Positions 1 through 64,000 of a stretch of 64,000 nucleotides of DNA are shown one piece after another. The translations under genes were made by a program, and so were the position numbers. The DNA comes from Thiogranum sp. GTDB lineage: Bacteria > Pseudomonadota > Gammaproteobacteria > DSM-19610. Location of the stretch: NCBI GenBank assembly GCA_030148805.1, contig JASBSS010000011.1, positions 62,001 to 126,000 on the forward strand, written 5' to 3'. The notes beneath the pieces were generated by a model, which saw nothing but the letters and a program-made list of their open reading frames with translations, searched no databases and had not been told where the DNA came from. Position 1 is the first letter of the stretch. Each line of letters opens with the position of its first letter.

Positions 1-75
1 GCCAAAACCGATTTCAGAGTGTAAGTCGACACAATTCCTTAACGGCCCTTGGGGGACTGGGCTCTATTCTACAGC

Positions 76-105
76 TTGGGTGAGGCGGGCGATATGCGCT
101 ATGCT
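76..105 (+). promoter_or_regulatory. candidate sigma-70 promoter
   Basis: TTGGGT (76-81) and TATGCT (100-105) are separated by 18 nt and lie 60 nt before the FrnE-like gene. This is pattern matching only, and both boxes deviate from consensus. Confidence 0.3.
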
Positions 106-165
106 CAGGCCCAGCAGTGCTCGCGCCCGCCGGTGAACCGGCGCCGACCATGGAGGTCATGCCTG

Positions 166-801
166 ATGACTGACAAACCGCACCTACAGGTGGCCGTGCT
201 CAGCGACTACATCTGTCCCTTCTGTTACATCGGCTACCTGAGACTGGAAAAGTTGCGCCAGCATTTCCAGTTGGCCGTCAACTGGGCCTTGGTGGAGATC
301 CACCCGGAAAGCCCCGTCGCGGGCAAACCGGTCACCGAGCTGGGGTATTCGTCCGCGCGCCTGGACGGGCTGCTGGACGATCTGGATGCGCTGGCGCGGG
401 CCGAGGGCGTCGAGCTGGCGCCACACACCTTCACCACCAATTCCCGCCGGGCGTTGCTGTTGGCCGAAGCCAGCAAGCCCCTCGGGGCGGAAATCTTCTA
501 CCGCCTGCACCGCCGGCTGTTCGAAAGTTTTCTCCTCGACGGGCAGAACATCGGCGACACGCAGGTGCTCCGCGCGCTGGCCGCGCAATGCGGTGTACCC
601 GCGCAAACCGTCGAACAGGCCTGGGAAGACCCGGCCTACGAACAGCGCCTGCAGCAGAACCTGGCGGCGGCGGTCAAAACCGGCACCACCGGCACGCCGA
701 CCTTTTTCATCGGCGAGGAACGTCTCACCGGCGCCGTGCCGGTCGACTCGCTGCTGACCGCGGCGCGCAGCGCGGCGGGAACACCGACACCCCCGCCCTG
801 A
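166..801 (+). CDS. DsbA-family (FrnE-like) thiol oxidoreductase
   Basis: This 211-aa cytoplasmic-type protein has a thioredoxin-fold CPFC motif at C17-C20 in the context DYICPFCYIG, which is typical of the FrnE / 2-hydroxychromene-2-carboxylate isomerase branch of the DsbA superfamily. The segment TGTPTFFIG near residue 180 holds the expected cis-proline loop. There is no signal peptide, so it probably acts on cytosolic thiols. The ATG at 166 was chosen because GGAGG lies 9 nt upstream (152-156) and the homologous region starts just after it; the frame is open further upstream but that stretch does not look like protein. It converges on rlmD. The substrate is unknown. Confidence 0.85.
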   Translation: MTDKPHLQVAVLSDYICPFCYIGYLRLEKLRQHFQLAVNWALVEIHPESPVAGKPVTELGYSSARLDGLLDDLDALARAEGVELAPHTFTTNSRRALLLAEASKPLGAEIFYRLHRRLFESFLLDGQNIGDTQVLRALAAQCGVPAQTVEQAWEDPAYEQRLQQNLAAAVKTGTTGTPTFFIGEERLTGAVPVDSLLTAARSAAGTPTPPP

Positions 802-831
802 ACCCCTGGGTGAAGGTCCGCGCAGCGGCGC

Positions 832-2160
832 TCAGCGCACGAACAAGGCCATGGATTCGACGTGCGCCGTGTGCGGAAACATGTCCATCACCCCGGCGGC
901 GACCAACCGGTAGCCGTGCTCCCTGACCAACACCCCCGCATCGCGCGCCAGCGAGGCGGGGTGACAGGAGACATAGACGATGCGTCCAGCCCCGGTCTTG
1001 GCCAGGTGCGGCATCATGTTGGCCGCGCCGCTGCGCGGCGGGTCGAGCAGGATGCGGTCGTAGGCGGCCTGCAGCCAGCGCTGATCCGCGAGCGCTGCGT
1101 TCAGATCGACGGCGTGGAATTCGACATTGGCCAGCCCGTTGTGCGCGGCGTTGTCCCGGGCCCGCTGCACCAGCGCCGCGTCGCCTTCCACGCCCACCAC
1201 CCGCGCGGCGCGGCGCGCCAGCGGCAGGGTGAAGTTCCCCAGGCCGCAGAACAGGTCCAGCACCCGGTGATCGGCACCGGGCTCCAGCAACGTCAGCGCC
1301 TGCTCGATCATCGACTGATTGATGTACGGATTCACCTGGGTGAAGTCCGTCGGCAGGAACGCCAGCTCCAGGTCGTGGCGCGGCAAGCGGTAGGTCAATT
1401 GCGAACTTTCCGGCCACAGCAAGTGGATGCTGTCCGGTCCGGCCGGTTGCAGATACAAGTGCAGGTTGCTCGCGCGTGCGAACTCCACCAACGCCGTGCG
1501 GTCGGCCTCGACCAACGGGTCCAGGTTGCGCAGCACCAGGGCGGTGGCGCTCTCGCCCACGGCGACTTCTATTTGCGCGATCCGGTCGCGCGCCTGCAGG
1601 CCCTGGATTCGTTGCGCCAATGCCTCGATGCGCTCGCCGACGCTCGGGTGCAACACCTCGCAACGGCGGATATCCGCCAGATAGCCGGTGCGCTTTTCGC
1701 GAAAACCCACCAACACCCGGCCTTTCTTGCGCACGAACTTGACCCCGAGACGCGCCTTGTTGCGGTAACCCCAAAGGGGGCCGGTCAGCGGCGCCAGCAG
1801 CTCCTCGGGCGCCACGGCGCCGATGCGCTGGAGATTGTCCACTAGACTCTGCTGTTTGGCCGCGATCTGGGGCTCGCCGGCGAGGTGTTGCAGACAACAG
1901 CCGCCACAAACGGAAAAATGTTCACAGCGCGCGGGCACGCGCTCGGGAGAAGGTGAAAGGATTTCCGTCACGCGGCCCTCGTCGTATTTCCTGGAACGGC
2001 CCGTGTAGAGGAAATTGACGGTCTCACCCGGCAACGCGCCATCGATAAAGGTGGTCTTGCCGTCGAGGTGCGCGATACCACGCCCATCATGACTGAGGGC
2101 CTCGATATCGGTACGCACCGGTTCGCTGGGAAGCCGGGCCTTGCGACTGCGCCTGCTCAT
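832..2160 (-). CDS. rlmD: 23S rRNA (uracil-5-)-methyltransferase RlmD
   Basis: RlmD makes m5U1939 in 23S rRNA using SAM. The 442-aa protein has an N-terminal TRAM domain (about 10-70), four cysteines that match the 4Fe-4S ligands of E. coli RlmD (C79, C85, C88, C167), a SAM-binding loop DLFCGLGNF (302-310), the DPPR motif (373-376) and the nucleophile C399 in VYVSCHP. The Fe-S cysteines separate it from TrmA. Length equals the family norm. It is transcribed towards the FrnE-like gene with about 30 nt between the stops. Confidence 0.95.
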   Translation of the reverse strand: MSRRSRKARLPSEPVRTDIEALSHDGRGIAHLDGKTTFIDGALPGETVNFLYTGRSRKYDEGRVTEILSPSPERVPARCEHFSVCGGCCLQHLAGEPQIAAKQQSLVDNLQRIGAVAPEELLAPLTGPLWGYRNKARLGVKFVRKKGRVLVGFREKRTGYLADIRRCEVLHPSVGERIEALAQRIQGLQARDRIAQIEVAVGESATALVLRNLDPLVEADRTALVEFARASNLHLYLQPAGPDSIHLLWPESSQLTYRLPRHDLELAFLPTDFTQVNPYINQSMIEQALTLLEPGADHRVLDLFCGLGNFTLPLARRAARVVGVEGDAALVQRARDNAAHNGLANVEFHAVDLNAALADQRWLQAAYDRILLDPPRSGAANMMPHLAKTGAGRIVYVSCHPASLARDAGVLVREHGYRLVAAGVMDMFPHTAHVESMALFVR

Positions 2161-2203
2161 TGCATCGCCACCAGGATCGAGTCGACGCCGCGAGGCGAAC
2201 GCT

Positions 2204-2986
2204 TCAAGCCTCCACCCAGTGGCTGAGAAACGCTTCGATATGCGCTCGTCCGTCGGCCTGCAAGGTAGTGCGCAACAGCTCCATTTCCTGGCGATAAGCC
2301 GCCGGCGTCAGACGACCGCGGATCAGCTCAAAACGTAGGTACACCAGATAGGTGTTCAACACGTCGGTTTCACAGTAATCGCGGATGGCACCGATGTTAC
2401 CCGCCTGATAGGCGTCCCAGACGTGCGCGCCGCTCATGCCCATCTTGCCAGGAAACCCCAACAGCGTGGCGATTTCATCGAGCTTGGCGCAGGCGCGCGG
2501 CTGGTAGTTGGCCAACACGTCCATCAGATCGGTGTGCCGTTCGTGGTACCGGCTCAGGTAATTATTCCATTTGAAATCCCGATCATCGCCACCGGTGTCC
2601 CAGTAGCGTGGCGCGGCTACGCCGTGCAGCAGGGCGCGGTAGTGCAGTACCGGCAGATCGAAGCCGCCGCCGTTCCAGGACACCAGCGTCGGCGTGAATT
2701 TGTCGATGCCGTCGAAAAAACGCTGGATCAGTTCCGCCTCCGAGGCCTCGGCCTCGCCCAGCGACCAGACGCGCACCTTGTCGGCGTGGCGCAACACCAC
2801 CGAAATGGCGCAGATACGGTGCAGATGCAGGGGGAGAAAATCGTGCCCGACCTGTTGGTGTCGCAACTGCGACATGGCTTTGGCGGCAGCGTCCGCTTCC
2901 AGCTCGCCGAGCTGGTAGAGGCGCCGGCCGCCTTCGACATCGGGGATGGTTTCAATATCAAAGACAAAAATGTTCCGCATGAGCAC
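2204..2986 (-). CDS. PolB-type 3'-5' exonuclease domain protein
   Basis: This 260-aa protein is a stand-alone DnaQ-like exonuclease related to the proofreading domain of DNA polymerase B. Exo motif I is FDIETIP (D10, E12), motif II is SWNGGGFDLP near residue 100, and motif III is the DYCETDVLNTY segment near 200; all acidic metal ligands are present. No polymerase domain is attached. An ATG two codons downstream (2980) is an equally good start. It follows cysM on the same strand with a 2-nt gap, so the two are probably co-transcribed. The biological substrate of this family is not settled. Confidence 0.85.
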   Translation of the reverse strand: MLMRNIFVFDIETIPDVEGGRRLYQLGELEADAAAKAMSQLRHQQVGHDFLPLHLHRICAISVVLRHADKVRVWSLGEAEASEAELIQRFFDGIDKFTPTLVSWNGGGFDLPVLHYRALLHGVAAPRYWDTGGDDRDFKWNNYLSRYHERHTDLMDVLANYQPRACAKLDEIATLLGFPGKMGMSGAHVWDAYQAGNIGAIRDYCETDVLNTYLVYLRFELIRGRLTPAAYRQEMELLRTTLQADGRAHIEAFLSHWVEA

Positions 2987-2988
2987 GC

Positions 2989-3879
2989 TTATCCGGGAAA
3001 CACACCGGTGGAAAGATAGCGATCACCGCGATCGCAAATGATGGCCACAATAACGGCGTTCTCCACTTCGCGGCTGAGCTTGAGTGCCGCGGCGACCGCA
3101 CCGCCGGAGGAGATGCCGCAGAAAATACCTTCCTTCGCCGCCAGCTCCAGGGTGGTCGTTTCCGCCTCCTGTTGCCCAACGTCCAGGGTGCGGTCCACCC
3201 GGCTGGCTTCGAAGATGGTCGGCAAATAGGCTTCGGGCCAGCGGCGGATGCCCGGAATGGAGGCGCCCTCCACCGGCTGCACGCCGACGATCTCCACCCC
3301 CGGGTTCTGTTCCTTGAGGTACCTGGAGGTGCCCATGATGGTGCCGGTGGTTCCCATGGCGCTGACGAAATGGGTGATGCGGCCCTCGGTATCGCGCCAG
3401 ATCTCAGGCCCGGTGCCTTCGTAGTGGGCGCGCGGATTGTCCGGATTGGCGAACTGATCGAGCACCCGGCCGCGTCCCTCGGCCTCCATCTGCTTGGCCA
3501 GATCGCGCGCGCCTTCCATGCTCTGCTGGCGCGTCACCAGCACGATGTCGGCGCCGAAGGCCTTCATCACCTGGCGCCGCTCCAGGCTCATGTTCTCCGG
3601 CATGATCAGTACCATTTTGTAGCCTTTCATCGCCGCGGCCATCGCCAGGGCAATGCCGGTGTTGCCGCTGGTGGCTTCGATCAGCGTATCGCCCGGGTGG
3701 ATCTCGCCGCGTGTCTCGGCGCCTTGAATCATGCTCAGCGCCGGCCGATCCTTGACCGAGCCGGCCGGATTGTTGCCCTCGAGCTTCACCAAAATCCGAT
3801 TGCTGGTCGCGCCCGGCAGGCGCTGCAGACCCACCAGGGGGGTATTGCCGACGAACTGCTCTAGTGTTGGAAAGCTCAT
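2989..3879 (-). CDS. cysM: cysteine synthase B (O-acetylserine sulfhydrylase)
   Basis: The PLP enzyme that makes L-cysteine from O-acetylserine and sulfide or thiosulfate. The 296-aa protein carries the PLP lysine K43 in the GSVKDRP motif, the substrate loop EATSGNTGIA and the phosphate-binding GTTGT loop. The sequence fits CysM better than CysK (K43 close to CysM K41, and the SVKDR context). The frame is open upstream, but the ATG at 3879 matches the family N-terminus MSFPTLEQFVGNTPL and has AAAGG before it. A candidate promoter lies at 3938-3965. Confidence 0.93.
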   Translation of the reverse strand: MSFPTLEQFVGNTPLVGLQRLPGATSNRILVKLEGNNPAGSVKDRPALSMIQGAETRGEIHPGDTLIEATSGNTGIALAMAAAMKGYKMVLIMPENMSLERRQVMKAFGADIVLVTRQQSMEGARDLAKQMEAEGRGRVLDQFANPDNPRAHYEGTGPEIWRDTEGRITHFVSAMGTTGTIMGTSRYLKEQNPGVEIVGVQPVEGASIPGIRRWPEAYLPTIFEASRVDRTLDVGQQEAETTTLELAAKEGIFCGISSGGAVAAALKLSREVENAVIVAIICDRGDRYLSTGVFPG

Positions 3880-3937
3880 ATAATCAATAACCTTTCGATG
3901 GTTTCGCGCGACCTCGAAACAGCCTGAACCAAAGCCG

Positions 3938-3965
3938 TCTATACTGACAGTGACCGTACGGGAAA
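3938..3965 (-). promoter_or_regulatory. candidate sigma-70 promoter for cysM
   Basis: On the minus strand, TTTCCC (3960-3965) and TATAGA (3938-3943) are separated by 16 nt and sit about 60 nt before the cysM start. The -35 box is poor. Confidence 0.3.
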
Positions 3966-4093
3966 GTAGCGGCGACACCACCGTGGCGCGAATACCGGTC
4001 ACCGCAACGTGCGGTGACCGCGGCGCGGCGGCGGTCTTCAGGCAGGATTATACCAACTCTTAGCGCTTTAGCTTGTCCCCGTGAACCGATGCC

Positions 4094-5080
4094 ATGGCGA
4101 GCGAACACTTACCACCCTCTCAACCGCATGCTGCGCTGGCCGGGACGCAGGACCCGCGCGCCGACGGCTCGGCGCCGCGCCCGCTCGTCGGCGATGTTCG
4201 CCAGCTCAACATTACGCATCTGGCCATCGTCTGCATCGATGAGCGTGGCCGGGTATCGTTGTTCAACCAGGGCGCGGAAAAACTTTTCGGTTATCCGCAG
4301 GCCGCGATACTGGGTCAAGCGTTCTCGCGACTGTTGTGCCCTGAGTTTCGCGCGCGTGAAAAAAACCGGCTGGCGGCGCTGGTGCGCATCGCGCGCGACA
4401 ATCCGATCGGGTTCCGCACCGACAGCGTGGTCTGCCTCCGCAAAAACGGCGAACGGTTTCCCTCGGACATCGCCCTGTCGCAAGGGCACGCGCACGGCCA
4501 ACGCTTTTACACGCTGGTGATACAGGACACCACCGATCGCGTGCGCCAGGCCCAGCAACTGGCCTACAAAGCCGAGCACGACCCACTGACCGATCTTCCC
4601 AATCGTGTCCTGCTCTACGACAGCTTGCGCAAGGGCGTGGCGCGCGCCGACCGCTTCGGCCGCAAACTGGGCGTGGTCTACATCGATCTCGACCAGTTCA
4701 AGCCGGTCAACGATCGTTACGGTCATGACTATGGCGATCGCCTGTTGCAGGCGGTGGCACAGCGGTTGCGTGACACGGTGCGCCAGACCGATCTGGTGTC
4801 GCGCATCGGTGGCGACGAATTCATCGTTTCCCTGGAACAGATCCGCAACCGGCAGGAGGCACTGGCCGCGGGAAACAAGATCCTGACGGCGCTACTGGCG
4901 CCGTTCGCGGTACTGGGACGCGAGCTGCAACTGGCCGCGAGTGTCGGTGTCGCGGTCTATCCGGACCACGGCCTGGATATCGAAGCGCTGCTGCAGGCGG
5001 CCGATCAGGCGATGTACGCGGCCAAGAAACACCACAGCGGTCTTGAGATGTATCAGGCGCCCGAACCCACCCGCGCCTGA
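4094..5080 (+). CDS. PAS-GGDEF diguanylate cyclase
   Basis: Makes cyclic di-GMP from two GTP. Residues 38-150 form a PAS domain ([11 protein letters not shown] and the closing IQDTTDR are typical) and 160-320 form the GGDEF domain. The active-site loop GGDEF is intact (239-243). An RxxD inhibitory site, R230-D233, stands exactly five residues ahead of it, so product feedback is expected. There is no membrane segment or signal peptide, so sensing is cytoplasmic; the PAS ligand cannot be predicted. It is divergent from cysM, and its last 28 bp overlap the 3' end of pdxJ, which runs the other way. Confidence 0.93.
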
Positions 5081-5802
5081 GTCATCAGCCGTTTCATCTC
5101 CCGCACCGCCGCACCCAGACCGGTGAACAGCGCGCGGGCGACGATGGCGTGACCGATGTTCAATTCGCCCAGTGGCGCGAGCGCGGCGATTGCCTGCACA
5201 TTGTGATAATGCAGGCCATGGCCGGCGTTGACCTGCAGCCCGAGGCGCTCGCCCAGCGCCACCGCGTCGCGGATCTTTTCGTACTCCGCCTGGCGCGCCG
5301 CCGCCGGCGCGTCGGCGAAATGTCCGGTGTGGATCTCGATGCAGGGCGCGCCGACCTCGCGCGCGGCCTCCACCTGCTGGGCGTCGGCGTCGATGAACAA
5401 AGACACCCGCACGCCTGCCTCGGCCAGGCGCGCGCAGGCTTCGCGCAACCGCGAGCGCTGTCCGGCCACATCCAGGCCGCCCTCGGTGGTCAGTTCTTCG
5501 CGCCGCTCTGGTACCAGGCAGCAGTCGGCGGGGCGCACCCGCGCGGCGATCGCCAGCATCTCCTCGGTCACCGCCATCTCCAGATTCATGCGCGTTTGCA
5601 AGGTGGCACTGAGCAGCTCGACGTCGCGCTCCTGGATGTGGCGGCGGTCTTCGCGCAGGTGCAGCGTAATGCTGTCGGCCCCGGCCTGCTCGGCCGTGCT
5701 GGCCGCCTGCACCGGATCCGGATAGCGCGTGCCGCGGGCCTGGCGCAGGGTGGCGATGTGGTCGATGTTCACTCCCAGCAAAAGGGGCTGCATGGCGGGC
5801 AT
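5053..5802 (-). CDS. pdxJ: pyridoxine 5'-phosphate synthase
   Basis: The last step of DXP-dependent vitamin B6 synthesis, condensing 1-deoxyxylulose 5-phosphate with 3-amino-2-oxopropyl phosphate. The 249-aa protein starts with the hallmark [17 protein letters not shown] segment and keeps the active-site blocks [18 protein letters not shown]-like [16 protein letters not shown] and [10 protein letters not shown]. The start may be 5802 or the internal ATG at 5793. It is the last gene of the rpoE-to-pdxJ run and follows recO by 4 nt; the recO-pdxJ pairing is common in gammaproteobacteria. Confidence 0.96.
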
Positions 5803-5806
5803 GGCT

Positions 5807-6523
5807 TTAGGTCTCCAATGACTTGAACAGTTCGCGCGACTTCAATGGTTTGTCGCCCAGATAGAGTTTCAGCGCCGCGCGCAGCAAGCGCTTGGCATCG
5901 TGCAATACCGCGGGCTCGGCCAGATCGCCGCGTGCCATGGCGAGCAGGCTGGCGCCGCTGAACACGAAAGCCGTCGCGCTGTCGCGATCCAGGCGAAACG
6001 GCCCCACCTCAAGCTGGTAATCGTAGCGCGCCTCGGCGCGCACCGGCTGTCCGCTGTCAGCCTCGGTCTCCAGCTGCAAACCGTAACCGGCCTCCTCCAG
6101 CAGTCGCAATTCGAACAACCGCAGCGTGCTCTCCAACGGCTCACCGGCGCCCAGCCGGCGCAGGCAGTCGCGATAGTGGCGATACAACAGCGGGTGCGGA
6201 TCGTGCCGCGTCAGCAGGCGCATCAGCAATTCGTTGAGGTAGAACCCGCTGTAGAGCGCCTTGCCCCGCAGCCCGGGACCTGCGCCGTCGGCCTCCACCG
6301 CGCTCAAGGTACCCAGTTCCCCCCGCCCCATCCATGACAGGCGCAGCGGGCGGAACGGTTGCAACTCGCCGCGCTGGCGCGAGCGCGCCGAGCGCACCCC
6401 ACGCGCGACCAGACCGACCCGCCCATGCACTTCGGTGAAGACCTCCAACAACGCACTGGTCTCGCGATAGGGTCGCTGGTGAAGCAGGTAGCCCGCCACC
6501 AGATCAACGCGTTCGCCCGCCAT
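5807..6523 (-). CDS. recO: DNA repair protein RecO
   Basis: A RecFOR pathway mediator that binds SSB and ssDNA and loads RecA. The 238-aa protein has the N-terminal OB-fold ([19 protein letters not shown], then [13 protein letters not shown]) and the helical C-terminal domain with [14 protein letters not shown] and HDPHPLLY. The open frame begins earlier, but the ATG at 6523 gives the family N-terminus and starts 12 nt after the era stop. The zinc-binding cysteines found in some RecO proteins are absent, as in E. coli. Confidence 0.93.
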
Positions 6524-6534
6524 CGGATCGGCGC

Positions 6535-7434
6535 TCAGCCCGCGTCGTAGCCCAGGCTGTGCAGGGCGCGCTCGTCGTCGGCCCAGCCTTCCTTGACCTT
6601 GACCCACAGTTGCAGAAACACTTTCTGCTCGAAAATCCGTTGCATGTCCTCGCGTGCCTCGCGGCCGACTTCCTTGAGCAGCTGACCCTTGTGACCGATG
6701 ACGATCGGCTTGTGGCCGGCCTTGGCCACCCAGATGAGCGCGTGCACCCGCAACAGGCGCCCTTCCTGCTTGAAGCTTTCGATCTCCACGGTCAACCCGT
6801 AGGGAATTTCCTCGCCCAGTTTACGAAACAACTTTTCGCGGACCAGCTCGGCGGCCAGAAACCGCTGACTGCGGTCGGTGACCTGATCGGGCGCATAAAA
6901 CGGCGGCGAGGTCGGCAGATGCCTCACCGCGGCCGCTTCCAGTTGCTCCAGATGATCCCCGTTTTTCGCGCTCAATGGGATAATGTCGGCAAACTCATAC
7001 TTGGCGGCAAGCGTTTTGATAAAGGGCAGCAGGCTCTGCTTGTCCTCGACCCGATCGATCTTGTTGATCGCTGCAATCACCGGACAGGACAGCCCCTGCA
7101 GCCGTTGCACCGCCCAATCGTCGTCGTCCTGCCAGCGGGTTCCCTCGATGACCAAGATCACCACGTCCACCTCACTCAAACTGTCGGTGGCGGCGCGATT
7201 GAGGTAACGGTTCATGGCGCGCGGCTGCTTGGCGTGCAATCCCGGCGTGTCGACGAACAGAATCTGATAGTCGCGCTCCGTCTTGATGCCCAGGATGCGG
7301 TGGCGCGTGGTCTGCGCTCGGCGCGAGGTGATGCTGATCTTCTGTCCGATCAGGCGATTGAGCAGCGTCGATTTGCCGACGTTGGGCCGCCCGAGCAAGG
7401 CGACATAGCCGCAACGGAACGTTTCCTCAGGCAC
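6535..7434 (-). CDS. era: GTPase Era
   Basis: A ribosome-assembly GTPase that binds the 3' end of 16S rRNA. In 299 aa it has G1 GRPNVGKS (15-22), the switch region RRAQTTRHRI, DTPG, NKID and a C-terminal KH domain with the GHKGQLLKEVG motif. The start is a GTG at 7434, overlapping the rnc stop by 8 bp. The frame stays open upstream, but that part lies inside rnc and has no homology, and the GTG gives the normal 300-residue length. The order rnc-era-recO is conserved. Confidence 0.95.
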   Translation of the reverse strand: MPEETFRCGYVALLGRPNVGKSTLLNRLIGQKISITSRRAQTTRHRILGIKTERDYQILFVDTPGLHAKQPRAMNRYLNRAATDSLSEVDVVILVIEGTRWQDDDDWAVQRLQGLSCPVIAAINKIDRVEDKQSLLPFIKTLAAKYEFADIIPLSAKNGDHLEQLEAAAVRHLPTSPPFYAPDQVTDRSQRFLAAELVREKLFRKLGEEIPYGLTVEIESFKQEGRLLRVHALIWVAKAGHKPIVIGHKGQLLKEVGREAREDMQRIFEQKVFLQLWVKVKEGWADDERALHSLGYDAG

Positions 7435-8101
7435 CGAGCCGCTCCAGCATTCCGAGGGCGGCCGACTGTTCGGCCTTGCGTCGGCTGGTGCCGCTGCCGC
7501 TGCTCGCGCACTCCAGCGCGTCGATGCGACACTCGACCACAAACTGTTGGTGATGCGCCTTACCGCTGACCCGGGTCATGGTGTAGACCGGCAGCGCCAG
7601 CTTGCGCGACTGGAGATATTCCTGCAGCCGGGTCTTCGGGTCCTTGCGTTCGTCGGCGGCGGAAAGGCTTTCGAGGCGGCCGGCATACAGGCGGTGGATG
7701 CAGGCGCGACAGCGCTCGAAACCGCCGTCGAGCAAGATGCCGCCGAAGATCGCCTCCAAGGCGTCGGCGAGAATTGAATCACGGCGGAAGCCGCCGCTTT
7801 TGAGCTCACCCGACCCCAGGCGCAGATAGTCACCCAGATCGAGGCCGCGGGCGATGTCGGCCAGGGTCTCGCGCTTGACCAGCGAGGCGCGCAGGCGGCT
7901 CAACTGGCCCTCGCTGGCCTGCGGACAGGCATTGAACAGCCACTGCGCCACCACGTGCCCGAGTACCGCGTCGCCGAGGAATTCGAGCCGCTCGTTGTTG
8001 CCGCTGCCCGCACTGCGGTGGGTCACCGCCGCGTCTAGCAGCGTGGGATCCTGGAATTCGTAGCCGAGGGATCTGGCAAGAGCATCGGTGGGTCGACTCA
8101 A
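7427..8101 (-). CDS. rnc: ribonuclease III
   Basis: A double-strand-specific endoribonuclease that processes rRNA precursors and structured mRNAs. The 224-aa protein has the catalytic signature NERLEFLGDAVL near residue 36, the second acidic patch LADALEAIFGG near 113, and a C-terminal dsRNA-binding domain beginning at DPKTRLQEYLQ with the SRRKAEQSAA helix. It overlaps the DUF4845 gene by 4 bp and era by 8 bp. Confidence 0.97.
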   Translation of the reverse strand: MSRPTDALARSLGYEFQDPTLLDAAVTHRSAGSGNNERLEFLGDAVLGHVVAQWLFNACPQASEGQLSRLRASLVKRETLADIARGLDLGDYLRLGSGELKSGGFRRDSILADALEAIFGGILLDGGFERCRACIHRLYAGRLESLSAADERKDPKTRLQEYLQSRKLALPVYTMTRVSGKAHHQQFVVECRIDALECASSGSGTSRRKAEQSAALGMLERLGA

Positions 8102-8472
8102 CGCGCGACCACCTCCACCTTCTTGTCAAAGGTGGCGACCACATCGACATTGGCCAGCAGGTGTTCGCGCCGTTCATAATGGATACTGACGCTCAGCACG
8201 CCTTTATCCTTGCTGACCTTGACCAGCTTGGGATCGACGTTGCGCACGTCGTTGACGTCGAAACGGCGCGAGATCAGGCCGACGATCTCGCTCCGGCTGC
8301 TGTTGGTGATACCGGGCTCGGCCTCGAGCGATTCGAGCACCGATTCGACCTTGATGTATTCCAGGTACAAGGGCACCAGACGCAGGGTGATCAGGGTGAA
8401 AAACGCGATCAGACCCAGCACCAACAGCCAGCCGATCGCGGTCATGCCTTTCTGGTAACGCCGAGTCTTCAT
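8098..8472 (-). CDS. DUF4845 membrane protein with prepilin-like N-terminus
   Basis: This 124-aa protein has one N-terminal hydrophobic helix (about 11-33) and a small extracytoplasmic domain. The start, MKTRRYQKGMTAIGWLL, resembles a type IV prepilin leader: basic residues, Gly, then a hydrophobic helix. The usual Phe+1 and Glu+5 are replaced. The family (DUF4845) is commonly found between lepB and rnc in gammaproteobacteria, as here, but has no established function. It overlaps rnc by ATGA and follows lepB by 17 nt. Confidence 0.8.
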   Translation of the reverse strand: MKTRRYQKGMTAIGWLLVLGLIAFFTLITLRLVPLYLEYIKVESVLESLEAEPGITNSSRSEIVGLISRRFDVNDVRNVDPKLVKVSKDKGVLSVSIHYERREHLLANVDVVATFDKKVEVVAR

Positions 8473-8489
8473 ACCGATCTCTCCCTCGT

Positions 8490-9314
8490 TTAGTCTATCG
8501 AGTCTCCAATGCGATCCCAGCCCACGCCGCCTGCCGCCGAGTCCCAGTTCATCCAGATCATGAACGCCTTGCCGACCAGGTTCCGGTCAGGCACAAAGCC
8601 CCAATAGCGACTGTCGTTGCTGTTGTCGCGGTTGTCGCCCATGACGAAATAATGACCCTCGGGGACGACCACGTCGGCGTCGACCCCGTGAACATTGGGC
8701 GCCACCAGAATATCATGCTGGATCTCCCCGAGCGCTTCGCGCCGCACCTCGGCCCCGGACATCGACAGGCCGGAGCCGGTGCCGATGTAGGTACCGGCGG
8801 GAATCTGCGCCACTTTCTTGCCATTGATGAACAGCGTCTTGTCGCGGTAGACCACATGGTCGCCGGGCACGCCGACGACGCGCTTGATGTAATCGACGCT
8901 CGGCTCCTTGGGGAAACGGAACACCACCACGTCGCCGCGCTGCGGATCATGGATCGGGATGATCTTGCGATTGATCACCGGCAGACGGATGCCGTAGTCG
9001 AACTTGTTCACCAGAATGAAATCGCCGACCAGCAAGGTCGGCATCATCGATCCGGACGGAATGCGAAACGGCTCGACCAGAAACGAGCGCAACAGCAACA
9101 CCGCGAGAATCACCGGAAAGAAGGATTTGGCATACTCGACCACGGTGGGCTCTTTCATGGTCGCGGCCACCATTTCGGGGTCGGCCGAGGCGCCGGCACC
9201 CAGCGCGGCGGCGGCCTGTTTGCGTTTGGGCGCCCAGAACACCGCGTCCATGGCCCAGATCAATCCGGTAATGAAGGTCGCAGCCACCAGGATGGTGGGA
9301 AAGTCTAGATTCAT
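8490..9314 (-). CDS. lepB: signal peptidase I
   Basis: The inner-membrane protease that removes signal peptides from exported proteins. In 274 aa there are two N-terminal membrane segments (about 7-28 and 64-80), the catalytic serine S89 in PSGSMMPTL, the general base K144 in DYIKRVVG, and box E GDNRDNSNDSRYWG. All match the E. coli Ser90/Lys145 layout. It lies 2 nt after lepA, the conserved lepA-lepB order. Confidence 0.97.
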   Translation of the reverse strand: MNLDFPTILVAATFITGLIWAMDAVFWAPKRKQAAAALGAGASADPEMVAATMKEPTVVEYAKSFFPVILAVLLLRSFLVEPFRIPSGSMMPTLLVGDFILVNKFDYGIRLPVINRKIIPIHDPQRGDVVVFRFPKEPSVDYIKRVVGVPGDHVVYRDKTLFINGKKVAQIPAGTYIGTGSGLSMSGAEVRREALGEIQHDILVAPNVHGVDADVVVPEGHYFVMGDNRDNSNDSRYWGFVPDRNLVGKAFMIWMNWDSAAGGVGWDRIGDSID

Positions 9315-9316
9315 GG

Positions 9317-11119
<1,803 letters not shown>

Positions 11120-11267
11120 AGGGACGCTTACCTGATTCCAAAAGCACGATGGCGGCCCGACAGCCGCCATCCTGAAAAATCCTGACCATTCAAAAAATTG
11201 ACGCGGGATTATAACCCCAAACCGGGCGCCGCCGGAAGTCGCGTCGCCGCTTTGCCGCCAGCACCCG

Positions 11268-12056
11268 TCAGTTTTTGAAGATCTTCTTGAAAAACGCCTG
11301 GGTACGACGCCAGGAATCCTCGTCGGCCTGTGGATCGTAGGCCAGCGGCATGGCGAAGCGCGCGGCGTACCCGTCAGCCGCGGGGTTGGTGAAACTGTGC
11401 TTGACCCCCGGATAGCTGACCACCCGGAAATTGGCACCAGCGTGGCGCATTTCCTGCTCGAAGGCGGTCACCGTTTCGGCAGGCGCAAACGGATCGGCGG
11501 CGCCGGTAAACACCAGCACCCGTGCCTTGACCCGCCCCTTTTGCGCCGGCTCGGTGGTGCCCAGACTACCGTGGAAACTGACTACGCCGTCGAGGTCCTC
11601 ACCGATGCGCGCCATATGCAACACCACGCCACCGCCGAAACAATAGCCGATCGCCGCAACGTGCCGGGGGTCGACGGTCGCTTGTTGCTGTAAAATGGAT
11701 TTGGCCTTGTTGAAGCGCTTCTCTGCCTGCGGCATGTCGCTCATCACCGCCTGCATGAAGCGCTTGGCGTCCTCGGGATGATCGGCCACTTTCCCGCTGC
11801 CATACATATCCAGGGCGAAGGCGGTGTAACCCAGCTCCGCCAGCTTGTCGGCACGCTGGCGGGCATAGGCGTTGTGCCCCCACCATTCATGGACCACGAG
11901 GATGCCGGGGCGCTTGCCGGTGACGGCGTCGTCCCAGGCGAGATAACCGGTGAAATCCTTGCCGTCGACCTGGTAGACGATCTCCTTGCCGCGCAACGCC
12001 GCGTGACCGGCCGAGGTCAAACCGCACAGCAGTACCCATACCAACAAACGTTTCAT
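11268..12056 (-). CDS. dienelactone hydrolase family protein (exported)
   Basis: An alpha/beta hydrolase of the dienelactone hydrolase family, 262 aa. An N-terminal signal peptide (about 1-19, ending AGHA) suggests a periplasmic location, unlike classical catabolic DLH. The catalytic triad is visible: C139 in GYCFGGG, D188 in GAADPFAP and H220 in VKHSFTNP. It starts at 12056 after a strong GGGGAGGGAG site and overlaps the glutaredoxin-like gene by ATGA. The substrate is unknown; no aromatic catabolism genes are nearby. Confidence 0.88.
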
Positions 12057-12328
12057 TTCTCCCTCCCCGTTACGCCGGACTCGCCGCCGCAGACCCTGCT
12101 CACCGCAGACGCGTCGAGATGATAGTGGCACAGCTCGCGTTCACCGAGACACAGCACCGGCACCCATTCATCGTAACGCCGGCGCAGGCCCGGATCACGG
12201 TCGATGTCCACCAGGCGCAGACCAAAGCGCAGACGTGATTGCAGGCCCCGAAGGGCCTGCCGCATAGTTTCACACAGATGGCAGCCTTCCCGGTAATACA
12301 GGGTCAGCTCTACCGGGTCTTGGGTCAA
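12053..12328 (-). CDS. glutaredoxin-like protein (DUF836 type)
   Basis: A 91-aa thioredoxin-fold protein with the redox motif CHLC (C16-C19) after a TLYYREGCHLC start and the VPVLCLGERELC strand holding the cis-Pro. It belongs to the DUF836 glutaredoxin-like group. It is translationally coupled on both sides, by 4-bp overlaps with mucD and with the dienelactone hydrolase gene, which places it in the rpoE regulon by position. The extra cysteines C60 and C67 could form a second redox pair. Its partner is unknown. Confidence 0.82.
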   Translation of the reverse strand: MTQDPVELTLYYREGCHLCETMRQALRGLQSRLRFGLRLVDIDRDPGLRRRYDEWVPVLCLGERELCHYHLDASAVSRVCGGESGVTGREK

Positions 12329-13764
12329 TCGGCCTCCGGCGGCACCTTCAGCGCCAGGAAGATCGGCCCCCCGCGCCGTTGCACCAGCATGGCCACCGAT
12401 TTGCCGGCCGGGAGTTTGTCCACCAGCTTCTTGAACCCGACGGCGTTTTCGACCGGTTTGTTATCGATGCGCAGAATGACATCGCCGTTGCGCACCCCGG
12501 CTTCCGCCGCCGCGCCGTCACCGACCGACTCGACCAACACGCCGCCGTCGATCTCCAGTTCCTTACGCTGTTGCGGCGTGAGGTCGGCGACATTCAGGGC
12601 GAGGCGGTTGTCCGCCGTGGTCGGATTTTCCGTCGCCTTGGCCACCGCCTTGTCCTGCTCCGGCAGCTCCCCGAGCGTCACCCACAGCGTCTGGCTGCGG
12701 CCGTTGCGGATCACCTTGACCGGCACCTTCTTGCCCACCGGGGTGCTACCGACCACCGGCGGCAACGCCGAGGAGCGTTCGATGTCCTTGCCGTTGAAGG
12801 CCACCACCACGTCACCGACCTGGAAGCCGGCCTTGGCCGCCGGGCTGTCGGGCAGCACCTTGGCCACCAACGCGCCCTGCGGCTTGCTCATGCCGAAAGA
12901 CTGCGCCAGATCCAGCGTCACGTCCTGGATCAACACGCCCAGCCAGCCGCGGCTGACCTTGCCGTGTTCCTTGAGCTGGTTGGCGACATCCATCGCCACT
13001 TCGATCGGGATGGAGAACGACAGCCCCATGTAACCGCCGGTGCGGCTGTAGATCTGCGAGTTCACGCCCACCACCTCACCGTCGAGGTTGAACAGCGGGC
13101 CGCCGGAGTTGCCTGGGTTGATGGCCACGTCGGTCTGGATGAAAGGCACGTAGTTCTCTCGCGGCAGCGCGCGCCCGGTGGCGCTGACGATACCGGCGGT
13201 GGCGGAGCGCTCGAAACCGAAAGGCGAACCGATCGCCAACACCCATTCGCCAACCTTGAGATCCTTGGACTTGCCGATTTTCGCCACCGGCAGGTGATCG
13301 GCCTTGATCTTCACCAGCGCGATATCGCTCTGCTCGTCGCTGCCGATGACCGTGGCCTTCAGTTCACGCCGGTCCTCCAGGCGCACGATGATCTCCTCGG
13401 CGCCCTTGACCACGTGGTTGTTGGTCAGGATATAGCCGTCCTCGGAGATGATGAAACCCGAGCCGAGCGACTTGGCCTCGCGCTCGTGCGGCATCTCGCC
13501 GCCGGGGCCGCCGGGTTCGCCGAAAAAGTGCTTGAACAGGTCGCCGAAGGGCGAGCCTTCCGGCAGATCGGGGATTTCGATGCCCTCCGGCAGATTCATG
13601 CTGCCGGTCTTGATCTTCTGCGTGGTGCTGATATTGACCACCGCGTCGCTGGTTTGCTCCACCAGTTGGGTGAAGTCGGGCAGATCGCGCGCCTGGGCCT
13701 GGCCGGCCAGCAGGCCGGCTGTCAGCAGCACGATCGTCCAGCTTTTATTTACCAAGGAATTCAT
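12325..13764 (-). CDS. mucD: periplasmic serine protease Do (DegP/MucD)
   Basis: An envelope quality-control protease and chaperone. The 479-aa protein has a signal peptide (cleavage probably after AQA, about residue 25), a trypsin-like domain with the triad H117, D147 and S220 (GNSGGP), and two PDZ domains (about 275-365 and 390-475). The short linker and its place after rseC match MucD of the alg/muc operon. It degrades misfolded periplasmic proteins and dampens sigma-E signalling in Pseudomonas; the role here is inferred from synteny. Confidence 0.95.
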   Translation of the reverse strand: MNSLVNKSWTIVLLTAGLLAGQAQARDLPDFTQLVEQTSDAVVNISTTQKIKTGSMNLPEGIEIPDLPEGSPFGDLFKHFFGEPGGPGGEMPHEREAKSLGSGFIISEDGYILTNNHVVKGAEEIIVRLEDRRELKATVIGSDEQSDIALVKIKADHLPVAKIGKSKDLKVGEWVLAIGSPFGFERSATAGIVSATGRALPRENYVPFIQTDVAINPGNSGGPLFNLDGEVVGVNSQIYSRTGGYMGLSFSIPIEVAMDVANQLKEHGKVSRGWLGVLIQDVTLDLAQSFGMSKPQGALVAKVLPDSPAAKAGFQVGDVVVAFNGKDIERSSALPPVVGSTPVGKKVPVKVIRNGRSQTLWVTLGELPEQDKAVAKATENPTTADNRLALNVADLTPQQRKELEIDGGVLVESVGDGAAAEAGVRNGDVILRIDNKPVENAVGFKKLVDKLPAGKSVAMLVQRRGGPIFLALKVPPEAD

Positions 13765-13799
13765 AGTCTCTCCTGATTCATGAATAGGACGCTCCGGCC

Positions 13800-14258
13800 T
13801 CAGGCCGGGGCCGTCAGACGCCGCAGCACCACGGGCTGATAGCTGCGATCATGCTGAATCCGCCGGGTGAAGCGCCGCAGCCACAGCAGACCCGCGGCCA
13901 GACCCGCCAGGCCCAGGACCAGGCTGGCGGCCTCGCCACTGTGCCACAAACCGTTGCCCGCGCCCAAGCGGCCCAGCACCGCCCCCAGCAGCAGCAACGC
14001 CAACGGCAGCGCGTACACCGCCAGCGACCCGCGCACCAGTGCCTGTTCGGCGATACCGATCACCACGCGATCGCCCACCGCCAGGGGCATGTCCGCCAGC
14101 ACCCGGATGCGGGTACGTCGCTGGCCGAGCACCTTCGCCAGACTGGCCGTGCCGCAGCCCTTGTTCGCGGCGCAACCCGAGCAGGTGGAGCGACGCTGCG
14201 TCTCCACCCAGACATCCTCGGCCTGGACGCTGACCACCTGGGCGTTTTCCTCGATCAT
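13800..14258 (-). CDS. rseC: RseC/MucC family membrane protein
   Basis: A 152-aa inner-membrane protein of the RseC / SoxR-reducing family. The N-terminal soluble part has the cysteine cluster C26, C29 and C35 (RRSTCSGCAANKGCG), followed by two transmembrane helices (about 78-95 and 107-126). RseC modulates sigma-E activity positively in E. coli and may supply electrons through the cysteine cluster. It lies 4 nt after rseB. Confidence 0.93.
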   Translation of the reverse strand: MIEENAQVVSVQAEDVWVETQRRSTCSGCAANKGCGTASLAKVLGQRRTRIRVLADMPLAVGDRVVIGIAEQALVRGSLAVYALPLALLLLGAVLGRLGAGNGLWHSGEAASLVLGLAGLAAGLLWLRRFTRRIQHDRSYQPVVLRRLTAPA

Positions 14259-14262
14259 GGCG

Positions 14263-15237
14263 CTACTTAGGGCGTACCGATTTGCCGATCATTTCCACGG
14301 TGCGACGCGGTACTTCGCCGACCACGGTGACATAGTAGTCGTCCACCATCGTGCCATAGGCGTTAAGGGCGCCGCGGTGACTGACTCCATTATAGTTGTC
14401 CTGGCCCTGCGCGGCCTCCACATAGACCGAGACGCTGGCCAGACCGTCGCTGTAGACCCAATGTTCCACCCCGGGTTCATGGGCCGAAAGCTGGTGCCAA
14501 CCGTGATCGGTCAGCATGAAGCCTTCCGGCACCTGGAACACCTTCCAACGCGAGACGCCTTTCTTACCGGCGCGCTGTGGTTGCTGCTCCGGTTCCCGCT
14601 GCCAGGTGTAGTCCGCGCCGCTCAGATCCGGCAACAATTCGGCGGCGTCGATACGGGCGGGAAAATCCACCGAAGTGAACATCACCTGTTCGATCACCCG
14701 GCCCTTGGGATCGGTCAACTCCGAACGCAGCACCAGGTGGCTGTCCTCGTGCACGCACAGACGCCGCCCATAGCGCAGGCTGTCGCGGGGTTTCACCGCC
14801 ACGATGCGACAGTCCCGGCCGGCCACCCGGTCTTCGCCCTTCACCTGAAAATCGTAATAGCGCTCGAGCTGCATCAGCTCGCTCGGAAGACTGAAGGGAA
14901 ACGGCGTGCGCGGACGGCTTTTGTTGACCTGCACCGCCTGGCGGTCGCCGAGTATACAGGTCACCTCCTGACGGTCGCGCAGCACTTCGCGGCGCGGACC
15001 GGTGAGCGAGAGCAGCCGCTCGCGCTCACCGTTCTCGTCCATGGCGTGGACGATCTGCATGGCCTCCAGTTTGCCTTCGTTTTGATAGACGAAAATGCCA
15101 GTGTAGTTCAGCGACTGGGCGGCTTTTGACATGCGCTCCAGCCATTGCCGGCCATCCAGGGAACCGTCGGCGTACGACGCCGGCAGGTACGTCAACAGCA
15201 ACAGCGCGAGCAGGGAGGGATGGAACGAAGGCGTCAT
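14263..15237 (-). CDS. rseB: sigma-E regulator RseB/MucB
   Basis: A periplasmic sensor that binds RseA and protects it from DegS until LPS or mislocalised lipoprotein ligands appear. In 324 aa it has a signal peptide (about 1-23, ending SYA), the LolA-like large domain (GIFVYQNEGKLEAMQIVH start) and the small C-terminal domain. The start at 15237 overlaps the rseA stop by one base (TAATG). The open frame extends upstream but lies inside rseA. Confidence 0.95.
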   Translation of the reverse strand: MTPSFHPSLLALLLLTYLPASYADGSLDGRQWLERMSKAAQSLNYTGIFVYQNEGKLEAMQIVHAMDENGERERLLSLTGPRREVLRDRQEVTCILGDRQAVQVNKSRPRTPFPFSLPSELMQLERYYDFQVKGEDRVAGRDCRIVAVKPRDSLRYGRRLCVHEDSHLVLRSELTDPKGRVIEQVMFTSVDFPARIDAAELLPDLSGADYTWQREPEQQPQRAGKKGVSRWKVFQVPEGFMLTDHGWHQLSAHEPGVEHWVYSDGLASVSVYVEAAQGQDNYNGVSHRGALNAYGTMVDDYYVTVVGEVPRRTVEMIGKSVRPK

Positions 15238-15809
15238 TACTCGTTGGTATCGTAACCGACGATGCGCACATAAGGCATGACACCCTGCACGCCGCGGCTG
15301 GCGGCATACTCGTTGTGATTGACCAGATAACCCGACAGACGCTTGTCGATATGCGGATCCAGTCGTGCCCATTGATCGTCGCTCGGGATGTCGTTGACCT
15401 GGGCCACGTTCGCCGTCGGGCTCAGCGGCTGCGCCGAGGCCAGTGCCGGCGCCTGGCGGCTGGTTTCGGTGGTACGCAAGGAGGAGACTGAAAGTACCGC
15501 CACCAGCGCCACCGACGCGGCCACCGCCAGACCCGCCAGCGGTCGCCACCAATGGCCCTGCCCGGCGCGCGCGCCGGGCACCTGGATGGGCGCGTCGTCG
15601 GCCAGCGCCCGCTGCACCCGGTCGGCCACGCCCAGCGTGGCAGCCTCGACATCGCCGCCACGCATCACTTCGCCGATCAGCTGGTAGCGTCCCAGACAGG
15701 CGCGCAGCTGCGGGTCACGCTGCATGCGGCCCAACAACAAGGGCCGTTCCGCGGCGCTCAGCTCGTCGTCCGCCAGGGCGGACAGTTGTTCGCGTATTTC
15801 ATCTTTCAT
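15237..15809 (-). CDS. rseA: anti-sigma-E factor RseA/MucA
   Basis: A single-span inner-membrane anti-sigma factor. In 190 aa the cytoplasmic N-terminal domain has the ASD signature (QLSALADDELSAAERPLLL), a membrane helix spans about 90-108, and the periplasmic part ends in VRIVGYDTNE. The exposed C-terminus recognised by the DegS PDZ in E. coli ends in Phe; here it ends in Glu, so the protease trigger may differ. It lies 2 nt after rpoE. Confidence 0.94.
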   Translation of the reverse strand: MKDEIREQLSALADDELSAAERPLLLGRMQRDPQLRACLGRYQLIGEVMRGGDVEAATLGVADRVQRALADDAPIQVPGARAGQGHWWRPLAGLAVAASVALVAVLSVSSLRTTETSRQAPALASAQPLSPTANVAQVNDIPSDDQWARLDPHIDKRLSGYLVNHNEYAASRGVQGVMPYVRIVGYDTNE

Positions 15810-15811
15810 GG

Positions 15812-16405
15812 CTACACACCTGCGTCGGATTCGTCGATCAGGGGACGGATCCGCTTCTCGATCGCGTCTCGGGCCCTGAATATCCGGGAGCGTACCGTGC
15901 CGATGGGGCAGTCCATGGCAGCGGCAATCTCCTCGTAACTCAACCCTTCGAGTTCGCGCAGCACAATCGCCACACGCAGCTCCTCGGGCAATTCATCGAT
16001 CGCGTCCTGGATCGTTTTCGCCAACTCGCTTTTGAGCGCCAGTCGCTCGGGGGTGGCGTATTCCTTCAGACCGGCGCCGGCGTCGAATTGTTCCGCCTCC
16101 TGGGCGTCAATATCATCTTTCGGGGGGCGTCTCCCGGCCGCCACCAGGTAGTTCTTGGCCGTATTGATGGCAATGCGGTACAGCCAGGTGTAAAACGCAC
16201 TGTCGCCGCGAAAATTGGGCAAGGCGCGGTAGGCCTTGATGAAGGCCTCCTGGGCCACGTCCAGTACTTCGGCCGGGTCGTGGATGTAACGGCTGATGAC
16301 GTTGGCGAGTTTGTGCTCGTACTTGCGCACCAGAATGTCAAACGCGGCCTTTTCGCCACTCTGCACCCGCTCGACCAGGTCCTGGTCAAGATTGCGTTCG
16401 CCCAT
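15812..16405 (-). CDS. rpoE: RNA polymerase sigma-E factor (RpoE/AlgU)
   Basis: An ECF sigma factor for envelope stress. In 197 aa, region 2 is DLVERVQSGEKAAFDILVRKY through FRGDSAFYTWLYRIAIN and region 4 is LRELEGLSYEEIAAAMDCP with GTVRSRIFRAR. The ATG at 16405 was preferred over 16441 because it has an AGAGGA site 8 nt upstream, gives the usual N-terminus, and leaves a leader of about 35 nt behind the candidate sigma-E promoter at 16449-16475. It is divergent from nadB, as in E. coli. Confidence 0.95.
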   Translation of the reverse strand: MGERNLDQDLVERVQSGEKAAFDILVRKYEHKLANVISRYIHDPAEVLDVAQEAFIKAYRALPNFRGDSAFYTWLYRIAINTAKNYLVAAGRRPPKDDIDAQEAEQFDAGAGLKEYATPERLALKSELAKTIQDAIDELPEELRVAIVLRELEGLSYEEIAAAMDCPIGTVRSRIFRARDAIEKRIRPLIDESDAGV

Positions 16406-16448
16406 TCGGGCTATCCTCTCTTTTTCCAGGACGGCTTGCATGCCACTT

Positions 16449-16475
16449 CTAGACCCGAAAAAACCCTAAGAGTTC
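16449..16475 (-). promoter_or_regulatory. candidate sigma-E autoregulatory promoter
   Basis: On the minus strand, GAACTC (16470-16475) and TCTAG (16449-16453) are separated by 16 nt, close to the AlgU/RpoE consensus GAACTT-N16-TCTGA. Transcription would begin near 16442, about 36 nt before the rpoE ATG. Confidence 0.7.
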
Positions 16476-16578
16476 GCCAGTTTACCGGATTTGGGGTACC
16501 GTTTATCAACAAAGCTCTGTAATCTGAGTACGTTAAACGAGGCAACCATACCCGATTCCGGGAGCCGGCCACAAGCGA

Positions 16579-18258
16579 ATGCACACCCAGCACCAATACG
16601 ATGTCCTCATTATCGGCAGCGGCGCGGCCGGGCTGACCCTGGCCCTGCGGCTGCCCGCCCGCGCCCGCATCGCCGTGATCTCCAAGGGGCCGCTGCGCGA
16701 GGGCAACACCTGGTACGCCCAGGGCGGCATTTCCGCGGTGCTGGACCACAAGGACTCGATCGAGTCGCATATCGCCGATACCATGGACGCCGGGGCCGGC
16801 CTGTGCGACCCCGAGGCGGTCCGTTTCACGGTCGAACAGGGCCCCGAGGCGGTCCAGTGGCTGATCGACCTGGGCGTGCCCTTCACCCGCCGCGACGAGG
16901 CCGAACACGCCAAGGAATTCCACCTCACCCGCGAGGGCGGCCATCAGCACCGGCGGGTCATCCACGCCGCCGACAATACCGGGCAGGCGGTCGAGACCAG
17001 CCTGGTGGAGGCGGTCCGCCAACGCGACAACATCGACCTGCTGGAACGCCACATGGCGGTGGACCTGATCACCGCCGATCGCATCGGGCGCAAGGAAAAC
17101 CATTGCCTGGGCGCTTACGTGCTGGATCGGGGCAAGCATCAGGTGGAGGTGTTTCGGGCCAAGTTCACCGTCCTGGCCTCCGGCGGCGCCAGCAAGGTCT
17201 ATCTCTATACCAGCAACCCCGACACCTCCACCGGCGACGGCATCGCCATGGCCTGGCGCGCCGGCTGCCGGGTGGCCAATCTGGAGTTCAACCAGTTCCA
17301 CCCCACCTGCCTCTACCATCCGCGGGCGAAATCCTTCCTCATCACCGAGGCGGTGCGCGGCGAGGGTGGCAAGTTGCTGCTGCCCGACGGCAAGCCCTTC
17401 ATGCAGCGCTTCGATCCGCGCGGCGAGCTGGCGCCGCGCGACATCGTCGCCCGCGCCATCGACCATGAGATGAAGCGCCACGGCTACGATCATGTGTTGC
17501 TCGACATCTCGCACAAACCGGAAGCCTTCATCAAGAAGCACTTCCCCACCGTCCACCAACGCTGCCTGGAACTGGGTTTCGACATGGCGCGCGAACCGCT
17601 GCCGGTGGTGCCGGCGGCGCACTACACCTGCGGCGGCGTGCGCACCGATCTGCGCGGCCACAGCGATCTGGAGAACCTGTACGTGATTGGCGAAACGGCC
17701 TGTACCGGCCTGCACGGCGCCAACCGCATGGCGAGCAATTCCCTGCTCGAATGCCTGGTCTTCGCCACCGCCGCCGCGGCCGACATCGGCGCGCGGCTCG
17801 ACACCACCAGCCTGCCCCCGGAATTGCCCGAATGGGACGAATCGCAGGTCACCGATTCCGACGAAGAAGTCGTGGTCACCCACAACTGGGGCGAATTGCG
17901 GCGTTTCATGTGGGACTATGTGGGTATCGTAAGGACCGACAAACGCCTGCAGCGCGCACGCCGTCGGGTGGAGTTGTTGCAGCAGGAAATCGAGGACTAT
18001 TACGGCAATTTCCGCGTCACCAACGATCTGTTGGAATTGCGCAACTTGGTGCAGGTCGCCGAGCTGATCATCCGCTCGGCGCAGACGCGCCGGGAGAGCC
18101 GCGGCCTTCACTACACCCTGGACTATCCCCAGACCGACACCAGCCAGCCCCCGCGCGACACCATTCTGGTGCCGGAAAAACGCCGCCGCGGCGAACCCCG
18201 CCGGTCGACCACCGGCATCATGGTCGAACGCCGCAACATCGTCGAGCAGCTGGGCTGA
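16579..18258 (+). CDS. nadB: L-aspartate oxidase
   Basis: The FAD enzyme that makes iminoaspartate for quinolinate and NAD synthesis. In 559 aa it has the FAD loop IIGSGAAGL (11-19), the [21 protein letters not shown] block, the active-site region [11 protein letters not shown] with RGEGG, and the C-terminal flavin contact [19 protein letters not shown]. The dicarboxylate-binding residues follow the NadB pattern rather than succinate dehydrogenase, and no sdhB-like partner is near. It is divergent from rpoE, the arrangement known from E. coli. Confidence 0.96.
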
Positions 18259-18326
18259 GGCCAGGCGCGCGCACGGGCGACCCAGGCTCAGCGGCTGTTC
18301 CCGTGAACCTTCCCCAGGCATAGCGT

Positions 18327-18890
18327 ATGGCGATGGAGCTGACCCCTTTTCTTGAGCACCTTGGCTATGTCGGTATTCTGATCGGGACCTTTTTCGAAGG
18401 CGAGACCATCCTCGTCATCGCCGGCTTTCTCGCCCACCAGGATTATCTGGGACTGCCCGGCGTCATCAGCGCCGCCTTCGCCGGCGCGATGCTCGGCGAC
18501 CAGCTGTACTTCCACATCGGCCGCTGGAAAGGTCGCGACTTCATCGCCGCCAGACCGGCGCTTGAACAACGTCGCCAGCGCGTGAGCGCACTGCTGGGTA
18601 AACACCAAACCGGTCTGATACTTGGCTTTCGCTTCGTCTACGGCATCCGCACCGTGACGCCCTTTGTCCTCGGCGCCAGCGCGGTCTCGCCCCTGCGGTT
18701 TTTCTTTCTCAACGCCGCCGGCGCCCTGGCGTGGGCGATTGTCATCGGTAGCGCGGGCTTTTATTTCGGCGCGGCGCTGGAGAAACTCCTGGGGCGGGTT
18801 AAGGACTACGAGTTGCTGGTGATCGCGGGGCTGCTCGCGGTTGCCATCTCGCTGTGGCTGTACCGCCGCCGCGGCGCCAGCAGGAGATAG
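18327..18890 (+). CDS. DedA family membrane protein
   Basis: A 187-aa inner-membrane protein of the DedA/VTT superfamily, thought to translocate undecaprenyl phosphate or phospholipids. The conserved acidic-glycine motif is at FFEGETILVIAGFLA (about 22-36), followed by GAMLGDQLYFHIGRWKG and the arginine motif FRFVYGIRTVTPFVLGAS. Four to five hydrophobic segments can be seen. It begins 68 nt after nadB and converges on the acylphosphatase gene. Confidence 0.88.
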   Translation: MAMELTPFLEHLGYVGILIGTFFEGETILVIAGFLAHQDYLGLPGVISAAFAGAMLGDQLYFHIGRWKGRDFIAARPALEQRRQRVSALLGKHQTGLILGFRFVYGIRTVTPFVLGASAVSPLRFFFLNAAGALAWAIVIGSAGFYFGAALEKLLGRVKDYELLVIAGLLAVAISLWLYRRRGASRR

Positions 18891-18963
18891 CCGGTTGGCA
18901 CACCGGTGGCGCGAGGTAAAGCGCTAGGGCTGGTCCGTCCACGGCGCCGCAAGTTCCTCGCCC

Positions 18964-18981
18964 GAGCCGCAAAAGCGGCTC
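18964..18981 (-). terminator. stem-loop at the end of the acylphosphatase gene
   Basis: A perfect 7-bp stem GAGCCGC/GCGGCTC around a 4-nt loop begins at the acylphosphatase stop codon. No U-tract follows, so intrinsic termination is uncertain; it could also block the convergent dedA transcript. Confidence 0.4.
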
Positions 18982-19246
18982 AGCCGGTGGAAAAGTCCGG
19001 CGGCGCCTGGTGGGCGACCGCTTCACAGCTGACCGCGCTCACCCGCGCCTGGGGCGGGCCGCGATAGAGCCATTCCTTCAAGGCCGCGACCGCCGCGCTC
19101 TCGCCGCAGGCCAGGACCTCCACCGAGCCGTCGCGCAAATTCCTGGCAAAGCCGGTGACACCCAGGCGACGCGCCTCGCGCTGGGTCGAGGCGCGAAAAA
19201 ACACCCCCTGCACCCGCCCGGTCACCCGACAAAGCAGACACTGCAT
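18980..19246 (-). CDS. acylphosphatase
   Basis: A small enzyme (88 aa) that hydrolyses acyl phosphates. The catalytic arginine lies in GRVQGVFFRAST and the catalytic asparagine in GFARNLRDGSVEV; both are intact. The ATG at 19246 follows GGAGG by 8 nt. It is the last gene of the minus-strand run and lies 19 nt after the SCO gene. It carries cysteines at positions 3 and 6. Confidence 0.9.
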   Translation of the reverse strand: MQCLLCRVTGRVQGVFFRASTQREARRLGVTGFARNLRDGSVEVLACGESAAVAALKEWLYRGPPQARVSAVSCEAVAHQAPPDFSTG

Positions 19247-19265
19247 CGAATTTCGCCTCCTCCGG

Positions 19266-19874
19266 TTACCGCGCTCCGTCCCACCTTTCATTGCCGCCCG
19301 CCGCCAGCAGCCCCTGGATACCGGCCAACAGATCGGCATCGCTATCCTCGGCGGTGGCCAGCAAGCGCGCGCGGCCGCGGGGATCGAAAATGAACACCGC
19401 GCTGCTGTGGGAGACCTCATACTGCCCGTCGCCGTCGGCAGGCCCAAGACCATAACTGACACGATAACGCCTGGCCAACGCGCCGAGCTGTTCCTGGCTG
19501 CCACTCAAAGCGACGACCCGCGGGCCGAAAGCCTCGGCGTAGGCGTGCAACACCGCCGGGGTATCGCGGGCCGGATCCACCGAGACGAACAGGATGCTCA
19601 CCCGCGCCGCCGCGGCGCCGAGTCGTCGCACCAGGCCGGCCAGGCGGGCCAGTGTCGTCGGGCAGATGTCCGGGCAATGGGTGTAGCCGAAATACAGCAC
19701 CACCACCTGGCCGGCGAAATCGGCGGCGCGGCGCGTCCGGGCCTCGCCATCGTGCAGCGTAAAGGTCAAGGGCGGTAACAGCGCGCCGATATCGCGCAAC
19801 CGCGCAGGCGACGGCGCGTCACCGCAGGCAGCCAGCACCAGCGCGAGCACCAGTGGCCACACCACGCGCTTCAT
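19266..19874 (-). CDS. SCO1/SenC family copper lipoprotein
   Basis: A thioredoxin-fold copper metallochaperone for the CuA or CuB site of cytochrome c oxidase. In 202 aa it has a lipoprotein signal with lipobox LAAC (C17), the copper ligands C67 and C71 in THCPDICPTT, and the third ligand H156 in EVSHSSAVF. It overlaps the PCuAC gene by ATGA. With PCuAC and CtaG it forms a copper-delivery set. Confidence 0.92.
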   Translation of the reverse strand: MKRVVWPLVLALVLAACGDAPSPARLRDIGALLPPLTFTLHDGEARTRRAADFAGQVVVLYFGYTHCPDICPTTLARLAGLVRRLGAAAARVSILFVSVDPARDTPAVLHAYAEAFGPRVVALSGSQEQLGALARRYRVSYGLGPADGDGQYEVSHSSAVFIFDPRGRARLLATAEDSDADLLAGIQGLLAAGGNERWDGAR

Positions 19875-20302
19875 CGCGCCGTGGCCGGGCGCACCGCGAA
19901 CGGTGCGCGCAGTTGATAGCCGTCGTCGAACTGCAGCAGGAGTTCAACCGTCTGTCCTTGTCGCAGGGCCTGGGCGCGGCCGAACAGCATCAGATGATAG
20001 CCCCCCGGGGAGAAGCTCACCTGCCCCTGGGGGCGCAGCTCCAGGCGCGCCACCGCTTGCATGCGCGCCACGCCGCTTTGGGCCAGGCTGCGGTGGATCT
20101 CGATCCGCCGGAACAGCGGGCTGTGCACCGCCACCAGTGTGTGAGGGCGGGCATCGGGGTTGTGCAGCGTCAGGTAACCGGCCAGCGGAAGGTCGCCGGG
20201 CAACCAGCGGATCCAGGCATCGCTCACCTGCGGCGCGGCCAGGGCCACCCCCTGCCAGCACGCCAACAGCGTGAGCAACAGCCGCTTCGCCGCCGAGTTC
20301 AC
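19871..20302 (-). CDS. PCu(A)C-type periplasmic copper chaperone
   Basis: A 143-aa exported protein (signal peptide about 1-22) with the DUF461/PCuAC fold. The metal motif H-X10-M-X21-H-X-M is complete at H92?-type spacing: His in RIEIHRS, Met in VARMQAV, and the HLM pair in GGYHLMLFG. The usual extra Met just before the first His is replaced by Ile. It delivers Cu(I) with SCO to cytochrome oxidase. It overlaps SCO and ctaG by 4 bp on each side. Confidence 0.9.
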   Translation of the reverse strand: MNSAAKRLLLTLLACWQGVALAAPQVSDAWIRWLPGDLPLAGYLTLHNPDARPHTLVAVHSPLFRRIEIHRSLAQSGVARMQAVARLELRPQGQVSFSPGGYHLMLFGRAQALRQGQTVELLLQFDDGYQLRAPFAVRPATAR

Positions 20303-21153
20303 GACACCGACCCCTGGCGCAGCGGCGCACCTTCGCGCTCGCGCATCCAGCGCCGCAGCAGGACCAGCATGGCGAGGACGCTCATCATGCTGCTGGGAAT
20401 CCAGGTCACCAGCCCGCCGATCTGCTGGTCGGTCAGCGGGCTGATCGGCCAGGCGCGCCCACAGACGTTATAGACCGGGTACAACGACTCGGTGGCCAGG
20501 GCCATGTGCGCACCGATCAGGATCTGCGGCGGCACCACCAGGGAAAGAATGACGATCCGCCCGCCGTAGCCCAGGCGCCCCACGGCCGAGGCCGGACGCG
20601 AATCGAAGATCAACCACCAGAACAACAACCCGTCGAGCAGCATGCTCCAGTTCATCAACTGGTAGCGGGTGGCGCTCAACATGGCGCCGAAGTGCACCTC
20701 GGGCAACAACCAGAAGTAGATCAGACCGACGAACAACAGCGGCGCGACCAGGGGATACTGCACGCCGCGGTAGAGCAACCGCAAGGGCCGATTGCGCGCC
20801 AACGCCGGCAGCCAGCGCGCGCGCGCCGACACGGGGAGACCCGCGCGCAGGACCTCCCAGGGACCGGCCAGCAGCATCAGAAAAGGGCCCAGATGATGCA
20901 GCACCAGATGTTGCACCCGGTGAATCCAGAACATGTGCTGGGCCAGATAATCCAGGTAGGTGTGCATCACCAGATATACCAGCCCCAGACCGGTGAGAAA
21001 GCTCACCAGGGCGGCGTAGCCGGCCGGCCGGGCACTGTGACGACAACGCCGCCAGCCGCGGATGTAGAGCCACGCCAGGCCGCCACAGAACAACACCACC
21101 GCCGGATAGAACTCCCAGGGCAACAGATAGGCCCAGGCGGAATCCGGCTGCAT
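20299..21153 (-). CDS. ctaG: CtaG (caa3-type) cytochrome oxidase assembly membrane protein
   Basis: A 284-aa polytopic protein of the caa3_CtaG family (seven or so membrane segments), required for cytochrome c oxidase assembly in Bacillus. Conserved histidines lie in MFWIHRVQHLVLHHLGPFLM and in GAHMALATESLYPVY. It is not homologous to the Cox11-type CtaG of alphaproteobacteria. It starts 20 nt after hisC, followed by PCuAC and SCO. No oxidase subunit gene is in the window. Confidence 0.88.
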   Translation of the reverse strand: MQPDSAWAYLLPWEFYPAVVLFCGGLAWLYIRGWRRCRHSARPAGYAALVSFLTGLGLVYLVMHTYLDYLAQHMFWIHRVQHLVLHHLGPFLMLLAGPWEVLRAGLPVSARARWLPALARNRPLRLLYRGVQYPLVAPLLFVGLIYFWLLPEVHFGAMLSATRYQLMNWSMLLDGLLFWWLIFDSRPASAVGRLGYGGRIVILSLVVPPQILIGAHMALATESLYPVYNVCGRAWPISPLTDQQIGGLVTWIPSSMMSVLAMLVLLRRWMREREGAPLRQGSVS

Positions 21154-21172
21154 GGCTGGTCCGCGCCCCGCG

Positions 21173-22285
21173 TCAGCCGCCGTCCGAGACCCGCGCCGGA
21201 GTGTCCAGCGACTGGCGCAAGGCGTCGACGAAGGCGGCGTTCTCCTGCGGCGTACCCACCGTCACCCGCAGACAGTCGCGCAGCGCGGCGCCGGCCGGGT
21301 TGAGATTCTTGACCAGAACCCCGTGCGCCTTGAGCGTCTCGAACAGTTCATCGGCGCGCCCGGGCGGCGTGCGAAAAAGAATGAAATTGGCATCGCTCGG
21401 GTAGGGTTGCACCCCCGGCACCGAGCCCAGGGCCTGCTGCAACCGGGCGCGGTCGCGGCGGATTTGCGCTGTCTGGGTGTCGAGCACGTCCTGATGGGCG
21501 AGCGCAAAGCACGCGCTGGCCTGGGTAAGCACGCCGATGTTGTAGGGCAGACGGACCTTGTCGATTTCCCGCAGCCACTCCGGTGGCCCGGCGAGCAGAC
21601 CCAGGCGCAATCCCGCCAGCCCCATCTTGGAGACCGTACGCAGCACCAGGAGATTGGGAAACTCGCCCAGGCACGGCATGAAGCTGGCGTCGGTGAAAGG
21701 CGCGTAGGCTTCGTCGACCACCACCAGGCCGGGCGCGGCCTCGATGAGGGTCCGTATCGCCTGGGCGTCAAACAGCGTGCCGGTCGGGTTGTTCGGATAG
21801 GCGAGAAACACGATCGCCGGCCGGTACCGGTCGATGGCGGCGAGCATCGCTGGCAAATCCAGGGAGAAATCCTCGGCCAGTGGCACCCCCTGATAGCGCA
21901 TTCCGGCGAAGGTGGCGATCAGACGGTACATGACAAAGGTCGGCTCCGGGGCCAGCAGCGTGCGCTCGCCGTCGGCCACCGCCAGCGCCAGCATCTGGAT
22001 CAGTTCGTCCGACCCATTGCCCAGCAGCACCTGCATCGCCTCGGGCACCTGCATGCTCGCGCGCAACCCCGCGCACAATGCCGCCGCGCCGGGGTCGGGA
22101 TAGCGGTTGAGCTCGACGTCGCGCAGCACCGCCAGCCACTGCTCGACCAGGTCCGCGGGCCAGCGGTAGGGATTCTCCATGGCGTCGAGTTTGATCAACT
22201 GCCCCGGGTCGGGCACGTGATAGGCCTTGAGCGCCTGCACCGACGGGCGGATCCAGCGCGCCGGGGATTTGTCCATCGGCTTCAT
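21173..22285 (-). CDS. hisC: histidinol-phosphate aminotransferase
   Basis: A PLP aminotransferase converting imidazole acetol phosphate to histidinol phosphate. In 370 aa it has the KLDAMENPY start, YPNNPTG (163-169), DEAYAPF (191-197) and the PLP lysine K220 in [14 protein letters not shown]. The start at 22285 overlaps hisD by ATGA; the frame is open upstream but that region belongs to hisD. Confidence 0.96.
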
Positions 22286-23589
22286 TCGCCCTTGATCCGG
22301 TACTCCGCCGAACGGGCGTGCGCGGTCAGCCCCTCGCCGCGCGCCAGTTGTGCGGCGGTGTGGCCCAGGTCGGCCGCCCCCTCGGGCGAGCAGAAAATGA
22401 GGCTGGAGCGCTTTTGAAAGTCGTACACCCCGAGTGGTGACGAGAAACGCGCGGTGCGCGAGGTCGGCAACACGTGGTTCGGCCCGGCGCAATAGTCCCC
22501 CAGCGCCTCGGCGGTATGCCGTCCCATGAATATGGCACCGGCGTGACGGATGCGCGCGGCCAGGGCCTGTGGGTCGGCGACCGACAGCTCCAGGTGTTCG
22601 GGGGCGATGTAGTTGGCCACCGTCACCGCCTCGTCCAGATCGCGCACCTGGATCAGCGCCCCGCGGGCGGCCAGCGAGGCGCCGATCAAGCCGGCCCGTT
22701 CCATGCCGGGCAACTGGGCCTGGATACTGGCGGCGACGCGATCGAGAAAGGCGCCATCGGGGCTGAGCAGGATCGCCTGCGCGTCCTCGTCGTGCTCGGC
22801 CTGCGAAAACAGGTCCATGGCGATCCAGTCGGGGTCGGTCTGGCCGTCGCAGACGACCAGGATTTCCGAGGGACCGGCGATCATATCGATGCCGACCTGG
22901 CCGAATACCATGCCCTTGGCCGTGGCGACATAGATGTTGCCCGGCCCCACGATCTTGTCCACCGCCGGAATCGTCTCGGTGCCGTAAGCCAGTGCCGCCA
23001 CCGCCTGGGCACCGCCGATGGCGAACACCCGATCGACGCCGGCGACCGCCGCGGCGGCCAATACCAGCTCGTTGCGCACGCCCGCAGGGGTCGGCGCCAC
23101 CATGGTCAGCTCGTTCACCCCGGCCACCTTGGCGGGGATGGCGTTCATCAACACCGACGAGGGATAAGCCGCCTTGCCCCCGGGCACGTACAGACCGGCG
23201 CGCTCAAGCGGCGAGACCTGCTGCCCCAATACCGTGCCGTCGTTTTCGGTGTACGACCAGGATTGCAGTTTCTGGCGCTCGGCGTAGGCGCGGATGCGCT
23301 CGGCGGCGCGCTCCAGCGCCGTGCGCTGCTCGGCGGGAATCGCCGCCAGCGCCTGGTGCAGGCGCGCCGGGTCGATTTCCAGCTCGGCGATACTGCTCGC
23401 CTGCATGCGGTCGAACCGGTTGGTGTATTCCAGCAAGGCGGCGTCACCGCGGGCGCGGACATCGCCGAGGATGGCGCGCACGGTGTCTTCCACCTGGGCG
23501 TCGACGGCCGGCTCCCACGCCAGCAGCGCGTCGAGACGCCCATAGAAACCGTCCTCGGCACTGTTCAGGCGGCGGATGTCGGGCGTCAC
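22282..23589 (-). CDS. hisD: histidinol dehydrogenase
   Basis: The zinc NAD enzyme for the last two steps of histidine synthesis. In 435 aa the signature [11 protein letters not shown], the zinc-site residues in [14 protein letters not shown], and the catalytic segment [10 protein letters not shown] are visible, with [17 protein letters not shown] near the end. It is coupled to hisG and hisC by 4-bp overlaps. Confidence 0.97.
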
Positions 23590-24233
23590 GCGGCCTCCTC
23601 CTGTTTGCGCACCGCCACGCCCAGCTGCTCGATGAACGCCTGCACCCGGGCGTGCTTGCGCTTCATCGACGCCTTGTTGACCACCAGCCGCGAGCTGACG
23701 TCAGCGATCTTCTCCAGGGGCCGCAGGCCGTTGGCCTTGAGGGTGTTGCCGGTGTCGACCACATCCACGATCAGATCGGCCAGCCCCACCAGCGGCGCCA
23801 GTTCCATGGAGCCATACAGTTTTATGACCTCCACCTGCATTCCCTGGGCGGCGAAATAGGCGCGCGTGCTGCGCACGTACTTGGTGGCGATACGCAGGCG
23901 CTGGGCCTGCTCGGACCAGGGTTCGCGGCCGGCGACCATCAGTTTGCAGCGCGCGATGCGCAGATCCAGCGGCTCGTAGAGCCCGCCGCCGCCGTGCTCC
24001 ATCAGCACGTCCTTGCCCGCCACGCCCAGATCGGCGGCGCCATACTGCACATAGGTGGGCACGTCCGAGGCACGGATGATCACCAGCTTCACGCTCTCGT
24101 GGTTGGTGTCGAGGATCAGCTTGCGGCTGGTTTCCGGGTCGTCGATCGGCTCGATGCCGGCGTGCGCCAGCAGCGGCAGCGTCTCCTTGAAGATACGCCC
24201 CTTGGACAGTGCGATGGTCAGCGATTCGGACAT
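23586..24233 (-). CDS. hisG: ATP phosphoribosyltransferase, short form
   Basis: The first enzyme of histidine synthesis. At 215 aa it is the short HisG(S) form, which lacks the C-terminal regulatory ACT-like domain and needs HisZ for activity and feedback control. The PRPP loop is [18 protein letters not shown]. No hisZ is in the window. It begins 33 nt after ibaG. Confidence 0.94.
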
Positions 24234-24266
24234 GGAGATTCCCGTGATAAAGACGCGCCGGCGCGG

Positions 24267-24506
24267 TTACTGGATCTGCTTGCCCCACTCCTGCGGGGTA
24301 TAGGTGCGAAACGACAGGGCGTGCACCCCGCCCTGCATCAGATCGCCGAGCGCGGCGTAGACCATCTGATGCTGCTGCACCATCGACTTGCCGGCAAACG
24401 CCTCGCTGACAATGGTCGCCTCGAAGTGATCGCCCTCGCCCTGCACCGTCACCTGGCTGGCCGGGATGCCCTGTTCGATGATTTTCTTCAGTTCCTCTGC
24501 CTGCAT
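24267..24506 (-). CDS. ibaG: BolA-family protein IbaG
   Basis: A 79-aa BolA-like protein expected to bind Fe-S clusters with a monothiol glutaredoxin. It has the conserved EATIVSEAFAGKSMVQQHQMVYAAL block with the invariant His. The ATG at 24506 was chosen over 24542 to match family length. It follows mlaB as in E. coli, but murA, its usual downstream neighbour, is replaced by hisG. Confidence 0.9.
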   Translation of the reverse strand: MQAEELKKIIEQGIPASQVTVQGEGDHFEATIVSEAFAGKSMVQQHQMVYAALGDLMQGGVHALSFRTYTPQEWGKQIQ

Positions 24507-24565
24507 GATACTGCCCGTGTCAAAATCCGAAAGGCGAAGCATACTATAAACAGGCGCCCGCCCTC

Positions 24566-24581
24566 TCCCCCACGGCGGGGA
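24566..24581 (-). terminator. weak hairpin between mlaB and ibaG
   Basis: TCCCC...GGGGA forms a 5-bp GC-rich stem in the 93-nt gap between mlaB and ibaG. There is no U-tract; it may attenuate rather than terminate. Confidence 0.22.
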
Positions 24582-24599
24582 TAGACCCAGCGCGCGGTG

Positions 24600-24917
24600 T
24601 CAGTCCGCCGCTGGCGCCGGACTCAACATTCCGCCAAGGCCACTGACCTCGGCGATGGCCTGCAATTGGGCCGGGAGCCGCAAAAACCTGACGCTTTGAC
24701 CGGTTTGGCGCGCCAGCCGCAGGCCGGCCACCAGCAGCGCCAGGCCGGCGCTGTCGGCGCGCTGCACCGCGCCCAGATCGACCTCCAGCGTGGGGTGCCC
24801 CGCGGCCAGTTCCTGCCAGCGCGGCCACAACTGCACCACGCTGGCGAAATTCAGATCGCCGTGGAGCGCCAGGCGACCGCCGCCCTCATCGCTGATGCTC
24901 GCGCCGTTGTCCCGCAT
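24600..24917 (-). CDS. mlaB: MlaB STAS-domain protein
   Basis: The cytoplasmic STAS subunit that stabilises the MlaF ATPase dimer. At 105 aa the STAS core is clear: LALHGDLNFASV, LEVDLGAVQRADSAGLALL (the Ser/Thr loop) and the C-terminal helix. It is directly adjacent to mlaD (start 24917, mlaD stop 24918) with no mlaC between them. Confidence 0.85.
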   Translation of the reverse strand: MRDNGASISDEGGGRLALHGDLNFASVVQLWPRWQELAAGHPTLEVDLGAVQRADSAGLALLVAGLRLARQTGQSVRFLRLPAQLQAIAEVSGLGGMLSPAPAAD

Positions 24918-25391
24918 CTATTTCTTGTCGCCTTCCGAGGCTTTCTCGAACAGGAACTTGCTGATCAGCTTCTCCAGCACCAGCGCCGATTGGGTGAGTT
25001 CGATCTGCGAACCGTCCTTCAAGACATCCTCGCTGCCGCCGGGTTCCAGGGCCACGTATTGTTCACCGAGCAGACCGGCGGTGTAGATGGCCGCCGAGGT
25101 ATCTTCCGGAAAGCGGTCGTATTTGCTCTCCAGGTCCAGCCCCACCACGGCCTGGAAGCGCTCGCTGTCGTAGTCGATCGACGCCACCCGCCCGACCCGC
25201 ACGCCGCCCACCGTCACCGCGGAGCGGACCTTCAAACCCCCGATGTTCTCGAAGCGCGCCGTGACCCGGTAGGTGTCGCCGTTGCCGAAACTGCTGAGGT
25301 TGCTGACCTGCATGGCGAGCACGAACAGCGCGGCGAGGCCCGCGGCGATGAACATGCCCACCATCAACTCGGTCGTCTTGTTGCTTTTCAT
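24918..25391 (-). CDS. mlaD: MlaD MCE-domain lipid transport protein
   Basis: The hexameric inner-membrane-anchored MCE ring of the phospholipid transporter. In 157 aa there is one N-terminal membrane helix (about 8-28) and an MCE domain: YRVTARFENIGGLKVRSAVTVGGVRVGRV and the YTAGLLGEQYVALEPGG loop. It follows mlaE by 6 nt. Confidence 0.95.
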   Translation of the reverse strand: MKSNKTTELMVGMFIAAGLAALFVLAMQVSNLSSFGNGDTYRVTARFENIGGLKVRSAVTVGGVRVGRVASIDYDSERFQAVVGLDLESKYDRFPEDTSAAIYTAGLLGEQYVALEPGGSEDVLKDGSQIELTQSALVLEKLISKFLFEKASEGDKK

Positions 25392-25397
25392 TGCTTG

Positions 25398-26177
25398 TCA
25401 GTCTCCGAACATCAAGGCGGTAAGTACGAAATCCAGACCCAGCACCGCAAACGCGGCGTACACGACCGTGCGCGTGGTCGCGCGGCTGACACCCTCCGAG
25501 GTTGGAATGGCATCGTAGCCCTCGAACACCGCGATCCAGGTGACGACCCAGCCGAACACCAGACTCTTAATCACACCGTTGAGGATGTCGTCGAACAGGT
25601 CCACCTTGGCCTGCATCTGCGACCAGTAGGCGCCGTCGTCCACGCCCAATAGCGCCACGCCGACGAAATAGCCACCGTAGATACCCACGGCGCTGAAAAT
25701 CGCCGCCAGCAGCGGCATGGAAATGAAACCGGCCAGAAAACGCGGCGCGATCACCCGATGGATGGGATCGACCGCCATCATCTCCATCCCCGAGAGTTGT
25801 TCCGTGGCCTTCATCAGTCCGATCTCCGCGGCCAGCGCCGAACCGGCTCGACCGGCGAACAGCAAGGCGGTGACCACCGGACCGAGCTCGCGCACGATCG
25901 ACAGCGCCACGGCCACGCCGAGAGACTCCTCGGCGCCGAAATCGACCAGGGTGTTGTACCCCTGCAGGCCCAGCACCATGCCCACGAACAGTCCCGAGAC
26001 GACGATGATCATCAACGACAGCACGCCCACCGACCACAACTGGGCCACCAGCAGGCCGGGGCGGCGCAGCAGGCCCGGAAAACCCGCCAGGACTTTCAGC
26101 ATGAACAGGTTGGCGCGACCCAGCTTGGCAAACTGGCTGATACCGCCGCGACCCAGTTGACGGATGAATTCAAGCAT
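25398..26177 (-). CDS. mlaE: MlaE ABC permease
   Basis: The permease of the Mla retrograde/anterograde phospholipid ABC transporter. In 259 aa the MlaE signature [27 protein letters not shown] and five hydrophobic segments are seen. The start at 26177 overlaps mlaF by 8 bp; an upstream ATG at 26201 is possible. Confidence 0.95.
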
Positions 26178-26997
26178 CGTGATTGAGTAGGTCCTCGGCA
26201 TAATCCGGGGCCGGATAGTGGAACGGCACCGGCCCGTCGGGCAGGCCCTGCATGAACTGGCGCACCCAGGCCGAGTCGGTCTGGCCCAGCGCCTCCGGCG
26301 TGCCCTGGCCGACCACCTTGCCCTGGGAGATCACATAGATGTAATCGGAAATGGCGGCCGTCTCCTTCACATCGTGGGACACGATGATGCTGGTCAGACC
26401 CAGCGCGTCGTTGAGCAGCCGGATCAACTCCACCAGCGCGCCCATGGAAATGGGGTCCTGTCCGGTGAACGGCTCGTCGTACATGATCATCATCGGGTCG
26501 AGCGCGATGGCGCGCGCCAGGGCGATGCGCCGCGCCATGCCGCCGGACAGCTCGCTCGGCATCAGCTCGCGGGCGCCGCGCAAACCCACCGCCTGGAGTT
26601 TCATCAACACCAGGTCGCGGATCATCGGCTCCGGCAGATCGGTGTGTTCGCGCAGCGGAAAGGCGACATTGTCGAACACCGTGAGATCGGTGAGCAGCGC
26701 CCCGGATTGAAACAACATGCCCATGCGCTTGCGCAGCGCGTAGAGCGCGCCGCGCGACAAGCGCGCCACCTCCTGCCCGTCGACGTGCACGCTGCCGGCC
26801 TCCGGCTCCAGCTGACCGCCGATAAGACGCAGCAAGGTGGTCTTGCCGGTGCCGCTGGGGCCCATGATGGCGGTGACCTTGCCGCGCGGGATATCCAGAT
26901 CGACCCCGTCGAAAATGGGACGCCCGCCACGCGAGAACCGCAGGCCGCGAATGCTGACCAGCGGATCGGTGTCCAGGCGCTCGGGGATATCGCTCAT
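26170..26997 (-). CDS. mlaF: MlaF ABC ATPase
   Basis: The ATPase of the Mla system. In 275 aa it has Walker A GPSGTGKT (46-53), the signature [14 protein letters not shown], Walker B MIMYDEP and the extended C-terminal tail typical of MlaF that contacts the neighbouring subunit and MlaB. It is the first gene of the minus-strand run ending at 18980; a -10-like TATACT lies 40 nt upstream. Confidence 0.96.
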
Positions 26998-27036
26998 TGT
27001 TGTTGCTTGTTACGCAGTTTGCTGAAACCCGAGCGC

Positions 27037-27065
27037 AGTATACGCGACTCGGCGCCTAGCGCGAA
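27037..27065 (-). promoter_or_regulatory. candidate promoter for the mla operon
   Basis: On the minus strand, TATACT (27037-27042) is preceded after 17 nt by TTCGCG (27060-27065), which lies in the 3' end of the zinc-ribbon gene. The -10 box is good and the -35 box is weak. Confidence 0.4.
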
Positions 27066-27244
27066 CGGCCCTCGGTCTTGACCTCGCCGCAGCGCTCGCA
27101 ACGGTAGCGCGTCACCAGCTTGCCCTGTTTACTGTCGAACGGCGTGTCGATCACCGCCCATTTATGAAACCCGCGCCGACACAGGGTATTACCGCGGTGC
27201 CTCTCGCCGGGTTTCAGTTTCCGGAACGCAAGAATTTCGCCCAT
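27056..27244 (-). CDS. small zinc-ribbon-like protein
   Basis: A 62-aa basic protein with four cysteines or ligands arranged like a zinc ribbon: LCRRGFHKW near residue 22 and YRCERCGEVK near 48. The RHRGNTLCRRGFHKW block resembles small conserved hypothetical proteins seen in other gammaproteobacteria (recalled, not searched). It sits between mlaF and the divergent yrbG. Function unknown; nucleic-acid binding is possible. Confidence 0.65.
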   Translation of the reverse strand: MGEILAFRKLKPGERHRGNTLCRRGFHKWAVIDTPFDSKQGKLVTRYRCERCGEVKTEGRSR

Positions 27245-27316
27245 GGATGTTCCTCTGACGAAGCAGGGTTGCCGGTGCTGTCACCGGCCACCCTAAACCG
27301 CTAGTATACGCCGTCT

Positions 27317-28288
27317 ATGTGGATACAGCTTGTTGCTCTTGTCGCCGGCTTCGGCCTGCTGGTCTGGGGGGCCGACCGCTTCGTCGCCGGGGCCGCCGGC
27401 ACCGCCCGCAACCTCGGGGTCTCGCCCCTGATCATCGGTCTGACCATTGTCGGCTTCGGCACCTCCGCGCCCGAGATTCTGGTTTCCGCGGTAGCCTCCC
27501 TGCAGGGCAACAGCGGCCTGGCGGTGGGCAACGCGATCGGCTCGAACATCACCAACATCGCGCTGATCCTCGGCCTGACCGCTTTAGTGGTCCCGCTGTC
27601 GGTGCATTCGCGCATCGTGCGCCGCGAACTGCCGATCCTGATCGCCGTCGGTGTGGCCGCCCTCTTCCTGCTCCGCGACCAGAGCCTGGACCGGCTCGAC
27701 GGCCTGCTGTTGCTCGGCGCGCTGCTGGTCCTGCTCGCCTACACGGTGCGGGTCGGGCTGAACACGCGCAACAGCAAGGACGCCATGGTGGCCGAATACG
27801 AGGCGGAAATTCCCACCGATCTCTCGCTGCGGGCGTCGCTGGTCTGGCTGATCATTGGACTGGTGATCCTGGTGGCCAGTTCCCGGTTGCTGGTGTGGGC
27901 GGCGGTGGGCATCGCCGAAGCGTTCGGCGTCAGTGATCTGGTCATCGGCCTGACCATCGTCGCCCTGGGCACCAGTCTGCCAGAACTCGCGGCCTCGATC
28001 GCCAGTGCCCTGAAAAAAGAACCGGATATCGCGGTTGGCAACGTCATCGGCTCCAACCTCTTCAATCTGCTGGCGGTCCTGGGCTTGCCCGGGGTCATCA
28101 ACCCCGGCTCGGTGGACCCGCAGGTGTTGACGCGCGATATGCCGGTGATGCTGGCGCTGTCGGTGGTGCTGCTGCTGATGGCCAACGGCTTTCGCGGCGA
28201 GGGGCGCATCAATCGCCTGGAGGGCGGCCTGCTGGTGCTGGCCTATGCCGGCTATCAGACCCTGTTATACTTCACCGCCGTCAAATAA
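27317..28288 (+). CDS. yrbG: calcium/sodium antiporter YrbG
   Basis: A cation exchanger of the CaCA family, 323 aa, with ten hydrophobic segments in two inverted halves. The two alpha repeats are visible: GLTIVGFGTSAPEILVS...GNAIGSNITNI and GLTIVALGTSLPELAAS...GNVIGSNLFNL. It heads the kdsD-kdsC-lpt cluster as in E. coli. The ATG has no Shine-Dalgarno sequence and a TATAC box lies only 8-12 nt before it. Confidence 0.94.
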   Translation: MWIQLVALVAGFGLLVWGADRFVAGAAGTARNLGVSPLIIGLTIVGFGTSAPEILVSAVASLQGNSGLAVGNAIGSNITNIALILGLTALVVPLSVHSRIVRRELPILIAVGVAALFLLRDQSLDRLDGLLLLGALLVLLAYTVRVGLNTRNSKDAMVAEYEAEIPTDLSLRASLVWLIIGLVILVASSRLLVWAAVGIAEAFGVSDLVIGLTIVALGTSLPELAASIASALKKEPDIAVGNVIGSNLFNLLAVLGLPGVINPGSVDPQVLTRDMPVMLALSVVLLLMANGFRGEGRINRLEGGLLVLAYAGYQTLLYFTAVK

Positions 28289-28309
28289 TTGAATAACTGA
28301 TCCCTGACC

Positions 28310-29281
28310 ATGACCGACGAGACGCTGAAGAAACTCGGGCTGGCGGTGCTCGAAACCGAAGCCCGGGCCATCGACTTGCTGAAATCCCGGATCGACGCGG
28401 ATTTCGTCCGCGCCTGTCACTACCTGCTCAAATGCGAAGGTCGCGTGGTGGTCATCGGCATGGGCAAATCCGGCCATATCGGCGGCAAGATCGCCGCCAC
28501 CCTCGCCAGCACTGGCACGCCGGCTTTTTTTGTCCACCCCGGCGAGGCCAGTCACGGCGACCTGGGCATGATCACGGCCAAGGACGTGGTGCTGGCGCTG
28601 TCCAACTCCGGCACCACGGAAGAGATCCTCACCATTTTGCCGATCATCAAGCGCCTCGGCGTGCCGCTGGTCACGCTCACCGGCAATCCCCACTCCACGC
28701 TGGCCGAAGCGGCCACGGTAAACCTCAATGTGGCGGTGGAAAAAGAGGCTTGCCCGCTGGATCTGGCCCCCACGGCCAGCACCACCGCGGCACTGGCCAT
28801 GGGCGACGCCCTGGCGATTTCGCTGCTCGAGGTGCGCGGATTCACCTCGGACGATTTCGCCCGCTCGCATCCCGGTGGCAAACTCGGACGGCGGTTGCTG
28901 CTGTTGATCGACGACCTGGTGCACAGCGGGGAGCGCGCCCCCAAGGTCCGCTCCGGCACCTTGATCTGCGATGCCCTGCTGGAGATCACGCGCAAGGGCC
29001 TCGGTTGCACCGCGATCGTCGACGAACGCGACCTGGTCATGGGCATTTTCACCGACGGCGACCTGCGCCGCGCCATCGACCACGGCGCCGACCTCAACCA
29101 TACGCCGATCGACGAGCTGATGACGCGCAACTGTCGCCTGGTGTCGCCCGGGCTGCTGGCCGCCGAAGCGCTGGAGATCATGGACAAGGGTAAGTTCAAC
29201 GCCTTGCTGGTGGTCGACCAGGACAAGAAGCTGATCGGCGCGCTGAACATGCACGACCTGTTACGCGCCGGCGTCGTATAG
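28310..29281 (+). CDS. kdsD: arabinose-5-phosphate isomerase
   Basis: Interconverts ribulose 5-phosphate and arabinose 5-phosphate for Kdo synthesis. In 323 aa it has a SIS domain (about 40-175; GMGKSGHIGGKIAATLASTGTPAFFVHP) and two CBS motifs (about 205-320). It lies 22 nt after yrbG and 17 nt before kdsC. Confidence 0.96.
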   Translation: MTDETLKKLGLAVLETEARAIDLLKSRIDADFVRACHYLLKCEGRVVVIGMGKSGHIGGKIAATLASTGTPAFFVHPGEASHGDLGMITAKDVVLALSNSGTTEEILTILPIIKRLGVPLVTLTGNPHSTLAEAATVNLNVAVEKEACPLDLAPTASTTAALAMGDALAISLLEVRGFTSDDFARSHPGGKLGRRLLLLIDDLVHSGERAPKVRSGTLICDALLEITRKGLGCTAIVDERDLVMGIFTDGDLRRAIDHGADLNHTPIDELMTRNCRLVSPGLLAAEALEIMDKGKFNALLVVDQDKKLIGALNMHDLLRAGVV

Positions 29282-29297
29282 AAGGTAGATCCCGGAG

Positions 29298-29819
29298 ATG
29301 AAAGACATTTACGCCCGCGCGGCCAAGATCAAACTGCTTATCTTCGACGTCGACGGGGTGCTCACCGACGGCAGTCTGTTTCTCGGCGACGACGGCCAGG
29401 AATACAAGGCCTTCCACTCGCAGGACGGCCACGGCATCAAGATGCTGCAGAAACACGGCGTGCGCTGCGCCATCATCACCGGCAGGACCTCGCAGGTGGT
29501 CGAGCACCGCATGCGCAACCTCGGCATCGATTTGATCTACCAGGGACAGGAGAACAAGCTCGAGGGCTTCGCCCACTTGCTGGAACGGGTCGGACTGCCA
29601 CCCGAGGCCGTCGCCTACATGGGCGACGACGTGGTCGATCTGCCGGTGATGCGCAAGGTCGGTCTGGCGATTGCGGTGAGCGATGCCCATCCCTGGGTGC
29701 TGCGCCACAGTCACTGGCAGACGCCGCGCGCCGGTGGGCGCGGCGCGGCGCGCGACGCCTGCGAAATGCTCATGGAGGCGCAAGGGGTGTTGCAACAGGA
29801 GATGGAAAGCTACCTGTGA
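29298..29819 (+). CDS. kdsC: Kdo-8-phosphate phosphatase
   Basis: A HAD-family phosphatase releasing Kdo. In 173 aa it has HAD motif I DVDGVLTDG, motif II ITGRTS and motif IV MGDDVVDLPVM. The start at 29298 is followed by the standard tetramer-type short HAD fold without a cap. It overlaps lptC by GTGA. Confidence 0.96.
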   Translation: MKDIYARAAKIKLLIFDVDGVLTDGSLFLGDDGQEYKAFHSQDGHGIKMLQKHGVRCAIITGRTSQVVEHRMRNLGIDLIYQGQENKLEGFAHLLERVGLPPEAVAYMGDDVVDLPVMRKVGLAIAVSDAHPWVLRHSHWQTPRAGGRGAARDACEMLMEAQGVLQQEMESYL

Positions 29820-30370
29820 ACCTGCTGGAACGCTCACTCTTGGCGGGATTGCTGATCCTCAGCCTGGCCGGCGGCGCGCTCCTCTACCTGGAAAGCACAC
29901 GGCCCGAGCCGCTCTCGGCCGCCGCCGGCCCCAGCCGGCCCGACCTGGGGATCGACCGACCGCACTGGCGGATTTTCGATGCCCAGGGGAACCTTGGACG
30001 CGAGCTTTGGGCCACCCGACTGGAAAAGTGGCCTGACGCCGCCGCCCGGCTGACGTTGCCGCGGCTGGAGCTGGCGGACCGGCGCGCGCAACGCTGGCAG
30101 GCCTTGGCCCGCACCGGTTGGCTGGACGACGGGCGACACCTGCTTCTGGAGGAGGACGTCCGCCTGCGGCGCCAACCCCCGGCCGATCCGCTGCAGTTGC
30201 GCACCGAGCGCCTGCGCTTCGATGAAACAGCCGGACGGCTGGAAACCGATCAACCGGTTGTCTTGACGGCGGGGAACTGGCATTTTACCGCTACCGGTCT
30301 ACGCGCCGAGCTGGACCGGCCGCAGCTGCACCTGCAACTGCTGGAAAACGTACGGGGCGTACATGATTAG
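29816..30370 (+). CDS. lptC: LPS export protein LptC
   Basis: A bitopic inner-membrane protein linking the LptB2FG transporter to LptA. In 184 aa there is one N-terminal membrane helix (about 5-22) and a periplasmic beta-jellyroll. The start is GTG, overlapping the kdsC stop. Sequence similarity to LptC is weak as usual; the assignment rests on position, topology and length. Confidence 0.88.
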   Translation: MNLLERSLLAGLLILSLAGGALLYLESTRPEPLSAAAGPSRPDLGIDRPHWRIFDAQGNLGRELWATRLEKWPDAAARLTLPRLELADRRAQRWQALARTGWLDDGRHLLLEEDVRLRRQPPADPLQLRTERLRFDETAGRLETDQPVVLTAGNWHFTATGLRAELDRPQLHLQLLENVRGVHD

Positions 30371-30884
30371 AATTCACCCAGCCTGGTTGTGGCTGGCCGC
30401 GGGCTTGCTGCCTGCCGCCGGCTGGGCACTGTCGAGCGACCGCGACAAGCCCATGTCCATCGAGGCCGACCGGGTGGAGCTCAACGATGGCAAAGGGGTC
30501 AGCGTGTACCACGGGAACGTGAAGGTTTCCCAGGGCACGCTGCTGCTCACGGGCGACACCATGACGGTGTACAACAAGGGCGACAAGGTCGAGAAAGTGA
30601 TCATGGAAGGCACCCCGGCCACCTACCGCCAGCGTCCCGACAACAAAGACCAGGACGTGCGCGCGCGGGCCTTGCGCATGGAGTATTTCACCAACCCGGA
30701 ATACATCGTCCTGCTGAAGGAGGCGGAGGTAGAACAGGAAGGCAACCAGCTGCGCAGCGAGCGCATCGAGTACGATGTGGCCCGCGACAAGGTCAACGCC
30801 GGCACCAATCAACCCGATGAGCGCGTGCATATCACCATTCAGCCCAAAAACGAAAAAAAACAGAAAGACAGCGCGCAACCATGA
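30363..30884 (+). CDS. lptA: LPS transport periplasmic protein LptA
   Basis: The OstA-like bridge protein of LPS export. In 173 aa it has a signal peptide (about 1-22, ending GWA) and the OstA core: [26 protein letters not shown] and [12 protein letters not shown]. It overlaps lptC by 8 bp and lptB by 4 bp. The C-terminal tail is lysine-rich. Confidence 0.95.
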
Positions 30885-31606
30885 GTCGACTGGAGGCGCG
30901 CGACCTGAAAAAGAGCTATTCAGGTAAAACCGTGGTGGAATCGGTCTCGCTGGCGGTCAACAGCGGCGAAGTGGTCGGGTTGCTCGGCCCCAACGGTGCC
31001 GGTAAAACCACCTGCTTCTACATGATCGTGGGCCTGGTGCCGAGCGACGGCGGCTCGGTCTGGCTAGACGAGAAACCCCTGACCCGCTATCCGATGCACG
31101 TGCGTGCCCGCCACGGCGTCGGTTACCTGCCGCAGGAAGCCTCGGTGTTTCGCAAGCTCAGCGTGGCCGACAACCTGCTGGCGGTCCTGGAAATGCGCCG
31201 CGATCTGAACCGCCGGGCCCGCAGCGACAAACTCGAACAGCTGCTCCAGGAGCTGCATATCGCCCATCTGCGCGAGCAAAAGGGCCTGAGCCTGTCCGGC
31301 GGCGAGCGCCGACGGGTCGAAATCGCGCGCGCGTTGGCCATGGAGCCGCGTTTCATTCTGCTCGATGAACCTTTCGCCGGCGTCGACCCGATTTCGGTGA
31401 TCGACATCCAGCGGATCGTGGAACATCTGACCGAACGCAATATCGGCGTGCTGATCACCGATCACAATGTGCGCGAAACCCTCGGGATCTGCAACCGGGC
31501 CTATATCATCGGCAACGGTCATACCCTGGCCGAAGGGCCGCCCCAGGCCATTTTGCAGAACCAGCGGGTGAGAGACGTGTATCTGGGCGATAATTTCACC
31601 CTCTAG
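30881..31606 (+). CDS. lptB: LPS export ABC ATPase LptB
   Basis: The ATPase of LPS extraction. In 241 aa it has Walker [10 protein letters not shown], signature [15 protein letters not shown], Walker [14 protein letters not shown] and the H-loop [10 protein letters not shown]. The lptF and lptG genes are not in the window, as in other gammaproteobacteria where they lie elsewhere. Confidence 0.97.
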
Positions 31607-31642
31607 CCGTTTGTCGTGGCAATGAATAATGCTAATAAATAG

Positions 31643-31670
31643 TTCACTGGCACAATAAATGCAGTAGAAT
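31643..31670 (+). promoter_or_regulatory. rpoN promoter region with overlapping sigma-70-like and sigma-54-like elements
   Basis: TTCACT (31643-31648), 16 nt, TAGAAT (31665-31670) form a sigma-70-like promoter. Within it, TGGCAC at 31648 and GCA at 31661 give the GG-N10-GC spacing of a -24/-12 sigma-54 promoter. Both would start about 65-70 nt before the rpoN ATG. Confidence 0.5.
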
Positions 31671-31739
31671 GTCCCCTTGAACGCGGCGGCACATGGCCTG
31701 GCCGCGCCGGACAGAGATCCAACGACCCAACAATTACGT

Positions 31740-33218
31740 ATGAAGCAGTCCATTCAACTCCGACTCGGCCAGCACCTGACGATGACGCCGCAGCTGCAGC
31801 AGGCGATTCGCCTGCTGCAGCTCTCCACCCTGGAGTTGCAGCTGGAGGTCCAGACCGTCCTGGACTCCAATTTGATGCTCGAACCCGACGACGGCGAATC
31901 CTCGGCGCCCGCTTCCAGCGACGCCGCGCAGGAACCGCTCAATGGCCGTGAAAACGAGCGCGCCGACGGCGCCGAGGCGGAGGTCGCCAGCACCAGCGAG
32001 ACCATCCCGGAGGATCTACCGGTCGACACCAGCTGGGAGGATACCTATGACATGGGGGCGACCAGCTACAGCGCGCCGGCCGACGCGGACAACCGCGATT
32101 TCTTCGAGACCCACAACGGCGAAGGCCAGAGCCTGCACGAACACCTTTACTGGCAATTCGACCTCACGCCCTTCAGCGACGAGGATCGGATCATCGGCGA
32201 GGCGATTATCGACGCCATCAACGACGACGGTTATCTGTCGGTCGCTCTCGAGGATCTGCTGGAGAGCCTCGCGCCGCGCCTCGACGAGGAAACCGGCATT
32301 GAGGAGGTGCGCGCCGTCCTCCATCGGATTCAGCATTTCGACCCGGTCGGTGTCGGCGCCCGGGATCCCGCAGAATGCCTTACTATACAATTACTTGCAA
32401 TGGATCCATCGGTTCCTCTGCGGGATCAGGCGCTGACCCTGGTGCAGGAACACGTCAACCTGCTGGGAAATCGCGACTATAATCAGATCATGCGGCGCAT
32501 GAAGCTCTCGGAAGCGGAGCTGCATGAGATATTGAAGCTGGTGCAGACCCTGAACCCGCGCCCGGGTTCGCAGATTACCAGCACGCCGCCCCAGTACGTG
32601 GTTCCGGACGTGTTTGTGCTTAAGAAGAATGGCAAATGGCAAGTCGACCTGAACAGTGACGCGGCGCCGCGATTGCGCATCAACAGCCACTACGCCAGCC
32701 TGGTGAAACGGGCCGACAACAGCGAAGACAATACCTATTTGCGCAACCACCTGCAGGAAGCCCGTTGGTTCTTGAAGAGTCTGCAAAGCCGGCATGAAAC
32801 GCTGCTCAAGGTGGCCCGCTGCATTGTCGAGCGTCAGCGCAACTTTTTCGAGTACGGCGACGAGGCCATGAAACCCCTGGTGTTGCGCGACATCGCCGAT
32901 ACGGTGGAGATGCACGAGTCGACCATCTCCCGCGTCACCACCCAGAAATACATGCATACGCCGCGTGGAATCTTTGAATTCAAATACTTTTTCTCCAGCC
33001 ACGTGGGCACCGCCGACGGCGGCGAATGTTCCGCCACCGCCATCCGCGCCATCATCAAGAAGCTGGTGGCGGCGGAGAAACCCAACAAACCGCTGAGCGA
33101 CAGCAAGATCGCCAGCCTGCTCGCCGACCAGGGCATCAAGGTCGCGCGACGCACCATCGCCAAATACCGCGAAGCGATGGCCATCCCTCCTTCGAATGAA
33201 CGCAAACGCCTCGCTTGA
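31740..33218 (+). CDS. rpoN: RNA polymerase sigma-54 factor
   Basis: In 492 aa it has the Gln/Leu-rich activator-interaction region ([21 protein letters not shown]), an acidic linker (about 48-115), core-binding domains, the HTH ([20 protein letters not shown]) and the RpoN box [10 protein letters not shown] near residue 469. The ATG at 31740 gives the conserved start; an upstream in-frame codon at 31677 adds unmatched residues. It follows lptB as in E. coli. Confidence 0.97.
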
Positions 33219-33241
33219 GGCCATGGACGAGGAGTTTATCC

Positions 33242-33571
33242 ATGCAAATCAACCTGACCGGACACCATGTCGATATCACCGATCCGCTGCGCAACTATGT
33301 GGGTGAGAAGCTCGAACGCCTGGAGCGCCATTTCGATCACGTCACCGACGTCCATGTGGTGCTGAGCGTGGAGAAACTGCGCCACACCGCCGAGGCCACG
33401 GTGCTGATCAGTGGCGGCAAACTGTTCGCCGACAGCACCGAATCCGACATGTACGCGGCCATCGACGGCCTCTCGGACAAGCTCGACCGCCAGATCAAGA
33501 AGCACAAGGAGAAACTCACCGACCATCACCGGGTCGAAGGCGCCAACAAGAAACATCTAGGGGAACCCTGA
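33242..33571 (+). CDS. hpf: ribosome hibernation promoting factor (short form)
   Basis: A 109-aa short HPF that binds the 30S decoding region and promotes 100S dimers in stationary phase. It has the MQINLTGHHVDITDPLRNYV start and the basic helix DKLDRQIKKHKEKL. There is no C-terminal dimerisation domain as in long HPF. The start at 33242 has GGAG at 33230-33233. Synteny with rpoN and ptsN supports the call. Confidence 0.95.
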   Translation: MQINLTGHHVDITDPLRNYVGEKLERLERHFDHVTDVHVVLSVEKLRHTAEATVLISGGKLFADSTESDMYAAIDGLSDKLDRQIKKHKEKLTDHHRVEGANKKHLGEP

Positions 33572-33626
33572 ACCGCGGCCGATGACCGGGCTACCCGTCA
33601 TCCCGCCCCAGCGACACAGAACTGCC

Positions 33627-34100
33627 ATGCAGATTGCCACACTTCTCAGCCCGGAGCGCGTCGCCTGTCACCAGGACAGCTCCAGCAAAAAACGCAGTTT
33701 GGAGCTGTTGAGCCACCTGCTGTCGGCGACGCTGCCGGGGTACTCCGAGGGCGAACTGTTCGACAGCCTGATCGGCCGCGAACGACTCGGCAGCACCGGC
33801 CTCGGTCACGGCGTGGCATTGCCGCACGGCCGCTTGAGCGGGCTGAGCGAACCGATCGCCGCCTTTATCAGCCTGGAACAGGGTGTGGACTACGACGCGG
33901 TGGACAACCAGCCGGTCGACCTGCTGTTCGCGCTGCTGGTACCGGAGGAGTCGACGGAAGAACACCTCAGGATCCTGGCCAGCCTGGCGGCCATGTTCAG
34001 CGACCCGCGGCTGTGCCAGGCGTTGCGCGAATGCCGCAATGGCCAGCAGTGTCTCGACCGCATCGAGCATTGGGACAGCGAGCGACAACTCTCGGCATGA
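33627..34100 (+). CDS. ptsN: nitrogen PTS EIIA-type regulator PtsN
   Basis: EIIA-Ntr, 157 aa, with the phosphorylation site H67 in GHGVALPHGRL. It accepts phosphate from an NPr/HPr and controls potassium transport and other systems rather than sugar uptake. The ATG at 33627 was chosen by family length. It overlaps hprK by ATGA. Confidence 0.95.
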   Translation: MQIATLLSPERVACHQDSSSKKRSLELLSHLLSATLPGYSEGELFDSLIGRERLGSTGLGHGVALPHGRLSGLSEPIAAFISLEQGVDYDAVDNQPVDLLFALLVPEESTEEHLRILASLAAMFSDPRLCQALRECRNGQQCLDRIEHWDSERQLSA

Positions 34101-35038
34101 GCCTCGACGCGTCCGTCGGCACCCTGTTCGAGAATCTGCAAAGCAAGCTCGATCTCCACTGGGCCGGCGGACATACCGGTCACAGCCGCACGATCAAGAA
34201 CCCGGACTCGGAGGCCGCGCGCACCGCCCTGGTCGGGCATCTCAATCTCATCCACCCCAACCGTGTGCAGGTGCTCGGCAAGGTCGAGATCCAGTATCTG
34301 GAGCGTCTGGGGGAAAGCTCGCGGCGTGACCTGATCGAACAGCTGTTCGACGGCACCAGCGACCTGGTGGTGATTGGCGACGACCTCGCGCCGCCGGAGG
34401 CGATCAAGCAGCGCAGTGAAGCCAGCGCCACGCCACTGCTGCAGTCCTCCAGCCCCACCGCGCAACTGGTCAATTATCTGCAGTACTATCTGACCAATCT
34501 GTTCGCCGACAAGATCACGCTGCACGGCGTGTTCATGGAGGTCTTCAGCGTCGGCATGTTGATTATCGGCGACCCCAGCGTCGGCAAGAGCGAACTGGCC
34601 CTGGAGCTGGTGGCGCGCGGTCACCGGCTGGTGGCCGACGACGCGCCGGTATTCGCCAAAACCTCGCCCGATACCCTCAACGGCCGTTGCCCGGAGATCC
34701 TGCGCGATTTTCTCGAAGTCCGCGGTCTGGGCATTCTCAATATCCGCGTCATGTTCGGCGACAGCGCCATCAAGCAGGCGCGTAACCTGCGCCTGATCCT
34801 GAAACTGGTGTCGATGAGCGAAGAGCAGATGCATTCCATCGATCGCCTGCACGGGGCGCGCTCGATCCAGACCATACTGGGCGTGGATATCCCCGAAATC
34901 ACCCTGCCGGTGGCGCCGGGGCGCAACCTGGCCGTGCTCGCCGAGGCCGCCGCGCGCAACCACGCCCTGCTGTGCAAGGGTTTCGACGCCGCTCGTCTGT
35001 TTATGGATCGACAAGCGCGTTTTATGGAAAATAGCTAG
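34097..35038 (+). CDS. hprK: HPr kinase/phosphorylase
   Basis: Phosphorylates HPr on Ser46 and removes the phosphate. In 313 aa it has Walker A GDPSVGKS (158-165), the catalytic H143 in TLHGVFMEV, and the HprK signature EVRGLGILNI (207-216). The HPr at 36358 keeps Ser46, so the pair is likely functional. E. coli lacks hprK; it is found in many proteobacteria in this same context. Confidence 0.96.
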   Translation: MSLDASVGTLFENLQSKLDLHWAGGHTGHSRTIKNPDSEAARTALVGHLNLIHPNRVQVLGKVEIQYLERLGESSRRDLIEQLFDGTSDLVVIGDDLAPPEAIKQRSEASATPLLQSSSPTAQLVNYLQYYLTNLFADKITLHGVFMEVFSVGMLIIGDPSVGKSELALELVARGHRLVADDAPVFAKTSPDTLNGRCPEILRDFLEVRGLGILNIRVMFGDSAIKQARNLRLILKLVSMSEEQMHSIDRLHGARSIQTILGVDIPEITLPVAPGRNLAVLAEAAARNHALLCKGFDAARLFMDRQARFMENS

Positions 35039-35106
35039 AAAACAGGGCACCTGTCACCCGATAATACCCCCCCTTGCGGTCGACAGGCAGCGATGGTGCA
35101 AACAAC

Positions 35107-35961
35107 GTGAAGCTCGTGATTGTCAGCGGACTGTCCGGTTCGGGCAAAAGTGTCGCCTTGCATACCCTGGAAGACCTGGGTTATTACTGCATCGACAATC
35201 TGCCCGCCGGTCTGCTCGGCGCGCTGGTCACGGAGTTGAGCAATGCCTCCAGCCCGGTGGCGCGCGCCGCGGTAGGCATCGACGCGCGCAACCTCACCCA
35301 GTCGCTGGCCGACATCAACGCCACCCTCGAGGACCTGCAAAGCCGGCAGATCGACAGCGAGATTCTCTACCTGAGCTGTGAAACCGACACCCTGCTCAAG
35401 CGCTTCAGCGAGACCCGCCGCCGCCATCCGCTGACCTACGATGGCCTGTCGCTGGCCGAAGCCATCGAGCGGGAACAGCAGCTGCTGGAGCCGATCGCCC
35501 AGTGCGCGGACCTGTCCATCGACACCACCCAGACGACCTTGCACCAGCTGCGCGACCTCATCGGCGAGCGCCTGGTGCGCCGCGGCGACAACAGCCTCTC
35601 GTTGCTGTTCGAGTCCTTTGGCTACAAGCACGGCATTCCGGTGGACGCCGACTTCGTCTTCGACGCCCGCTGTCTGCCCAATCCCCACTGGGAGCCGGAG
35701 CTGCGCCGCCTCACCGGACGCGATCAGGCGGTCTGCGATTTTCTCCAGCAGGAGGACTCGGTCGAGGCCATGTACGCCAGCCTGCGGGGGTTTTTCGAGC
35801 AATGGATTCCGGCCTTCGCCGCCGACAACCGCAGCTATCTGACCGTGGCCATCGGCTGTACCGGCGGCCAGCATCGCTCGGTGTATCTCACCGAACGCCT
35901 GGCCGCCCACTTTCGCCAGCGCTACCCGGGGGTGGCGGTGCGCCACCGGGAGCTGTCATGA
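35107..35961 (+). CDS. rapZ: RNase adapter protein RapZ
   Basis: A nucleotide-binding protein that in E. coli guides RNase E to GlmZ sRNA and so controls glucosamine-6-phosphate synthase. In 284 aa it has Walker A GLSGSGKS (8-15), the YYCIDNLPAGLL block and the C-terminal CTGGQHRSVYLTERL signature. The start is GTG at 35107; an in-frame TTG at 35074 is less likely. The leader contains no clear Shine-Dalgarno. Confidence 0.95.
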   Translation: MKLVIVSGLSGSGKSVALHTLEDLGYYCIDNLPAGLLGALVTELSNASSPVARAAVGIDARNLTQSLADINATLEDLQSRQIDSEILYLSCETDTLLKRFSETRRRHPLTYDGLSLAEAIEREQQLLEPIAQCADLSIDTTQTTLHQLRDLIGERLVRRGDNSLSLLFESFGYKHGIPVDADFVFDARCLPNPHWEPELRRLTGRDQAVCDFLQQEDSVEAMYASLRGFFEQWIPAFAADNRSYLTVAIGCTGGQHRSVYLTERLAAHFRQRYPGVAVRHRELS

Positions 35962-36368
35962 ACGTCGGCATACTGCTGCTGACCCACGGCCAGATCGGCA
36001 ACGCCTTGTTGCAGACCGCCGTCGAGGTCCTCGGCGTGTGCCCGCTGTCTTCCTGCGTGCTCTCGGCGCCCGCCGGCTGCGACCCGGAGAAAATCCTCAG
36101 TGAGGCCGGCGCCGCGCTCAACGAACTGGACAGCGGCGACGGCGTGCTGGTGCTCACCGATCTGTATGGTTCGACGCCCAGCAACATCGCCTGCAAGCTG
36201 CAGTTGCACGCCCAGGTGCGCGTGGTCACCGGGCTGAACCTGCCGATGCTGATCCGGGTGCTCAACTACCCTGGCCTGGAACTCGACGCGCTGCGCGACA
36301 AGGCGCTGTCGGGCGGCCGCGACGGCGTGCTCAGCTGCAACGCCGAAGGTAAACCGCATGCAGGATAA
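35958..36368 (+). CDS. mannose-type PTS EIIA domain protein
   Basis: A 136-aa EIIA of the mannose family with the phosphorylation site H10 in GILLLTHGQIG and the LTDLYGSTPSNIA block. It is a stand-alone domain with no EIIB, EIIC or EIID in the window, so it probably has a regulatory role. It overlaps rapZ by ATGA and HPr by 11 bp. Confidence 0.92.
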   Translation: MNVGILLLTHGQIGNALLQTAVEVLGVCPLSSCVLSAPAGCDPEKILSEAGAALNELDSGDGVLVLTDLYGSTPSNIACKLQLHAQVRVVTGLNLPMLIRVLNYPGLELDALRDKALSGGRDGVLSCNAEGKPHAG

Positions 36369-36627
36369 GACCGTCACCATCATCAACAAACTCGGCCTGC
36401 ACGCGCGCGCGGCGGCGCGCTTCGTCACCCTGGCCTCGTCCTTCGCCAGCGAGATAAAAGTGGTGCGTAACGGCCAGGAGGTCAACGGCAAGAGCATCAT
36501 GGGGGTGATGATGCTGGCCGCCTCGCGCGGCACCGACATCACCTTGATCGCCAACGGCGAGGACGAGCAGCAGGCGATCGCAAAACTGACAGAACTGATC
36601 GGACAGCGATTCGGTGAGGATGAATGA
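36358..36627 (+). CDS. ptsH: phosphocarrier protein HPr
   Basis: An 89-aa HPr with both regulatory sites: H15 in KLGLHARAAARF (phosphate from EI) and S46 in NGKSIMGVMML (target of HprK). It overlaps EIIA by 11 bp and ptsI by 4 bp. Confidence 0.96.
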   Translation: MQDKTVTIINKLGLHARAAARFVTLASSFASEIKVVRNGQEVNGKSIMGVMMLAASRGTDITLIANGEDEQQAIAKLTELIGQRFGEDE

Positions 36628-38360
36628 GTATCACCATTCCAGGCACCGGTGTCTCGCGCGGCATCGCCATCGGTCCGGTGCACCGCCTGGAAGGTGAGCA
36701 AAGCGAGATCTACGAAGCCGTCATCCCGCGCGAGCTGATCGAAAACGAAGTGGCGCGCTTTCGCCGCGCCGTGCGCATCGCCCGCCAGCAGCTTAAAGAC
36801 ATCCGCAACAGCATCCCCGAAACCACCCGCGCCGACATCACCGATTTCATCGACACCCATCTGCTGATGCTGGAAGACAGCATGCTGACCGCCGCGCCGG
36901 TGGAATTGATCCGTCAGCATCAGTGCAACGCGGAATGGGCCCTGAAGTCCCAGCGCGATGCGCTCGCCGAGGTCTTCGACGAGATGGACGACCCCTATCT
37001 GCGCACCCGCAAGGACGACGTCGACCATGTGGTCAGCCGTATCCAGCGCATCCTCATGCAAGAGGAATCGCAACCCCGGACCCAGGAAAGCGATCTGCGC
37101 GGCGCCATCGTCGTCGCCCACGATCTGACGCCGGCCGAGACCGCGCTGCTGCATCACCAGGGCGTGGCCGGGTTCGTCACCGAATCCGGCGGTCCGCTGT
37201 CGCACACGGCGATTCTGGCGCGCAGCCTGGGGCTGCCGGCGATCGTCGGCACCCACGTCACCCCCTATCAGATACGCGACGGCGACGTGGTGGTCCTGGA
37301 CGCCGCCGAGGGCGTGCTGCTGGCCGATATCGACCAGTCCACCCTCAAGGACTACCGGCGCCGGCAACGCGAAGAGCTCAAGCGCCAGAGCGACCTGCGC
37401 CGCATCAAGAACAAACCGGCGATCACCCTCGACGGCGTGCATATCGAACTGCAGGCCAACGTGGAGCTGCGCGACGACGTCCTGGCCGCGCGCCGGGCCG
37501 CGGCCGAGGGCATTGGGCTCTACCGCACCGAGTTCCTGTTCATGAATCGTAACGATCTTCCCGACGAGGACGAACAGTTGCAGCAGTATCTGAGCGTGCT
37601 CAAGGCGCTCAAGGGCCTGCCGATCACCATTCGCACCCTCGATCTGGGCGCGGACAAGCAATGCGGCCACGAACCACCCAGCGAGCACATCAGCGCCAAT
37701 CCGGCGCTGGGCCTGCGCGCGATCCGGCTGTGTCTGAAGCACGCCGAGCTGTTCCGACCCCAGTTGCGCGCCATTTTGCGCGCCTCCGCCAAGGGCCCAG
37801 TGCGCATGATGGTGCCGATGCTCTCCAACGCCCACGAACTCAACCAGGTGCTGGCGCTGATCGACGAGGTGAAACAGGAGCTGCAACGCGAGCACCTGGC
37901 CTTCGACTGGAACATGCCGGTCGGCGGAATGATCGAAGTACCCGCGGCCGCCCTTTCGGCCGGACTTTTCGCCCGGCGGCTCGATTTCCTCTCCATCGGC
38001 ACCAACGACCTGATCCAGTACACGCTGGCGATCGATCGCGTGGACGACGAGGTCACCTATCTCTACGACCCGCTGCACCCGGCGGTACTGCGCCTGATAA
38101 AGCTCGTCATCGACGCCGGGCTGACGCACGACACGCCGGTGGCGATGTGCGGCGAAATGGCCGGCGACACCCGCTACACGCGCCTGCTGCTGGGCATGGG
38201 CCTGAAGGAACTCTCCCTCCACCCCACCTCCTTGCTGGAAATCAAGCAGACCATCCAGCACTGCCGGGTGGCCTCGCTCAAACCGGTGGTCGACGACATC
38301 CTCGGCACGGACGATCCGCAGCGCATCGGCGAACTGGTCGAAGTTCTCAACAAAATGTGA
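36624..38360 (+). CDS. ptsI: PTS enzyme I
   Basis: The PEP-dependent phosphotransferase that charges HPr. In 578 aa it has the HPr-binding N-domain (1-145), the phosphohistidine H194 in GGPLSHTAILAR, the PEP-binding TIM barrel with GIGLYRTEFLFM and the catalytic C509 in VAMCGEMAGD. It lacks the N-terminal GAF domain of PtsP, so it is closer to PtsI. Last gene of the phosphotransfer cluster. Confidence 0.95.
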   Translation: MSITIPGTGVSRGIAIGPVHRLEGEQSEIYEAVIPRELIENEVARFRRAVRIARQQLKDIRNSIPETTRADITDFIDTHLLMLEDSMLTAAPVELIRQHQCNAEWALKSQRDALAEVFDEMDDPYLRTRKDDVDHVVSRIQRILMQEESQPRTQESDLRGAIVVAHDLTPAETALLHHQGVAGFVTESGGPLSHTAILARSLGLPAIVGTHVTPYQIRDGDVVVLDAAEGVLLADIDQSTLKDYRRRQREELKRQSDLRRIKNKPAITLDGVHIELQANVELRDDVLAARRAAAEGIGLYRTEFLFMNRNDLPDEDEQLQQYLSVLKALKGLPITIRTLDLGADKQCGHEPPSEHISANPALGLRAIRLCLKHAELFRPQLRAILRASAKGPVRMMVPMLSNAHELNQVLALIDEVKQELQREHLAFDWNMPVGGMIEVPAAALSAGLFARRLDFLSIGTNDLIQYTLAIDRVDDEVTYLYDPLHPAVLRLIKLVIDAGLTHDTPVAMCGEMAGDTRYTRLLLGMGLKELSLHPTSLLEIKQTIQHCRVASLKPVVDDILGTDDPQRIGELVEVLNKM

Positions 38361-38372
38361 CAGCGACGGGAC

Positions 38373-38400
38373 TTGTTGCCGCCGAACGGGCTGCTACACT
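38373..38400 (+). promoter_or_regulatory. candidate promoter for mgtE
   Basis: TTGTTG (38373-38378), 16 nt, TACACT (38395-38400), 36 nt before the mgtE ATG. Confidence 0.45.
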
Positions 38401-38436
38401 GCACAGCCAACCGCAACGCTAGCAACGGAAACCGTC

Positions 38437-39795
38437 ATGGCCGAAGCCGCCGACCAGCAAAACACCCAACAACGCCTGGAAATTCTCAGCGAGGCGCTGC
38501 ACAGCGGCACGGCCGAACAGGTGCGCCACCTGCTCGAGAGCCTGCATCCGGCCGAAATCGCCGATCTGCTGGAGTCGCTGCCGCACGAGCCGCGCGAAAT
38601 CCTTTGGGAACTGGTCGATACCGGCATCCAGGGTGAGGTGCTCACCGAGGTTAACGAGGAGGTCCGTGCCGGGCTGATCGAGGACATGGCGACCGCGCAG
38701 CTGGTGGCCATCACCGAAAGCCTGGACACCGACGATCTGGCCGACCTGCTGCAGGATCTGCCCGGCGCGGTCATTCACGAACTGCTGCATTCGATGGACA
38801 AGCAGAACCGGCAGCGGCTGGAAGCGGTGCTGTCGTACCCCGAGGACACCGCCGGCGGCCTGATGGATCTGGAGGTGGTCACGGTGCGCGCCAATGTCAC
38901 CCTGGATGTGGTGCTGCGCTACCTGCGCCTGCGCGGCACCATTCCGGATCTGACCGACAGTCTCATGGTGGTGGATCGGTTCGACCAATACCAGGGCATC
39001 CTGCCGCTGGCGACCCTGCTCACCAGTGACCCCGACGCCAGCGTCGCCGAGGTCATGGACCGCAGCGTGGACGGGATCCAGGCGAATATGAAGGATGTCG
39101 ACGTCGCCCGGCTGTTCGAGGATCGCGACTTCGTTTCGGCGCCGGTGGTCGACGAGCAGGGCAAGCTGCTCGGGCGCATCACCATCGACGACGTCGTGGA
39201 CGTCATCCGCGAAGAGGCCGACCACTCCTTCATGAGCATGGCCGGCCTGGACGAGGACAGCGACATCTTCGCCCCCGCCGTGACCAGCGCGCGCCGGCGC
39301 GCCATCTGGCTGGGGTTCAACCTGGCCACCGCCTTTCTCGCCTCGTGGGTGATCGGCCTCTACGAAGCGACGCTGCAACAGGTGGTTGCCCTGGCCGTGC
39401 TGATGCCCATCGTCGCCAGCATGGGCGGCATCGCCGGCAGTCAGACCCTGACCATCATGATCCGCGGGTTGGCCCTCGGGCAGGTGGGACCGAGCAATGC
39501 GCGCACCTTGATGCTCAAGGAAATCGCCGTCAGCGTGATGAATGGCCTCACCTGGTCTCTGGTGGTGGCGATGATCGTCACCGTGTGGTTCCGCAACGCC
39601 GAAATCGGCGCCATCATCGCCGCGGCGCTGATCGTCAACCTGGTGTGCGCGGCCGTGGCGGGCTTTGGCATTCCGCTGGCGCTGCGCCGCGTCGGCATCG
39701 ATCCGGCGTTGGCCGGCTCGGTACTACTGACCACGGTCACCGACGTGGTCGGGTTCATGGTCTTTCTCGGGCTGGGCACCTGGTTGTTGCTCTAG
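38437..39795 (+). CDS. mgtE: MgtE magnesium transporter
   Basis: A magnesium channel gated by intracellular Mg2+. In 452 aa it has the superhelical N domain (1-130), a CBS pair (about 140-260) and five membrane helices with the pore signature ASMGGIAGSQTLTIMIRGLALG. The gene follows ptsI after 76 nt with its own candidate promoter. Confidence 0.95.
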   Translation: MAEAADQQNTQQRLEILSEALHSGTAEQVRHLLESLHPAEIADLLESLPHEPREILWELVDTGIQGEVLTEVNEEVRAGLIEDMATAQLVAITESLDTDDLADLLQDLPGAVIHELLHSMDKQNRQRLEAVLSYPEDTAGGLMDLEVVTVRANVTLDVVLRYLRLRGTIPDLTDSLMVVDRFDQYQGILPLATLLTSDPDASVAEVMDRSVDGIQANMKDVDVARLFEDRDFVSAPVVDEQGKLLGRITIDDVVDVIREEADHSFMSMAGLDEDSDIFAPAVTSARRRAIWLGFNLATAFLASWVIGLYEATLQQVVALAVLMPIVASMGGIAGSQTLTIMIRGLALGQVGPSNARTLMLKEIAVSVMNGLTWSLVVAMIVTVWFRNAEIGAIIAAALIVNLVCAAVAGFGIPLALRRVGIDPALAGSVLLTTVTDVVGFMVFLGLGTWLLL

Positions 39796-39807
39796 CCCCG
39801 CTCTCCC

Positions 39808-39821
39808 GACGCCGCGGCGTC
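39808..39821. terminator. palindrome in the mgtE/methyltransferase convergent gap
   Basis: A 14-bp perfect palindrome, GACGCCGCGGCGTC, fills half of the 28-nt gap between two convergent genes. It can fold as a 5-bp stem with a CGCG loop. There is no T-run on either side. Confidence 0.3.
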
Positions 39822-39823
39822 AT

Positions 39824-40684
39824 TCATAGCGTCCCCTGCGGCGGCGGCCCGCGCCGGAGCAGACTCAAGCCTTCGGCGCAGGGAATGTGACGGACCTCCC
39901 AGTCACCGAACTCGTCGAGCCAGCGCCGCAACATTTCCCGTTCGTCGCGCCGGCGACTGTCATCGACGAAAACCACCGCCGCGGGACTCAGCTTCCCGGC
40001 CAGTAACGGTAAGGCGGGGTAGCGCGCCAGAGGCTGGGTGCGCCGCGGCGGCCCGTCCACCAGCAGCAGATCCAATGGCGACTCGATCGCCTCCAACGCC
40101 TGAGGGTCGTACCAGCGATGTTTGCGCCCGCCGACCCTCAGTTCGACCAGGGGTGCGTCGATCACGCGCGCATAGTCCGCCACGCCGTGACGGCGCAGCA
40201 GCTCGCGGGTGAGTCGGGCATAGTGAGGATCGTGCTCCAGCGACCACACCCGCCCGCCACCGCCGTCGCGTAGACCATAGGCGACGATCAGGGTCGAGAA
40301 CCCCGAGCCGAGTTCCAGCACCTGCCGCGGTCGCCGCTCGCGCATCAGCCCGAACAACACCGCGGCGGCATCCGGAAACAACGCCGCGCGCTCGAACAAG
40401 GGCAACGGCAACGAGGGCTTGAGTTGCTGCTGCAGGTACAGCAGCGACTGGATCTGGCGCAGCTGCTCATCCAGAGCCTGGCGCTGACGGCGCGCGCCGG
40501 CCAGCAACAGCCCCAGCAGCAGCGCCAGCGCGAGTGCTGCGGCCGGCACCGAGACCACCGCGCCGAAGCGCCACCAGCCGAGGCCGAAGAGCAGCAGGAA
40601 CACGCCGGCGACGCCCAGCACCAGGTTGCGCTCGCCGGCCTTGAGCAGGGGCGGCGGCGCTGGCCAGTCCGGGGTCGCGACCAT
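39824..40684 (-). CDS. membrane-anchored class I methyltransferase-like protein
   Basis: A 286-aa protein with two N-terminal membrane helices (about 20-36 and 42-63), a short coiled region (65-85) and a Rossmann-type methyltransferase domain: motif I VLELGSGFSTLIVAY, an acidic SLEHD after strand 2, and LLLVDGPPRR. The domain resembles methyltransferase family 24. The substrate is unknown. It lies 2 nt after the receiver-like gene, last of a three-gene unit. Confidence 0.75.
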   Translation of the reverse strand: MVATPDWPAPPPLLKAGERNLVLGVAGVFLLLFGLGWWRFGAVVSVPAAALALALLLGLLLAGARRQRQALDEQLRQIQSLLYLQQQLKPSLPLPLFERAALFPDAAAVLFGLMRERRPRQVLELGSGFSTLIVAYGLRDGGGGRVWSLEHDPHYARLTRELLRRHGVADYARVIDAPLVELRVGGRKHRWYDPQALEAIESPLDLLLVDGPPRRTQPLARYPALPLLAGKLSPAAVVFVDDSRRRDEREMLRRWLDEFGDWEVRHIPCAEGLSLLRRGPPPQGTL

Positions 40685-40686
40685 GC

Positions 40687-41088
40687 TCAGGATTGCCCCG
40701 CCGGGTCGGCCCCGGCAAGGATCCCGGCCATCTGCTCGGCCTGCACCGGATAGTGCAGCGCGGCGTGCACCTCGAACAACGCCTTGAGTTTGTCGACGTA
40801 GTGAAATTCAGACTTTTCCGCCAACACCACCACTCGCGCACGCGGCGCATAGCGGCGCAGACTCGCCAACAGCACGTCGAGATTACTGACGTTGACCCCG
40901 GCATAGTTGTTGGCATACCCGTAGGAGAAGTCCGCCACCACCCAGTCGGGGGGGCGCTTCTTGACTTGCGCGATCGCCTTGCGCACCGAATTGAGCTTGA
41001 TCTCCTCCAGCCCAAGGCGCCGATACAGCGCGGTCAGGTTGGGATGGGCCGGCGATTCGATCACCGAGTAGATCACGGGCGTGGTCAT
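40687..41088 (-). CDS. hypothetical protein, possibly receiver-like
   Basis: A 133-aa cytoplasmic protein of unknown function. Alternating strands and helices (VIYSVIES, PDWVVADFSY, ARVVVLAEK, and a final Tyr-Pro before the last helix) suggest a CheY-like fold. An Asp (D52 in VVADFSYGY) sits where a receiver phosphorylation site would be. The Lys of true receivers may be K94 in VLAEKSEF. It overlaps the upstream oxygenase-like gene by ATGA. Confidence 0.6.
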   Translation of the reverse strand: MTTPVIYSVIESPAHPNLTALYRRLGLEEIKLNSVRKAIAQVKKRPPDWVVADFSYGYANNYAGVNVSNLDVLLASLRRYAPRARVVVLAEKSEFHYVDKLKALFEVHAALHYPVQAEQMAGILAGADPAGQS

Positions 41089-41618
41089 GGGTTCCTGCGC
41101 GGGCCGAAATTCATGCCGATCGACAGACGGGTAGCGCCGCTGCGGTTCTCCTCGACCTCGTGCAACAGATCCGGCGGAAAGAACACGAACTGGCCGGCCA
41201 CCGGCCGCACCCGCACGCTCAGCCCGGCGTGGCGCAACACCAGATCGCCACAGGCCGGTGGCGCCTCCACGTAATAGACGCCGGAGACCAGTTCATCGTC
41301 CTCGTCGTGGCGGTGGGGCTGGGTGAGCTCACCCGGCTGCATGCAATTGAACCAGAACCCCACCGCCAATTCGCGTTGCGGCTGGCCAAGGAAGTCGGCC
41401 GCCCCACGGCAGGCGGCGCCGAGCAGCGGTTCGAGCGCCGGCAGGCGTTCACGCGGAACATAGAGATTCTCGTAGCGCCCCGCGAAAAAATGGCTGCGCA
41501 CCACGTCTGCCGACGCGGCCAGGGCCTCGAAACCGGCACGCAGCTGCCGGTTGATGGCCGCGGCGTCGGGCAGCCGGGAGACCCGATAGGGCACGCTGGC
41601 GCACGGATTGACGCTCAT
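41085..41618 (-). CDS. 2OG-Fe(II) oxygenase-like protein
   Basis: A 177-aa double-stranded beta-helix protein resembling the 2OG-FeII_Oxy_5 group. The segment PHRHDEDDELVSGVYYVEAP (H102, H104) and GQFVFFPPDLLHEVEEN (H153) with R164 give candidate metal and 2-oxoglutarate ligands. It may hydroxylate a protein or small molecule; the substrate is unknown. It is first in a three-gene unit and divergent from darP. Confidence 0.75.
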   Translation of the reverse strand: MSVNPCASVPYRVSRLPDAAAINRQLRAGFEALAASADVVRSHFFAGRYENLYVPRERLPALEPLLGAACRGAADFLGQPQRELAVGFWFNCMQPGELTQPHRHDEDDELVSGVYYVEAPPACGDLVLRHAGLSVRVRPVAGQFVFFPPDLLHEVEENRSGATRLSIGMNFGPRRNP

Positions 41619-41691
41619 CGGCGCGCCCGAATTGGCGTTGTGGTCTTGGCTTCGCGCATAATACCCCCTAGCTTACCGCATCTGAAACGCC

Positions 41692-42195
41692 ATGGCAGAC
41701 TCCGACGACCGCCACGACCCCGCACCCAGCAAAAGCCAGCTGAAACGCGACGCCCACGCGCAACAACGACTGGGGGAAGACCTGCTCAGCGTACCGGAAT
41801 CCGACTGGCACCGGCTGCAATTGCCAGAGAACCTGATGACAGCCCTGCGCGAAGCGAAAAAACTCAGCGCCCGCGGGGCGCGCAAGCGTCAGTTGCAGTT
41901 CATCGGCAAGCTGATGCGCGAAGTGGAACCGGCGCCCATTCACCAGTACTTCGACGAACGCCGGGAGGCGGCGCGGCGGCAGGTACAGCACCAGCACGCG
42001 GCCGAGCACTGGCGCGAGCGTATTCTGCACGAGGGTGACGAGGCCATCGAGGCGTGGCTGAGCGAACACCCGGGGGGCGACCGCCAGCACCTGCGCCAGC
42101 TACTGCGCCAGGCGCGCAAAGAGCAGGCGGCCAAGGCCGCGCCGAAAAGCAGCCGGACCCTATTTCGCTATCTGCGCGACCTGGACGAAGCCTGA
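41692..42195 (+). CDS. darP: ribosome-associated protein DarP (YjgA, DUF615)
   Basis: A 167-aa highly charged helical protein of the DUF615 family, a 50S assembly factor in E. coli. It has the SKSQLKRDAHAQQRLGEDLL start and the RKRQLQFIGKLMREVEPAPI core. It converges on the nitrilase gene with 4 nt between. Confidence 0.93.
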   Translation: MADSDDRHDPAPSKSQLKRDAHAQQRLGEDLLSVPESDWHRLQLPENLMTALREAKKLSARGARKRQLQFIGKLMREVEPAPIHQYFDERREAARRQVQHQHAAEHWRERILHEGDEAIEAWLSEHPGGDRQHLRQLLRQARKEQAAKAAPKSSRTLFRYLRDLDEA

Positions 42196-42199
42196 AGCC

Positions 42200-43024
42200 T
42201 CAGCCCTTGCAGGTGATATGCCGGTGTTCCAGGCAGGGGAAGGTACGGCGGATGGAACGCAGTTGTTCCAGGTTCAGGTCAGCGCACACCAGGCCGGAAC
42301 CGGTCGCCAGCTCGTTCATCACCTGCCCCCAGGGGTCGACGATCATGCTGTGTCCGTAGGTGGCGCGGCCGTTGAGATGGTAACCGCCCTGCCCCGCGGC
42401 GAACACATAGCTCAGATTCTCGATCGCGCGGGCGCGCACCAGCGGCTCCCAATGCGCCTTGCCGGTGATCGCGGTGAAGGCCGAGGGCAGGGCCAGCAGC
42501 TCCATGCCCTGGTCCAGCATGGTGCGGAACAGCTCCGGAAAGCGCAGATCGTAACAAACCGCCAGGCCGAGCTTGCCGAACGGCGTGTCGACCACCACCG
42601 CGCGTTCGCCCGGCTCGATGGTCTCCGATTCCGTGTAGCGCTCGTCGCTGTCGACCACGGCAACGTCGAACAGATGGATCTTGTCATAGCGCGCCACCTG
42701 CCGCCCCTGGTCGTCGAACAACAGGCAGGCGGCCCGGATACGCTGCGCGTCGCGCGCCACCAGCGGCACCGTGCCGCCCACCAGCCAGAGGCCGTGGCGC
42801 TCGGCCTGCTGGGCGAGAAACTCCTGGATCTGTCCGCTGCCCTCCTCCTCGCGCACCGCCACCTTATCCTGTTCCTGCTTGCCCATGATGGCGAAATTCT
42901 CCGGCAGCACCACCAGGCGCGCGCCTTTCTCCGCGGCCAGGCTGATCAAGCGCTCGGCCTCGAGCAGATTGGCGCCCACCTTGGGGCCCGATGCCATCTG
43001 AATACAGGCTACCGTCGTCACCAT
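42200..43024 (-). CDS. carbon-nitrogen hydrolase (nitrilase family, Nit-like)
   Basis: In 274 aa the Glu-Lys-Cys triad is complete: E42 in VLPENFAIMG, K115 in RYDKIHLFD and C157 in AVCYDLRFPELFR. The pattern matches the Nit1/Nit2 branch that hydrolyses deaminated glutathione or omega-amides. It is last in the leuS-to-nit run; the yhdP-nit proximity is common in gammaproteobacteria. Confidence 0.9.
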   Translation of the reverse strand: MVTTVACIQMASGPKVGANLLEAERLISLAAEKGARLVVLPENFAIMGKQEQDKVAVREEEGSGQIQEFLAQQAERHGLWLVGGTVPLVARDAQRIRAACLLFDDQGRQVARYDKIHLFDVAVVDSDERYTESETIEPGERAVVVDTPFGKLGLAVCYDLRFPELFRTMLDQGMELLALPSAFTAITGKAHWEPLVRARAIENLSYVFAAGQGGYHLNGRATYGHSMIVDPWGQVMNELATGSGLVCADLNLEQLRSIRRTFPCLEHRHITCKG

Positions 43025-43027
43025 TTG

Positions 43028-43354
43028 TTACCTCGAAAGTTCAATTTCAATCTGATCGCCGCGCTCGCTCCCCGCCACCAGTTCCTGGCTTTCCTGCGGC
43101 ACCCCCAGCGCCACCAGCCAGGAGCGCAACTCATAGGCCCATAGCTGTCCCGCCTCGCCGCCAGGATAGCGGATCACCAGGCGCCGTCCGGTTTGCGCCG
43201 ACCACTGCCGGATCACCTGCGGCAACGGTGCCATGGCGGCCACCGAACGACCGTCGCGCGGGCGCGCCCACGCATCGGCGCTCAACACCCAGGTATCGTT
43301 CTGGGCGGCGGCCAGAGTGGGCAGCAGGACGAGGATCGACAGCAAGGCTCGCAT
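43028..43354 (-). CDS. hypothetical exported protein
   Basis: A 108-aa protein with a signal peptide (about 1-17, ending LAAA). The mature part has a beta-alpha-beta pattern: RRLVIRYPGGEAGQLWAYELRSWLVALGVP, which recalls half of an OmpA-like peptidoglycan-binding domain. I do not recognise a named family. The ATG at 43354 was chosen for the signal peptide. It sits between yhdP and the nitrilase gene, 3 nt from the latter. Confidence 0.7.
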   Translation of the reverse strand: MRALLSILVLLPTLAAAQNDTWVLSADAWARPRDGRSVAAMAPLPQVIRQWSAQTGRRLVIRYPGGEAGQLWAYELRSWLVALGVPQESQELVAGSERGDQIEIELSR

Positions 43355-43391
43355 CGCCGCACAATAGCACAGTCGCCGGGTTCCGGCGGCC

Positions 43392-46300
43392 TCAGCGCGC
43401 ACTTTCACTATCCTGCCCCGACTCCCCTGCCTGTTCTTTTTTCAGCTTGGTGAACACCGGCTTGTCCCAGCTGCCGGTGACCTGGTATTGCACCCGCGTG
43501 AGGCGGTTGAAGCGCTCCCCCAGCAACTTGTCGGCTAGCAGCGCCGCGGCCCCCACCAGCGGTCCGCCGGCGATGGCGCCGGCGATCGGCAGCGTGGAAG
43601 TCACCTGCGGTGTCACCGTGATCAGCTGGTCGTAGTCGTGTTTGATCAAACCGGTGCGACCGGCGACCTGGATGTCCACCGAAGTCCCTTCAAGGCTGAA
43701 GTCATTGGTGAACGCATCGCCATCCATGACCACGAAACGGCCGCGCATGCGATTATAGCTCAGGCCTTCTTTCACCACGTCGCTGAAATCCAGGCTGAGG
43801 CGCCGCTGCAACGAGTTGAGGCTGAACAGACTCAACAGCTTGCCGGCGCCTTCGTCGATGTTCTCCAGCCGACCGTCGCGCGCCTCAAGGTCGAACTCCC
43901 CGTTCATCCTGGCGAGGCTGAAATCCGCGGGCGAACCCTGCCATCCCAGCTCCATCTTGCCGCTCAGCTTGCCGCCCTTGATACTGCCGCCGCCGAACCA
44001 CTGGCTCAGACGCTGCAGGCTGCCGCCGCGGATCACCGCCTGGAACCGGCTCGACGGCACCTGGTTGACCAGCAACCACTCCCCACCGCCGTCCAGGTCG
44101 ATGGCCTTCGATTTCAGCTTCAGCTGCTCGAAACGTACCCCGTCGCGGACCCGATCGGCGACCACGGTGAATTCGCCCAGCTCGCGGCCGTCCCAATGCA
44201 GGTCCTTGATTTCGATATTCAGGCGCGGCAGCTTCGTGGGCTGCGGTTCGAGCGTGGCTGTCTCCCCCGCGGCGCTCTCCGCGCCACTCTCTGTGGCCAC
44301 GCGCAGTTGCCGCAATCTGGCCAGCAACTGCGGCGCCAGGCTCTCGCTACCGCGGATCCAGCGCAGCCAGCCGGCTGCACCCTCCCCTTCGATGCGATAA
44401 TACCAGGAATCGTCCGCCTCACTGAAGACGGCCACCTTGGAGACGCCGAGGTCGCCAAAACGCAGCAGATCGGTCCGCAGATCCAGCGCCAACGGGGGCG
44501 GCTGGCCCTGCCCGCCGCCGTGGGCGCGGCGCAACAACCGCAGCCAGCGGCCAAGATCAATCTGCGCCAGTTGGCCCGAGACGCGCAGCTCGTCGCCAGT
44601 GGGCAGGGTCGCCGGCGTGGCGCCGAAACTCAAGCCGGCCTTGCGCACTCCTAGCGCAGGCGTCAACAACACGCTGGCATTGACGCCGTCGCCATAGTGA
44701 ATCCGCAGCGGTACTTGCTGCAACTTGCCGGGCACCCACTCCACACTCAACGAACGGGTTTCCTGCGCGGTCTTGGCCAGCGGCTCGGGCAGGTCCACCG
44801 CCACCCCCTGCAGCCCGGAGTACAGGCGCAGGCTGACCCGTGGCCTGGCCGCCTGCTCACTATCGCCGATTTGCAGCAGGACCTGCCAACCGGTCGCGCC
44901 CCGCAACCAGTCGGCGGACGCGGGAAAGGCCTGGTGCGCCTGCGCCACCAGATCGAGGCGGCCCTGGGCACTAACCACGGTGGCGGCGTCATCGCCGCTT
45001 CCCTGTTTGTACACCGCCAGCGCCACCGGTCGATCGAGCAGTCGCGCCCTGGCGTCTTTCATACTGACGTCGTGGCGCGTGAACACCAGTTTGCCGTGGA
45101 TATCCCGCAAGCCGATCTCACCGGCGCGCGGCAGCAGATCGTTGCCGGCAAGCAGCAGATCGCCGTGCACCCGTAGCTTGCCGAGCTGGTGCTTCAAGGG
45201 AACGGTCAGATGCAGCTGCAAGCGCGCGTCGCCACGGGTGTCGGTGCCGTCGACCAGGGTGGCGAAGTGCGCGTGCAAGGGGCTGTGGCGGATGAACTCG
45301 AACATCGAGGCCAACGTGCTGTCGACGGTACCGCGAACCTCGAGCAACGGCTGGTGCAGGTCCGCGATCGAGGCCACCAGGCGCTCCACCGGCGCGCCGT
45401 CGATCACCGCCGTGTGCGCCTCGATGCGCATGCCGCGACCGCTGAAAAGCGCCTGACCGCTCATCCCTTCCAGGGGCTGCCACCCCTGATGGTAATCCAG
45501 CCCCGCGTCGTCGAAGTCGAAACGCGCTTCCAGGCGGCCGGTTTGCAGCAACGTGGCATCGAGCGGTCCTTGCAGCACCAGGCGCAGGCCGCTCGCAGTG
45601 CCGCCCTGGAACGCCTGGCGCATCCAGGTGACCAGCTTGGGCGACATGACGCCGCTGGGCAAATGGTCGCGCACCTGCGCCAACGGCAGGGAGTCGGCCG
45701 CCACCTGCAGATCCAGCCACGGCGGGCTGGCGTCGTACCGCCAGTCCAGCCGTGCGCGCGCCAGCAGCCGCAAGCCCTGGTCGTGCACCCGCAATTGATC
45801 GCTTTGCAGCCGCAAGCGATCGCCATAGCGCTGCCAGCTCAGCTCACCGATCAGACCCGTGAGTGCCAGCGGCGCCGGAAACACCTTCGGCAACACCAGT
45901 TCGGCGCGTGGGCTGTTGAGCCGGATGACACCGCTTTGCAGATTGCCGGCGACCGTACCCGACACCCCGCTGACCCCGGGCAAACCGCCGCTGGACGCCA
46001 GGGTCAGATCGTCCACCGCCGAGCGGATCGCGAACGCCGGCGCCTCGCCCGGACGATAGGCAAAGGAGAAGCCGGCGTCGCGCAAGTGGCCCCGCGGTTG
46101 CAGCCGGTCTAGCGCCGCCAGGGCGTCGTTGTCGGCCCAGGGCAGGAGCGGCAGGACCGCGGTCAATTCCTGCAACACCAGCTCGCTGGCCTGGCCGCGC
46201 AGCTGCCAGCCGTCGTCGTGCCGCACCCGCAGATCGAACCGACTCGCCGGCCACACGACCTGCGCGTCGCGAAACAGGCTGAAATCGCGCACGCCCACGC

Positions 46301-47198
46301 GCCAGCCTCCCGCCTGCCGGCGCCAATGAAAGCGCGCCGACAGGTTGTCGGCCGCGACCCCCTGCGCGTCGGCACTGGCCGCGGTCACGGCGAAATCGCG
46401 CCACTCCAGATCGCCGCTGCCCCACACGGGGAGCGCGGCCTCGATTCCCATCCAGAGTTGCAGATTCAGTTTGCCCGCGGCGCGCAATCCCGTGACCGAG
46501 AGCGCCGGTTGCAGTTCGGCGACCTGCGCGGCGCGGCCGCGCAGGTACAAGGTACCGTTCCAGGTGGACGGATCGTCGGGTCGGCCTTTCAGATCGGCGG
46601 CCAGTTTCAGGCTTTCGCCCTGCGCCGCGGGCAGTTTCGTCTCGGCGAGAAAGCGATGCTGCTGCCCGGTATTGACCAGTTTCGCCGTCACGTCGCTCAG
46701 GCTCAGGGGACTGGCGAACAACCCCGGATCCCGCCACTGCAACTGCACGTCTTTCAGCGCCAGGCTGTGCTGACTGAGCAACCAGCTGAGCACCGCCTGC
46801 AACGACGGATGGGCGCGCGCCTGGCGCACGTCGGTTTGCAGCTCCAGGCGGGTGCCGCTCAAGCTCACGCCGGAGGTGTGGAGTTTGCGCGTCAGCAATG
46901 TCTCCACGACGTCGATGGCGATCTCGACCCGTTCTATGCGCAGTTCGCCGCCGGGGAAGTTGGCGTCACTGACCACCACCTCGCCGAATTCCAACACCGG
47001 CGACAGGCCCTGCCAGGCGGCGTCCAGGGTCCCGATGCTGACCGGGCGCGAGAACACCCCGGCGGCCACCGCCTCGATCTGCTCGCGGTAGGCCGAGACT
47101 TCCGGCACCAGCAATCGGGCCACGCTCAATGACACCGCCAGCAGCACCAGCAGCGCGGCGCCCAGCCACCAAAGAAACCGCAGCGCGCGCCTAAACAT
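43392..47198 (-). CDS. yhdP: YhdP family AsmA-like lipid transport protein
   Basis: A 1268-aa inner-membrane-anchored periplasmic protein. An N-terminal membrane helix (about 8-30) is followed by a very long repeated beta-groove region and the DUF3971/AsmA-like C-terminus (FNVDLEARD-like FDLEARDGRLENIDEGAGKLLSLFSL). With TamB and YdbH it moves phospholipids to the outer membrane in E. coli. Length is close to the E. coli protein. The start at 47198 was chosen over 47219 by the MFRR start. It follows rng by 64 nt. Confidence 0.93.
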   Translation of the reverse strand: MFRRALRFLWWLGAALLVLLAVSLSVARLLVPEVSAYREQIEAVAAGVFSRPVSIGTLDAAWQGLSPVLEFGEVVVSDANFPGGELRIERVEIAIDVVETLLTRKLHTSGVSLSGTRLELQTDVRQARAHPSLQAVLSWLLSQHSLALKDVQLQWRDPGLFASPLSLSDVTAKLVNTGQQHRFLAETKLPAAQGESLKLAADLKGRPDDPSTWNGTLYLRGRAAQVAELQPALSVTGLRAAGKLNLQLWMGIEAALPVWGSGDLEWRDFAVTAASADAQGVAADNLSARFHWRRQAGGWRVGVRDFSLFRDAQVVWPASRFDLRVRHDDGWQLRGQASELVLQELTAVLPLLPWADNDALAALDRLQPRGHLRDAGFSFAYRPGEAPAFAIRSAVDDLTLASSGGLPGVSGVSGTVAGNLQSGVIRLNSPRAELVLPKVFPAPLALTGLIGELSWQRYGDRLRLQSDQLRVHDQGLRLLARARLDWRYDASPPWLDLQVAADSLPLAQVRDHLPSGVMSPKLVTWMRQAFQGGTASGLRLVLQGPLDATLLQTGRLEARFDFDDAGLDYHQGWQPLEGMSGQALFSGRGMRIEAHTAVIDGAPVERLVASIADLHQPLLEVRGTVDSTLASMFEFIRHSPLHAHFATLVDGTDTRGDARLQLHLTVPLKHQLGKLRVHGDLLLAGNDLLPRAGEIGLRDIHGKLVFTRHDVSMKDARARLLDRPVALAVYKQGSGDDAATVVSAQGRLDLVAQAHQAFPASADWLRGATGWQVLLQIGDSEQAARPRVSLRLYSGLQGVAVDLPEPLAKTAQETRSLSVEWVPGKLQQVPLRIHYGDGVNASVLLTPALGVRKAGLSFGATPATLPTGDELRVSGQLAQIDLGRWLRLLRRAHGGGQGQPPPLALDLRTDLLRFGDLGVSKVAVFSEADDSWYYRIEGEGAAGWLRWIRGSESLAPQLLARLRQLRVATESGAESAAGETATLEPQPTKLPRLNIEIKDLHWDGRELGEFTVVADRVRDGVRFEQLKLKSKAIDLDGGGEWLLVNQVPSSRFQAVIRGGSLQRLSQWFGGGSIKGGKLSGKMELGWQGSPADFSLARMNGEFDLEARDGRLENIDEGAGKLLSLFSLNSLQRRLSLDFSDVVKEGLSYNRMRGRFVVMDGDAFTNDFSLEGTSVDIQVAGRTGLIKHDYDQLITVTPQVTSTLPIAGAIAGGPLVGAAALLADKLLGERFNRLTRVQYQVTGSWDKPVFTKLKKEQAGESGQDSESAR

Positions 47199-47262
47199 GC
47201 CGGCCCCGGGCAACGACAAGCGGATGAGGGAATGGCGTCGGCACCGGCCTACCCCGCGAACG

Positions 47263-48735
47263 CTAGAGCATCACCACGTCGAACTGTTCCTGAGTGTACA
47301 GGGCCTCGACCTGGAACTTGATGGGCTTGCCGATGAAAGCCTCCAGCTCGGCCAGACTGGTGGATTCCTCATCGAGCAGCAAATCGACGACCTCCTGCGA
47401 GGCCAACACCAGCAACTGTTGCACGTCGAACTGGCGCGCCTCGCGCAGAATCTCGCGAAAGATCTCGTAACAGACGGTTTCGGCGGTCTTCACCGAGGCA
47501 CGGCCGCCGCACACCGGACAGGGCTCGCAGAGGATATGCTCCAGGCTTTCGCGCGTGCGCTTACGCGTCATCTGCACCAGCCCCAGGCTGGTGATTTCGC
47601 TGATGTGGCAGTTGGCGTGATCGCGCTCGACGTGTTTTTCCAGCGCCCGCAACACCTGGCGTTTGTGTTCCTCGGTCTGCATGTCGATGAAGTCGATGAT
47701 GATGATGCCGCCGAGGTTGCGCAGCCGCAGCTGGCGCACGATGGCCTGCGCGGCCTCGAGATTGGTCTTGAAGATGGTCTCTTCCAGATTCCGATGGCCG
47801 ACATAGGCGCCGGTGTTGACATCGATGGTGGTCATCGCCTCGGTCTGGTCGATCACCAGGTGGCCGCCGGATTTCAGCTGTACCTTGCGCTCCAGCGATT
47901 TCTGGATTTCGTCGTCGATGCTGTAGAGATCGAATATCGGGCGCTCGCCGGGGTAGTACTCCAGCTTGTTGAGCAGCTCGGGGGTGAACTGACGCACGAA
48001 GCGATCGACGCGCTGAAAGGTCTCGCGCGAATCGATACGCAGTTTCTCCACCTCGGTGTCCGAGATATCGCGCAGCACCCGCAGCGCCAGCGGCAGATCC
48101 TCGTGCACGATCTGCGCCGGGGCCGCGGTCTCGACCTCCTGGCGGATCGAAGCCCAGAGCCGTTGCAGAAAATGCAGATCGGAGGCGATCGACTCCTCGT
48201 CGACCCCTTCGGCCGCGGTGCGCAGGATGAAGCCGCCCGGCTGGTCCTCGTCGCGCTCGCGCAGCACGATTTCGCGCAGCCGCTGACGCTCCTCCTCGTC
48301 CTCGATGCGCTGCGACACGCCGACGTTGCTGGTCTCGGGCATGAACACCAGATAGCGCGAGGGAATGGTGATATGGGTGGTCAGGCGCGCGCCCTTGGTG
48401 CCCAGCGGATCCTTGATCACCTGCACCAGCACCTCCTGGCCTTCCTGCAACAGGCGGGTGATGTTGTCGTCCCCCGAGACCGTCATCTCGGCGTTCTCGT
48501 CGCCGCCGATGACGAAAATGTCCGAGGCGTGCAGGAACGCGGCGCGTTCCAGGCCGATGTCGACGAAGGCTGCCTGCATCCCCGGCAACACGCGGCTGAC
48601 CACGCCTTTGTAGATGTTGCCGACCAGTCCGCGCCGCCTGGCCCGCTCGATGAAGACCTCCTGCAACACCCCGTTTTCGACCACCGCCACCCGCGTTTCC
48701 TGCGGCGTGACATTGACCAGCAACTCGACCGTCAT
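47263..48735 (-). CDS. rng: ribonuclease G
   Basis: An RNase E/G family endonuclease that matures 16S rRNA 5' ends. In 490 aa it has an S1 domain (about 38-125; GNIYKGVVSRVLPGMQAAFVDIG), the catalytic aspartates in TTIDVNTGAYVG and IIIDFIDM, and the zinc-link CPVCGG. It lacks the long C-terminal scaffold of RNase E. The maf-rng-yhdP order is conserved. Confidence 0.97.
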   Translation of the reverse strand: MTVELLVNVTPQETRVAVVENGVLQEVFIERARRRGLVGNIYKGVVSRVLPGMQAAFVDIGLERAAFLHASDIFVIGGDENAEMTVSGDDNITRLLQEGQEVLVQVIKDPLGTKGARLTTHITIPSRYLVFMPETSNVGVSQRIEDEEERQRLREIVLRERDEDQPGGFILRTAAEGVDEESIASDLHFLQRLWASIRQEVETAAPAQIVHEDLPLALRVLRDISDTEVEKLRIDSRETFQRVDRFVRQFTPELLNKLEYYPGERPIFDLYSIDDEIQKSLERKVQLKSGGHLVIDQTEAMTTIDVNTGAYVGHRNLEETIFKTNLEAAQAIVRQLRLRNLGGIIIIDFIDMQTEEHKRQVLRALEKHVERDHANCHISEITSLGLVQMTRKRTRESLEHILCEPCPVCGGRASVKTAETVCYEIFREILREARQFDVQQLLVLASQEVVDLLLDEESTSLAELEAFIGKPIKFQVEALYTQEQFDVVML

Positions 48736-48737
48736 GG

Positions 48738-49322
48738 CTAGGTATCCAATATCCGAATTCCGAAATCCTGCAACAGCGCGGCCGTTTCGTGCAACGGCAG
48801 GCCCATCACGCCCGAATAACTGCCCTCGAGGCGGGTGACGAACGCCGCGGCCAGGCCCTGGATGGCATAGCCACCGGCCTTGTCGCGCGGCTCGCCGCTG
48901 CGCCAGTAGGCGTCGATGTCACTATCGGCGAGCGCGCCGAACCAGACCTTGCTGCCATTCACAGCGCTCGCCTGACGTTGCGGCGTGACCAGCGCCACGG
49001 CGCTGTAGACCTCGTGGGCGCGCGCGGCCAACCGCCGCAACATATCCCGCGCCTGCGCGGCGTCGCGCGGCTTGCCCAGCATCCGTCCATCGACGACCAC
49101 CGTGGTATCGGCACCCAGCACCGGAAGCTCCAGGCGTCGCTGGCCGAGCACCGCTTGGGCCTTGGCCAGCGCCAGCCGCCCCACATAGTCCGCCGGCGTC
49201 TCGCCGGGGCGCACGCTCTCGTCCACCGCCGCCACCTGCTGCTCGAAGCCGACGCCGATCTGTCTCAGCAGTTCGCAGCGCCGCGGCGAGGCCGAGGCCA
49301 GGATCACCCGCGCGGCGCTCAT
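48738..49322 (-). CDS. maf: Maf family nucleotide pyrophosphatase
   Basis: A house-cleaning enzyme hydrolysing dTTP/UTP or modified nucleotides (YhdE type). In 194 aa it has the phosphate loop LASASPRRCELL, the catalytic GADTTVVVDG and KAGGYAIQG near the end. The start at 49322 overlaps rlmH by ATGA; the longer open frame upstream lies inside rlmH. Confidence 0.94.
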   Translation of the reverse strand: MSAARVILASASPRRCELLRQIGVGFEQQVAAVDESVRPGETPADYVGRLALAKAQAVLGQRRLELPVLGADTTVVVDGRMLGKPRDAAQARDMLRRLAARAHEVYSAVALVTPQRQASAVNGSKVWFGALADSDIDAYWRSGEPRDKAGGYAIQGLAAAFVTRLEGSYSGVMGLPLHETAALLQDFGIRILDT

Positions 49323-49792
49323 CCGCCGCGATGATACGGGTGCCCGTTGATCAGACTCCAGGCACGGTACAATTGTTCTGCCAACAGCACCCGCACCAAC
49401 GGGTGCGGCAAGGTCAGCGGGGAGAGCGACCAACGCCGTTGCGCGCGCGCCAGGCAGGGCGGGTCGAGCCCGTCCGGCCCCCCGACCAACAGGCTGACGT
49501 CCTCGCCCGAGCCCATCCACTCGCCGAGCTCGCGCGCCAGTTGTAGGGTCGACCAGCTCTGCCCCGCGACATCGAGGGCGACCACCCGCTGGCGCGCATC
49601 CAGCGCCGCGAGCATGCGCCGGCCTTCCTCCTGCAGCGCATGCGCCAGCGGCCGTGATTTGCCGCGCGGACCCAGGGGGATCTGTTTCAACACCAGCGCG
49701 CACTCGCGCGGCAGGCGACGCGCATACTCCTGATAACCCTGTTCGACCCAGGCGGGCATGCGGGTACCGACGGCGATCAGGTTGATCTGCAT
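49319..49792 (-). CDS. rlmH: 23S rRNA pseudouridine1915 N3-methyltransferase
   Basis: A SPOUT methyltransferase acting on the 70S ribosome. In 157 aa the knot is LLVGGPDGLDPPCL and the C-terminus LLAEQLYRAWSLINGHPYHRGG is typical. It lies 10 nt after rsfS. Confidence 0.96.
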   Translation of the reverse strand: MQINLIAVGTRMPAWVEQGYQEYARRLPRECALVLKQIPLGPRGKSRPLAHALQEEGRRMLAALDARQRVVALDVAGQSWSTLQLARELGEWMGSGEDVSLLVGGPDGLDPPCLARAQRRWSLSPLTLPHPLVRVLLAEQLYRAWSLINGHPYHRGG

Positions 49793-49802
49793 GGGCGGGC
49801 GC

Positions 49803-50156
49803 TCACCCGCGCTCCGACCTGCCGCGCTTCTCCTCGGTCACCGTCCAGAGCTTTTCCAGGGCGTAGAATTCGCGGATGCGCGGCTGCATCACGTGGACCA
49901 CCACATCGCCGAGATCGACCAGCACCCACTCGCCCTCGCGCTCGCCCTCCACCCCCAACGGGGGCGCCCCGGCCTTCTTGCAGGCCATCACCACCGCGTC
50001 GGCGAGCGATTTCACATGCCGATCGGAGGTACCGCTGGCGATCAGCATGACATCGGTCACCGTGGTCATGCCGCGCACGTCGTACTCGGCGATATCCAGC
50101 CCTTTGAGATCCTCCAGCGCCTGGCGCGCCAATTGCTTCAGTTCATCCGTTTGCAT
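49803..50156 (-). CDS. rsfS: ribosomal silencing factor RsfS
   Basis: Binds uL14 on the 50S subunit and blocks subunit joining in stationary phase. In 117 aa it has [15 protein letters not shown] and [16 protein letters not shown]. The ATG at 50156 was chosen over 50174 to match the family; it overlaps nadD by 14 bp. Confidence 0.95.
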
Positions 50157-50775
50157 ACCAGTTCTCTTGCTCAATGCGTTCCAACACCGCCGCCGGCAGC
50201 AGATAGCGCGCGCTGCGCCCGGCGGCGAGCAACTCGCGAATACGGGTGGCGGAGATCTCCAGTTGGGTCACCGGCAACGTCAACACCGCGCCGGCAGGAT
50301 GTAGCCGCAGCGGCGCTACCTCTGCCACCCGCAATGGCGCGAGACGTTCGGCCAACACCCCGTCGCGCGGCCATTGCGCCTCGGGACGCTGCATCACCAC
50401 CAGATGACACAGCTGCAGAATCTGCTCCCAACGGTGCCAGCGATCCAGGCCGGTCAGCGCGTCCATGCCCAGCGCCAGGCACAACGGCCGCTCGCCGTGC
50501 TCGGCGCGCAGCGAATTCAGGGTGTCCACCATGTAGGAAGGCCCCTCGCGTTGCAGTTCGCGCGTGTCGATGGCCAGACCCGGTTCGTCGGCGATCGCCA
50601 GGCGCAGCAGCGTGAGGCGGTGCGCGGCGGCCAACAGCGGCTGCGGCCGGTGCGGCGGCACCCGACAGGGCAGCAGATGGACCTGCTCGATCTCCAGGGC
50701 CTGCTGCAACTCCAGCGCCGGGCGCAGATGACCGAAATGGACGGGGTCGAAGGTACCGCCGAAAATACAGATCAT
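50143..50775 (-). CDS. nadD: nicotinate-nucleotide adenylyltransferase
   Basis: Makes deamido-NAD from nicotinate mononucleotide and ATP. In 210 aa it has [11 protein letters not shown] (6-16, HxGH motif) and ISATRIREL near 178. With nadB it gives two NAD synthesis genes in the window, in separate operons. It starts 39 nt after proA. Confidence 0.96.
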
Positions 50776-50814
50776 GGGCGCGGCGATGGCATGCGAAAAG
50801 CGCCCCGGTAACCC

Positions 50815-52098
50815 TCACACCCGGATGTGACCATCGCCGATGACAATGAACTTCTGCGTGGTCAGCCCCTCCAGGCCGACCGGGCCCCGGGCGTGCAGCT
50901 TGTCGGTGCTGATACCGATCTCCGCGCCCAGGCCATACTCGAAACCGTCGGCGAAACGCGACGAGGCGTTGACCATGACCGAGCTGGAATCCACCTCGCG
51001 CAGGAACCGCCGCGCGCGCGCCAGATTCTCGGTGACAATCACGTCGGTGTGCGCCGAGCCGTGGCGCGCGATGTGATCCATCGCCGCGTCCAGGTCGTCG
51101 ACCACGCGCACCGCCAGGATCGGCGCCAGGTATTCCTCGTCCCAATCGGACTCCTGCGCCGGGGTGATGTCGTCGAGGATGGCGCGCGTGCGCTCGCAGC
51201 CGCGCAGCTCGACCCCGGCGGCGCGATACTGTTCACCCAGCAGCGGAAGGACCTGCGCCGCAATCCCCTGCGCCACCAATAAGGTCTCCATGGTATTGCA
51301 GGTGCCATAGCGCTGGGTCTTGGCATTGAACGCCACGCGCACCGCCTTTTCGAGATCGGCCTGATCGTCGATGTAGGTGTGGCAGACACCGTGCAGATGC
51401 TTGATCACCGGGATCCTCGACTCGGCCGTGATACGCTCGATCAATCCCTTGCCGCCGCGCGGCACGATGACATCGACATACTTTTCCAGCTTCAATAGTT
51501 CGCCCACCGCGGCGCGATCGGTGGTCGCCACCACCTGCACCGCGGTGGCAGGCAGACCGGCGTGCTGCAATCCCTGTTCGATACAGCGGGCGATCGCCTG
51601 GTTGGCGTGCAGCGCCTCGGAGCCGCCGCGCAGAATGCAGGCATTGCCCGATTTCAGACACAGCGCGGCAGCGTCGGCGGTCACGTTGGGGCGCGATTCG
51701 TAGATAATGCCGATCACCCCCAACGGCACGCGCATGCGCCCGACCTGAATCCCCGAGGGCCGATAGTCGAGACCGCTGATGGCGCCGACCGGATCGGCTA
51801 GCGCCGCCACCTGACGCAAACCCTCGGCCATGGCATCGATGCGCGCATCCGTCAGCTCCAGCCGATCGAGCAGCGCCGCCTCCAGTCCGCGCTGGCGGCC
51901 GGCGTCGAGATCCTGTTGGTTGGCGCTTTTCAACGTCGTGCGCGCGGCGACGATGGCGTCGGCCATGGCATGCAGCGCCGCGTTCTTGGCCCCGGTTTCC
52001 GCCCGCCCCAGCTCACGCGCGGCCGCGCGCGCGCGCTCGCCCAGGTCGCGCATATAGGCGGGGATATTGAACGGCAGCGATTCGGCGGTATCACTCAT
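50815..52098 (-). CDS. proA: gamma-glutamyl phosphate reductase
   Basis: The second step of proline synthesis, NADPH-dependent. In 427 aa it has the catalytic C267 in [12 protein letters not shown], the NADP-binding [10 protein letters not shown] and the [12 protein letters not shown] loop. The gene for glutamate 5-kinase (proB) is not adjacent. Its insertion between holA and nadD is found in several gammaproteobacteria. Confidence 0.97.
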
Positions 52099-52117
52099 CT
52101 GCTAATTACCTTGTTTT

Positions 52118-53139
52118 TCATGCACTTGCTTCGCACACCGGTTGACCGGCCAATGCCAGGGTCAATTGTAACAGTTCATCCCAGGCGCTGCCTGCGGCGC
52201 GGCCCTTGATCACGCGGTCGAGCTGCGCGCACTGCTGCAACAGGCCCCACCAGCGACGGCCGCGGATGCGCCGCAAGGCCGCACCCACCTGGGGCTTGCG
52301 TTTGTCCCACACCCGGTTGGCCTGTAGCACCTGCGCCAGGCTCGACCCCTTGAGCTGACGCGCCATCAGGGTGAGACCGCGGATTTCGCGCGCCAGCGCC
52401 CACAACACCAGCACCGGTTCCACCCCTTCGCCGCGCAGACCCGCGAGAATGCGCTGCGCGTGCCCGGCGTCGCCGGCCAGCGCGGCGTCGACCAGGGCAA
52501 ACACGTCGTAACGGGCGCTGTCGGCCACCAGGTCGGCAGCGGTAGCGGCATCCAACTCGCCGGGACCGTGCAGCAGATACAGTTTTTCCACCTCCTGCGC
52601 GGCCGCCAGCAGATTTCCCTCGACCCGCCCGGCAATCAGCTCCAAGGCCTCGCCGCTGGCGCGCAGGCCGCGCGCCGCCAGACGCTGCTCGATCCAGGCG
52701 GGCAGTTGCGCGACTTCGACCGGCCAGACCGGCACCGAGACGCCCGCCTGCTCCAGCGCCTGCACCCATTTGCTGCGCCGCGCCGCGGGCTCCAGCTTGC
52801 CGGCGAGGATCAACAGCAGCGTATCCTCGGCCGGACGTTGCGCGTAGGCGCGCAGGAACTCGCCGCCTTCCTTGCCGGGTTTGCCGTTGGGCAGGCGCAG
52901 CTCGAGAATGCGCCGCTCGGCGAACAAGGAAAGACTGTCGCTGGCGGCGGCCAGCGCACTCCAGTCGAATCCGGCGGCGACGCTGAACACCTCGCGCTCG
53001 CTGTAACCGGCGGCACGCGCGGCGGCGCGCACGGCGTCGGCGCATTCGTTGACCAGCAGGGTTTCGTCGCCGTGGATGAAATACACCGGCGCCAGCGACT
53101 GCTTGAGCTGGGTGGCGAGCCGCTCGGGACGGACCTGGG

Positions 53140-53143
<4 letters not shown>
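52118..53143 (-). CDS. holA: DNA polymerase III subunit delta
   Basis: The clamp-loader wrench subunit. In 341 aa it has the YFIHGDETLLVNECADAVR start, the AAA-like domains and the C-terminal collar segment. It overlaps lptE by ATGA. The leuS-lptE-holA-nadD order is conserved. Confidence 0.93.
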
Positions 53144-56192
<3,049 letters not shown>

Positions 56193-56212
56193 TCATCCGG
56201 GCGGCGACGCCA

Positions 56213-56241
56213 TGGGCAAGCGCCGCGCGAATGACTAGAAT
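56213..56241 (+). promoter_or_regulatory. candidate promoter for the YbeL-like gene
   Basis: TGGGCA (56213-56218), 17 nt, TAGAAT (56236-56241), 33 nt before the ATG. Confidence 0.45.
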
Positions 56242-56273
56242 AGGCCTACCGCTCCACCGCCCAAGGACCCGAC

Positions 56274-56789
56274 ATGCCCGCCACCACCGACAAACTCGTA
56301 CAGGCCTACAACCGCATGCTGGAGCGGGTGCGCCACGCGGTGGAGGAAGCCGAGGCGAAAACCCTGCCCAGCATCCGCCACAGTGTCGACAAGGCGCGCG
56401 AAACCGCCGTCGAGCTCGAGGAGTTGACCCAGGACGAGGCGGAGAAGGTCGCCTATTACCTCAAGCGCGACATGCAGGACGCCGGCCGCCATCTGAGCGA
56501 GTCCAGCCACGAGCTGGCCGATTGGCTGCGCTTTGACATCCATCGCATAGAGGACCGCCTGCTGGAGCTGTTCGCCGGGGTCGCCGACAAAACGCGTCTG
56601 GAATGGCTCGAGCTGCAGCAGGAGCTGCGCGACGACCCGCCCTATCTGGCCGGCGAGATCACCGGCCCCGGCACGCTTTACTGCACCCGCTGCAACGAGC
56701 CGCGGCAGTTTGCCCATACCACCCGCATCGAAGCCTGCACCCAGTGCGGCGGCGAGAGCTTCCGCCGCTGGCCGGTGGCCGAGGACTGA
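56274..56789 (+). CDS. YbeL-like zinc-ribbon protein (DUF1451)
   Basis: A 171-aa cytoplasmic protein, helical and charged over residues 1-125, with a C-terminal zinc ribbon: YCTRCNEPRQF and EACTQCGGESF (four cysteines). It resembles E. coli YbeL, which is also next to leuS in divergent orientation. Function unknown. Confidence 0.87.
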   Translation: MPATTDKLVQAYNRMLERVRHAVEEAEAKTLPSIRHSVDKARETAVELEELTQDEAEKVAYYLKRDMQDAGRHLSESSHELADWLRFDIHRIEDRLLELFAGVADKTRLEWLELQQELRDDPPYLAGEITGPGTLYCTRCNEPRQFAHTTRIEACTQCGGESFRRWPVAED

Positions 56790-56803
56790 AGCGGCCGAGC
56801 CGG

Positions 56804-56832
56804 TTCTCACATTTGCCAAGATTGTGTATGGT
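56804..56832 (+). promoter_or_regulatory. candidate promoter for the PilZ-SPOR gene
   Basis: TTCTCA (56804-56809), 17 nt, TATGGT (56827-56832), 48 nt before the ATG at 56881. Confidence 0.38.
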
Positions 56833-56880
56833 TGGGGCCCAGATCCCGTAGCAAAAAGCGGGGCACGAGGCCAGCGCCCC

Positions 56881-58170
56881 ATGGAGCAACGCCACCACCC
56901 CCGTATCGCGGTCAACTTGAATGTCGCCCTGCTGGACGACCATTCCCTGCCGCGCACCTGCCGCGTGCGCGACGTCAGCCGCAGCGGCATGCTGCTGCAG
57001 TTCGACCGGCCCGGCGGTGCCGCTTACGCGCGGGGCGAAGGGGTGAAGATCCGTGCCTCGCTCAAAGACGGCGACACCCGCCGCGTGCTGTTGCTCGCCG
57101 CCCGCGTCACCCGGGTAGAGGAAAAGGCGATCGGCGTGACCTTCGTCCGCCCCGAAGCCGAGTTGATGCAACTGCTCGAGCGCTATCGCCTGGACCGGCC
57201 GCTGCGCGCGGCCCTGCCGCTGGCCGCCGGCGACCCGAATCCGGTGGCCACGGCCGCCGCGGCGCGCGCCCCCATGGGCCGAGCGCGCCTGGTCGAACGC
57301 CTGGAGGCCGCCCGCCAGGCCATCCTGGGCGCCGGCGGAACAACCGACGCCCTTGCGACCCCGGGCGGCACGGCGGTAGGCGATCGGCGGGTGTTGCAAC
57401 TGGGCGTGGCCGCGCTGGCGCTGGTGGTGATCGTCTTCGCGCTCGCCGCCGGCAGCGCGACCCAGCGCCGACTGGCGGTCGTCGAGGCCACCGCGCGGCA
57501 ACAGGCCGCGGCGCTGGCGGAGGTACAGATCCGCCTGCACGCCACCAACGAACTGGAGCGCCTGGCGCGTCTCGACAACCAGGTACGCCAGTTGGCGGTT
57601 TCCGTCGCCGCCCTGGAAACCGGCCAAATGACACCGACGGCGACGGCCGACACCACCGGCGCACTCCCCGCCGCGGCGGCAGCGGACGAGGCCCAACCCC
57701 TGGCGACCGTCACGGTTTCACCGATGTCGGCAGCTTCCCCGACAGCGACAGCTTCACCGGCAGCGACAGCTTCACCGGCAGCGGCAGCTTCACCGGCAGC
57801 GGCAGTCACGGCACCCGACCCATCCTCCGTTGGAACCCCCACCGGGCCAACCCCGGCTACCCCGGCAGCCCCAATCAGCGCGCCGCGCTCGGCCGCGACT
57901 GCCACCGGACCCCCGGCCGGCGACCCGCCCGCCGCCGGCCCCTGGGTGATCAACCTGGTGTCGTTGTACGACCCGGCCGCGGCGACACGCTTTCAACAGC
58001 GCGCCAAGGCCCAGGGGATCGATGTCCGTCAGACCAGCGCCCGGATCGACGGGCGACCCGTCTGGCGCCTGCAGGTGGGCGGCTTTGCCAGCCACACCGA
58101 GGCGCTGGCTTACAGCGAGGCCCACAAAGGCAAGCTTGGCATCGACAAAGTCTGGATTTTCCGGCGTTGA
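56881..58170 (+). CDS. PilZ-TM-SPOR fusion protein
   Basis: A 429-aa protein that joins a cyclic-di-GMP receptor domain to a septal peptidoglycan-binding domain. Residues 1-105 form a PilZ domain with both ligand motifs intact (RHHPR, R4-R8, and DVSRSG, 31-36). A membrane helix spans about 171-191, a heptad-like coiled region 195-248, an Ala/Pro/Thr-rich linker 250-352 with hexapeptide repeats, and a SPOR domain 353-429 (PWVINLVSLYD to GKLGIDKVWIF). The N-terminus is predicted cytoplasmic and the SPOR domain periplasmic. ATG 56881 was chosen because PilZ begins there. Function inferred from domains only. Confidence 0.87.
   Translation: MEQRHHPRIAVNLNVALLDDHSLPRTCRVRDVSRSGMLLQFDRPGGAAYARGEGVKIRASLKDGDTRRVLLLAARVTRVEEKAIGVTFVRPEAELMQLLERYRLDRPLRAALPLAAGDPNPVATAAAARAPMGRARLVERLEAARQAILGAGGTTDALATPGGTAVGDRRVLQLGVAALALVVIVFALAAGSATQRRLAVVEATARQQAAALAEVQIRLHATNELERLARLDNQVRQLAVSVAALETGQMTPTATADTTGALPAAAAADEAQPLATVTVSPMSAASPTATASPAATASPAAAASPAAAVTAPDPSSVGTPTGPTPATPAAPISAPRSAATATGPPAGDPPAAGPWVINLVSLYDPAAATRFQQRAKAQGIDVRQTSARIDGRPVWRLQVGGFASHTEALAYSEAHKGKLGIDKVWIFRR
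57731..57802 (+). repeat. four tandem 18-bp repeats in the PilZ-SPOR linker
   Basis: Four copies of an 18-bp unit (cagcttcaccggcagcga or close) run in frame and encode an Ala-Ser-Pro-Ala-Ala-Thr/Ala hexapeptide. The first copy differs most. Variation in copy number would change linker length without a frameshift. Confidence 0.9.
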
Positions 58171-58330
58171 TCCTGGCACCGGCCCGTAGCGGTGGGTGGG
58201 TGTCACCCGCCGTCCTGGGCGCGCGGGCCCAGCGGATTGCGCCCTGGATCGCGCGGCGATTGCTTCAACCCGGGTGACTTGCCGCGCCGGCACGGGCGGC
58301 GCCCAAGGAACCGTTCAGAATCCGCCGGCG

Positions 58331-58840
58331 CTAACGCGTGCGCAGCACGCTGGCCACGAATAGCACCAGGTTGAGAGCCAGCAGCCCCGCGACCAGCGGC
58401 AGCAACGCCTCGGCCATGGTCACGCCGAGCGGCAATGGCGGCGTGATTCCGCAGGCCTCCTTGACCTGGAACATCTGCGGCAGCCAACGATCGAGCGCAA
58501 ACCAGGCGGGCAAGCCCGAATCGAAGTTGCATTCGCCCTGCACCCGGCCCTGCTCCACCGCCAGCAGCAGCCAGGCGCGTTCGCTCAGTCCGGCCAGCAC
58601 CCCCAGGGTCAGCAACTGCGCCAGCAAGAGTCCGACCCGGCAGCGACGCAACCCCAAGGCCAGGAGCGCCACCAGCGCCAACGCCGCCACCCAAATACGG
58701 ATATGGATACAGATGACGCAAGGGCCGTAATCCAGCCCATATTGGTAATAGAGCGCGGCGGCTTCCAACGCCAGCGCAATCGCCAGCAGACCCAGCCAAT
58801 AGCTGGCGCCCGCCGCGAGGGTTGCCAATCTGGTAAGCAT
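58331..58840 (-). CDS. dsbB: disulfide bond formation protein DsbB
   Basis: The quinone-linked inner-membrane oxidase of DsbA. In 169 aa it has four membrane helices and the two redox pairs C41-C44 (CVIC) and C104-C130, at exactly the E. coli positions. The start at 58840 was preferred to 58894 on this numbering. No dsbA of the periplasmic type is in the window; the FrnE-like protein at 166 is cytosolic. Confidence 0.94.
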   Translation of the reverse strand: MLTRLATLAAGASYWLGLLAIALALEAAALYYQYGLDYGPCVICIHIRIWVAALALVALLALGLRRCRVGLLLAQLLTLGVLAGLSERAWLLLAVEQGRVQGECNFDSGLPAWFALDRWLPQMFQVKEACGITPPLPLGVTMAEALLPLVAGLLALNLVLFVASVLRTR

Positions 58841-59025
58841 TTTTCTCCGCCTGTCGCTAACCCGGTAACCAGCCGGTGCAAGAATGCCGATCATAACCCG
58901 CGCCGGGGGAAAACACCCGCCCGGATCGGCGTCGACGGGCCGATTTCGGGGGCTGACACCCGCTTTGTCCTACACCGGGAACTGTGACGGAGTTTGCAAT
59001 TCAATCATAAGGTTTGGTGTTACTC

Positions 59026-59054
59026 CTCAAGTTTTTTCGAGACTTTCGCGACAA
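59026..59054 (+). promoter_or_regulatory. weak sigma-28-like element
   Basis: CTCAAGTTT followed after 12 nt by CGCGACAA loosely resembles the FliA promoter (TCAAGTTT / GCCGATAA). The second half matches 5 of 8 positions only. Confidence 0.2.
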
Positions 59055-59121
59055 CCCTGGTTATCATGACCGACGTGCTGATCTCGCCATGGCTGACAGA
59101 CAGGCAGGACCCGTAGTAGTA

Positions 59122-60462
59122 ATGACGCATCGAGCAGTAGTGAGCGCCTGTTGTCTGGCCGTCGGCCTGGGACTGTCGGGGCACGTCGGCAAATCCCTGG
59201 CGATTCCAGCCGCCCAGGGCGAACTGGTCGATGCCGCCCAGCCGTTGCCGGACTTCTCCGCCGTGGTTGCCGACACCCGCTCGGCACCCGCCCCGGCCCG
59301 ACCCGATCCGCAACCCGCCGCCAAGCCTGACAGCGAAGACCAGAGCGCCGGCGCGGCGATCCCCTGCATGGTGAGTTTCGACGACGAGCGCGACCCGGCC
59401 GCTGGCGAAAGCTGCGACGACGGCGCGGCCGCGCGCCAGTTGTCGGTGGCCTTCGGCGAACGCATGGCCGACGACACCAGCCGCATTCTCGGCGACTTCG
59501 ACGGTGTGCGGGTGGACTATCGCCTGGCCGGCGGCCTGCGGCTCAACGGCGTGGCCGGGTATCCGGTGCTCTCCGACAACGACAAATTCAACGCCAGCCG
59601 CCAGGTCTACGGCGTCAGCGCCAACACCGCGCTGTTCGTGCCCAACTGGGACCTTAGCAGTTATCTGCTGGAACAGCAGGACACCGCCGGCGCCCAGCGC
59701 AACGCCGGCGGCGCCTTGCGCTACCTGCGACCGAAACGCTCGCTGCTGCTGCTGTTCGACTACGATCTGGCCGGGCGCTCGCTCGAGGCCTTCACCGCCG
59801 CCGGCGCGGTCAAGCTGCCACGCAACACCACCCTGAGCGCCACCGTGGACGTGCGCAGCCGCCCGCTCGGCAAGCGCCAGCGCAAATATGTGCAACAGAC
59901 CATGGCCACCACCGGCGGCTGGAGCTGGAACCTGCCGCTGGACCGCATTTCCCACTACACCCGCGAGCAGGCCGGCGAAGTCACCACCTATGCCGTCGGT
60001 TTGAGCCACCGCTTCTCGCGGCATCTGCAACTGACCGGCAGCGCCGCGGTGCTGGATGTCGCCGGCGCCGAGGATGCCGGCGAGCCGGCGCCGAGCGAAT
60101 ACTTCTACCATCTGCGCCTGAGCGGCAGCGACCTGATGTTCACCGGCAACAACAATGTCCTCGACTTGAGTCACCGGGTCACCGAGACCACGCGCACCTC
60201 GACGGCAACCCTGGATACGCGCTACACCATCAACCGCCGCTGGAAGGTCAGCCCCAGCCTGCGCACCGACTACCGCGACAATCTCATCGACCGCTCGGTG
60301 CAATGGAGCGCGGCGCCAAGCGTGAAAATGGAATACCGCTGGCGCGACCGCTACGGGCTGCGCATCGAGGCCGGGGGCGAATGGGTCAACCGCGAACTGT
60401 ACGACGAAGCCAGCAGCGACTCGTCCTATTTCGTCAAACTCGGCTATAAAGCCAACTTCTGA
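59122..60462 (+). CDS. putative outer-membrane beta-barrel protein
   Basis: I do not recognise a family. The 446-aa product from the ATG at 59122 begins with a signal peptide (hydrophobic core about 5-20). A Pro/Ala-rich stretch follows, then an acidic segment with two cysteines (IPCMVSFDDE and GESCDDG). From about residue 150 there are many amphipathic strands alternating polar and hydrophobic residues, and the chain ends in Phe (KLGYKANF), a typical outer-membrane barrel signature. An ATG at 59089 is an alternative start. It stands alone and converges on the export operon. Confidence 0.65.
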   Translation: MTHRAVVSACCLAVGLGLSGHVGKSLAIPAAQGELVDAAQPLPDFSAVVADTRSAPAPARPDPQPAAKPDSEDQSAGAAIPCMVSFDDERDPAAGESCDDGAAARQLSVAFGERMADDTSRILGDFDGVRVDYRLAGGLRLNGVAGYPVLSDNDKFNASRQVYGVSANTALFVPNWDLSSYLLEQQDTAGAQRNAGGALRYLRPKRSLLLLFDYDLAGRSLEAFTAAGAVKLPRNTTLSATVDVRSRPLGKRQRKYVQQTMATTGGWSWNLPLDRISHYTREQAGEVTTYAVGLSHRFSRHLQLTGSAAVLDVAGAEDAGEPAPSEYFYHLRLSGSDLMFTGNNNVLDLSHRVTETTRTSTATLDTRYTINRRWKVSPSLRTDYRDNLIDRSVQWSAAPSVKMEYRWRDRYGLRIEAGGEWVNRELYDEASSDSSYFVKLGYKANF

Positions 60463-60505
60463 GCTCGCTTGCCGGTAGCGCAAGGACACGTCTGGAGCGC
60501 CATAG

Positions 60506-60525
60506 GGGCGGGAGTATCCGCGCCC
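60506..60525. terminator. imperfect hairpin between convergent genes
   Basis: GGGCGGGA, a short GTA loop, TCCGCGCCC: an eight-pair stem with one bulged G, 44 nt after the barrel gene and 3 nt before the permease stop. There is no clear T-run. Confidence 0.33.
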
Positions 60526-60527
60526 GT

Positions 60528-61742
60528 TCACTCATAGCGCAGAGCCTCGATCGGTTGCAGGCTGGAGGCCTTGCGCGCCGGGTGCAGGCCGAAAAACACC
60601 CCGATCATGGCGGCGAAGGAGAACGCCAGCGCCACCGACCAGGGCACGATGCGGATCTCGAATTCCGAAAAGCTGCCCAGCAGCAGCGCCGCGGCGATCC
60701 CCAGCGCCACGCCCACCAGACCGCCGATGCCGCTGAGCACCAGCGCCTCGAGCAGGAACTGCCAGAGAATGTCGCGCCGCCGCGCCCCCAGCGCCATGCG
60801 GATGCCGATTTCGCGGGTGCGTTCGGTGACCGAGACCAGCATGATGTTCATGATGCCGATTCCGCCGACCAGCAACGACACCGAGGCGATCGAACCGAGC
60901 AGCCAGGCGAACACGCTGGCGCTCTCCTCGGCGCTGCTGGCCAGCTCGGCGCGATTGTAGATGCGGAAATCGTTCGCCTGCCCCTCCTGCAGCCGATGGC
61001 GGGCGCGCAGCAGGCGCTGGATCTCCTTATAGGCGCTGGCCGCCGCGGCCTTACCGGCGGCCTGCACCTCGATGCGATCGACGTGCGAGATCCCCATGAA
61101 CTTGCGCTGCACCGTGGTCAGCGGTGCCAGGATGATGTCGTCCTGATCGTTGCCCCAGTTGCCGGCGCCCTTCTCCGAGAGCACGCCGATCACGCGGCAG
61201 GCCAAACCTTTGAGAATCACGATCTCGCCGACCGGGTCGACCAGTCCGAACAGCTCGCGCACCACCGTGCGCCCGAGCACGCAGACATCGACCGCGGCGG
61301 CCACCTGGCGCTCGCTGAAGAACTCGCCGCTCTCCAGCCCCCAGCTGCGCGTCTTGAGATAGTCCGGCGTCACCCCCTCGACGATGGTCCCCCAGTTGCT
61401 GCCCCGATACAGCGCCTGGGCCCCGGTGCGCACCGTGGGCGAGACCGCCAGCACCCCGGGCAGCGCGCGGATGGCCTCGGCGTCGGCGCGGGTCAGCGAG
61501 GTGTTGGACCCGGCGCCGGTGCGCACCCCGCCGCGCAGGCTGCTGCCCGAGCGCAACATGAGATTGTTGCTGCCGAGGTTCTCCAGCTGGCGGGCGATAC
61601 GTTCCTGGGCGCCGGCCCCCACCGCCAGCATGGTGATCACCGAGCCGACGCCGATGATCACGCCGAGCGCGGTCAACAGCGCGCGCACCTTGTTGCGCCA
61701 CAGAGCGCGAACCGCCAGTTGCAGGGCCGTGGTCCAGATCAT
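60528..61742 (-). CDS. MacB-like ABC export permease
   Basis: A 404-aa permease of the MacB/FtsX type. One N-terminal membrane helix (about 18-40), a periplasmic MacB core domain (about 45-270) and three C-terminal helices (about 285-395) with GIMNIMLVSVTERTREIGIRMALGA are visible. Unlike E. coli MacB the ATPase is a separate gene, 1 nt upstream in the operon. Substrate unknown. Confidence 0.9.
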   Translation of the reverse strand: MIWTTALQLAVRALWRNKVRALLTALGVIIGVGSVITMLAVGAGAQERIARQLENLGSNNLMLRSGSSLRGGVRTGAGSNTSLTRADAEAIRALPGVLAVSPTVRTGAQALYRGSNWGTIVEGVTPDYLKTRSWGLESGEFFSERQVAAAVDVCVLGRTVVRELFGLVDPVGEIVILKGLACRVIGVLSEKGAGNWGNDQDDIILAPLTTVQRKFMGISHVDRIEVQAAGKAAAASAYKEIQRLLRARHRLQEGQANDFRIYNRAELASSAEESASVFAWLLGSIASVSLLVGGIGIMNIMLVSVTERTREIGIRMALGARRRDILWQFLLEALVLSGIGGLVGVALGIAAALLLGSFSEFEIRIVPWSVALAFSFAAMIGVFFGLHPARKASSLQPIEALRYE

Positions 61743-61743
61743 C

Positions 61744-62427
<684 letters not shown>

Positions 62428-63630
62428 CTAGAACAGACTGATGCCGCGCCGTTTCCGCGTGCGTTCCTTGCGCTGGGGCACCGCGACCGTCAGGTCGGCG
62501 CCCACGTTCTCGCCTTCGATGACGGTCTCGTTCTCACCCACCTGTCCCGTCTTGACGATGCGCGCGGCCAGCCCGCCACCGGCGGTCGGCGTCCACAGCG
62601 TGGCCTCGCCGGGGCTGAGCTGAGCGCGCACCCGTTCGAGTTGCGCCTCGGGCAAGGCCGGCACGAAGCGCAAGGCCGCGTTCGAGACTTTCAACACGTT
62701 CGCCAGCCGCTGCACCTCGATGCTCACCGTCGCCGTCATGCCCGGTTTGAGCGCCAGATCGGCGTTGTCCACGTGCACGATGCAGTTGTACTTGACCACA
62801 CCCGCCTCGACGATCGGCTCCAGGCGCACCTGCGCCAGCTCGCCGTGGAACACCCGCTCGGGGTAGGCGAAGACGGTGAAACTCACCGGATCGCCCTGCT
62901 TCACGGCGCCGATGAACGACTCGTCCACATTGGTCTCGATCTGCATGCGGGTGAGGTCGCGGGCGATGGTGAACAGCGTCGGCGCCTGCAGGCTGGCCGC
63001 CACCGTCTGGCCGACGTCGACGCTGCGCGAAATCACCACCCCGTCGATGGGCGCGCGGATGCGGGTGTTGTCGAGGTTGAAGCGCTCGTGATCGAGCGCC
63101 GCGCGCGCCTGCGCCACGGCGGCGACCTTGAGCCGGTATTCCGCCTGGTTGGCCTCCAGGGTGAAGCGGGCGCTGTCGACGTCGCTGTCGGAAACCAGGC
63201 GGCGCGATTCCAGGCTGGCGAGGCGCTTGAGGTTGCGCTGCGCCTCCTTCACCTCGATCCCGGCCTTGTCGCGCGCGGCCTCGGCGCTGGCGAGGTTGGC
63301 GCGCGCCTCGGCCACCCGGGCCTGGAACAGCGACGGTTCGATCTGCGCGATCACCTCGCCGGTGGTCACCTTCTGGTTGAAGTCGGCGGCCAGTGACTCG
63401 ATGATGCCGGAGACCTGGGAGCCGACGAGCACGCTGTTCAAGGGGTTGAGCGTGCCGGTGGCCGAAACGGTCACCACCAGCTCGCCGCGTTCGACTTGCG
63501 CGGTGCTGTAAGCCGGACCCGCCTGCTCCGGCGGTGGCTGGTTGAGCTTGTAGACCCCACCGGCGACCAACAACAACAGCAGCAGCCAGAACCACCCGCT
63601 GCCCAGTACCCGCGACAGTCTCGGCGGCAT
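62428..63630 (-). CDS. MacA-like periplasmic adaptor (membrane fusion protein)
   Basis: A 400-aa membrane fusion protein: one N-terminal membrane helix (about 12-28), a lipoyl half (VSATGTLNPLNSVLVGSQVSGII), a long alpha-hairpin (about 100-175), the second lipoyl half and a beta-barrel domain. The last residues are basic (RKERTRKRRG). The ATG at 63630 has GGGAG upstream. With the two ABC genes it forms a tripartite exporter; a TolC-like partner is not identified in the window. Confidence 0.92.
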   Translation of the reverse strand: MPPRLSRVLGSGWFWLLLLLLVAGGVYKLNQPPPEQAGPAYSTAQVERGELVVTVSATGTLNPLNSVLVGSQVSGIIESLAADFNQKVTTGEVIAQIEPSLFQARVAEARANLASAEAARDKAGIEVKEAQRNLKRLASLESRRLVSDSDVDSARFTLEANQAEYRLKVAAVAQARAALDHERFNLDNTRIRAPIDGVVISRSVDVGQTVAASLQAPTLFTIARDLTRMQIETNVDESFIGAVKQGDPVSFTVFAYPERVFHGELAQVRLEPIVEAGVVKYNCIVHVDNADLALKPGMTATVSIEVQRLANVLKVSNAALRFVPALPEAQLERVRAQLSPGEATLWTPTAGGGLAARIVKTGQVGENETVIEGENVGADLTVAVPQRKERTRKRRGISLF

Positions 63631-63662
63631 ACAATCGACTCCCGGAAAAAATGGACGGCATG

Positions 63663-63668
63663 ATTGTA
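63663..63668 (-). promoter_or_regulatory. -10-like element before the MacA-like gene
   Basis: TACAAT on the minus strand, 33 nt before the ATG. No convincing -35 box at the right distance. Confidence 0.28.
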
Positions 63669-63889
63669 ACGTATCACGCCCTGGCAGTGAGACGTCCACC
63701 GCGACCTGAGCATTCCGCGGCGCTGGCCTTCGCGCGCGCCTCGCCCTTTATTCTCCACGGCCATTGCCTTTTGTTCGCCGCGACCCTACGATAGCCTTGG
63801 TCCAGCAGGTGTGTATTCCCGGCCCTTGGGGAAGGTTCCGGCGTCACCGGCATGAGGGCTTACACGACAACAAGACGATTGGTATCGGC

Positions 63890-64000
63890 ATGTCCGCTTT
63901 GGCGCAGTTTCGCTGGACGACGGGGCTGCGCTGTGGGCCTGCAGCCGCCGCCCGCCGTTTCGGCTATATTCTTCTTCTGCTCGCGATGGCGACCCTGCGC
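63890..64000 (+). CDS. possible 5' end of a gene cut by the window edge
   Basis: From the ATG at 63890 an open frame of 37 codons runs off the end. It is basic at first, then hydrophobic (RRFGYILLLLAMATL), like a signal peptide or membrane anchor. Too short to identify; the ribosome site is weak. Confidence 0.35.
   Translation, partial: MSALAQFRWTTGLRCGPAAAARRFGYILLLLAMATLR

Follow-up and report, generated by a model that had tools for sequence, protein, structure and literature searches.

One gene in the window (the whole stretch of 64,000 nucleotides that was analyzed) encodes a PilZ domain and a SPOR domain in a single chain, and a survey of this architecture across sampled genomes showed the fusion to be uncommon but recurrent, with members in three families of the window's class. 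The targets of the known PilZ-type effectors of c-di-GMP are polysaccharide synthases, motors, pili, or regulators, and the organelles of attachment and motility are often built at the septum or the new pole. The recurrent fusion suggests a way of placing a c-di-GMP response at a wall site, for example the division septum or the new pole. If this is true, a PilZ effector with its own wall-binding address shows a diffusible messenger being read at one subcellular place, and its two domains are testable and transferable to laboratory strains. In the open-access literature searched (subscription papers lie largely outside this scope), we found no description of a PilZ-SPOR fusion and no paper with both PF07238 and PF05036; the open-access texts that name PilZ and the SPOR domain together do so, in their available parts, for separate proteins or in passing mentions. 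An earlier reading of the same DNA, made from the sequence only, likewise named no characterized system of this kind.

Table 1. The fusion gene, the parts of its product, and the flanking genes (positions in the window)
Feature	Position	Strand	Basis or remark
PilZ-TM-coil-linker-SPOR gene, 429 aa with stop	56881..58170	+	ORF; homologues share its ATG in alignment
PilZ domain, residues 2-102; RHHPR 4-8, DVSRSG 31-36	56884..57186	+	Pfam and fold match to c-di-GMP-bound PilZ chains
Membrane helix, residues 171-189	57391..57447	+	Hydropathy maximum 2.76 over 19 residues; low-confidence model has helix 166-189
Helix, residues 195-246, possible coiled coil	57463..57618	+	Model; weak heptad pattern
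Ala/Pro/Thr low-complexity linker, residues 251-352	57631..57936	+	Composition
SPOR domain, residues 353-429, Asn-type (N358, R396, W425)	57937..58167	+	Pfam, model, 60-row alignment
Upstream neighbor, DUF1451 / YbeL-like zinc ribbon (ybeL)	56274..56789	+	91 bp from fusion gene
Downstream neighbor DsbB (dsbB), convergent	58331..58894	-	Pfam

The sequence-only reading had described a PilZ domain with intact c-di-GMP motifs, one membrane helix, a coiled region, a low-complexity linker, and a C-terminal SPOR fold in one chain, and this stands, including the coordinates, frame, and stop of the gene (table 1). The domain search that it proposed as a check places both domains above their Pfam cut-offs: the PilZ match (PF07238, residues 2-102) has 43 bits against a cut-off of 22.5 (E 6.3e-11), and the SPOR match (PF05036, residues 352-410) has 34.7 bits against 21 (E 2.3e-8). 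No NCBIfam model scored above its own cut-off on the protein. RHHPR and DVSRSG are both intact, hydropathy has a single peak with its best window at the membrane helix, and the linker is made up of 35 Ala, 20 Pro, and 17 Thr out of 102 residues. The coiled region corresponds to the long helix of the model, a possible coiled coil with a weak heptad pattern (hydrophobic residues occupy 11 of the 15 a/d positions in the most favorable of seven registers tried). A consensus scan of 56100-58500 gave two sites, a terminator-like one on the minus strand (mean of 1.5 in shuffles) and a sigma-70-like one at 56213-56241 (mean of 0.2 in shuffles); as this only promoter-like site precedes ybeL, the ybeL-like gene and the fusion gene may be co-transcribed. 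Farther along the window, beyond dsbB, a 482-aa frame at 59014-60462 matches nothing in Pfam or NCBIfam up to E 1; it is conserved (54% and 88% identity in two relatives, 65% over the part read in G003) and, judged by eye, resembles an outer-membrane barrel.

Structure models point to the same two domains. The AlphaFold model of the whole chain (two sequences) has a mean pLDDT of only 48.9 and places strands within residues 13-88 and a helix at 93-110, which is a PilZ-like barrel with a C-terminal helix; its carboxyl end has the beta-alpha-beta-beta-alpha-beta order of a SPOR fold at 355-428. Modeled alone, the SPOR part reaches a pLDDT of 77.8. When the whole model was submitted to Foldseek, c-di-GMP-bound PilZ structures came out on top (4xrn_D, E 5.7e-4; Alg44 4rt0/4rt1), MapZ PA4608 structures were also among the matches, and the SPOR-glycan complex of RlpA (6i09_A) stood at rank 27 (E 0.016, TMt 0.71). 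The matches listed for the lone SPOR model were mostly other proteins of this common fold, PII and CutA among them, and none was a SPOR chain; we read this as the common ferredoxin-like arrangement. When the two domains were searched singly against PDB sequences, neither gave a significant match: PilZ retrieved an unrelated chain (E 0.033) and VCA0042 (E 0.29), and SPOR retrieved no SPOR chain up to E 10. Pfam and Foldseek therefore carry the structure argument.

Both domains have precedents in other company. With stand-alone PilZ proteins of the YcgR/FlgZ type and with MapZ, the fusion shares RxxxR and DxSxxG, but its PilZ domain is predicted to be membrane-anchored and wall-linked, unlike theirs. 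Alg44 of Pseudomonas aeruginosa likewise has an N-terminal PilZ domain followed by an envelope part, and its structures, a c-di-GMP complex included, are among the fold matches; Alg44 is, however, tied to alginate and its C-terminus is described, in the available part of the source, as a membrane-fusion domain (PMC12564702), whereas the fusion ends in SPOR. No HlyD-type family was found in the fusion protein with Pfam up to E 1.

The gene is real, and its PilZ and SPOR domains are both under purifying selection. The genome of the window (38 contigs, 95.87% complete) has its nearest homologue of the fusion in a MAG named Thiogranum (L031; identity of 62% in the top tblastn segment and 68% over the alignment). 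Between these two genes, identity is 87% in PilZ, 64% in residues 106-165, 85% in the membrane and coil part, 32% in the linker, and 75% in SPOR; the corresponding dN/dS values are ~0.13, 0.53, 0.20, 0.38, and ~0.15, obtained for this one pair by a simple count method with dS of 0.45 to 1.9 (more distant pairs are near saturation). That the architecture could be the product of misassembly, a false frame, or a chance fusion might be suspected from the fragmented state of several of the assemblies and from G016, which holds the carboxyl half alone. But the identical order of parts recurs in other, unrelated assemblies and in several different neighborhoods, and relatives pass the Pfam cut-offs; together with the purifying selection on PilZ and SPOR, this makes such an artifact extremely improbable, and we reject it.

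Within its own genus the fusion was found in 6 of 17 sampled genomes (G000, which is that of the window, G014, G001, G015, G006, and G004), at most 31 candidates per genome being scored. In G001 its halves sit on two contig ends, and in G004 PilZ is above the cut-off and SPOR is partly masked by a run of N. G016 has the SPOR end without the PilZ part. The fusion was not found in the remaining 10 genomes of the genus, 5 of which are at least 90% complete, nor in three genomes from other genera of the family; absences in such samples, where only the best candidates per genome are considered, are no proof. Among 369 genomes of the class (best 5 candidates per genome scored), profile A1 detected PilZ-to-SPOR frames outside the genus in at least three, G102, G171, and G281. 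Both domains of the G102 protein exceed their cut-offs (36.7 and 27.4 bits), as does SPOR in G171 and G281; PilZ is below the cut-off in these two (15.6 and 17 bits vs. 22.5), and its assignment there therefore rests on homology to other members. Their family, f153, has a homologue in 9 of 23 genomes (the order of G281 and G171 yielded the same 23), with PilZ above the cut-off in six of the nine (G389, G391, G392, G398, G399, and G404). The SPOR half of G389 lies on a separate contig, so that its Pfam result covers the PilZ half, and in G396 the PilZ region is lost at a contig end and no PilZ match was seen. The second family outside the genus is represented by one of the two genomes of G102's order. 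No further match reaching the PilZ half appeared in a phylum sample of 398 genomes (best 4 candidates per genome; one family is over-represented and the sample is no census). Both Pfam cut-offs are passed in one frame by ten proteins (G000, G014, G015, G006, G102, G391, G392, G398, G399, and G404).

The motifs RxxxR and DxSxxG are traits of the PilZ family, and of the 15 fusion N-termini read, 10 have both of them intact. RxxxR is present in all six members from the window's genus and in G102, G391, G392, and G398 (the motifs of G102 and G398 were read from aligned residues, the automatic pattern having caught an upstream chance match); it is lost from G171, G281, G389, G399, and G404. The second motif is kept as (D/N)xSxxG in 13 of the 15 and is HxSxxG in G399 and G404. 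Four of the five proteins that lack RxxxR retain SPOR, and the fifth, G389, is cut off before it. As to a source of ligand, the genome of the window has 43 GGDEF and 15 PilZ matches. The putative PAS-GGDEF enzyme at 4094-5080, which had been put forward as a possible supplier, does contain a real GGDEF stretch (C17:66571-67035, window 4571-5035), but it is one among the 43, lies ~52 kb from the fusion gene, and nothing marks it as a partner. The fusion profile also matched a DUF1631 protein (L044, G151:C15:55779-56162) that starts with a PilZ domain (24.2 bits vs. 22.5).

The SPOR domain of the fusion belongs to a subfamily with a distinctive glycan face. The available part of the RlpA study describes Q270 as highly conserved among the known SPOR structures and in contact with the glycan, describes a basic patch, and places W416 of DamX near the first sugar (PMC6895207). 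We aligned 60 distinct SPOR domains found in these searches, leaving aside the classical domains and the row of G004. The Q270 position holds Asn in 58 rows, His in 1, and Tyr in 1, and the window protein has Asn358 where a typical SPOR domain has Gln. Arg at the R309 position, Ser/Thr/Ala at the A273 position, and a Trp near the C-terminus occur in 60 of 60 rows; at the R311 position, 26 rows have Arg and 22 have Gln. Among the fusion-type rows, Asn stands at the Q270 position in all 15 (the SPOR-only row of G016 included), and in 14 the third Arg of the basic patch is replaced by Gln. The fusion thus shares with the RlpA domain (6i05, 6i09) its fold, the Arg, and the small residue, but differs in Q270 (Asn) and R311 (Gln), and it is neither a lipoprotein nor a lytic enzyme. 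The FtsN, DedD, and RlpA candidates of the window's genome (named by eye) have the Gln and lack the C-terminal Trp. The alignment thus shows a glycan face that is largely preserved but systematically has Asn in place of Gln; given Asn for Gln and Gln at the third Arg, glycan binding by the window's SPOR domain may be weakened or altered. This Asn-type subfamily offers a natural test of the role of the conserved Gln in glycan recognition.

One interpretation of these changes is that the domain has drifted to another ligand (a different glycan, a lipoprotein, or a protein partner), so that the fusion would be a c-di-GMP-responsive envelope scaffold without septal targeting. The replacement of Gln by Asn in nearly every row and the multiple copies of the subfamily in some genomes are compatible with such drift, as is the lone-domain model, for which PII- and CutA-like folds came ahead of any SPOR among the matches listed. 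Against it stand the R309, A273, and C-terminal Trp positions, which are kept in 60 of 60 rows, and the match of the full model to the fold of the glycan-bound RlpA domain; Asn is also capable of hydrogen bonds similar in kind to those of Gln. We regard the drift as rather unlikely.

Resolution is weak in a SPOR tree built from 63 rows and 79 columns, which puts the 15 fusion-type rows inside a 20-row group together with 5 non-PilZ rows. A single clade of fusion-type rows was not rejected (p-AU 0.719), which does not by itself prove a single origin. Left out beforehand were G004, the SPOR half of G389, DamX, and near-duplicates (75 domains reduced to 64), as well as subfamily paralogues from family f153 and the phylum sample for which no locus was read.

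The gene neighborhoods indicate an accessory gene. The order ybeL-fusion-dsbB is found in G000, G001, and G014, and the order nitrilase-like-fusion-yjgA-like (neighbors named by eye) in G006, G015, and G016, the last with the SPOR end only; in G004 the fusion occupies yet another site. Empty sites are also seen: in the window the nitrilase-like (42200-43024) and yjgA-like (41692-42195) genes adjoin without the fusion, and in G003 only ~130 bp, free of any match to the fusion, separate the ends of the alignments to ybeL and dsbB. A conserved operon around the fusion was sought in its own genus and not found, the neighbors being housekeeping genes. From the differing neighbors and the empty sites it follows that the gene is accessory and has been moved, lost, or gained more than once; and since it was not found in 10 of 17 genus genomes and has housekeeping neighbors, it is not part of the core division machinery.

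Other members of the fusion lie in more suggestive company. In genus g155 (five loci with upstream sequence: G171, G281, G398, G399, and G404), an exchanger gene (PF00999, Na/H exchanger) is directly upstream of the fusion in 5 of 5, an efflux-type or LapG-like gene is near it in 4 of 5, a LuxR-type regulator in 4 of 5, and an OEP gene in 3 of 5; HlyD with a C39-like ABC transporter (G398) and an EAL protein (G171) occur once each. These domains were tested on the proteins of G398, G171, and G281, the others being assigned through homology clusters. A LapG-like Peptidase_C93 gene is third upstream in G281 and ~10 kb from the fusion in G398. The frame of a PAS-domain protein in G102 overlaps the end of the fusion by ~16 bp (with an automatic choice of start). 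In both genomes of genus g65 (G081 and G317), a separate PilZ gene is directly upstream of a TM-SPOR gene in a flagellar locus; the neighbors are MotA- and MotB-like genes before and FlgN and FlgA after (by Pfam in G081, the same by eye in G317), and the PilZ profile match begins only at position 28. The adjoining PilZ and TM-SPOR genes are a second sign that the two halves work together.

The g155 loci invite the proposal that the fusion serves a Lap-type adhesin or secretion system (Lap-type is our own label) as an accessory component, helping to place or hold the secretion machinery at a wall site whether or not c-di-GMP is involved. The exchanger, the LuxR-type, OEP, and HlyD/ABC genes, and the LapG-like peptidases of G281 and G398 speak for it. 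But the fusion lies near such genes only in g155, and in the window's genome it does not belong to a Lap-type locus: the LapG-like Peptidase_C93 gene of that contig (C17, 48868-49173) precedes the window by ~13 kb and is ~70 kb distant from the fusion (C17:118881). Moreover, LapG occurs in 15 of the 17 genus genomes as against 6 with the fusion, and four of the five proteins in the exchanger context lack RxxxR. We therefore judge the proposal quite unlikely.

The explanation that we favor, with somewhat less than even confidence, is that the protein is a wall-anchored, single-pass inner-membrane receptor for c-di-GMP, in which SPOR serves mainly as an address tag for PilZ and is not an output switched by it. 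We infer an N-in, C-out topology because it fits both domains, c-di-GMP being cytoplasmic and the cell wall periplasmic. The SPOR domain, on its long and flexible periplasmic linker, would bind amidase-processed (denuded) glycan, and through this binding the protein would accumulate at the septum and the young pole, probably as a dimer formed by the coil. In the cytoplasm, the PilZ domain would take up c-di-GMP made by the cell's many cyclases and, once loaded, would bind a partner at the wall site, most likely surface-attachment or motility machinery, as the efflux-type and flagellar contexts suggest. We propose this division of labor between address and reader on two grounds: the long linker shows little conservation and is presumably flexible, and members that have lost RxxxR still retain SPOR. 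As four of the five g155 proteins lack RxxxR and the PilZ domains of G171 and G281 are below the cut-off, the arguments from context and from ligand come largely from different members. The attraction of SPOR proteins to peptide-stripped glycan at the septum is documented in the available parts of two papers (PMC6895207, PMC7642682).

The protein could instead be an inside-out switch of the divisome, in which c-di-GMP on PilZ alters the dimer at the coil and the membrane helix. Septal wall synthesis would then be promoted or blocked by the protein, much as DamX acts on PBP1B through its membrane region. The overall layout is indeed that of DamX from E. coli and its relatives, with a folded cytoplasmic domain, one membrane helix, a long periplasmic linker, and a C-terminal SPOR domain with a Trp near the C-terminus, and by sequence comparison Trp425 stands at the place of W416 in DamX. 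In the available part of the DamX study, a soluble DamX lacking the membrane region failed to stimulate PBP1B (PMC7642682). But the cytoplasmic domain is PilZ and not of the AAA type, the glycan-site Gln is Asn, and the DamX candidate of the genome itself (L004, AAA_22 and SPOR, named by eye) had no match to the subfamily profile. An Ala/Pro/Thr linker of 100 residues is expected to be a poor transmitter of force and looks unsuited for passing on a conformational change. No division gene was recognized in the gene contexts (most genes there were named by eye or unnamed), and the fusion was not found in 10 of the 17 genus genomes. Such a switch thus seems to us unlikely. The sequence-only reading had suggested a direct link from cytoplasmic c-di-GMP to the division septum or a polar wall site. 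Its premises, the domains, layout, and motifs, hold, but the Gln-to-Asn change, the loss of RxxxR in 5 of 15 proteins, and contexts without recognized division genes do not favor it; that interpretation is plausible, partly supported, and too narrow on the septum.

Many members of the Asn-type subfamily have no PilZ domain, and those printed have the TM-coil-linker-SPOR stem with acidic or short N-terminal parts. We tentatively consider, while holding it to be more doubtful than not, a modular class of wall-anchored signaling proteins built on a distinct Asn-type SPOR domain and a TM-coil stem, whose cytoplasmic heads can be exchanged so that various cytoplasmic processes are pinned to sites of wall remodeling; the heads might be PilZ in members of three families of the window's class and long acidic tails elsewhere, with some genomes in one family of another class having at least four such proteins, partly as tandem pairs.

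Some further observations concern the subfamily at large. Genomes of family f153 (G281, G388, and others) have up to six SPOR-profile matches each, mostly without PilZ and with differing N-termini. Outside the window's class, the phylum sample includes 40 genomes of family f207 that carry Asn-type TM-SPOR proteins, and at least four matches were scored in 7 of these. Tandem pairs in f207 occur near four shared conserved gene clusters (c16-c19) at four loci (L123-L126; G497:C3:62321-63994, G420:C2:8221-10608, G426:C38:95899-98193, and G512:C190:6553-8070). At one more locus (L068, G266:C1:1923000-1942000), a small GTPase gene of the Ras/ATP_bind_1 type (5430-5963) lies near an Asn-type TM-SPOR gene, and between the two are two frames without a Pfam match up to E 0.01.
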